Assembly: GCA_025054655.1 (NCBI GenBank)
Contig: JANWZL010000109.1
Span: forward strand, 1 to 39,184
Origin: Thiobacillaceae bacterium
GTDB lineage: Bacteria > Pseudomonadota > Gammaproteobacteria > Burkholderiales > Thiobacillaceae
Length of the DNA stretch: 39,184 nt
Direction: 5' to 3'
Numbering within the stretch: position 1 is the stretch's first letter; every line of letters begins with the position of its first letter. The notes under the pieces are model-generated. The model did no database searches. It was not told the origin of the DNA and saw nothing but the letters and a program-made list of their open reading frames with translations. Made by a program: the position numbers and the translations under genes. This document shows positions 1 to 39,184 of this stretch, in pieces.

Positions 1-402
1 CAGACGGATGCGCCCATAGCGGTCGGCCTGTGCCCCCAGGTGCGTGAGCGTGGTCGCCTCCACCAGCGGCAGCGGTGCGCTCCAGAAAAAGCTGATCGCG
101 CTCATCACCGCGAACAGCCACCAGAAGGACTGATCCACGAATACGCCCAGGTAGGCGATCAGGCAGGCGAGTGTGGCGGCACGCACGATGGGCGCACGTC
201 GGCCGCTGCGGTCGGCCAGATGCCCCCAGACGTTGGGGGCGAACATGCGCATGACCTGCAGCAGCGACATCAGCACGCCGATCTGGACGGCGGCAAACCC
301 CAGCGACTTCAGGTATAGCCCCCAATAGGGCGCAATGGCGCCGATGAAGGCGAAATAGAAAAAGTAGAAGGCCGACAGTCGCCAGTAGAGCTGGGGGGGC
401 AT
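1..402 (-). CDS. MFS transporter, N-terminal part (cut by window edge)
   Basis: The reverse strand encodes 134 residues starting at an ATG at 402 and running off the left edge without a stop. The start reads MPPQLYWRLSAFYFFYFAFI and continues through hydrophobic helices (about 8-28, 38-56, 75-90, 93-112). Between helices 2 and 3 lies the loop GHLADRSGRRAP, which matches the MFS signature between TM2 and TM3. The opening resembles the 3-phenylpropionate transporter-like (HcaT/MFS_1_like) subfamily, often found near aroC in betaproteobacteria; the subfamily is my inference. The substrate cannot be told. A terminator immediately upstream (421-455) separates it from the aroC cluster, so it probably has its own promoter or depends on readthrough. 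Confidence 0.85.
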   Translation of the reverse strand, partial: MPPQLYWRLSAFYFFYFAFIGAIAPYWGLYLKSLGFAAVQIGVLMSLLQVMRMFAPNVWGHLADRSGRRAPIVRAATLACLIAYLGVFVDQSFWWLFAVMSAISFFWSAPLPLVEATTLTHLGAQADRYGRIRL

Positions 403-420
403 GGGGGCAAGTCCGGCGCC

Positions 421-455
421 GAAACGAAAACGGCCCGGTCCTGCGGCCGGGCCGT
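421..455 (-). terminator. Rho-independent terminator after the DUF465 gene
   Basis: Read on the minus strand, a perfect 9-bp stem (ACGGCCCGG / CCGGGCCGT) with an 8-base loop is followed by TTTTCGTTT. It lies 17 bases past the stop of the DUF465 gene and just before the MFS gene, so it should end the aminopeptidase-aroC-DUF465 transcript. Confidence 0.85.
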
Positions 456-471
456 GGGCGGCGGCGCACGC

Positions 472-714
472 TCAGTGCTGGGCGGCGAGGATCATGCGGT
501 AGAGCTTGTCCTTGAGGTTGACGCGGATCTTCTTCAGCTCCTCGAAGTACAGGTCGGAGGCCGCCTCGACCCGCTGCTCGATGCGCACGATCTTGTGATC
601 GACGTCGTCGTAGTCGCGCATCATGCGCACGAACTCGTCGTTGCTGAGCATGAGCCGGCGGATGGTCTCCTGGTGCTCGGGGAACTCGTGGAAAAGGTCG
701 TGGCTCTCGATCAT
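472..714 (-). CDS. DUF465 (YdcH-like) small coiled protein
   Basis: The 80-residue product is highly charged and predicted helical. It matches the DUF465/YdcH family in length and in its pattern: an N-terminal HDLFHEFPEH segment, then DYDDVDHKIVRIEQ and a closing LKKIRVNLKDKLYRMI. The family is widespread in proteobacteria and its function is not established. The ATG at 714 is preceded by a strong ribosome site (AAAGGAG, 7 bases away). It follows aroC by 26 bases and is probably its cotranscribed neighbour. A terminator follows directly. Confidence 0.85.
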   Translation of the reverse strand: MIESHDLFHEFPEHQETIRRLMLSNDEFVRMMRDYDDVDHKIVRIEQRVEAASDLYFEELKKIRVNLKDKLYRMILAAQH

Positions 715-740
715 GCAGGCTCCTTTCTGTGCGGTTCGTG

Positions 741-1847
741 CTAGGGTGCTGGCGCCCGGCCGGGAATGGCCGGGGTGGGGCAGACGACGTCGGCGTTCTG
801 CGCCCGGTGGCGCAGGGCATGGTCCATCAGCACAATGGCCAGCATCGCCTCGGCGATGGGGGTGGCGCGGATGCCCACGCAGGGATCGTGCCGGCCGTGG
901 GTGACCACCTCCACCGGCTGTCCGTCCAGGTCGATCGAGCGCCCCGGCAGGCGGATGGAGGAGGTCGGCTTGATGGCGATGGAGGCGACGATGTCCTGAC
1001 CGGTGGAGATGCCGCCCAGGATGCCGCCGGCATGGTTGGACAGGAAACCCTGTGGGGTGAGCTCGTCGCGGTGCTGGCTACCGCGCTGTTCCACCACGGC
1101 GAAACCGTCGCCGATCTCCACCCCCTTGACGGCGTTGATGCTCATCAGGGCATGAGCGATGTCGGCGTCCAGGCGGTCATAGACCGGCTCACCCAGGCCC
1201 ACCGGCACCTGCTGCGCCACCACGTTCACCCGCGCGCCGATGGAGTCGCCCGACTTGCGCAAGGCGTCCATGAAGCGCTCCAGCTCGGGCACGCTGTCAG
1301 GGTCTGGTGCGAAGAAGGGGTTGGTCTCCACTGCCGCCCAGTCCTTGAACGGGATGCGGATCGGACCGAGCTGGGCCAGATAGCCGCGGATTACGGTGCC
1401 ATACCGCTCCTGCAGCCACTTCTTGGCGATCGCCCCGGCCGCCACGCGCACCGCGGTCTCGCGCGCGCTGGAGCGCCCGCCGCCGCGCCAGTCGCGGATG
1501 CCGTACTTCTGCCAGTAGGTGTAATCGGCATGCCCGGGCCGGAAGGTGCGGGCGATGTCGCTGTAATCCTTGCTGCGCTGATCCTCGTTGCGGATCAGCA
1601 GGGCGATGGGCGCGCCGGTGGTGCGCCCATCGAACACCCCGGACAGGATCTCCACCCTGTCCGACTCTCGCCGCTGCGTCACATGGCGCGAGGTGCCGGG
1701 TTTGCGCCGGTCCAGGTCGCGCTGGATGTCGGCCTCGGCAAGCGCGAGCCCCGGCGGACAGCCGTCCACCACACAGCCGATGGCCGGTCCATGCGACTCG
1801 CCGAAAGAGGTGACGCAGAAGTGGAGGCCGATCGTGTTGCCGGACAT
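741..1847 (-). CDS. aroC: Chorismate synthase
   Basis: The product converts 5-enolpyruvylshikimate-3-phosphate to chorismate using reduced FMN, the last step of the shared aromatic pathway, in the cytoplasm. At 368 residues it has the normal family length. Visible landmarks are the N-terminal [18 protein letters not shown] segment, the central [20 protein letters not shown] signature and the late [18 protein letters not shown] segment. The reading frame continues 78 codons upstream, but that part overlaps the aminopeptidase and looks unlike the family. The ATG at 1847 ([10 protein letters not shown]) is therefore the start, preceded by GAGGTCC. It lies 23 bases after the aminopeptidase gene and 26 before the DUF465 gene, consistent with one operon. 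Confidence 0.97.
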
Positions 1848-1870
1848 GGTGCGGGACCTCGGTTGTCGGA

Positions 1871-3373
1871 TTATCGCATCACGGCCGCCCCCGTGCGCAG
1901 CCGTTCGAGTAGTTCCACCCCAAGGGCGACGCCAAAGCCGGTCAGCTCGCTCGCCACCGCGCCCAGGCCCCCCTTGCAGCGGGAGGCTGACAGGTCCACG
2001 TGCAGCCATGGGCGCTCTCCCACGAAGCGGGCGAGGAAACGCGCGGCCAGGATGTGGTCGGCCTCGGCCTCCAGGATGCATTGTTTGACATCGGCCACCT
2101 GCGACTCCAGGGCCTCGTCGTAATCCTCCGGCGCGGGAAAGGCCACCACCCGCTCGCCCACGGCCTCGCCGGCCGCCACCGCCAACGTCGCCAGCTCGGA
2201 ACGATTGGCGAGCACCCCGCTCATGCGTTCGCCCAAGGCCACCGTCATGCTGCCGGTGAGGGTGGCGAAGTCGAGGATCAGCTGCGGCTCCTCACGCGCC
2301 GCCAGGGTCAGGGTGTCGGCCAGCACCATGCGCCCCTCGGCGTCGGTGTGCACCACCTCGATGCTGGTGCCGTTCAGGGCGCGCACCACCTCATTCTGGG
2401 TGTAGGCGCTTGGGGAGAGATGGTTTTGCGCAATGGCCAACCAGGCGCTGAGTCTGAGCGGGAATTTGAGGCGTGTGGCAGCGAGCAGCACCCCTAGGGC
2501 CACCGCCGAGCCGTTCATGTCGTCGTGCATGTTGTGCATGTAGCGGGCGGGCTTGAGGTTGTGCCCGCCGGTGTCGAAGCAGATGCCCTTGCCCACCAAG
2601 GCGTAGTGCCCCTTGCGTTTCCCGCGGCCTCCGCCGTCGTAGTGCACGCGCACGATGGCCGCGTCCTCGTGCTGGCTGCCGCGCGCCACGGCGAGGAAGG
2701 CACCGGCCCCGAGCTTGCGCAGGCGTTTGAGGTCGTACTCCTCCACCGCCCAGCCCAGGGCCTGGGCTAGAGTGCGCACGTGGGCGCGGTAGCTGGCCGG
2801 GGTGAGCTCGTTAGGCGGCAGCCAGGTGAGCCGGCGGGCGAGGTGGTTGCCCTCGGCCACTGCCCGCTCGCGGGCGAGATCCAGCCTTGCCAGCCCGTGG
2901 ATGTGGATGCGTTCGAGCGCCCAGGGCTTGTCTTCGCGCTTGCGGCTGGGCAGCGGGCAGCCGTTCAGCCAGGCCGTGTACACCGCCGCACGCGCCGCCA
3001 GCACACGGAAGGCATCGGGCCCGTACACGGCGATGTGCAGGCTGCGCGGGCGCTCTTCCAGCAGGGGTTGCAGGGCCTGCCGCAGCCGGGTGTGGCGGGT
3101 GTAGGGGTCGGCCTGGGGGTCCAGGCGCACCCAGCTGCTGAGGCAGCCGCCCGGCAGCTCGACGGCGACCGGTTTCTTGGCCAGCTCCTGGGCTTTGCTG
3201 CCACGCCGCTGCAGGCTGTGCTGGACCGCCTCACGGGCGAAGGCGTCGAACCAATCCTCGCCGGCCGGCAGCACGCACAGCAGCTGTCGCGCCGCATCGG
3301 GCAGTGCGGAGGGCGCTGCGGCGTGCCAGTCCAGGTCGGCGAGTTTCGGCAGCAGCTCGTGCGGGAAGGCCAT
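1871..3373 (-). CDS. Leucyl aminopeptidase family protein (peptidase M17)
   Basis: The 500-residue product has an N-terminal domain of low conservation and a C-terminal M17 catalytic domain, which removes N-terminal residues from peptides using two metal ions. The metal and active-site segments are present: [11 protein letters not shown] (Lys and Asp ligands), the following MHDDMNG (Asp ligand), and HTDAEGR (Asp, Glu and the bicarbonate-site Arg). The last motif is usually NTDAEGR; here His replaces Asn. The sequence resembles the less-studied M17 branch with [17 protein letters not shown] rather than classic PepA, so I give no symbol. The ATG at 3373 was chosen because the frame upstream runs into the aceE promoter region. 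The gene diverges from aceE and leads the aroC cluster. Confidence 0.9.
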
Positions 3374-3444
3374 CGGTGGCGGTATCGTAGGGAAAGTGCG
3401 ATTGTCGCGCAGATTCGCCCGGCGTGCAGCAGCGGGCGCGGAAT

Positions 3445-3474
3445 TTGACCGCCACCCGACCCCGCCGGGATAAT
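3445..3474 (+). promoter_or_regulatory. Probable sigma-70 promoter of aceE operon
   Basis: TTGACC (3445-3450) and GATAAT (3469-3474) each match five of six consensus bases and are 18 bases apart. Transcription would start near 3481, leaving a leader of about 64 bases before aceE. A short inverted repeat (GTTGG-TC-CCAAC, 3518-3529) lies in this leader just before the ribosome site AGGAG. Confidence 0.6.
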
Positions 3475-3544
3475 TCGCGGGTTCAGCAGCGCCCCAGCCG
3501 CTCGTCCGCGCGCAGGCGTTGGTCCCAACCAGGAGAACGACACG

Positions 3545-6205
<2,661 letters not shown>

Positions 6206-6217
6206 AAGGAGCGCACC

Positions 6218-7558
6218 ATGGCCATCCAGGAAGTGCGCGTGCCGGACATCGGCAATTTCAAGGACGTGCCGGTGATCGACATCCTCGTCAAGCCCGGCGA
6301 CAAGGTGCACAAGAACGACCCGCTCATCACCTTGGAGTCGGACAAAGCGGCGATGGACATCCCCGCCCCGGTCGCCGGCACGGTGCAGGAGATCAAACTC
6401 AAGGTGGGCGACAAGGTGTCCGAGGGCAGCCCCATACTGCTCATCGACACCGCTGCCGAGGCGCCGGCGGCCGCCTCACCGGTGGTGAAGTCCTTCGTGC
6501 CGCCGCCAGCGCCCGAATCCGGCATGATCGCCGCGGCCGCCGCCCAGGTGCCGCCGCCCTCGCGCCTAGAGCCCGAGGTGCCGGGCCCCATCCCGCCGGC
6601 GGGCAGACCCGCGCCAGTGGCCGCGCGTGCCGAGTTCGCGCCAGGCAAGCCGCCGCATGCGAGCCCCTCGGTGCGCCGCTTCGCCCGCGAGCTGGGTGTG
6701 GACCTCGCGCGGGTGAAGGGCAGCGGCCCGCGCGGGCGCATCCTCAAGACCGACGTGCAGGCCTGGGTGAAGGCAGAACTCAGCAAACCGCGCGCCGAGG
6801 GCGCAGGCTTTGCGCTGGGGCTGCCGCCTGCACCAGTGGTGGATTTCAGCCAGTGGGGCGAGGTGGAGACCCAGCCGCTCACCCGCATCAAGAAGCTGTC
6901 GGGGGCCAACCTGGCGCGCAACTGGGTGATCGCCCCGCACGTGACCCAGTTCGACGAGGCCGACATCACCGACCTGGAGTCCTTCCGCAAGTCCATGCTG
7001 GAGGAGGCGGCCAAACGGGGGGTGAAACTCACCCTGCTCGCCTTCCTGATGAAGGCGGTGGTCAACGCCCTGCGCCACTATCCTCAGTTCAACGCCTCGC
7101 TCGCCCCCGATGGCGACCGTCTCATCCTCAAGAAGTATTATCACATCGGCTTCGCCTGCGAGACCCCGGACGGCCTGGTGGTGCCGGTCATCCGCGAGGT
7201 CAACCGCAAGGACGTGCTCGACATCGCGCGCGAACTGGGTGACCTCTCGGCGCGCGCGCGCGAGCGCAAGCTGAAGGTCGAGGAGATGCAGGGGGGCTGC
7301 TTCACCATCACCAGCCTGGGCGGCATTGGCGGCACCGCCTTCACCCCCATCATCAACGTACCCGAGGTGGCCATCCTGGGGGTGTCGCGGGCGGTCATGA
7401 AACCGGTGTGGAACGACAAGGCCGGCGAGTTCGAACCGCGCCTGATGCTGCCCCTGTCGCTGTCCTACGACCACCGCGTCATCGACGGGGCGGATGGGGC
7501 GCGCTTCACCAGCCACCTGCGCCTGATGCTGTCGGATGTGCGGCGTCTGCTGTTGTGA
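6218..7558 (+). CDS. aceF: Dihydrolipoamide acetyltransferase (pyruvate dehydrogenase E2)
   Basis: E2 forms the core of the pyruvate dehydrogenase complex and moves the acetyl group to CoA. The 446 residues hold one lipoyl domain (1-76; lipoylated lysine K43 in ESDKAAMDIP), a Pro/Ala-rich linker, a peripheral-subunit-binding domain (about 147-183, SPSVRRFARELGVDLARVKG) and a catalytic domain (about 215-446). The catalytic domain ends with YDHRVIDGAD, giving catalytic His419 and Asp423. Some gammaproteobacterial E2s carry two or three lipoyl domains; here there is one, with a second copy fused to E3. The ribosome site AAAGGAGC is strong. The last codons are followed by about 90 non-coding bases and then a toxin-antitoxin pair. 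Confidence 0.97.
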   Translation: MAIQEVRVPDIGNFKDVPVIDILVKPGDKVHKNDPLITLESDKAAMDIPAPVAGTVQEIKLKVGDKVSEGSPILLIDTAAEAPAAASPVVKSFVPPPAPESGMIAAAAAQVPPPSRLEPEVPGPIPPAGRPAPVAARAEFAPGKPPHASPSVRRFARELGVDLARVKGSGPRGRILKTDVQAWVKAELSKPRAEGAGFALGLPPAPVVDFSQWGEVETQPLTRIKKLSGANLARNWVIAPHVTQFDEADITDLESFRKSMLEEAAKRGVKLTLLAFLMKAVVNALRHYPQFNASLAPDGDRLILKKYYHIGFACETPDGLVVPVIREVNRKDVLDIARELGDLSARARERKLKVEEMQGGCFTITSLGGIGGTAFTPIINVPEVAILGVSRAVMKPVWNDKAGEFEPRLMLPLSLSYDHRVIDGADGARFTSHLRLMLSDVRRLLL

Positions 7559-7618
7559 AGACCCACGACACCGCAGCACCCCACACCTCTTTCCTTGTGC
7601 CTTGTCGAGCAGTTACTT

Positions 7619-7638
7619 AAACTAATATGACTTAGTTT
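7619..7638. promoter_or_regulatory. Inverted repeat, probable operator of the first toxin-antitoxin pair
   Basis: A perfect inverted repeat AAACTAA-TATGAC-TTAGTTT has 7-bp arms and a 6-base spacer. It is unusually AT-rich for this region and ends 12 bases before the antitoxin ATG. It overlaps TAATAT, a plausible -10 box (with a weak TTGTCG upstream). Phd/YefM antitoxins commonly repress their own promoter by binding such a site, so an operator role is the simplest reading; it is not proven. Confidence 0.55.
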
Positions 7639-7650
7639 TGTTGGTCAGGC

Positions 7651-7908
7651 ATGCAAACCGTCAACATCCACGAAGCCAAGACCCACTTGTCCAGACTGGT
7701 CGAGCAAGCGGCGCAGGGTGAGCCCTTCATCATCGCCAAGGCGGGCCGCCCGATGGTCAAGGTCGTACCCCTGGAGCACGGGGAGCGACGTCCCGCCAGC
7801 CGTCTGGGTTTCATGGTCGGACGGATCAAAGTCCCCGACGATTTCGACACCTTGGGCCAGGAGGAGATCGAGCGCTTGTTCATGGGGGCGCATGAAGCTG
7901 CTGCTTGA
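7651..7908 (+). CDS. Phd/YefM-type antitoxin
   Basis: The 85-residue product starts MQTVNIHEAKTHLSRLVEQA, the characteristic N-terminal DNA-binding fold of Phd/YefM antitoxins, followed by GEPFIIAKAGRPMVKVVPL. The C-terminal part (about 50-85), ending DTLGQEEIERLFMGAHE, would wrap the toxin. It overlaps the toxin gene by 17 bases, so translation of the two is probably coupled. The protein probably neutralises the PIN toxin and represses the pair through the repeat at 7619-7638. It lies in an unusual place, between aceF and lpdA. Confidence 0.9.
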   Translation: MQTVNIHEAKTHLSRLVEQAAQGEPFIIAKAGRPMVKVVPLEHGERRPASRLGFMVGRIKVPDDFDTLGQEEIERLFMGAHEAAA

Positions 7909-8278
7909 CACCCAAGTGTTACTCTGGGCCGCAGGCATGCCTGAAAGCCTGTCGCCCGCAGCCCAGCAGATGATCGCTGACAGCGACCACGAGCTCTGCT
8001 ACAGCGTCGCCAGCTTGTGGGAGATCGTCATCAAAAACGGCCTGGGCCGTTCTGACTTCCTGGTGGATGCGCGCCTGTTACGGCGCGGCCTCCTGGACCA
8101 TGGTTATCGCGAGCTGCCCGTCTCTGCGGAGCATGTCTTGGCGGTGGGCAGCCTACCGGCGATACATCGCGACCCTTTCGACCGCCTCCTGGTCGCGCAG
8201 GCGATGGTTGAGGGTATCGCGCTGGTTACGCGCGACGCCAGGCTGGCGCAATACCCCGCGCCCATCGTCCGTATCTGA
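7892..8278 (+). CDS. VapC-type PIN-domain toxin
   Basis: The 128-residue protein is a PIN-domain ribonuclease of the Sll0205-like VapC group. The acidic metal-binding set is complete: Asp6 in LLLDTQ, Glu44 in SLWEI, the DPFDRLLVAQA motif (Asp94, Asp97) and Asp115 in VTRDARL. Toxins of this group cleave RNA; the target here is unknown. The frame is open for 58 codons upstream of this ATG, but that part lies within the antitoxin gene and has no family resemblance. The ATG at 7892 begins MKLLLDTQ, as expected. lpdA follows 28 bases downstream. Confidence 0.9.
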   Translation: MKLLLDTQVLLWAAGMPESLSPAAQQMIADSDHELCYSVASLWEIVIKNGLGRSDFLVDARLLRRGLLDHGYRELPVSAEHVLAVGSLPAIHRDPFDRLLVAQAMVEGIALVTRDARLAQYPAPIVRI

Positions 8279-8306
8279 CTCCCACCCCTTAGACGAATAC
8301 CCCGAC

Positions 8307-10082
8307 ATGAACCCCTCCATCGAGATCAAGGTCCCCGACATCGGCAACTTCAAGGACGTGGCCGTCATCGACGTGCTGGTCAAGGTGGGCGATCGGGTAA
8401 ACAAGAACGACCCGCTCATCACCCTGGAGTCGGACAAGGCGGCCATGGACATCCCCTGCCCGATGCCCGGGGTGGTGGAGGCGCTCAAGGTGAAGGTGGG
8501 CGACAAGGTGTCGGAGGGCTCCCCCATCCTGCTGCTGGTGGCCGAGTCCGACACCCGTGTAGACACCGCAGGGATCGAGGCCGCGGTCCACACCCCACCC
8601 CCCTCCCCCCTTCCCACCTCCCCTTTCCCTCCTCCTCACCCCTCACCCCTCACCCCTCACCCTTCCCCCGACCTGCACGCCCAGCTCTTGGTCCTGGGTG
8701 CCGGGCCGGGCGGCTATACAGCGGCCTTCCGCGCCGCTGATCTGGGGCTCAGGGTGGTGCTGGTGGAGCGCTATCCCACCCTCGGGGGGGTGTGTCTCAA
8801 CGTCGGCTGCATCCCCTCCAAGGCCTTGCTGCACGCCGCGCGGGTGATCGCCGAGGCCGAGGAGATGGCCGCGCACGGGCTCGCCTTCGGCCGGCCGCAG
8901 ATCGACCTCGAGCGGCTGCGGGACTGGAAGGCGAAGGACGTGGTGGGTCGGCTCACCGGGGGGTTGGCGCAGCTTGCCCGCCAGCGCCAGGTGACGGTGG
9001 TCCAGGGCGTGGGCCGTTTCACCGGGCCACACCAGATGGAGGTCGCCGGCGCGGAGGGGGTGAAGACGATCGCCTTCGACCACGCCATCATCGCCGCCGG
9101 TTCGCGCCCCATCAAACTGCCTTTCCAGCCAGACGACCCGCGGGTGATGGACTCCACCGGTGCGCTCGAACTGGCCGATGTCCCCGGCCGACTGCTCATC
9201 ATCGGCGGCGGCATCATCGGTCTGGAGATGGGCACGGTCTACGACGCCCTGGGTAGCCGCGTGACCGTGGTGGAACTGGGCGGGCAGCTGATCCCGGGCT
9301 GCGACCCCGACCTGGTGCGTCCGCTGGCCAAACGCCTGGAAAAACGTTTCGCGGCCATCCTGCTACAGAGCAAGGTCACCGCCATGGAGGCGCACGTGGA
9401 GGGCATCGAGGTGACGATCGAGGGCGGCGGTGGGAGCCGGCGCGAGCTCTACGACCGCGTGCTGGTGGCCATCGGCCGCCGGCCCAACGGGGATGCGATC
9501 GGTGCCGAGGCGGCCGGCGTCAAGGTGGACGAGCGCGGCTTCATCCCGGTGGACCGTCAGATGCGCACCAATGTGCCGCACATTCTGGCCATCGGCGACA
9601 TCGTCGGACCGCCCATGCTGGCACACAAGGCAGTGCACGAGGGCAAGCTGGCGGCCGAGGTGATCGCCGGCCACAAGGTGGAGTTCCAGGCCCTGGCCAT
9701 CCCCGCGGTCGCCTACACCGACCCCGAGGTGGCCTGGGCGGGGCTGACCGAGACCGAGGCGCAGGCGCGCGGCATCGCCATCGACAAGGCCGTCTTCCCT
9801 TGGGCCGCCAGCGGTCGGGCGCTGTCGCTCGCCCGTACCGAGGGGCTCACCAAGCTGATCCTGGAGCCAGACACCCGCCGTGTGCTGGGCGCCGGTATCG
9901 TCGGGGTGAATGCCGGCGAGCTCATCGCCGAGGCGGTGCTCGCCATCGAGATGGGTGCCACCGCCGAGGACCTGGCGCTCACCATCCACGCCCACCCCAC
10001 CTTGTCGGAGACGGTTTGTTTCGCCGCCGAGCTGGCCGAGGGGAGCATCACCGACCTCATGCCGCCGCGGCGCAAAAAATGA
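8307..10082 (+). CDS. lpdA: Dihydrolipoamide dehydrogenase (E3) with N-terminal lipoyl domain
   Basis: E3 reoxidises dihydrolipoyl groups of the pyruvate dehydrogenase complex using FAD and NAD. The 591 residues comprise a lipoyl domain (1-78; K44 in ESDKAAMDIP), a Pro/His-rich linker (about 95-122) and a complete flavoprotein disulfide reductase. The reductase shows GAGPGGYTAA for FAD, the redox pair Cys163/Cys168 in GGVCLNVGC, GGGIIGLEMG for NAD, and the C-terminal base pair His563/Glu568. The fused lipoyl domain nearly repeats that of aceF. Start: ATG at 8307 (MNPSIEIKVPDIG); there is no clear ribosome site before it. A 7-bp tandem repeat encodes part of the linker. The final subunit of the operon is separated from aceF by the toxin-antitoxin pair. 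Confidence 0.96.
   Translation: MNPSIEIKVPDIGNFKDVAVIDVLVKVGDRVNKNDPLITLESDKAAMDIPCPMPGVVEALKVKVGDKVSEGSPILLLVAESDTRVDTAGIEAAVHTPPPSPLPTSPFPPPHPSPLTPHPSPDLHAQLLVLGAGPGGYTAAFRAADLGLRVVLVERYPTLGGVCLNVGCIPSKALLHAARVIAEAEEMAAHGLAFGRPQIDLERLRDWKAKDVVGRLTGGLAQLARQRQVTVVQGVGRFTGPHQMEVAGAEGVKTIAFDHAIIAAGSRPIKLPFQPDDPRVMDSTGALELADVPGRLLIIGGGIIGLEMGTVYDALGSRVTVVELGGQLIPGCDPDLVRPLAKRLEKRFAAILLQSKVTAMEAHVEGIEVTIEGGGGSRRELYDRVLVAIGRRPNGDAIGAEAAGVKVDERGFIPVDRQMRTNVPHILAIGDIVGPPMLAHKAVHEGKLAAEVIAGHKVEFQALAIPAVAYTDPEVAWAGLTETEAQARGIAIDKAVFPWAASGRALSLARTEGLTKLILEPDTRRVLGAGIVGVNAGELIAEAVLAIEMGATAEDLALTIHAHPTLSETVCFAAELAEGSITDLMPPRRKK
8635..8662. repeat. Four tandem copies of a 7-bp repeat inside lpdA
   Basis: CTCACCC occurs four times in perfect tandem, within a C/T-rich stretch running from about 8588 to 8670. 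It encodes part of the linker between the lipoyl and reductase domains (PHPSPLTPHPSP). Because 7 is not a multiple of 3, gain or loss of one copy would shift the frame before the reductase domain. Confidence 0.9.
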
Positions 10083-10103
10083 GGCGGTCGATCGACAGGA
10101 TGG

Positions 10104-10132
10104 TTGACTGACCGGCCGGCCGGTTCTAGTCT
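10104..10132 (+). promoter_or_regulatory. Possible promoter with a palindrome between its boxes
   Basis: TTGACT (10104-10109) matches five of six -35 bases and lies 17 bases before a weak -10 (TAGTCT, 10127-10132). The spacer holds a perfect 14-bp palindrome, ACCGGCCGGCCGGT (10111-10124), which could be a repressor site or, less likely, part of a transcript end after lpdA. There is no T-run after it. Confidence 0.4.
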
Positions 10133-10174
10133 GTATTCGTGCAGCAGTCGCCTGCCCACGCTCGTATCGACCCC

Positions 10175-10747
10175 ATGTACGCCCTGGCCGAGCCACAGAT
10201 CACCCGCCACCGCCTCAGTGTGGAGGACTATCACCGCATGGCCGCGGCCGGCATCCTGCACGAGGACGACCGGGTCGAGCTGATCGAGGGGGAGATTATC
10301 GATATGGCACCGGCAAGCAGCTGGCATGCTGGCACGGTGGCGTGGTTGACACGTCTATTGCACGATGCGGTGGGGCAAAGCGCCATCGTCTCGGTGCAAA
10401 ACCCCGTGCGCCTGGACCGCTACTCCGAGCCCCAACCCGACCTCGCCCTCCTGCGCCCGCGCGAGGATTATTACACCCGCAGCCATCCCGGCCCCGGCGA
10501 TGTCCTGCTCATCGTCGAGGTCGCCCAATCGAGCCTGGCCTACGACCTGAAGCTGAAGGTCCCGCTCTACGCCCGTCATGGCATACCCGAGGTGTGGGTG
10601 TGGGACGTCGATACGGGTACCGTGCACGTCTGTCGCAACCCCGAAGGCGGTGTCTACCGGGAGATCGAGCCCCACACCGGGGCGTGTAGTTTGAGCCCCT
10701 TGCTGCTCCCCGGGATCAGCATAACAGTACAGCCCATCGCCCCATGA
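10175..10747 (+). CDS. Uma2 family protein (PD-(D/E)XK nuclease fold)
   Basis: The 190-residue product belongs to Uma2 (DUF820), a restriction-endonuclease-like fold abundant in some bacteria and of unknown cellular role. Seen here: the N-terminal LSVEDYHRMAAAG, EDDRVELIEGEIIDM, the conserved EPQPDLALL (Asp of the fold) and LLIVEVAQSSLAYDLKLK (Glu and Lys). The ATG at 10175 was chosen; a GTG at 10139 would add 12 residues but is less like family starts. Its stop overlaps the next ATG (ATGA at 10744), so the cysteine-rich protein is probably translated with it. A second Uma2 gene is at 37857. Confidence 0.85.
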   Translation: MYALAEPQITRHRLSVEDYHRMAAAGILHEDDRVELIEGEIIDMAPASSWHAGTVAWLTRLLHDAVGQSAIVSVQNPVRLDRYSEPQPDLALLRPREDYYTRSHPGPGDVLLIVEVAQSSLAYDLKLKVPLYARHGIPEVWVWDVDTGTVHVCRNPEGGVYREIEPHTGACSLSPLLLPGISITVQPIAP

Positions 10748-11037
10748 AGCCACTCCATTCCTTGGTCTGCCTCCTGCTGGCCGGCGGTCTGTCGCTGTCG
10801 GCTCACGCCCTTGCCGACGAACGCCTGCCAGCGCAGCACGAGCCGCTCACACCCACCGTCGTGTGCACCCGTGAAGCCTCCGCTGCGCCACGGCTCGCCC
10901 AGGGTCTGCCGCTCGCCTGCTGCAAGGACCACAAGGGCATCTGCGGCTGCCGCGCGGGCAAGCTGGTGTGCTGCGACGGCACGGTGAGCAAAGACCCGGC
11001 CTGCACCTGCCACGCCGACGCCGGCATCGATCTCTGA
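10744..11037 (+). CDS. Small secreted cysteine-rich protein
   Basis: The 97-residue product has a signal peptide (1 to about 22-24, MKPLHSLVCLLLAGG..., with AHALA as a plausible cleavage site). The mature part holds nine cysteines: C41, C59-C60, C67, C69, C76-C77, C87 and C89, arranged as CCKDHKGICGC, VCCDGT and ACTC. I recall similar small CCDGT-containing secreted proteins in proteobacteria, but no established function. The pattern suggests disulfides or metal binding in the periplasm. It overlaps the Uma2 stop by 4 bases. No terminator is evident in the 63 bases before the converging cyclase gene. Confidence 0.8.
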   Translation: MKPLHSLVCLLLAGGLSLSAHALADERLPAQHEPLTPTVVCTREASAAPRLAQGLPLACCKDHKGICGCRAGKLVCCDGTVSKDPACTCHADAGIDL

Positions 11038-11100
11038 GGCCGCAGCGGCTCAGTGCCGCGCATGCCGCCAGGGCTTGCAACGGCGGCTCGGTCGCGGCGT

Positions 11101-12825
11101 TCACCGCGCCGACATGTCCCACACCCCGTCCCAATCGGCCGCTGGCGGTGCGCGCCGAAGATGGGCGATGCGCTCCAGCATCACGGCGGCGGGCTGGTCG
11201 TCGGCATCGAGGCGCAGGCACTCGCGGAAGGCGGCCTCGGCCTCATCCCACTCGCGTGCGCGGTAGGCCGCTAGCCCCCGCGCATAGGCCTCGACACGCG
11301 CCAACGTGTCGGCCTTAAGCTCACCGCTGCGGCCCACGAGCTCGTACACGTGCTCCGGTTCAGAGCGGCCGGCCACGCGCAGGCGGTCCAGTTCGCGGAA
11401 GACGAAGGCTTCTGCGGCCCTGTCGCGCGTGGCTTGCGCCACCAGGATGCGGCTGCCGTAGAGCTTGTTGGCCTGTTCCAGGCGGGCGGCGAGGTTCACC
11501 GTGTCGCCGATGACCGTATAGCCGCGCGCGGTAGGCGAGCCGATGGCGCCCATCACCACCTCGCCGGTGGCGATGCCCATACGCGCGACCAGCTGCGGCA
11601 GCCCGCGGCGCACGCCGAGGATGGCGGGCAGTTCGTGCGCGAGCGCCTGCAGGCGCGCCTGCTGTTCCAAGGCGGCGGCACAGCACAGCCGTGCATGTTC
11701 CTGCTCGGAGGTGAAGGGTGGGCCCCAGAAGGCCATCACCGCATCGCCGATGTATTTGTCGATGATGCCCTGCTGCGCGCGGATCACCTCGGCCATGCCG
11801 CCGAAATAACGGTTGAGCAGACGCACCGTGGCATCCGGCGTGAGCCCTTCGCACAGGCGCGTGAAGCCGGCCAGATCGGAGAAGAACACGGTCATCACCT
11901 GCTGCTGGCCGCCCTCGGTGGGCAGCCGGTTGTCCAGCAGGCCCTGCACGATGCGCGGATCGACGTAGCGGCCGAAGGTTTCACGGATGCGCTCCTTCTC
12001 TTTCAGGCCCAGCACCATGTGGTTGAAGGCCTCGGCGAGTTCCGCCAGCTCGTCGCGCGTGCGCACTTGAATCTCGACGTCCAGCTCACCCTGCTCCACC
12101 TTGTGCGTGCCGCTCAATAGCCGGCGTATGGGCTCGACCAGGGCGCGGCTGACGGCCCAGGCGAAGATCAGGCCCAAGGCGGTGGCAATCGCGGTGATGA
12201 TCCAGGTGAGCCTGACCGCCCGCGCCTCCTCGCGCTTGGCGCGCGCGGCGGTGTCCCGGGTGAGCCCGTTGATGGTCTCCAGGGCCTGGCCGATCTCGAC
12301 GTCCACCGCGTCCTTGGCGCGGGCGAGCGCGGCGCGCACCACCTGCTGCGAGCGCGGGTTGCCCTGCTCGGCCTCGAGCTGGTATTCGCGAAAGCTGGCG
12401 TGGAAACGCTGACGTGCGGTCTGGATGGCGGTGAGCTGGCGCGCGAGCAGGGCCAGGGACACGGCGGCATGCTCGCCCGGCGGGCGGGCGCGCGCCTCGT
12501 CCGTCAGCCGCACGGAGGCATCGAGCACCTGGTCGGCGTTGATACCGCGCAGGTCGAAGGCCTGCGATTCGCGCGCCAGGAACTCGGCATCCGCCCGCGC
12601 CGCCTGCAGGCCGGCGATGATGCGCTCGGCATGCACCAGCTGCTGACGCACCAGGATCTCCACGCTGGCCACCCGCTCGTTGAGCGGCAGGTAGTAGTCC
12701 GACAGCGCCCGCACGTGGGTATGCAGAGTGCGCAGGTTCATCACCGACAGCCAGGTCACCACCACCATGAGCAGCAGCAACACCAAGGTGATGGCGAAGA
12801 TCTTCAGGCGTATCGGCCGACGCAT
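11101..12825 (-). CDS. Membrane class III adenylate/guanylate cyclase with HAMP and TPR
   Basis: The 574-residue protein has TM1 (9-29), a periplasmic helical sensor of about 175 residues, TM2 (207-226), a HAMP linker (about 227-279), a cyclase domain (about 305-490) and a TPR-like tail (about 510-545). Catalytic residues are all visible: metal ligands Asp317 (FFSDLAGFT) and Asp361, purine-binding Lys357 (DKYIGD) and Asp441 (VIGDTVN), and transition-state Asn444 and Arg448. The Lys/Asp pair favours ATP, so cAMP is the likely product. The sensed signal is unknown. The ATG at 12825 has GGGAGG 5 bases upstream; the frame extends further but overlaps the phosphatase gene. The gap to that gene is 11 bases, suggesting cotranscription. 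Confidence 0.93.
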   Translation of the reverse strand: MRRPIRLKIFAITLVLLLLMVVVTWLSVMNLRTLHTHVRALSDYYLPLNERVASVEILVRQQLVHAERIIAGLQAARADAEFLARESQAFDLRGINADQVLDASVRLTDEARARPPGEHAAVSLALLARQLTAIQTARQRFHASFREYQLEAEQGNPRSQQVVRAALARAKDAVDVEIGQALETINGLTRDTAARAKREEARAVRLTWIITAIATALGLIFAWAVSRALVEPIRRLLSGTHKVEQGELDVEIQVRTRDELAELAEAFNHMVLGLKEKERIRETFGRYVDPRIVQGLLDNRLPTEGGQQQVMTVFFSDLAGFTRLCEGLTPDATVRLLNRYFGGMAEVIRAQQGIIDKYIGDAVMAFWGPPFTSEQEHARLCCAAALEQQARLQALAHELPAILGVRRGLPQLVARMGIATGEVVMGAIGSPTARGYTVIGDTVNLAARLEQANKLYGSRILVAQATRDRAAEAFVFRELDRLRVAGRSEPEHVYELVGRSGELKADTLARVEAYARGLAAYRAREWDEAEAAFRECLRLDADDQPAAVMLERIAHLRRAPPAADWDGVWDMSAR

Positions 12826-12836
12826 GTAGCCTCCCC

Positions 12837-13469
12837 CTATTCCGGTGTCTCCGTGAGCACCTGGTGTAGATGGTGCCGGTCGGCCCATTTCTCCAGGTGC
12901 CAGCCGTGCTCGTCGAAATGGAACCAGTTCAAGGCGCAGTTGGGGATGACGAAATCGCGCGGGGTGTCGAGCGGCCGGCCGGTGGCGCGGCGGTAGAGCA
13001 CGTCCAGCACCCCGGCGTGGCACACGGCGCACAAGGTCTGTCCGGCATGGTGGCGCACCATCCATTCGATGCCCTCCACCACGCGCGCGGCGAAGGCGCG
13101 CAGGGACTCGCCGGTCTCAAAGTCGTAGTCGAGGTCGCGCGCCTGATACAAGGCATGCGCCTGCGGGTATTTCACCGCCGCCTCGGCGGCGGTCAGCCCT
13201 TGAAAGATGCCGTAATGCCGCTCGCGGATGAGCGGCAGCGGCCGCACCTCCAGCCCCTCGCGCTCGGCGACGGCGCGCGCGGTGTCCATGGCGCGGCTGA
13301 GATCGCTGCTGTAGATGAGGGCAAAGCGGTGGTGCGCGGCGTTGTAGGCCATGGCCAGGGCCTGGGCGCGGCCAGTGGCGTTCAACGGGATGTCGAGCTG
13401 GCCCTGGATGCGCCGCTGTACGTTCCAATCGGTCTCGCCGTGGCGGATGATGCAGATGCGGGTGATCAT
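12837..13469 (-). CDS. Histidine phosphatase family protein (GpmB/CobC-like)
   Basis: The 210-residue protein has the phosphohistidine motif IRHGETDWN (His10), the SDLSRAMDTA segment, the RERHYGIFQG segment with the acid residue, and the second histidine in CAVCHAGV. This is the two-histidine phosphatase superfamily, close to GpmB-like and alpha-ribazole phosphatase-like members. The substrate cannot be assigned from the sequence. The ATG at 13469 (MITRICIIRHGE) fits the family; an upstream alternative at 13493 would add 8 unconserved residues. The cyclase gene follows 11 bases downstream on the same strand. Confidence 0.88.
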   Translation of the reverse strand: MITRICIIRHGETDWNVQRRIQGQLDIPLNATGRAQALAMAYNAAHHRFALIYSSDLSRAMDTARAVAEREGLEVRPLPLIRERHYGIFQGLTAAEAAVKYPQAHALYQARDLDYDFETGESLRAFAARVVEGIEWMVRHHAGQTLCAVCHAGVLDVLYRRATGRPLDTPRDFVIPNCALNWFHFDEHGWHLEKWADRHHLHQVLTETPE

Positions 13470-13527
13470 GATTGCGCTCGGCCCGGACCGCAAGCCGGCC
13501 CCGCGGGTCGGCCTGTGGCCAGGTTAG

Positions 13528-13541
13528 CTAGGTTGTGCTAG
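13528..13541. promoter_or_regulatory. Possible operator of the second toxin-antitoxin pair
   Basis: CTAG-GTTGTG-CTAG lies about 38 bases before the second antitoxin start. The 4-bp half-sites and 6-base spacer echo the core of the first pair's repeat (CTAA-N6-TTAG). Each flank is embedded in GCTAGG, repeated 10 bases apart. A role as antitoxin binding site is inference only. Confidence 0.3.
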
Positions 13542-13578
13542 GCTTGCTTTTTGTATGTCATTTGTGCAGGAAGCCGCC

Positions 13579-13818
13579 ATGCAAGTCAACATGCACGAGG
13601 CCAAGAGCCAGTTGTCGCGGCTGGTGCGCGCCGCCCTTGCCGGCGAGGAGGTCATCATCGCCCAACACGGTGTGCCTGTCGTGCGCCTGGTCCCGGTGCC
13701 CAGGACGGTACGCACGGGCGGTTGGGGGTGTCTCGATTTGGATCCTGCCGCGGTCGACGCCGCCTTCACGCCCGAGGTCGAGGCAGCAGTAGCGGCACAG
13801 TTCACCAGCGTGGATTGA
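13579..13818 (+). CDS. Phd/YefM-type antitoxin, second pair
   Basis: The 79-residue product begins MQVNMHEAKSQLSRLVRAAL, followed by GEEVIIAQHGVPVVRLVPVP, the Phd/YefM N-terminal fold. It is clearly related to the antitoxin at 7651 in the N-terminal half but has a different toxin-binding tail (DLDPAAVDAAFTPEVE). That difference suggests separate partner specificity. The ATG at 13579 follows AGGA; an in-frame ATG at 13555 would add 8 residues. The stop shares one base with the toxin start (TGATG), which favours coupled translation. Confidence 0.9.
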   Translation: MQVNMHEAKSQLSRLVRAALAGEEVIIAQHGVPVVRLVPVPRTVRTGGWGCLDLDPAAVDAAFTPEVEAAVAAQFTSVD

Positions 13819-14195
13819 TGGCGCCCCTGTTGCTGGACACCCATGTAGCCCTATGGTGGTTCACGGCACACCCACGGCTCACCCCTCAGATGCAGGACAC
13901 CATCGCCCGCTCGCCCTGTCATCTCTCCGCCGCTTCGATCTGGGAGGTGGCGATCAAGCATCGGCTCGGCAAGCTGACGGTGGCCCCGCACACGCTGATC
14001 GAGCTGGCGCAGGCCGCGAACATGCACTGCCTGTCGGTCACTGCTGAGCATTGCGCCGCCACCGCCGAGCTGCCGCTCCTGCACGGCGACCCCTTTGATC
14101 GCCTGCTAATCGCCCAGGCCCGTATCGAGCGGCTTCGGCTGTTGACCTGTGATGCGGCGTTGAGCGGGTACGGCGGTGACATACAGGTCGTTTGA
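13818..14195 (+). CDS. VapC-type PIN-domain toxin, second pair
   Basis: The 125-residue PIN-domain protein belongs to the same Sll0205-like group as the toxin at 7892. The acidic set is intact: Asp7 in LLLDTHVALWW, Glu43 in SIWEVAIK, DPFDRLLIAQA (Asp91, Asp94) and Asp112 in LTCDAAL. It is predicted to cleave RNA when freed from its antitoxin. It starts in the antitoxin stop (TGATG) and ends 15 bases before ettA, so it may be cotranscribed with this translation factor, although ettA has its own ribosome site. Confidence 0.9.
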   Translation: MAPLLLDTHVALWWFTAHPRLTPQMQDTIARSPCHLSAASIWEVAIKHRLGKLTVAPHTLIELAQAANMHCLSVTAEHCAATAELPLLHGDPFDRLLIAQARIERLRLLTCDAALSGYGGDIQVV

Positions 14196-14210
14196 TCATC
14201 GAGGTAGACC

Positions 14211-15875
14211 ATGGCCCAATACGTCATGTCCATGCTCCGCGTGAGCAAGACCGTGCCGCCCAAGCGGCAGATCATCAAGGATATCTCGCTGTCCTTTTTC
14301 CCCGGCGCCAAGATCGGTCTGCTGGGCTTGAATGGCGCCGGCAAGTCCACCGTGCTGCGCATCATGGCCGGGGTGGATAAGGAATTCGAGGGCGAGGTGC
14401 AATGGCAGCCGGGCATCCGCATCGGCTATCTGCCGCAGGAGCCACAGCTCGATCCCGACAAGACCGTGCGCGAGGAGGTGGAGTCGGGTCTGGGCGAGGT
14501 GATCGAGGCGCGCCGCCGGCTGGAGGAGATCTACGCCGCCTATGCCGAGCCGGACGCCGACTTCGACCGACTGGCCGAGGAGCAGGCGCGACTGGAGGCC
14601 ATCCTCGCTGCGGCCGGCAGCGACATCGACAACCAGCTGGAGATCGCCGCCGATGCGCTGCGGCTGCCGCCCTGGGAGGCGAAGATCGCCCATCTGTCCG
14701 GCGGAGAGAGGCGGCGTGTGGCGCTGTGCAAACTGCTGCTGTCCAAGCCCGACATGCTCTTGCTGGACGAGCCCACCAACCACCTGGACGCGGAATCGGT
14801 GGAGTGGTTGGAGCAATACCTGACCCGCTTTCCCGGCACGGTGGTGGCGGTCACCCACGACCGCTATTTCCTCGACAACGCCGCCGAGTGGATTCTGGAG
14901 CTCGACCGCGGCCAGGGCATCCCCTGGAAGGGCAATTACTCTTCCTGGCTAGAGCAGAAGGAGGCGCGCCTGGAGCAGGAGCAAAAGCAGATCGACGCGC
15001 ACATGAAGGCCATGAAACGCGAGCTGGAGTGGGTGCGCGCGAACCCCAAGGCGCGCCAGGCCAAGGCCAAGGCCAGGCTCAATCGCTACGAGGAGCTGGC
15101 CAGCTTCGAGTACCAGAAACGCAACGAGACGCAAGAGATCTTCATCCCGCCGGGCGAACGCCTGGGCGACAAGGTGATCGAGTTCCACCACGTCAGCAAG
15201 GGGTATGGCGATCGGCTGCTGATCGACGATCTGTCGTTCAGCGTTCCGCCGGGGGCCATCGTCGGCATCATCGGCCCCAACGGGGCGGGCAAGTCCACCC
15301 TGTTTCGCATGATCCTCGGCCAGGAACGGCCCGACAGCGGCGAGGTGATCATCGGTCCGACGGTGAAGATCGCGGCGGTGGACCAGTCGCGCGAGGGGCT
15401 GCCGAACGACAAAACGGTGTTCGAGGCCATCGCCGACGGCCAGGATGTCATCCGCGTGGGTCGCTTCGAGATGCCGGTGCGGGCCTACCTGGCCCGCTTC
15501 AACTTCAAGGGGGCGGATCAGGGCAAGATCGTCGGCAACCTCTCCGGCGGCGAACGCGGCCGGCTGCACCTGGCCAAGACCCTGCTCGCCGGCGGCAACG
15601 TGCTGTTGCTGGACGAGCCCTCCAACGACCTGGACGTCGAGACCCTGCGCGCGCTGGAGGATGCCCTGCTGGAATTCGCCGGCAGTGCCCTCGTCATCAG
15701 CCACGACCGCTGGTTCCTCGACCGCATCTGCACCCACATCCTCGCTGCCGAGGGCGATTCGCAGTGGACCTTCTTCGCCGGCAACTACCAGGAATACGAG
15801 GCGGACAAGCGCCGCCGGCTGGGTGAGGAAGGGGCGCGGCCCCGCCGCATCCGCTACAAGCCCATCAGCCGGTGA
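14211..15875 (+). CDS. ettA: Energy-dependent translational throttle protein (ABC-F)
   Basis: EttA is a soluble ABC-F ATPase that binds the ribosomal exit (E) site and gates early elongation according to ATP/ADP. The 554 residues match E. coli EttA (555). Two ATPase domains are complete: Walker A GLNGAGKST and GPNGAGKST, signatures LSGGERRR and LSGGERGR, and Walker B LLLDEPTNHLD and LLLDEPSNDLD. Between them lie the charged linker (about 245-305, KQIDAHMKAMKRELEWVR) and the family-typical NRYEELASFEYQKRNET. The ATG at 14211 follows GAGGT. The stop overlaps the GTG of the next gene by 4 bases. The preceding toxin-antitoxin pair is on the same strand. Confidence 0.96.
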   Translation: MAQYVMSMLRVSKTVPPKRQIIKDISLSFFPGAKIGLLGLNGAGKSTVLRIMAGVDKEFEGEVQWQPGIRIGYLPQEPQLDPDKTVREEVESGLGEVIEARRRLEEIYAAYAEPDADFDRLAEEQARLEAILAAAGSDIDNQLEIAADALRLPPWEAKIAHLSGGERRRVALCKLLLSKPDMLLLDEPTNHLDAESVEWLEQYLTRFPGTVVAVTHDRYFLDNAAEWILELDRGQGIPWKGNYSSWLEQKEARLEQEQKQIDAHMKAMKRELEWVRANPKARQAKAKARLNRYEELASFEYQKRNETQEIFIPPGERLGDKVIEFHHVSKGYGDRLLIDDLSFSVPPGAIVGIIGPNGAGKSTLFRMILGQERPDSGEVIIGPTVKIAAVDQSREGLPNDKTVFEAIADGQDVIRVGRFEMPVRAYLARFNFKGADQGKIVGNLSGGERGRLHLAKTLLAGGNVLLLDEPSNDLDVETLRALEDALLEFAGSALVISHDRWFLDRICTHILAAEGDSQWTFFAGNYQEYEADKRRRLGEEGARPRRIRYKPISR

Positions 15876-16432
15876 GCACTGCCGCCGATCCCGCCGGTGG
15901 CGGGCGCTGGGCTTGGTTGCGATGGGCGATCACCGCCGCTCTGGCGGCGAATATCGTCCTGTTCGCCGAATATGGGCGGCTGTCGGAGACGATCGACACC
16001 TTGGCCTGGTTCGTCCTGCTCGTGCTGTATCTGGTCGAGAGCGAGGCGAAAGCGCAGCTGAGCGCACGGGTGCGCGAGGGCCTGCGGCTGCTGCGGCTGC
16101 CGGCGGGGGCCCTGGTGGTATGGGCGGCTGTAGCCTATGTGCTGGAGCGGGAATGGCTGGATGCGGCCAACGCCTGGCTGTGGCTGGCGGTGGTGGCCCT
16201 GCTGGAGCTGGCGCTGCGTTGGCCGACGTGGGTGGCCAGGAACCGCGCCGGCTATGTGAGGGCGGTGACGGCGGTATACGGGGGGCTGTTCGCCTTCGCC
16301 CTCGCCTGGCTCCTGCAGGGCGAATGGCTGGATGCCTGGGATGCGGCCCTGTGGCTGGCGGCCTTTTTCCTGATCGAACTCGACCTGCTTGGCCGCAGGC
16401 CGGCAGCGGTCACGGCGCCTCGATCTTGCTGA
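15872..16432 (+). CDS. Small multi-pass membrane protein of unknown function
   Basis: The 186-residue product starts at a GTG inside the ettA stop (GTGA), so it is probably translationally coupled to ettA. Five or six hydrophobic segments alternate with short charged loops: WAITAALAANIVLFAEY, LAWFVLLVLYLV, GALVVWAAVAYVL, WLWLAVVALLELAL, VYGGLFAFALAWLL and ALWLAAFFLIELDLL. The repeats EREWLDAANAWLWLA and QGEWLDAWDAALWLA suggest an internal duplication of two halves. I do not recognise a named family. Its last 23 bases overlap the converging gene at 16410. Confidence 0.7.
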   Translation: MSTAADPAGGGRWAWLRWAITAALAANIVLFAEYGRLSETIDTLAWFVLLVLYLVESEAKAQLSARVREGLRLLRLPAGALVVWAAVAYVLEREWLDAANAWLWLAVVALLELALRWPTWVARNRAGYVRAVTAVYGGLFAFALAWLLQGEWLDAWDAALWLAAFFLIELDLLGRRPAAVTAPRSC

Positions 16433-16889
16433 CCGGTGGCCACGGCCATAGTTGCGGCAGTCGCGGCCATTGCGGCGGCTGCAGCAGCGTGGGCAGCGGC
16501 GGCAGCCGCTCGTGCACGAAGCGGCGCAGGTCGCGTTCGATGTCCTGCAGGGCCTGCTGCATGAGGGACTCGCCCTCGATCTTCACCCGGCTCTCCAACA
16601 CGGCGAGCTTGAAGGCCAGATCCGGCGGCAGGCTGGCGTTCTGGGTCCCGAGCAGGGCATCCCAGGCGGCGGCCCACAGGAAGCGGGTCAGCTCGGCTAG
16701 GTCGGCCGGGGTGAGATAGCGCGCGAGCCGCTGCAGCGCGGCGCTAACGTCCAGGCGCACGGCGCTAGGCGGCACCTGATCCGCCACCGGCGCGGGCTGC
16801 GGTGGCGGTTCTGCGGCCGCGGCCCGCCCCACCACCACGGCCCCAACCAAGCCCAGCACGAGGCATACGGCTCGCACATCCCTCGCCAT
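16410..16889 (-). CDS. Secreted protein of unknown function
   Basis: The 159-residue product has a signal peptide (about 1-26, ending GRAAAAE), then a Pro-rich stretch, a helical middle (about 48-130) and a Pro/Trp-rich end (QPPQWPRLPQLWPWPP). The middle holds LTPADLAELTRFLWAAAWDALLG and the amphipathic LAFKLAVLESRVKIEGESLM. I do not recognise a family. The ATG at 16889 is preceded by GGGGGTGAG; a GTG at 16892 is also possible. It converges with and overlaps the membrane gene by 23 bases and diverges from the MMPL gene. Confidence 0.6.
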   Translation of the reverse strand: MARDVRAVCLVLGLVGAVVVGRAAAAEPPPQPAPVADQVPPSAVRLDVSAALQRLARYLTPADLAELTRFLWAAAWDALLGTQNASLPPDLAFKLAVLESRVKIEGESLMQQALQDIERDLRRFVHERLPPLPTLLQPPQWPRLPQLWPWPPVSKIEAP

Positions 16890-17030
16890 CACTCACCCCC
16901 GACGATGTTCCGCTCCCGTTTGAGACTTCGTCCAGTCTAGCCAGTTCCGGCGAACTCGGCTATCGTTTTCCCCTCGCCCGGGCTGCCCGCGCAACCGGCA
17001 CCCTCATCCCAGGCACCCGCCATACCCACC

Positions 17031-19280
17031 ATGCTCTCCATCCTGGGCCGTCTGGCTGCGCGCCATCCCTTGCGTTGGCTGCTCGCCTTCGCCTGCGTGC
17101 TCGCCGCCTCGGCGTGGTATGGGCGCGACGCCACCGACCGCCTGGTGCCCGCACCCGGCTGGGAGGTGCCCGGCGCCGACTCAGACCGGGCGCGCGAGCT
17201 GCTGCGCGCCTGCTTCGGCGGCGAGACCGCCCTCGTACTGGTGCTCATACGCGCGCGCGGCGACACCCCGCGCGACGTGGACGCACCGGCCTTCCGGCAG
17301 GCGGCGCTGCAGGTGCTCGCCCCCCTCTATCGCATGCCCGAGGTGCATGCGGTGGAGAGCTATTTCGACACAGGCGAGGCGCGGCTGCGCAGTCGTGCAG
17401 GCGATGCCGCGCTCGCCCTGGTGTGGCTCGCCCGCGGCAACGACGAGGGGGTGGGTGCCTTCCAACGGTTAAAGACGGTACTCTCCCACCCGGCCCTAGA
17501 CATCCGCTTGGGTGGGGAGCTGGCCACCTATGTGGACATGCGCGCCGTCATGGAGCTGGAGGTGCCACGGGTGGAACGGCTGAGCGCCTTGCTGCTGCTG
17601 CCGGCGCTGATCTGGGTGTTCGGCTCCGTGGTGGCGGCGCTGCTGCCGCTGGCGGTGGGCGCCTGCACAGTGCTCATCGGCATGGCGCTGCTCAAGGCCG
17701 CGGCGACGGTGACCGAGATCGGCATCTACACCCCCCATGTGGTGTCCATGCTGGGTCTGGGGCTGGCCATCGATTACAGCCTGTTCATCCTGGCGCGTTT
17801 CCGCGAGGAGCTGGCGCGCGGCCATCCCGAGCCCGTGGTGGTGACGCTGCGCACGGCGGGGCGCACGGTGGCCTTCGGTGGTCTGATGGTGGCGGGCAGC
17901 CTCGCCTGCCTGGCGCTATTGCCGCAGCGCCTGTTCCACGACCTGGCCCTGGCGGGCGCCGTGGCCGTGCTGCTGGCGATGACGAGCGCAGTGGCGGTGC
18001 TGCCGGCCCTGCTCGCCTGGCTCAAGGAGGATGTCAACCGGCTGGCGGTGCCCGTGCTGCTGCGCCGGCATGCCGAGCGCGAGACGCGCCGGCGCTGGTA
18101 CGCCTTCAGCCACTTCGTCATGCGCCATGCCCTGGTCGTGCTGCTGCTCACCACCGCCGCCCTGCTCGCCCTGGGCGCCCCGCTCGCCCGGCTCGCCCTG
18201 GGCCCGGCCGACCACCGATCGCTGCCCGCGGATGCGGACAGCCGGCGGGTGATGGAGGCGGTCGAGCGCGAGTTTCCGCATGCCCGCCCCTCCCCCCTCG
18301 TGGTGGTCGCCCTCACCGCAGGCGAGGCCACGGGTGAGGCGGGGCTGGCCGGCGTGTACGCACTTACCCGCCGCATCGAGGCCCTGCCCGGCGTGCACCG
18401 GGTGATGAGCCCGGTAAGTCTAGCGCCGGGGCTCGAGCTGGAGGACTATCGCCTCATGTACCGGCACGTGGCCGATTTCCCGCCGGCCGCGGCGGCGCGC
18501 GATCGACTCGTGCGGGGCGACGCCGTGGTGCTGCTGGTCCATTACGACCCGCCGGCCAGCTCCGCCGCCGCACGCGCACTGGCCCGCAGCATCCGCGCGC
18601 TCGCCGCACCGCCCGGCGTGCGCGCCTTCCACGTGACCGGTTTTCCAGCCGACCAGTCCGACTACATGCAGGCCCTGCGCGAGGGTCTGCCACGCGTGGT
18701 GGCGGCCATCGTCGGCGTGGTGTACGTGCTGCTGTTCTTCATGCTCGGCAGCGTGGTGCTGCCGCTGAAGGCGGTGGTGGCGGGGCTGATGTCGCTGTCG
18801 GCCACCTTCGGCGCCCTGGTGTGGATCTTCCAGGAGGGGCATCTGGCCGACCTGCTCGGTTTCACCCCGCAGGGTCAGAGCGACGCCACCGTGCTCACGC
18901 TGATCTTCGCCGCCGCCTTCAGCCTCGCGGTGGACTACGAGGTCTTCCTGCTCGCGCGCGTCAAGGAGGCCTGCCGCGCCACGCGCAACGGCGTCGAGGC
19001 GGTGGCCCTGGGCGTGCAGCGCAGCGGTCCCATCATCACCAGCGCCGCGTTGTTGATCGGCCTCGTGCTGGCCAGCTTCGCCACGGCCGACGCGGTGTTC
19101 ATGCAGGCCACCGCCCTGGGGCTGCTGATCTCGGTCGTCGTCGATGCCACCGTGGTGCGCATGCTGCTGGTGCCGGCGGCGATGCGGCTGCTGGGGCGGT
19201 GGAACTGGTGGGCGCCGCGCCCGCTCATGGTATTGTACCGGGCCGTCAATCGCGAAGAACCACACCGTCTCCTGCCATGA
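17031..19280 (+). CDS. MMPL/RND-family transporter
   Basis: The 749-residue inner-membrane protein has the two-fold RND layout. TM1 (about 15-33) is followed by a large periplasmic loop, then TM2-TM6 (about 185-330), and the second half repeats this (TM7 about 360-380, loop, then 555-740). The conserved TM4 motif GLGLAIDYSLFILARFREE and its counterpart FAAAFSLAVDYEVFLLARVKE carry the proton-relay-like Asp-Tyr pairs seen in MMPL proteins. The family exports lipids or hydrophobic compounds using the proton gradient; the substrate here is unknown. Upstream is a 141-base divergent gap without a clear promoter. The stop overlaps the next ATG by 4 bases (ATGA). Confidence 0.92.
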   Translation: MLSILGRLAARHPLRWLLAFACVLAASAWYGRDATDRLVPAPGWEVPGADSDRARELLRACFGGETALVLVLIRARGDTPRDVDAPAFRQAALQVLAPLYRMPEVHAVESYFDTGEARLRSRAGDAALALVWLARGNDEGVGAFQRLKTVLSHPALDIRLGGELATYVDMRAVMELEVPRVERLSALLLLPALIWVFGSVVAALLPLAVGACTVLIGMALLKAAATVTEIGIYTPHVVSMLGLGLAIDYSLFILARFREELARGHPEPVVVTLRTAGRTVAFGGLMVAGSLACLALLPQRLFHDLALAGAVAVLLAMTSAVAVLPALLAWLKEDVNRLAVPVLLRRHAERETRRRWYAFSHFVMRHALVVLLLTTAALLALGAPLARLALGPADHRSLPADADSRRVMEAVEREFPHARPSPLVVVALTAGEATGEAGLAGVYALTRRIEALPGVHRVMSPVSLAPGLELEDYRLMYRHVADFPPAAAARDRLVRGDAVVLLVHYDPPASSAAARALARSIRALAAPPGVRAFHVTGFPADQSDYMQALREGLPRVVAAIVGVVYVLLFFMLGSVVLPLKAVVAGLMSLSATFGALVWIFQEGHLADLLGFTPQGQSDATVLTLIFAAAFSLAVDYEVFLLARVKEACRATRNGVEAVALGVQRSGPIITSAALLIGLVLASFATADAVFMQATALGLLISVVVDATVVRMLLVPAAMRLLGRWNWWAPRPLMVLYRAVNREEPHRLLP

Positions 19281-20056
19281 GCGCCTGCGTGCCGCGCCTG
19301 CCTCTGGGCCTTGCCGGCCTCGGCCTACTGTGCCTGGCCCTGCCCGCGCCGGCCGACCTCACCCTAAGCGGCGTGAGCCAGGTCGTCAACCTCAACCTGG
19401 CACAGCGCGGCCAGGAGGTGCTGTACGTGAAGAAGGACCGGCTGCGGCGCGACGTGACCGAGCGCGGCCGCAGCTACACCTATGTGTACGACGCGAAGCA
19501 GAAAGAGCTCATGCGCATCGACCACCTCCTGCGCCAGGTCGAGGTGCGCCGGCTGAGCGGCGAGAACGCCGACCCCGATGCGGGCAAGGGGCTCAAGCTG
19601 GAGCTTAGCCCCACCGGCCGCAAACAAGAGCTGGGGGCCTGGGAGTGTCAGGAACACCTGGTGCGCGCCAGCCTGCCCGGGCGGGTCGGCCCCGAGCCGG
19701 TCACCGTGCTGCTGGAAGGCGCGGTCTGGCTCGCCCCCAAACCCCGGGAGCTGCGCGTGCTCGACGCCTTCACCCGCGCCCTGCCGGCGCACGAGCTGTT
19801 CCTCACCGCCTCCGTCCAGGGCCAGGCCGCCCCCACACAGGTGCAGGGCGTGGGCGAGGTGCTGCGGCGCCTGCTGCCCAAGGGCATGCCCTGCGCCTTC
19901 GAGCTGGCGGTCAACTACGAGGGCGGCGGGGCGATGGCCAACCTGGCCCGACGCATGGCCACGCGTGTGAGCCTCACCTACGACACCCTCTCCACCGATG
20001 CCCTCCAGGACGAGCTGTTCGACCCCCCGGTCGGCTACGCGCTCAGCCGTCCCTGA
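19277..20056 (+). CDS. Secreted protein, possibly DUF4412/LolA-like
   Basis: The 259-residue product has a signal peptide (about 1-27, ending LPAPA-DL). The mature part looks beta-rich, with the order VKKDRLRRDVTERGRSYTYVYDAKQKELMRIDHLLRQ, then GAWECQEHLVR, AVWLAPKP and a long C-terminal part. This order recalls DUF4412 or lipoprotein-sorting-like (LolA-fold) proteins, which often sit beside MMPL exporters; I give the family name only tentatively. It overlaps the MMPL stop (ATGA), so the two are probably made together, and a periplasmic partner role is a reasonable inference. The reading frame is open further upstream but that part is inside the MMPL gene. Confidence 0.7.
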   Translation: MSACVPRLPLGLAGLGLLCLALPAPADLTLSGVSQVVNLNLAQRGQEVLYVKKDRLRRDVTERGRSYTYVYDAKQKELMRIDHLLRQVEVRRLSGENADPDAGKGLKLELSPTGRKQELGAWECQEHLVRASLPGRVGPEPVTVLLEGAVWLAPKPRELRVLDAFTRALPAHELFLTASVQGQAAPTQVQGVGEVLRRLLPKGMPCAFELAVNYEGGGAMANLARRMATRVSLTYDTLSTDALQDELFDPPVGYALSRP

Positions 20057-20143
20057 ATCCGGCCCCCTTGCGCGGTTGGCTCAAGCCGGGGATGATGCCG
20101 TCTGCCGCAGCGTTACGCCGAAGCGACAGGAGGGTTGAGCCAC

Positions 20144-20776
20144 ATGGCCCAGCAGACGCAGACCGGGCCGTCCGCGGACGGCGTGAAGCGGCGCGCCCTC
20201 ACCCGCCTGGCCATCGCCGGCGGCGTCACTCTGGCGGCGCTCGCCGGGCTGTGGTGGCTGGAACGCGCGCAGCGCTCCGATGAGCCGCCCGCGGAGGCGC
20301 AGGCGCCGGCGCCCATCGTCAGCGTCCCTCAGCCCGCGCCGCCGCAGCCGGCCGAGACGGGCGCGGCGGCCCCACCGGAGGAGGTCCCGGCGGCGCCGGC
20401 TGAACCACCTCCCCCACCCAAGGTCGGCATCACGCCCGCCCCTGCGCTTACCCCCGCTGCGCCAGACGCGGCGCCCGCACCGCCGACCAGGCCTATGGCG
20501 CAAGCACCTGCACCCGCTCGGCCTGCACCCGCTCCAGCTGCGCCTGCCCCGCCGCCGGCAGGCCGGGTCTACGTGCTGCAACTAGGCGTGTTCACCAACC
20601 CGGACAACGCCAAGCAGCTCGTCGAGCGGCTCGCGCGCGAGGGCATACGCGCGCACACCGAGACGCGCGTGCAGGTGGGGCCGTTCGCCTCACGCGCCGA
20701 GGCCGAGGCCGCGCGTGCTGCCCTGGAGCGGTTGGGACTCAAGGCGGTCATCGGCATGCAGGCACCCACGCGATGA
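20144..20776 (+). CDS. SPOR-domain membrane protein
   Basis: The 210-residue product has a short cytoplasmic start, one TM segment (about 20-38, LAIAGGVTLAALAGLWWL), a long Pro/Ala-rich periplasmic linker (about 45-135) and a C-terminal SPOR domain (about 140-210, VYVLQLGVFTNPDNAKQL to [11 protein letters not shown]). SPOR domains bind septal peptidoglycan lacking side peptides, so the protein probably sits at division sites. The ATG at 20144 was chosen with AGGAGG 10 bases upstream; a TTG at 20135 is too close to that site. Its last 29 bases overlap the converging tilS gene. Confidence 0.9.
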   Translation: MAQQTQTGPSADGVKRRALTRLAIAGGVTLAALAGLWWLERAQRSDEPPAEAQAPAPIVSVPQPAPPQPAETGAAAPPEEVPAAPAEPPPPPKVGITPAPALTPAAPDAAPAPPTRPMAQAPAPARPAPAPAAPAPPPAGRVYVLQLGVFTNPDNAKQLVERLAREGIRAHTETRVQVGPFASRAEAEAARAALERLGLKAVIGMQAPTR

Positions 20777-22100
20777 GCAGACCGGGTTCGTCCGCCCGGG
20801 CCTGATAGGCGCAGTCCACCCCCACACCAGCGGCCCAGACCAGCGCTTCGCCGGCGTAGACGAGCGGCAGCCGCGCGCGCTCCCAAGGCGGTATGCCACC
20901 CTCTTGCCACAGGTGTTTGAGGCTGCGGCGCGGTCGCGCGCAGTCCGGCTGCAGCCGCTCGCCGCCGCGTCGCAGGCGCACGCTGACCGGGGCCTGCATG
21001 AGCCGTGCCCGGCTCACCCCTGCGCCCACGGCCGGCTCGAACCGCAGGCAACCAGCGCCAAAGGCCAACAGATGCTCGCCCCGCCACGGCACGGGCTCGG
21101 CCGGTGTCGATGGGGCCGGCGGCACACACCACACCCGGCCGCGCCATACGCGCAGCCGCCCTTGGGCGAGGGCAATGTCGATGCGGTTGTCCGCCCCCGC
21201 GCCGAGCAACTGGTCCAACACGGCCTCCAGGCGCGCCTGGGACCACTGCGCCGCCCCTTGGTCACGCAGATAGAAGCGCAGCAGGTTGCGCGCGCGCGGA
21301 CGGTCGAGCCGCCGCAAGGCCTCCAGCCCGAGCCCCCCCTGCGTCGTGGCCGCTTCTGCGTCCAGCCGCGCCAGCTGCTGCAGCAGCCCGGCCGCCTCGG
21401 CACACAACCGGGCCGAGCGGGCGACGGTCTCGCGCCAGGCGGGGAAGCGCGCCTCGACGAGCGGCAGGACCTGCCGGCGCAGGTAGTTGCGGGTGAGGCT
21501 CGGGTCGAGGTTGCTGTCGTCCTCCACCCAGGAAAGGCCCTCGCGCACGGCATAGGCCTCGATCGCCGCCCGCGGCAGGCTGAGCAGCGGGCGTAGCAGG
21601 CGCACGCGGCCGCCGGGCAGGGCCCGCTCGACCGGCATGCCGGCCAGTCCATCCGGCCCGCTGCCGCGCAACAGATGGTGCAGCACGGTCTCGGCCTGAT
21701 CGTCGAGCTGGTGCGCCAGCGCCACGAAATCCACCGACAGGGCGGCGAAGACCTGGTAGCGTGCCACGCGCGCGGCCGCCTCCAGGCCCCGGCCGGCAGG
21801 CGTGACCTGCACGCGGGCGAGCTCGATGGGCACACCCAGCCGCTGGCAATAGCGCACGCAAAAGGCGGCCCAATCGTCAGCCCGCGGCGACAGGCCGTGA
21901 TGCACATGCACCGCGCTGAGCCGATGACCATGCTGCGCTTCGAGCCGCTTTAGCGCGTGCAGCAGCACGACGGAATCGACCCCGCCGGACAGCCCCACCG
22001 CGATGCGCGCACCGGCGGGCACGTGTGCAGCCAGCTCCGCCCGCAGCGTGGCGAGCACGAAGCCCGGCTCAGCCGGTGCGGGCTTCCTTGAACCGACCAT
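20748..22100 (-). CDS. tilS: tRNA(Ile)-lysidine synthase
   Basis: TilS attaches lysine to C34 of the AUA-reading isoleucine tRNA using ATP. The 450-residue product has the PP-loop motif GLSGGVDS (36-43), the VHVHHGL segment with tRNA and metal contacts, the [20 protein letters not shown] motif, and the LRPLLSLPR and WVEDDSN segments. C-terminal substrate-binding parts follow. The ATG at 22100 makes a 32-base overlap with accA; the ribosome site is weak, and a later start near codon 15 is possible. This accA-tilS order is common in betaproteobacteria. Confidence 0.95.
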
Positions 22101-23037
22101 AGCCCATGAGCCGGGTGTGACGGTCGTTGAGCAGGGCGTTCAGGGGCCGGTCGCGCAATTCTTTCAATACCTCGCGCAGGGCATGGCGCAGGTTTTCATA
22201 CATCGTCTCGGGGTCGCGGTGGGCACCACCCAACGGCTCCTCCACCACATGGTCGATCAACCCCAGGCCTTTCAGCCGCGCCGCCGTGATGCCCAGGGAC
22301 TCGGCCGCCAGTGGCGCCTTGTCGGCGCTCTTCCACAGGATCGAGGCGCAGCCCTCGGGCGAGATCACCGAATAGGTGGCGTACTGCAACATGAGGATGC
22401 GGTCGCCCACACCGATGGCCAGGGCCCCGCCCGAGCCGCCCTCGCCGATCACTGTGCAGACGATGGGGGTCTTCAGCTCCGCCATGACGTAGAGGTTGCG
22501 GGCGATGGCCTCGGACTGACCGCGCTCCTCGGCGCCGATACCGGGATAGGCGCCGGGGGTGTCGATGAAGGTGAGCAGCGGCAGCTTGAACTTCTCCGCC
22601 AGCCGCATCAGCCGCAGGGCCTTGCGGTAACCCTCGGGGCGCGGCATGCCGAAGTTACGCTGGAGCTTCTCCTTGGTGTCGCGCCCCTTCTGATGGCCGA
22701 TCACCATCACCGGCTCGCCGTCGAAGCGGGCGATGCCGCCGACGATGGCGGCGTCGTCGGCGAAGGCGCGATCGCCGTGCAGCTCCTGGAAGTCCGTGGT
22801 GAGTGCGCGGATGTAGTCTAGGGTGTAAGGCCGCTGCGGGTGGCGTGCCACCTGCGCGATCTGCCAGGCGCTGAGCTTGCCGTATATCTCTTTCGTCAAC
22901 GCCTGCGCCTTCTTGCGCAGCCGCGCGATCTCCTCCGAGATGTCGAGCGCGGCATCGCCCTGCACGGCGGTCAGCTCCTCGATCTTGGCCTCCAGCTCGG
23001 CGATGGGTTGTTCGAAGTCGAGATAGGTCGTCTTCAT
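22069..23037 (-). CDS. accA: Acetyl-CoA carboxylase carboxyltransferase, alpha subunit
   Basis: With AccD, this 322-residue subunit moves the carboxyl group from biotin to acetyl-CoA, giving malonyl-CoA for fatty acid synthesis. The length matches E. coli (319). Landmarks are the N-terminal [35 protein letters not shown], the [16 protein letters not shown] segment, [20 protein letters not shown] and the oxyanion segment [15 protein letters not shown]. The ATG has AAGGATG-like purines just upstream. It overlaps tilS downstream. A 132-base gap separates it from slyD. Confidence 0.97.
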
Positions 23038-23144
23038 CCTTGCAGGGTCATGCGATCACGGTGAAGGCGGACAATGCCCCACATGGCCCGCTGGCCGATA
23101 CGGGCGCGGCCAGGACGCGCTGCGCCCAGGCGCGGTCCACGCCG

Positions 23145-23163
23145 CCGCCCGTCAAGCGGGCGG
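23145..23163 (-). other. Hairpin between slyD and accA
   Basis: CCGCCCG-CTTGA-CGGGCGG (minus strand) forms a perfect 7-bp stem 7 bases after the slyD stop. No T-run follows, so it is at best a weak terminator or an RNA-stabilising stem. The rest of the 132-base gap (23038-23169) shows no gene. Confidence 0.35.
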
Positions 23164-23169
23164 ATGTGC

Positions 23170-23655
23170 TCAATGCGCGTGTGCGCCCGGCCCGTGGGCG
23201 TGGCCGTGGGCGATCTCCTCGGCGGTGGCGGCGCGCACGTCCTCCACCCGACATTGCAGCCGCAGGCTGCGACCGGCGAGCGGGTGGTTGCCGTCCACCA
23301 CCACCTGGCCCTCGGCCACTTCGGTGACGGTGTAGATCATCACGTGGCTGCCGTCCTCGCTTGCCCCCTCGAACTGCATGCCCACACGGACGTCGTCGGG
23401 GAACAGATGGGCCGGCTCCACGCGCACGAGGGCCGCGTCGTATTCGCCGAAGGCATCCTCGGGCTCGAGCACGACGTCGATTTCGTCGCCGGCCTGCATA
23501 CCCTCCAGGGCGTCCTCCACCTTGGGGAAGATACCGGCGTAGCCGCCATGCAGATAGACGGCCGGGGCGTCCGCACCGGCCTCCTCCAGCAGCTCACCAT
23601 CCAGCGTGCTCAATCGGTAGGACAGGCTCACCACGGTGTTCTTGGCGATGTTCAC
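23170..23655 (-). CDS. slyD: FKBP-type peptidyl-prolyl isomerase, SlyD-like
   Basis: The 161-residue product has the FKBP fold interrupted by the insert-in-flap (IF) domain typical of SlyD. Seen are NTVVSLSYRLSTLDGELLEE, YLHGGYAGIFPKVEDALEGM, the EDAFGEYDAALV segment beginning the IF domain, and the returning NHPLAGRSLRLQCRVEDVR. The short His-rich tail (GHAHGPGAHAH) would bind nickel or other metals weakly compared with the long E. coli tail. The start is GTG at 23655, overlapping the bcp stop (GTGA), with AAGGA upstream. It serves as a folding chaperone in the cytoplasm. Confidence 0.92.
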   Translation of the reverse strand: MNIAKNTVVSLSYRLSTLDGELLEEAGADAPAVYLHGGYAGIFPKVEDALEGMQAGDEIDVVLEPEDAFGEYDAALVRVEPAHLFPDDVRVGMQFEGASEDGSHVMIYTVTEVAEGQVVVDGNHPLAGRSLRLQCRVEDVRAATAEEIAHGHAHGPGAHAH

Positions 23656-24122
23656 TTTTCCAGTTCCTTGACGAGTTGCAGAACCTGCTGGGCGTGCCCT
23701 TTCGGGTTGACGCCGTACAGGGCGTGGCGGATGGTGCCCGTGCGGTCGATGACGAAGGTCGAGCGCAGGACCGTCTCGCGCTCGACCCCCTCGACCTCGC
23801 GGTTCACCAGCACACCGTAGAGGCGGCAGACGCTGCAATCACGGTCGGCCAGCAGGCGCACGGTGATGCCGTGCTTGTCGCGGAATTCACCGTGACTGAT
23901 GCAGTCGTCACGCGAGATACCGAGTACCACCGCGCCGTGGCGGGCGAACTGGTCCTCCAGATCGCTGAATTCGATGGCCTCCGTCGTGCAGGCCGGCGTA
24001 TTATCGCGCACGTAGAAGTACAGCACCACGGTGTGCTTGCCTAGATATTCCGACAGGGTGGCGATCTCCATGTCGGCATCCGGCAGTTCGAAGTCAGGCG
24101 CACGATCGCCTGCTTTGAGCAT
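23652..24122 (-). CDS. bcp: Thioredoxin-dependent peroxiredoxin (Bcp/PrxQ)
   Basis: The 156-residue peroxiredoxin reduces hydroperoxides. The peroxidatic cysteine is Cys45 in DNTPACTTEA. The helix position five residues later, where E. coli Bcp has its resolving cysteine, holds no Cys. Other cysteines are in SRDDCIS and DRDCSVCRLYG, so the resolving partner may differ, or the enzyme may act as a 1-Cys type. The ATG at 24122 has GAGGAGA upstream; an extension to 24173 is open but overlaps the divergent gene region. It is coupled to slyD by a 4-base overlap. The divergent roxA starts 50 bases away. Confidence 0.93.
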   Translation of the reverse strand: MLKAGDRAPDFELPDADMEIATLSEYLGKHTVVLYFYVRDNTPACTTEAIEFSDLEDQFARHGAVVLGISRDDCISHGEFRDKHGITVRLLADRDCSVCRLYGVLVNREVEGVERETVLRSTFVIDRTGTIRHALYGVNPKGHAQQVLQLVKELEK

Positions 24123-24171
24123 GGCGGCGTCTCCTCGTGTGGCTGTCGATGCAAAGATTATAGCCGCGTAC

Positions 24172-25305
24172 ATGACCGAGAACCTGCGTCCTGCGCCCAG
24201 GCCCCTGGGTGGCCTCGACCCGGCGGAATTCCTGCGTACCTACTGGCACAAGCAGCCGCTGCTCATCCGCGGGGCGGTGCCGGACATCCTCGGCCGCCTG
24301 AGCCCGCACAGGCTGATGGCGCTGGCCTGCCGAGACGACGTGGAAAGCCGCCTAGTGCGCTCGAGCCGCGGCCGCTGGCAGCTTGAACATGGCCCCTTCG
24401 ACCTCCAGCGCCTGACCCAATTGCCGGCACGCGGCTGGAGTCTGCTCGTGTCCGGCGTGGACCACCACCTGCCCTATGCCGCGCGCCTGCTGCAGCGCTT
24501 CGACTTCGTCCCCTACGCCCGGCTGGACGACGTGATGGTGAGCCTCGCCCCGCCCGGCGGTGGGGTGGGGCCGCATTTCGACTCCTATGACGTCTTCCTC
24601 ATCCAAGGGCTGGGCAGCCGGCGCTGGGAGATCGCCGCACAGGACGACCTGGAGCTGGTGGAGGACGCACCGCTGCGCATCCTCAAGCGCTTCACGCCGC
24701 AGCAGTCCTGGGTGTTGGAGCCGGGCGACATGCTCTATCTGCCGCCACGCTATGCCCACAACGGGGTGGCGCTGACCCCCTGCATGACCTGGTCGGTGGG
24801 TTTCCGCGCCCCCAGCCATCAGGAGATCGCCGCCGCCTTCCTCGACCATCTGCATGACCGGCTCGACCTGGACGGGCGCTACGCCGACCCGGACCTGAGC
24901 GTGCCCTCACACCCGGCCGAGCTACCCGCCGCGATGATCGAACGGCTGGGACGGGTGATCGCCGGCATTCGCTGGCAGCGCCGCGACGTGATCGACTTTC
25001 TCGGGCTCTATCTGAGCGAACCCAAGCCCCAGGTCTTCTTCCGACCGCCGCGCCGGCCGCTGAGCCTGCAGCGTTTCGCCGAGCGTGCACAGGCCAAGGG
25101 GGTCAGTCTGGATGCGCGCACACGGTTGCTCTTTCACGGTCGCACCTTTTACATCAATGGTGAGCGCGTACCGGCCGCACCCGGGCAGTACCGCACCCTG
25201 GTAGCGCTGGCCGATGCGCGCCGGCTCGGCCCGCAGGCGCTGCCCGCGGGCGTGCTGCCTCTGTTGCACGCGTGGTACCAACAGGGCTATCTGCACATCG
25301 GCTGA
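24172..25305 (+). CDS. Ribosomal protein hydroxylase, RoxA/YcfD-like JmjC cupin
   Basis: The 377-residue product matches the 2-oxoglutarate/iron oxygenases that hydroxylate an arginine of ribosomal protein L16 (E. coli YcfD/RoxA, 373 residues). The iron triad is seen: His135 and Asp137 in GPHFDSYDVFLIQ and His196 in LPPRYAHNG. The N-terminal DPAEFLRTYWHKQPLLIRGA is typical. After the JmjC barrel come the dimerisation region and a winged-helix end. The ATG at 24172 was chosen over the longer open frame because the upstream part overlaps bcp on the other strand. The start lies 50 bases from bcp, divergent. Confidence 0.93.
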   Translation: MTENLRPAPRPLGGLDPAEFLRTYWHKQPLLIRGAVPDILGRLSPHRLMALACRDDVESRLVRSSRGRWQLEHGPFDLQRLTQLPARGWSLLVSGVDHHLPYAARLLQRFDFVPYARLDDVMVSLAPPGGGVGPHFDSYDVFLIQGLGSRRWEIAAQDDLELVEDAPLRILKRFTPQQSWVLEPGDMLYLPPRYAHNGVALTPCMTWSVGFRAPSHQEIAAAFLDHLHDRLDLDGRYADPDLSVPSHPAELPAAMIERLGRVIAGIRWQRRDVIDFLGLYLSEPKPQVFFRPPRRPLSLQRFAERAQAKGVSLDARTRLLFHGRTFYINGERVPAAPGQYRTLVALADARRLGPQALPAGVLPLLHAWYQQGYLHIG

Positions 25306-25397
25306 GCCCCTGTTGTAAAAATGCAGCAATTTTCGTGCGGCCAGGCACACCCTCCGCCCGATGCCTTGTTCGACCTTGTGGATTTTGTTCCGGTTTT

Positions 25398-25406
25398 TGC
25401 TAGAAT
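25398..25406 (+). promoter_or_regulatory. Extended -10 promoter of the repeat lipoprotein
   Basis: TGCTAGAAT is an extended -10 (TG-N plus TAGAAT, five of six). The -35 region is weak. The start point would be near 25413, giving a 70-base leader. That leader contains CAACCG-CGC-CGGTTG (25428-25442) and the palindrome GTTGATCAAC (25455-25464) before the ribosome site TAGGGA. Confidence 0.6.
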
Positions 25407-25482
25407 CTCGCGTCGATCGGTGTCGGGCAACCGCGCCGGTTGACCGTTTGACCTGTTGATCAACTTCGTTTAGGGAACCTCA

Positions 25483-25704
25483 ATGAAATACTCCGTCCTG
25501 CTCGCTGCTCTGTTGGCTGTTTCGCTGTCCGCCTGCGGCAAGAAAGAAGAGCCTGCCGCCGAGGCTCCGGCTCCTGCTGCCGCTCCGGCGCCCGAGGCTG
25601 CTCCGGCTCCAGCTCCGGCCCCTGAGGCTGCTCCGGCTCCGGCCCCGGCCCCTGAGGCTGCTCCGGCCCCGGCCCCCGCTCCGGCCGAGCCGCCCAAGCA
25701 GTAA
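25483..25704 (+). CDS. Small Ala/Pro-repeat lipoprotein
   Basis: The 73-residue product has a lipoprotein signal with lipobox LSAC (Cys18), then GKKEEPAAE and an Ala/Pro-rich region to the end. Three perfect 10-residue repeats PEAAPAPAPA (37-66) fill most of the mature protein, leaving no folded domain. It probably spans or lines the periplasm as an extended rod tethered to a membrane, by analogy with other short Pro/Ala lipoproteins. It has its own promoter (25398-25406) and terminator (25723-25749), so it is a single-gene unit, probably well expressed. Confidence 0.85.
   Translation: MKYSVLLAALLAVSLSACGKKEEPAAEAPAPAAAPAPEAAPAPAPAPEAAPAPAPAPEAAPAPAPAPAEPPKQ
25591..25680. repeat. Three tandem 30-bp repeats in the lipoprotein gene
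   Basis: Copies begin at 25591, 25621 and 25651. Each encodes PEAAPAPAPA, with differences only at silent third positions. Copy-number change would keep the frame and alter rod length by 10 residues. Confidence 0.9.
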
Positions 25705-25722
25705 TACATCTCTGCTTGCTCG

Positions 25723-25749
25723 AAAAGCCGGCCACGCGCCGGCTTTTTT
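25723..25749 (+). terminator. Rho-independent terminator of the lipoprotein gene
   Basis: AAAAGCCGGC-CACGC-GCCGGCTTTT forms a 10-bp stem, its right arm merging with a T-run, 18 bases after the stop. The A-run on the left arm makes it possibly usable in both directions. Confidence 0.92.
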
Positions 25750-25865
25750 GTTGCCCGCAGGCGGTGTCGATGGCTTGACGAAGATGCCGATCGCGATCCA
25801 TCGGGTCGCGGCCTAAATTCCCATGGCAAATGCACAACTCATTGATTGAAAAATAAAAACTTTTA

Positions 25866-25881
25866 TGGCACAGGCTTTGCT
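25866..25881 (+). promoter_or_regulatory. Sigma-54 promoter of the PEP-CTERM gene
   Basis: TGGCAC-AGGCT-TTGCT matches the sigma-54 consensus TGGCACG-N4-TTGCW at all but one of its defined bases, with the fixed GG-to-GC spacing. Transcription would begin near 25892, about 21 bases before the ATG at 25914. Published work links many PEP-CTERM genes to sigma-54 and the PrsK/PrsR two-component pair; those genes are not in this window. Confidence 0.8.
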
Positions 25882-25913
25882 CCAGTGAATCCGTGTTGAT
25901 ACTGGAGCAGCTC

Positions 25914-26738
25914 ATGAAAACCTACAGCATCCTCCTCACCGGCCTGCTGCTGTGCAACGTGCAGGCGCACGCCCTTACCCTCACGATCGACGGCAGTCTC
26001 GGCGACTGGGGCATCAACCCCGCCAACTGGCTACCCGCGGACCCGCGCATCCAGTACAAGATCGAGGACCAGACCGGTGCGGCCAGCAATTACTACCTCG
26101 GGCCGGGCTGGGGCGGCCAGGCCTATGATGCCGAGGCCCTCTACGCCGTGATCCTGTCCAATCGCCTGTACGTGGCCCTGGTCACCGGACACGACCCGCG
26201 CACGGTGCACAACCCTGCCGCCAACAGCTTTGGGGCGGGGGATTTCTTCATCGATTTCGGCAAGAACGGCAGCTACGAGCTGGCCGTCAACGTCAACCAC
26301 CGGCTGCCCAGCGGCTTCGAGACCGGCTTCGTCGAGGGTGGAGTGTATCGGGTTACCTCCCACGCCCTGGGATTGTTCAACGAGGTGGACCCTGACTATC
26401 CGGTCTCACCGGCCTACCGACCCACCTATCTGACCGCCGGTACCTACCTCGGCATGGCGCAGCTCGCCTACACCACCAGCCCGGTCACCGGCTGGGGGGC
26501 GCGGCCGAGCGATCCCCACTACATCTATGAGTGGAGCGTGGGGTTGGACCTGTTGCAGGTGGCAGGCTGGGACGGCCGGTCGGCCTTCAACATCCACTGG
26601 ACCATGAACTGCGCCAACGACACGATCTGGCTGACCTCTCCTGTGCCGCAGAGGGTGCCGGAACCGGCCACGCTCGCCCTGCTGCCGCTGGGATTGGCCG
26701 GCCTGCTGTCCCTACGGCGCCGCACGCGCCCGCTCTGA
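25914..26738 (+). CDS. PEP-CTERM sorting-domain protein
   Basis: The 274-residue exported protein has a signal peptide (about 1-21, ending VQAHA), a globular part and a C-terminal PEP-CTERM tag: VPEPATLALL, a hydrophobic helix, then RRRTR. Exosortase recognises this tag and processes the protein at the inner membrane; these proteins are linked to extracellular polysaccharide or floc formation. The mature part opens with TIDGSLGDWGINPANW and holds DFFIDFGKNGSYELAVNVN, like DOMON/CBM9-type carbohydrate-binding folds, but I assign none. The ATG at 25914 follows GGAG and the sigma-54 promoter. Its last 27 bases overlap the converging aminotransferase gene. Confidence 0.92.
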   Translation: MKTYSILLTGLLLCNVQAHALTLTIDGSLGDWGINPANWLPADPRIQYKIEDQTGAASNYYLGPGWGGQAYDAEALYAVILSNRLYVALVTGHDPRTVHNPAANSFGAGDFFIDFGKNGSYELAVNVNHRLPSGFETGFVEGGVYRVTSHALGLFNEVDPDYPVSPAYRPTYLTAGTYLGMAQLAYTTSPVTGWGARPSDPHYIYEWSVGLDLLQVAGWDGRSAFNIHWTMNCANDTIWLTSPVPQRVPEPATLALLPLGLAGLLSLRRRTRPL

Positions 26739-27893
26739 CCACGCGGCGATACGCGCGCAGGCCTCGTCCAGGCGCGCCCGGTCAGTGGTGTAGGCAAAGC
26801 GCACATAGCGGCCAGTGTCGTTGCGGCCGAAGTCGCGGCCGGGGGTGAGGGCCACCCCGGCCTCCTCCAGCAGTCGGCGCGCCAGCTCCTCCCCGTCCGC
26901 GGCCAGATCGCCCAGGCCGGCCCAGACGTAGAAGGCCCCGTCGGGCACTGTGGCGATCTCGAACCCCAGCGCACGCAGGGCGGGCAGCAGGAAGTCGCGC
27001 CGGGCCTTCAACTCCTCTTTATAGCCGTTCAGGATGGAACGCGTGCCTGCGTCAAAGGCGGCCAGTGCCGCATACTGTGCTGGCGTGGGGGCGGCGAGGA
27101 AGACGTTCTGCGCCAGCCGCTCTACCGCCGGCATGAGCCACGACGGGGCGACCAGCCAGCCCAAGCGCCAGCCGCTCATGCACCAGTATTTGGAAAAGCT
27201 GTTCACCACCAGCACGTCCTCTCCCAGCCCGACGGCGCTCGGCTCGTCCCGGTCGTAGATGAGCTCGTGGTAGATCTCGTCCACGATCAGCCAGCCGCCC
27301 CGCGCACGCACGACCTCGCGGATGGCCCGCAGTTCCGCCGCCGGGATCACCGTACCCGTGGGGTTGCCGGGATTGGCCACCAACACCCCGCGCGTGCGCG
27401 GCCCCCAGTGGCGCTCGACCAGGGCGGCGCTGAGCTGATACCGGCTAGCGGCTTCCACCGGCACGCCCACCGCCGCCACCTCCAGCAGGCGGGCGAAGTG
27501 ACGGTTGCAGGGATAACCGGGGTCGGCCAGCAGGAGCTCGTCGCCCGCATCCAACAGGGCCGCCAGCGCGAGCAACAAGGCGCCGGAGGCCCCGGGCGTG
27601 ACGGCGATGCACCCGGCATCGACCCGCAGCCCGTAGCGCTGGGTGTAGTAATCCGCGATGGCCTGGCGCAGCGGCGGCAACCCAAGGGCAGGGGTGTAGC
27701 GGGTGCGGCCGGCCGCGAGCGCCTGCTGCCCCGCCTTGACGATGGGCTCGGGGGTGGGGAAGTCGGGTTCGCCCACCTCCAGGTGGATGACGTCACGGCC
27801 GCGCGCCTGCAGCTCCTGCGCCCGCGCCAGGATCTGCATGACGCGGAAGGGTTCGATGGCCTTGGCGCGTGAGGCCACGGTGGCCTCTGTCAC
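26712..27893 (-). CDS. PLP-dependent aminotransferase, class I/II
   Basis: The 393-residue enzyme is a fold-type I aminotransferase. Seen are the N-terminal VIHLEVGEPDFPTPEPI, the ANPGNPTGTVI segment, the DEIYHELIY segment with the cofactor-contacting Asp and Tyr, and the lysine in NSFSKYWCMSGWRLGW that forms the aldimine. C-terminal RFAYTTD contains the carboxylate-binding arginine. It resembles aspartate/aromatic-type transaminases; the amino donor cannot be fixed from sequence. Its start overlaps the thioredoxin stop by 4 bases, placing it last in the mtfA-thioredoxin-aminotransferase run. Confidence 0.92.
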   Translation of the reverse strand: MTEATVASRAKAIEPFRVMQILARAQELQARGRDVIHLEVGEPDFPTPEPIVKAGQQALAAGRTRYTPALGLPPLRQAIADYYTQRYGLRVDAGCIAVTPGASGALLLALAALLDAGDELLLADPGYPCNRHFARLLEVAAVGVPVEAASRYQLSAALVERHWGPRTRGVLVANPGNPTGTVIPAAELRAIREVVRARGGWLIVDEIYHELIYDRDEPSAVGLGEDVLVVNSFSKYWCMSGWRLGWLVAPSWLMPAVERLAQNVFLAAPTPAQYAALAAFDAGTRSILNGYKEELKARRDFLLPALRALGFEIATVPDGAFYVWAGLGDLAADGEELARRLLEEAGVALTPGRDFGRNDTGRYVRFAYTTDRARLDEACARIAAWSERARAAP

Positions 27894-28270
27894 AGATGGG
27901 CCTCGATGAACTGGCGCACGAAGTGCTCAGGCCGGGCACTGTGGAAACGGGCGCGCTCCTCACCGTCCTTGAACAGCAAAACGGTGGGGAAACCGCGGCA
28001 GCCGTAGCGGCCGGCCAGCTTCATGTTCTCGCCCGCGTCCACCTCCACCTTGGCCAACCGCACGCGCCCGTCGTAAGCGGGCACCACGCGCGCCAGCACA
28101 GGCGAGAGGGCATGGCAGGGGCCGCACCAGTCGGCCCAGAAGTCCACCAGGACGATGTGGCTGTGCGAGGCCTCGATCACGTCGCGCTGAAAGTGATTCA
28201 GATCGGTGTCGAAGATGCAACGGTCGCACACCGTGCGCTCGTGCGCGCGGTCATGGTGTTGCCAGGTCAT
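27890..28270 (-). CDS. Thioredoxin with an N-terminal CxxC
   Basis: The 126-residue product has the thioredoxin active site WADWCGPCHALSP (Cys49, Cys52) and the cis-proline segment GFPTVLLF. An N-terminal extension holds another pair, CDRC (Cys15, Cys18), recalling the zinc-binding extension of TrxC (thioredoxin 2), but with one pair rather than two. The ATG at 28270 was chosen because AGGAG lies 10 bases upstream; the GTG at 28279 lies too close to that site. It overlaps mtfA by 20 bases and the aminotransferase by 4, so all three are probably one transcript. Confidence 0.88.
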   Translation of the reverse strand: MTWQHHDRAHERTVCDRCIFDTDLNHFQRDVIEASHSHIVLVDFWADWCGPCHALSPVLARVVPAYDGRVRLAKVEVDAGENMKLAGRYGCRGFPTVLLFKDGEERARFHSARPEHFVRQFIEAHL

Positions 28271-29039
28271 GATGGGCACGCTCCTGTCTGCGTAAGGGAT
28301 CCTGCCGGAAATAACGCCGCAGCTGCTCGTATACGGCCGGATAGGCGGCGGCGAGCGGCTGCGGCCACTCGAAGAAGTACTCCGTCAGCACGGCGAAGAA
28401 CTCGGCCGGGCTCTCGGCGGCATAGGGGTCGATGTCGCCCGTCTCGCCCGCATCTATCCGGCGGCAGAAGTCGTCATAGGCGGCGCTGAAGGCGGCCGCC
28501 CAGGCTTGCACGCGCATATCGGCCGGCAGCCGCGGCAGCCCGTCCACCGCCCCGTTCATCATGTCCAGCTTGTGCGCGAACTCGTGAATGACCACGTTGT
28601 AGCCCTCGCCGCCGCCACTGGCGGCCACGTCCTCCCAGGACAACACCATGGGGCCGCCCTCCATCGCTTCGCCGGCGCGGATGTGGCGCATGTGGTGCAC
28701 CACGCCGGCCTCGTCCACCTCGTCGGCCTCGTGCACGAACTCGGCCGGATAGACCACGATCTCGCGCCAATCGCCGTAGGCCTTCGGGCCCAGCTCCAAC
28801 ACCGGCAACGCCGCGAAGGCGGCGATCAGCGTGGCCATGTCGTCGCTCACCTCGGTCCCGGCAGCACCGCTAAAGGTCTTGCCGGTCAGGATGGCCACGG
28901 CATGTGTCCGTAGTCGGGCGATCTCCGCCGCGGTCAGTCCGGCGAACACGGGCAGGTCCAGCGCCTCGCTCCAGGCAGCCTCGTCGAGTTGCGGGCGTCT
29001 GCGCCCATGCAGAAGAGTCAACCAGCCATTCACGCGCAC
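28251..29039 (-). CDS. mtfA: Zinc peptidase MtfA (M90 family)
   Basis: The 262-residue product closely follows E. coli MtfA in length and motifs: LPVLELG, VVYPAEFV, the zinc motif HEFAHKLD (His152, Glu153, His156), DPYAAESPAEFFAVLTEYFF with the third ligand, and the closing RRYFRQDPLRR. In E. coli, MtfA is an aminopeptidase that binds the repressor Mlc and thereby affects glucose uptake; whether Mlc exists here is unknown. The start is GTG at 29039, the longest frame, with only a weak ribosome site (GCAGGTCG), so the start is uncertain. Confidence 0.92.
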   Translation of the reverse strand: MRVNGWLTLLHGRRRPQLDEAAWSEALDLPVFAGLTAAEIARLRTHAVAILTGKTFSGAAGTEVSDDMATLIAAFAALPVLELGPKAYGDWREIVVYPAEFVHEADEVDEAGVVHHMRHIRAGEAMEGGPMVLSWEDVAASGGGEGYNVVIHEFAHKLDMMNGAVDGLPRLPADMRVQAWAAAFSAAYDDFCRRIDAGETGDIDPYAAESPAEFFAVLTEYFFEWPQPLAAAYPAVYEQLRRYFRQDPLRRQERAHHDLATP

Positions 29040-29150
29040 CGACCTGCGTCCCCGTTGCGCCTTCGCATCGCCCCACCCGCGTGCGCATCGCCGCCGCCCG
29101 CGCGTATGGCCCTGTCCCGGCGCCGCAAGGGTCCCGAGGTGAAAGGCGGC

Positions 29151-29159
29151 ATTTTAGCA
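29151..29159 (-). promoter_or_regulatory. Possible extended -10 promoter of mtfA
   Basis: On the minus strand TGCTAAAAT is an extended -10 (TG-N plus TAAAAT, five of six), with no good -35. Transcription would begin near 29145, about 105 bases before mtfA. The rest of the 211-base divergent gap (29040-29250) holds no gene; TACACT at 29211-29216 is a weak -10 candidate for the plus-strand gene. Confidence 0.4.
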
Positions 29160-29250
29160 CTTCCGTCCTGGCGTCCCCTGCGCCCTCTGTCCAGCGCAGG
29201 CGGCGAGTCGTACACTAGCGCCAACCGTCCTCTCAACTGCATCTGCCGCC

Positions 29251-31113
29251 ATGCATCGCGCCCTCGTTCTGGTGGCCTTCTTGGCGCCCATGCTCGCCCT
29301 TGCCCAGGACTGGCTCTACTTGACCTATCCCGGCGACACCTTCACCAGCATAGGCAAGCGGTATCTGAAGGACTGGCGCGACTGGTCCCAGGTGATGCGG
29401 CACAATCGGATCGCCTCCGACCGTGTACTGCCGGCCAATACCCGCATCCGCATCCCGGTGGCGCTCATGCGCACCCAGCCCGCCCCGGCGGTGGTCACCC
29501 ACGTGGCCGGCAACGTGCGGGTGCGCTCGGCCGATGGGGCCTTCCGGCCGCTCGCGGAGGGCGACCGTCTCAGCGGCGGCGAGACCGTTGTCACCGGGCC
29601 GCGCAGCTTCGCCAGCATCAGGTTGGCCGACGGCTCCACGATCAACCAGCCGCCCAGCTCGCGCCTCGCCTTTGAGCGGCTGGCCGCCTATGGCGACACG
29701 GGCATGGTGGCGACCACACTCGACCTGCAGGAGGGGCGCCTGGAGGCCAGGGCGGCGCCGCAGCTGGCCCCCGCCGGTGGCATGCAGGTGAAGACCCCGG
29801 TGGCCGTGGCCGGGTTGCGTGGCACCGAATTCCGCCTCAACCTCGGCGAGGATGGCAAGACCCTGCGCGGCGAGGTCCTTACGGGGGCGGTGGCGGTGGC
29901 GGCGCAGCGGCGCGAGGTGGTGCTCAACGCCGGTCAGGGTACGCTGACCCAGGCCGGCAGCCCGCCGCAGCCGGCCCGTGCCCTGCTGCCGCCGCCCGAT
30001 GCACAAGGATTGCCCACCCGCATCGAGACCCTGCCCATCCGCTTCGCCTGGACGGCCACAGCGCCGGCCCGAGCCTGGCGCGTCCAGATCGCCGCCGATG
30101 CGCAATTCACCCGCGTACTACTGGAGGAGCTAACCGAAAGACCCGAAATCCACTGGGAGCATGCACTGCCCGATGGGAGCTATGTCTTGCGTCTGCGGGC
30201 GGTGGATGCCGACGGACTGGAGGGCCGCAACCGCGATCATCCCTTCGAGCTCGACCTGCGACCGCTACCGCCGATCCCGAGCGCGCCGGCACCAGGTAGT
30301 CGCAGCCATGACGGCGAGGTCCGCTTCGCCTGGGCAATGCCGGAAGAGGCGCAAGGTTTCCTCCTGCAGGTCGCCCCGGTGGCCGATTTCAGCCGCGAGG
30401 TGCAGGAGTCGAGGCTGCCAGCGGTGAACAGCCATGCGCAGCGTTTCCTGCCCGGTATCTGGCACTGGCGCATGGCCAGCCTGGACGAGCGCGGCAGGCA
30501 ACGCGCCTGGGGCCCGGTACAGAGCTTCGAGGTGCGGCCCCTGCCCGAGGCGCCGCCGCTTGGCGAGGCGCGGATCGAGGCGGGCCGCGTGTGGCTCAAC
30601 TGGCTGCCCGTGGCCGGTGCCGTGCACTACGAGCTGGAGCTGGCCAAGGATGCGGATTTCACGTCCCCGCTGCAGCGGCAAAGGCTCGACACCACTCGGG
30701 CCGGCCTGGAACTCAAGCCCGGCAGGTACTTCTGGCGGGTGCGCGCGCTGGAGGCCGACGGTCAGGCCGGCACCCCCAGCCGCGCCAGCCCCGTCGTACT
30801 GCCGCCAGCGGCACCCTCGGCGCTGCAGGCCCGCATCGAAGGCAACGATCTCATCCTGCACTGGCAAGGTGAGGCCGTAAGCTACCGTGTGGAGCTGGCT
30901 GCCGACGCCGCCTTCAGCCGCATCGTGCAACGCGCCGACAGCGCCGTGGCCCAGGCCCGCCTACCCAGGCCGGAGCCAGGCCACTACTGGCTGCGCGTGG
31001 TGGCGGTGGGCGACGACGCGGTGGAGAGCACGCCCAGCGCGCCGCTTGCGCTCGAGGTGCGCCGTCTGGTGCCGTGGTGGATGTTGCCCTTTTTCATGCT
31101 CCCTTTCATCTGA
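29251..31113 (+). CDS. Secreted LysM/FecR-domain protein with fibronectin-like repeats
   Basis: The 620-residue product has a signal peptide (about 1-18, ending LALAQ). A LysM-like domain follows (about 22-72, YPGDTFTSIGKRYLKDW to ANTRIRIP), then a FecR domain (about 85-235, GNVRVRSADGAFRPL, ADGSTINQPPSSR, VAVAGLRGTEFRL). After it come at least three or four fibronectin-III-like units (about 255-610). Each has the pattern FAWTATAPARAWRVQIA / LRAVDADGLEG. The end (WWMLPFFMLPFI) is short and hydrophobic but too short to be a sure anchor. LysM suggests peptidoglycan binding. In related bacteria such proteins often sit beside CHASE2-type cyclases; the cyclase here is 18 kb away, so no link is shown. 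Confidence 0.88.
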   Translation: MHRALVLVAFLAPMLALAQDWLYLTYPGDTFTSIGKRYLKDWRDWSQVMRHNRIASDRVLPANTRIRIPVALMRTQPAPAVVTHVAGNVRVRSADGAFRPLAEGDRLSGGETVVTGPRSFASIRLADGSTINQPPSSRLAFERLAAYGDTGMVATTLDLQEGRLEARAAPQLAPAGGMQVKTPVAVAGLRGTEFRLNLGEDGKTLRGEVLTGAVAVAAQRREVVLNAGQGTLTQAGSPPQPARALLPPPDAQGLPTRIETLPIRFAWTATAPARAWRVQIAADAQFTRVLLEELTERPEIHWEHALPDGSYVLRLRAVDADGLEGRNRDHPFELDLRPLPPIPSAPAPGSRSHDGEVRFAWAMPEEAQGFLLQVAPVADFSREVQESRLPAVNSHAQRFLPGIWHWRMASLDERGRQRAWGPVQSFEVRPLPEAPPLGEARIEAGRVWLNWLPVAGAVHYELELAKDADFTSPLQRQRLDTTRAGLELKPGRYFWRVRALEADGQAGTPSRASPVVLPPAAPSALQARIEGNDLILHWQGEAVSYRVELAADAAFSRIVQRADSAVAQARLPRPEPGHYWLRVVAVGDDAVESTPSAPLALEVRRLVPWWMLPFFMLPFI

Positions 31114-31114
31114 T

Positions 31115-34100
31115 TCAGCCCAGCCACGCCCGCGCATTGCGGAACAGCCGCATCCAGGGCCCCTCCTCGCCCCAGCCCTCGGGCCGCCAGGAGTATTGCA
31201 CGCTGCGAAACAGCCGCTCGGGGTGGGGCATGAGGATGGTGAAGCGGCCATCGGGGGTAGTGAGCCCCGTGATGCCGCGCGGCGAGCCGTTGGGGTTGGC
31301 GGGGTAGCGCTCGGTCACCCGCCCGCGGTTGTCCACGTAGCGCAGGCACACCCGCGCCCGACGCTGCTGGGCGGGCGTATCGAACACCGCGCGCCCCTCG
31401 CCGTGCGCCACCACGATGGGCAGGCGGCTGCCGGCCATGCCGGTGAAGAGGATAGAGGGGTTGTCGGGCACCTCCACCATCACCAGCCGGGCCTCGAATT
31501 GCTCCGACAGATTGCGCTCGAAGCGGGGCCAATCCTCGGCCCCGGGTATGAGCGTCTTGAGCCGGGCCAGCATCTGGCAGCCGTTGCACACCCCCAGGGC
31601 GAAGGTGTCGGGGCGGTGGAAGAAGGCGGCAAACTGCTCGCGCGCGCGCGCATGGTGCAGGATGGTGGCGGCCCAGCCGCCACCCGCACCCAGGACGTCG
31701 CCGTAGCTGAAGCCGCCGCAGGCAGCCAGGCCGTTGAACTCGGTAAGTCGCACGCGTCCTGCGAGGATGTCGCTCATGTGCACGTCCACCGCGGTGAAGC
31801 CCGCCAGGTCGAAGGCGGCGGCCATCTCCAGCTGACCGTTCACGCCCTGCTCGCGCAAGATGGCCACCCGCGGCCGGGCCGTGGCCTTTCTCACATAAGG
31901 CGCGGCCACGTCCTCGCCCGGGTCGAAGGTCAACCTGGCGTGCAGGCCCGGGTCGCGCGCATCGTGCAGGGCCTCATACTCCTGATCGGCGCAGGCGGGG
32001 TTGTCCCTGAGCCGCTGCATGCGCCAGGAGGTCTCCCACCAGGCGGCGAGCAGGTCCACCCGCGCCTCGTCGAACACCGGCCGGCCCTCGCGCAGGATGC
32101 GGATGCGGTCGCGGCGGTTGAGGCTACCGATGACGTAGAACTCGTCGCGCAGGCCCGCCTCGATGAAGGCCTGCAGGACATGGGCGGTATCACGCCGCCG
32201 CACCTGCAGCACCGCCCCCAGCTCCTCGTTGAACAGGATGCCGAACAGCCGGCTGGTATAGGGCTCGTGCGGCTCGGGGGCGTCCTCCACGCTGAGGCGG
32301 ATGTCCTCGTGCAGCCGGTGGTAGCGCAGCTCGTCCACGTCCACGTCGATGCCCGTGCGGCCGGCGAAGGCCATCTCGCACAGGGTGACGAACAGGCCGC
32401 CGTCGGAACGGTCGTGGTAGGCGAGGATCCGGCCCTCGGCGTTGAGCCGCTGCAGCGTGGCGAAGAAGGCGATCAGGCGCTGCGGCACGTCCACGTCCGG
32501 GCAGGCGTCGCCCAGCGCGCCATGGACCTGGGCGAGGATGCTGCCGCCCAGCCGGTTGTTGCCCTCGCCCAGGTCGATCAGGATCAGGTCGGTCTCGCCG
32601 CAGTCGGTGCGCAGCTGCGGCGTGAGGGTGGCACGGGCGTCCGGTGTGGGGGCGAAGGCGGAGACGATCAGCGACAGCGGCGCGGTGACCATCTTCTGCC
32701 GACCCTCCTCCTGCCAGGTGGTGCGCATGGACAGGGAGTCCTTGCCCACCGGTATGCTCACCCCCAGCGCGATGCAGAACTCGCTCACCGCCCGTACCGT
32801 GTCGTACAGGGCGGCGTCCTCACCGGGGTGTCCCGCCGCCGCCATCCAGTTGGCCGACAGCCGGATATCGGTGAGGCGTTCGATACGGGCGGCGGCCAGG
32901 TTCATGATCGCCTCGGCCACCGCCATGCGGCCTGAGGCCGCGGGGTGGATCAGGGCGAGCGGCGTGCGTTCGCCCAAGGCCATCGCCTCGCCGGCATAAG
33001 TGGCGTGCCCCAGGGTGGTCACGGCGCAGTCGGCCACCGGCATCTGCCAAGGGCCCACCATCTGGTCGCGCGCCGTGTAGCCGCCCACGGTGCGATCGCC
33101 GATGGTGATGAGGAAGGTCTTGGCCGCCACGGTGGGGTGTCTGAGCACGCGATAACAGGCCTCCTTGAGCTCCAGGCCCTCGGCGCTGAAGGGCGTGAGC
33201 CGCGGCCGCAGGCGCTCGGCGTTGCGCGTCATGCGCGGCGGCTTGCCCAGCAGCACCGCCAGTTCCATATCCACCGGCCGGTTGCCGAAGAGCCGGTCGG
33301 TCACCGTCAGCCGACCGTCCGCGGTGGCCTCCCCCACCACGGCAAAAGGGCAGCGCTCGCGCGCGCAGAGGGCGGCGAAACGCTCCAGGTGCTGCGGGGC
33401 GATGGCCAGCACATAGCGCTCCTGCGCTTCGTTGCACCAGATCTCGCGCGGGCTCATGCCCGGCTCCTCGATCGGGATGTCGCGCAGCTCGAAGCGCCCG
33501 CCCAGGCCCGCCCCGTGCGCCAGTTCCGGTAGCGCATTGGACAGGCCGCCAGCGCCCACGTCGTGGATGGACAGGATGGGGTTGTCCGCCCCCAGCGCCC
33601 AGCAGCGGTCGATCACCTCCTGGGCGCGGCGCTGCATCTCGGGGTTGCCGCGTTGCACCGAGTCGAAGTCGAGCGCCTCGGCGTTCACCCCGGCGGCGAG
33701 GCTGGAGGCCGCCCCCCCACCCAGGCCGATCAGCAGCCCGGGGCCGCCCAGCTGAACAAACAGCGTGCCGGCGGGGAAACGCTGCTTGTCGATGTGCAGC
33801 GCACGGATGTTGCCGATGCCGCCGGCCAGCATGATGGGTTTGTGGTAGCCGCGCACCTGGCCGTCCGGGGTGTGCAGCTCGAAGTCGCGGAAATAGCCGG
33901 CCAGATTGGGCCGGCCGAACTCGTTGTTGAAGGCCGCCGCACCGATGGGTCCCTCCAGCATGATGGCCAGCGCCGAGGCGATGCGGTCGGGCCGGCCGTA
34001 ATCCTCGGCCTCCCACGGCCGCAGGGCATCGGGGATGCGCAGATGGGAGACGGAAAAGCCGGTCAGCGCCGCCTTGGGCCGCGCCCCCCGTCCAGTCGCC

Positions 34101-35053
34101 CCTTCGTCGCGGATCTCGCCGCCCGCGCCGGTGGCCGCACCGGGGAAGGGGGAGATGGCGGTGGGGTGGTTGTGGGTCTCCACCTTCATGAGGATGTGGG
34201 TGGGCTCAACATGCCAGCGGTACACCCCATCGGCATCGACGAAGAAGCGCTCGATCTGCCGCCCCTCGATCACCGCCGCGTTGTCGGCGTAGGCGCTGAG
34301 CGTGCCCTGCGGGCGCGCCGCATGGGTGCGGCGGATGAGGTCGAACAGGCTCACGGACTGCGGCTCGCCGTCGATCACCCAGGCGGCGTTGAAGATCTTG
34401 TGCCGGCAGTGCTCGGAATTGGCCTGGGCGAACATCATCAGCTCCACGTCCGTGGGGTTGCGGCCGGCGCGCTGGAAGTGCGCATACAGATAATCGATCT
34501 CGTCCTCCGATAGCGCCAGACCCCATTCGGCATTGGCGGCCGCGAGCGCCTCCCGGCCCCCGGCGAGGATGTCCACCGTCGCCAGGGGTTGCGCCGGATA
34601 ATGGGTGAACAGCTGCGTGGCCTGCCGCTCGTCCCACAGCACGCTCTCGGTCATGCGGTCGTGCAACAGGGCGGCCGCCGCGTGCAGCACCGCTGGATCC
34701 AGGCGGGCATTGCGCGCACCCCGCAACTGCCAAGCCACGCCCCGCTCGATGCGGCGCACGCCGCTCAGCCCGCAGTTGCGGGCGATGTCGGTCGCCTTGG
34801 ACGACCAAGGCGAGACCGTACCCAGGCGCGGGGTGACGAGCAAGGCTTGCTCCTGCGGTGGATGCGCCTCGGCGTGTAGCAGCCTGGCGAGGAGGTCCAC
34901 TTCGCGAGCGGCGAGCCCCGCTTCGAGCTCGACGAAGTAGCGTAGCTGCGCCTCGATGTGTCGCACCCCCAGCGGCTGCAACCGCTCCAACAGCTTGCTC
35001 AGGCGGAAGTCGGACAGCGCGGGGCCGCCGCGGAGGAAAAGGATTTCGGGCAT
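31115..35053 (-). CDS. purL: Phosphoribosylformylglycinamidine synthase
   Basis: This single-chain enzyme makes formylglycinamidine ribonucleotide from its amide, glutamine and ATP, the fourth step of purine synthesis. At 1312 residues it is the large proteobacterial type. In order: N-terminal PurS-like domain, linker, two AIR-synthetase-like halves ([24 protein letters not shown] near 320 and the PVGKDSLSM segment), and a class I glutaminase with Cys in GVCNGCQML and the closing MPHPER (His and Glu). The ATG at 35053 gives [10 protein letters not shown]; the longer frame overlaps clpB. The clpB terminator lies just upstream, so purL needs its own promoter, which I could not fix. Confidence 0.97.
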
Positions 35054-35082
35054 ATGAGACTCTCGGCGCATGAGACGATTTG

Positions 35083-35117
35083 GATTGTAAAGAAAAAGGC
35101 CCCGCGTACGCGGGGCC
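35083..35117 (-). terminator. Rho-independent terminator after clpB
   Basis: A perfect 20-bp palindrome, GGCCCCGCGTACGCGGGGCC (35098-35117), is followed on the minus strand by TTTTTCTTTA. It lies 31 bases past the clpB stop and ends that transcript ahead of purL. Confidence 0.93.
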
Positions 35118-35148
35118 TGTTCGGGTCCGAAGCGGGCCGCGGCGACGT

Positions 35149-37746
<2,598 letters not shown>

Positions 37747-37782
37747 GATCGACTCTTCCTTAGGATGATCACTCGTCTGCAA

Positions 37783-37810
37783 AGGTGGGGTGGTGTATCC
37801 CCGTTTCAAG
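37783..37810 (-). promoter_or_regulatory. Sigma-32 heat-shock promoter of clpB
   Basis: On the minus strand CTTGAAA (37804-37810) and CCCCACCT (37783-37790) are 13 bases apart, matching the sigma-32 pattern CTTGAAA-N11-16-CCCCATNT. Transcription would start near 37776, about 30 bases before clpB. Confidence 0.8.
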
Positions 37811-37856
37811 GGAGGGTTATACTGACAGCGTCCCTTCATCCCCTGTATAGCCGATC

Positions 37857-38438
37857 ATGGGGTTGCCGCTACGCAAACCGCCCGAGCGCTTCACTTACGC
37901 CGATTACGCCGCCTGGCCCGATGAGCAGCGCTACGAGCTGATCGACGGCGTGGCCTATGCCATGACCGCGCCCGGCCGCCGGCATCAGGCACTGGTGTTC
38001 GCCATGGCCCGGCAGATCGCCGACTGCCTCGAAGACACATCCTGCCGGGTGTATCTGGCCCCCTTCGACGTGCGCCTGCCCAAGGGCGAGGAGGCCGACG
38101 AGCAGATCGACACCGTGGTGCAGCCCGACCTGTCCGTCTTCTGCGACCGCAGCAAGCTGGACGAGCAGGGTGCGCGCGGCGCCCCAGACTGGGTGATCGA
38201 GGTCCTCTCCCCCGCCACCGCCGGCCACGACCACATCGTCAAGCGCCAGGTCTATGAACGCGCCGGGGTGCGCGAGTACTGGCTGGTGCACCCCTTAGAC
38301 CGCATCGTCACCGTCTATCGGCTGGCCGATGGACAGTATGGCCGGCCGGACGTGTATGAACTCGCCGGCATCACCGCCAGCCGTCTGCTGCCGCAGGTGC
38401 ACATCGACTGGGAGCGCGTCCTGCGTGAGCTGGACTGA
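37857..38438 (+). CDS. Uma2 family protein (PD-(D/E)XK nuclease fold)
   Basis: The 193-residue product is a second Uma2 (DUF820) member. Seen are the N-terminal FTYADYAAWPDEQRYELIDG, the conserved VVQPDLSVFCD, the acid-lysine segment DWVIEVLSPAT...HIVKRQVYERAGVREYWLVHP and the C-terminal barrel strands. The family's role is not established. It shares little with the gene at 10175 beyond the fold motifs, so they are not a recent duplication. It diverges from clpB; TATACT (37818-37823) is a possible -10 without a good -35. Its last 14 bases overlap nadC. Confidence 0.88.
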   Translation: MGLPLRKPPERFTYADYAAWPDEQRYELIDGVAYAMTAPGRRHQALVFAMARQIADCLEDTSCRVYLAPFDVRLPKGEEADEQIDTVVQPDLSVFCDRSKLDEQGARGAPDWVIEVLSPATAGHDHIVKRQVYERAGVREYWLVHPLDRIVTVYRLADGQYGRPDVYELAGITASRLLPQVHIDWERVLRELD

Positions 38439-39184
38439 AGCGCAGCTCGCCCGCGCCGTGGTCGAGAACGTGCGCGCGGCCCTTAGCGAAGACCTCGATG
38501 CGGCCGGCGACCTCACCGCCGCCTTGATCCCCGCAGGACGGCAGGCCAAGGCGCGGCTGATCACGCGCGAGGATGCGGTGCTGGCCGGCCGCCCGTGGTT
38601 CGAGGCCGCCTTCCGCACGCTCGACCCACACTGCCGCATGGACTGGCAGGCCGAAGAGGGCGAGTCCGTCCGCGCCGGCCAGACCCTGTGCGAGCTCACG
38701 GGTGAGGCGCGCGCGCTGCTCACCGCCGAGCGCACTGCGCTCAACTTCCTGCAGACCTTGTCCGGCACGGCCACGCTCACCCGCCGCTACGTCGAGGCGG
38801 TGGCCGGCACGCGGGCGCGCATCTACGATACCCGCAAGACCCTGCCGGGCCTGCGGCTGGCACAGAAATACGCGGTGCGCATGGGCGGCGGCGAAAACCA
38901 CCGCCTGGGCCTGTACGACGGCATCCTGATCAAGGAGAACCACATCGCCGCACTGGGTGGGGTCCGCGCCGCGGTCGAGGCCGCCCATAGGCTCGCCCCG
39001 TCGGGGGTGTTCGTGCAGGTCGAGGTAGAGACCCTCGCCCAACTCGAAGAGGCCATCGACGCGGGGGCGCGATTCATCCTGCTCGACAACTTCGATCTCG
39101 ACGGCCTACGCGCAGCGGTGTGCCTCACCGCCGGCCGGGCCGAGCTGGAGGTGTCCGGTGGGGTCACCCTGCAGAGCGTGCGCG
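38425..39184 (+). CDS. nadC: Nicotinate-nucleotide pyrophosphorylase (cut by window edge)
   Basis: NadC converts quinolinate and PRPP to nicotinate mononucleotide in NAD synthesis. The visible 253 residues cover most of the protein (usual length about 280-300) before the window ends. Seen are LTAERTALNFLQTLSGTATLT, the substrate-binding DTRKTLPGLRLAQKYAVRMGG, HRLGLYDGILIKENHI and the late LLDNFDLDGLR. The start is GTG at 38425, with GGGAG upstream, inside the end of the Uma2 gene (14-base overlap). The ATG-less start and the overlap suggest coupling to the Uma2 gene. Confidence 0.95.
   Translation, partial: MSWTEAQLARAVVENVRAALSEDLDAAGDLTAALIPAGRQAKARLITREDAVLAGRPWFEAAFRTLDPHCRMDWQAEEGESVRAGQTLCELTGEARALLTAERTALNFLQTLSGTATLTRRYVEAVAGTRARIYDTRKTLPGLRLAQKYAVRMGGGENHRLGLYDGILIKENHIAALGGVRAAVEAAHRLAPSGVFVQVEVETLAQLEEAIDAGARFILLDNFDLDGLRAAVCLTAGRAELEVSGGVTLQSVR

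Follow-up and report, generated by a model that had tools for sequence, protein, structure and literature searches.

Insertion of a toxin-antitoxin (TA) pair into an operon or before an ancestral gene is an already known kind of event. In Caulobacter crescentus, higBA, a likely foreign TA pair with a regulated promoter of its own, lies 42 bp before the ancestral gene higX and is missing from most relatives that have higX, as described in the accessible part of the report (PMC13384398). The same part states that higX stayed low in strains lacking the antitoxin or the whole pair, and that only the additional lack of LexA raised it (PMC13384398). In Thermus thermophilus HB8, an MNT-HEPN module sits inside the lysine biosynthesis operon and is absent in strain HB27, according to the accessible part of a second report (PMC2701414).

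Here we analyse a TA pair located between the E2 and E3 genes of a pyruvate dehydrogenase operon. As far as the accessible part of the Caulobacter report goes, the two cases share a likely foreign TA pair that has its own promoter, precedes an ancestral gene and is missing from most relatives, but HigBA is not a Phd/PIN pair, higX encodes a transcription factor rather than an enzyme, and higX is under LexA control. The Thermus case is similar in that a metabolic operon of one strain contains a TA-like module which a close relative lacks, but the proteins belong to other families, and the accessible part of that report makes no mention of recurrence before core genes. A search of the open literature, outside which most subscription papers lie, returned no paper on a TA pair before lpdA, lysS or ettA. 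The recurrence of pairs before core genes looks new, and is the part worth pursuing. For the locus as a whole, we consider it probable that a horizontally acquired cassette entered once, in sense, that lpdA is doubly transcribed, and that the arrangement is one case of a lineage-wide habit.

Organization of the locus

The window, the whole stretch of 39,184 nucleotides analysed here, is the complete contig G000:C4 of an incomplete genome (G000; 2.2 Mb, 157 contigs). It contains the following features.

3545-6205, + strand: aceE, pyruvate dehydrogenase E1 (NCBIfam TIGR00759 equivalog, 1522 bits)
6218-7558, + strand: aceF, E2, with a single lipoyl domain (NCBIfam TIGR01348; PF00198, PF00364, PF02817)
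7651-7908, + strand: antitoxin of the Phd/YefM family, 85 aa (PF02604 and TIGR01552)
7892-8278, + strand: toxin with a PIN domain (VapC type), 128 aa (PF01850)
8279-8306, + strand: toxin-to-lpdA gap of 28 bases, without a terminator-like site and without a Shine-Dalgarno match
8307-10082, + strand: lpdA, dihydrolipoyl dehydrogenase (E3), with an N-terminal lipoyl domain (NCBIfam TIGR01350; PF00364)
13579-14195, + strand: a second Phd/PIN pair, 15 bases before ettA
14211-15875, + strand: ettA, energy-dependent translational throttle (NCBIfam NF008775, 976 bits)

AceE, AceF and LpdA are equivalog matches in NCBIfam. The open reading frame coordinates agree with the arrangement described in an earlier note on this DNA, in which aceE and aceF are 12 bases apart and a Phd/VapC-type pair on the + strand, between aceF and lpdA, ends 28 bases before lpdA. 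The same arrangement is met again in an independent genome, G003, and is therefore no assembly chimera.

Two further features were observed at lpdA. A Uma2-family gene (PF05685) lies 3′ of it (10175-10747) and is present in G003 too, and the linker between the lipoyl and E3 portions (8590-8670) is encoded by a run of CTCACCCC-like repeats.

A predicted type II toxin-antitoxin pair

The antitoxin matches Pfam PF02604 (PhdYeFM_antitox) with an E-value of 1.3e-11 and 44.6 bits (curated cut-off 29.8) and NCBIfam TIGR01552 (phd_fam) with 35.4 bits (cut-off 20.8), while the toxin matches Pfam PF01850 (PIN) with an E-value of 8.5e-14 and 52.6 bits (curated cut-off 23.6). The NCBIfam profile search gave the toxin no name, and phmmer searches of PDB sequences (E up to 1 and E up to 0.01; 0.01 for the toxin) returned no relative of either protein. 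Toxin residues D6, E44, D97 and D115 are the acidic PIN residues, and the corresponding alignment columns hold D or E in 33/38, 36/38, 36/38 and 30/38 toxins of the genus. Of 80 named relatives of the toxin, 76 have an antitoxin homologue in their locus.

The antitoxin gene comes first and overlaps the toxin gene by 17 bases. The element combines an antitoxin of a known DNA-binding family, a PIN toxin and a bicistronic antitoxin-first layout, together with a putative palindromic operator identified from sequence conservation alone. Between G000 and G003, dN/dS is 0.12 for the antitoxin and 0.16 for the toxin, comparably low values being seen for aceF (0.18) and lpdA (0.25); the ratios indicate that both genes of the pair are under purifying selection. 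On these features the aceF-lpdA element is classified as a type II pair, made up of a Phd/YefM antitoxin and a VapC-type PIN toxin whose activity is predicted. It resembles Phd/YefM-VapC systems in its small overlapping genes with the antitoxin first, in the PIN acidic residues and in the palindrome over the −10 box, but, unlike a typical system of this kind, it is located between the E2 and E3 genes, with no terminator found before the core gene.

Origin of the pair in the aceF-lpdA gap

To place the pair in its lineage, the aceF-lpdA gap was compared across relatives, as the earlier note had proposed. Fifty loci were tried, of which 41 gave a gap, representing 40 genomes, G000 among them (31 of the family and 9 of the order), since L030 and L164 belong to one genome. 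In eight loci no aceF end lies within the stretch (L013, L017, L019, L021, L023, L024, L028 and L148), and L163 has no usable aceF-lpdA pairing. The pair occupies the gap in 2/40 genomes, G000 and G003, both of one genus, where the gap measures 748 and 749 bases, respectively; the pair as a general feature of the family is thus rejected. G001, the third genus member with lpdA, has an empty gap of 49 bases, so that filled (G000, G003) and empty (G001) sites are found in close relatives. Among the measured family genomes, 29 lack the pair; their gap is 12-234 bases long, and lpdA is an ordinary operon member after aceF. The comparison points to a fairly recent insertion.

The G003 pair is orthologous to the G000 pair (proteins 81% and 82% identical), and the next closest relative found for the toxin has 72% identity. 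A FastTree tree of AceF, LpdA and EttA places G000 and G003 together to the exclusion of G001 with a support of 0.998; a single acquisition, later than the divergence of G001, is thus enough to account for the data. To judge by record titles, the toxin has relatives in many phyla; relatives were also found on 215 plasmid records. None of the 80 named loci, each covering up to 4 kb on each side, has aceF or lpdA beside the toxin relative, and the pair is accordingly a mobile module. Taken together, the comparison supports a single insertion, in sense, of a horizontally acquired pair into the lineage ancestral to two sister species. The event appears to be genuine and unique, and the inserted pair intact.

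No convincing target-site duplication or terminal repeat was found at the pair; the short repeats present, among them the 9-base AATACCCCG at 8250 and 8296, appear to be chance occurrences. Inspection by eye gave no match between the empty gap of G001 and the filled one.

The gap is variable in content elsewhere. In many relatives (e.g. L011, L014, L015 and L133-L145) it holds REP-like palindromes of several kinds, as judged by eye, as if it were a permissive spot for small elements. In two order-level genomes, G026 and G031 (L020 and L025), it holds a different gene on the same strand, with a start like MTT.VARKNGQIAIA, which, unlike the pair described here, is by eye neither toxin- nor antitoxin-like. 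The pdhA-pdhB-ORF3-pdhL cluster of Ralstonia eutropha is a comparable case, in which an additional gene separates E2 from an E3 that bears a lipoyl domain, and the G026/G031 gene is possibly the same as ORF3.

Likely promoter and operator of the pair

Upstream of the antitoxin gene, two putative regulatory features are located.

7595-7623, + strand: likely promoter of the pair (TTGTGC at 7595-7600, a 17-base spacer and TAAACT at 7618-7623)
7619-7638, no strand: likely operator, a palindrome AAACTAA-N6-TTAGTTT over the −10 box, supported by conservation in homologues and in G003

The −10 box ends 27 bases 5′ of the antitoxin start. Conservation was assessed in 40 distinct upstream regions of antitoxin homologues with at least 58% identity, G000 and G003 included, using patterns composed after inspection of the data: a palindrome ACTAA-N5..7-TT[AG]G[TC] is found in 25/40 (0.04 expected in shuffles), and a promoter layout TTG-N3-N16..18-TA[AG]ACT in 22/40 (0.09 expected). 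A stricter palindrome pattern is found in 16/95 loci of a wider set that includes distant relatives. Between G000 and G003, the aceF-antitoxin spacer has little in common by eye beyond TAAACTAA-N3-GACTTAGT; the operator core is preserved in G003 while most of the spacer differs. A strict consensus promoter scan of 7000-8700 flagged no promoter, the layout of the pair included.

The operator that the earlier note had proposed from 7619 onwards corresponds to a palindrome that occurs above chance, in 25 of the 40 close homologues, and the pair likely carries a conserved promoter/operator layout of its own.

Transcription of lpdA

A scan of 7000-8700 found no terminator-like site on the + strand; on the − strand there is one, versus 0.9 expected. 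Upstream of the antitoxin, the gap is no more strongly folded than shuffles (z 0.60). Around the lpdA start, 76 bases are less folded than shuffles (z 1.98) and 37 bases are ordinary (z −0.42). Since no + strand terminator was found, lpdA should be reachable both by read-through from aceEF and from the promoter of the pair. The operon would thus be unbroken by the insertion, there being no terminator on either side, and lpdA would most likely be transcribed by aceEF read-through plus the promoter of the pair. The operator overlaps the −10 box, so the share contributed by the pair should track the antitoxin: on general knowledge of type II systems, this share would be low when antitoxin is plentiful and would rise on antitoxin degradation. 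A rise of E3 output on antitoxin loss is plausible, as an extrapolation from this arrangement.

The earlier note had suggested a partial dependence of E3 on the promoter of the pair, citing as well the lack of a clear ribosome site at lpdA. What is supported of this is a fairly recent sense insertion with a conserved promoter layout and no + strand terminator, so that the promoter of the pair could reach lpdA; a dependence of E3 on it is conjecture. The lack of a clear ribosome site is accurate as an observation, there being no Shine-Dalgarno match of at least 3 bases, but is rejected as a sign of coupling. Specifically, 23/28 lpdA leaders from the window, G003, G001 and other relatives, entered by hand and in some cases not reaching the 17-base scan length, have at most 3 Shine-Dalgarno-matching bases, and the leader in G001, with its empty site, has no match. 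Because weak sites are common in the family, empty-site G001 included, the weak lpdA site is no mark of the insertion.

Against a strong form of the reading, aceEF read-through may supply all the lpdA mRNA needed, and lpdA in general is not in need of the pair, since 38/40 measured genomes are without it. The closest tested precedent also counts against the strong form, since in the accessible part of the Caulobacter report loss of the antitoxin alone left higX low.

PIN pairs before core genes across the genus

Matches to PF01850 number 11 in G000, 13 in G001, 2 in G002 and 13 in G003. A gene caller based on codon usage and trained on the genes of the window was run on 40 PIN places in G000, G001 and G003. 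Once orthologous places had been grouped by hand, 28 distinct sites followed by a gene remained. In the resulting table, G003:C41 was dropped (contig end), G001:C57 and G003:C25 were uncalled and placed by hand, and both PIN matches of G002 were left out. For sites found in several genomes the table gives the gap from one of them; G001:C137 has a weak downstream ORF.

The downstream gene is in sense at 21/28 sites (binomial p 0.006 versus one half) and both in sense and within 30 bases at 14/28; sites common to at least two genus members make up 9/21 of those in sense versus 0/7 of the others (Fisher p 0.043), with p values that are uncorrected and post hoc and rest on the custom gene caller and the hand-grouped sites. 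The outside set consists of 80 loci from named genomes that carry a relative of the window's toxin; a self-trained caller found both genes in 76 of them and a downstream gene in 74. Only 6/74 are in sense and within 30 bases, in a comparison of unlike sets, namely all PIN toxins in the genus and relatives of the window's toxin outside it. Sense orientation alone does not differ significantly between 21/28 in the genus and 41/74 in the outside set (p 0.055), and a sense bias among the toxin's relatives outside the genus is not clear (41/74). A less refined caller, applied to 95 loci of mixed origin, split them 47 to 47; it misplaced the gene after the window's own pair and was not relied on. 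In the family outside the genus, 36/37 listed toxin relatives have a downstream gene, 24 in sense and 3 within 30 bases, with repeats of one site unmerged.

The downstream genes within 30 bases include lysS, ettA, hisG, dcd and dgt. NCBIfam models above cut-off identify prfB-[pair]-lysS, aroB-[pair]-dgt and miaB-[pair] in G000, murA-[pair], apbC-[pair], lon-[pair] and gmd-[pair] in G003, and, in addition, [pair]-ettA, [pair]-ggt and, at a distance of 92-202 bases, [pair]-murJ. The hisG gene after murA-[pair] is named in G000; models for PhoH, ScpA and GDP-fucose synthase match the genes that follow miaB, lon and gmd, but score below cut-off; and dcd after apbC was named by sequence reading, with no NCBIfam match at 1e-50. 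Non-core downstream genes exist as well, by eye a DNA methyltransferase-like gene at G001:C22 and a helicase-like gene at G001:C72:3672. Some pairs have decayed: the aroB-dgt pair, open in G000 (L237), is broken in G003 by stops and an extra stretch in the toxin (L266, about 2553-3309), and the miaB-ybeZ toxin of G000 contains a stop.

The occupation of gaps before core genes by PIN pairs is probably a wider habit of the lineage, of which the aceF-lpdA gap is one case, and the core enzymes downstream of such cassettes may be partly under TA control.

Separately, the G003 pair next to lon (L260, 240-4214) was seen to lie between lon and a scpA-like gene; Lon protease is known in general to degrade antitoxins.

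The lysS and ettA sites

In each of the 97 genomes in which lysS, the lysyl-tRNA synthetase gene, was found (E 1e-150), the search gave a single match. An antitoxin-PIN pair directly precedes lysS in 10/30 loci (L332-L336, L352, L354, L356, L359 and L360), which span four genera and include 4/4 members of the genus examined, with −4 to 26 bases between toxin and lysS. In 7/10 of these loci the antitoxin is preceded by a divergent gene, and TATA[AC]T between two GTGNCAC half-sites is located 5′ of the antitoxin in 9/10, the exception being G003. A PIN toxin stands immediately 5′ of ettA in 6/30 family loci examined (91 genomes with a match), from G000, G001 and G003 and from G043, G045 and G006 of another genus. 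One kind of toxin is found in G000, G001, G043 and G045 (59-62% identity between genera or species, 96% between G043 and G045), and a second, very different kind in G003 and G006 (63%); since the two kinds cross the genera, occupancy of the ettA slot does not track the genus. The gene upstream of the ettA pair in the window is divergent. A PIN gene upstream was not found in 20/30 lysS loci and 24/30 ettA loci.

Because the pair is often first in its unit, the simplest view is that lysS and ettA are transcribed through it, and lysS at pair-bearing loci is most simply the third gene of a TA unit. The general idea of coupling is thus better supported at the lysS and ettA sites than at lpdA.

If lysS and ettA are transcribed through a TA unit, then the pairs are more than addictive passengers, and essential functions are placed under antitoxin control. 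Chromosomal pairs would in that case become hard to lose, giving a testable answer to the question of why chromosomes keep so many of them. At lpdA the insertion is young and another member of the genus has the empty site, which would allow the first steps of capture to be compared directly.

Alternative explanations

The pair at lpdA could be a neutral passenger in a permissive gap that survives by addiction alone, with lpdA transcribed entirely from the aceE promoter, an account to which we give a little less than an even chance. The gap varies from 12 to 234 bases in the 29 pair-less family genomes and often holds palindromes that look REP-like by eye, another gene occupies it in G026 and G031, and a sense insertion without a terminator would be tolerated. 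However, a conserved promoter layout is directed towards lpdA, no terminator was found on the way, and the sites shared between species are all in sense, by the post hoc test given above; neutrality also fits lpdA better than it fits lysS or ettA. One may instead suppose that the downstream core gene now needs the promoter of the pair, that the pair can therefore not be lost, and that TA autoregulation tunes the gene. The divergent gene upstream of most lysS-slot antitoxins, the −10 box and half-sites kept in 9/10, the single lysS match in each of the 97 genomes and the presence of the pair in all four genus members examined are consistent with this supposition. Yet 20/30 lysS loci, 24/30 ettA loci and 38/40 aceF-lpdA gaps lack a PIN pair, pairs decay at some slots, the aceE promoter is still available to lpdA, and promoters inside the toxin gene are conceivable; we regard such dependence as rather unlikely.

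A broader proposal, which we put forward tentatively and would not expect to hold, is that the PIN operons of the family act as self-regulated promoter modules of core genes, with lysS as third gene in at least four genera, the ettA slot filled by two very different pairs, E3 as a younger capture, and toxin and core enzyme rising together on antitoxin degradation. That the three genes form a functional module, with E3 or its lipoyl domain joining the TA response, is highly improbable: the adjacency is kept in two species, but the 80 named loci of relatives are without aceF or lpdA, and other pairs of the genus precede unrelated genes.

PIN pairs before other putative translation genes

In genus g7, PIN pairs were observed by eye before a SerS-like ORF, 124-313 bases after the toxin (L299, L304 and L306), before a GlnS-like ORF, at 51-75 bases (L300, L305 and L314), and before an MnmA-like ORF, at 4 bases (L300 and L305). 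As these serS-, glnS- and mnmA-like genes add to lysS, several translation genes appear to be preceded by pairs.
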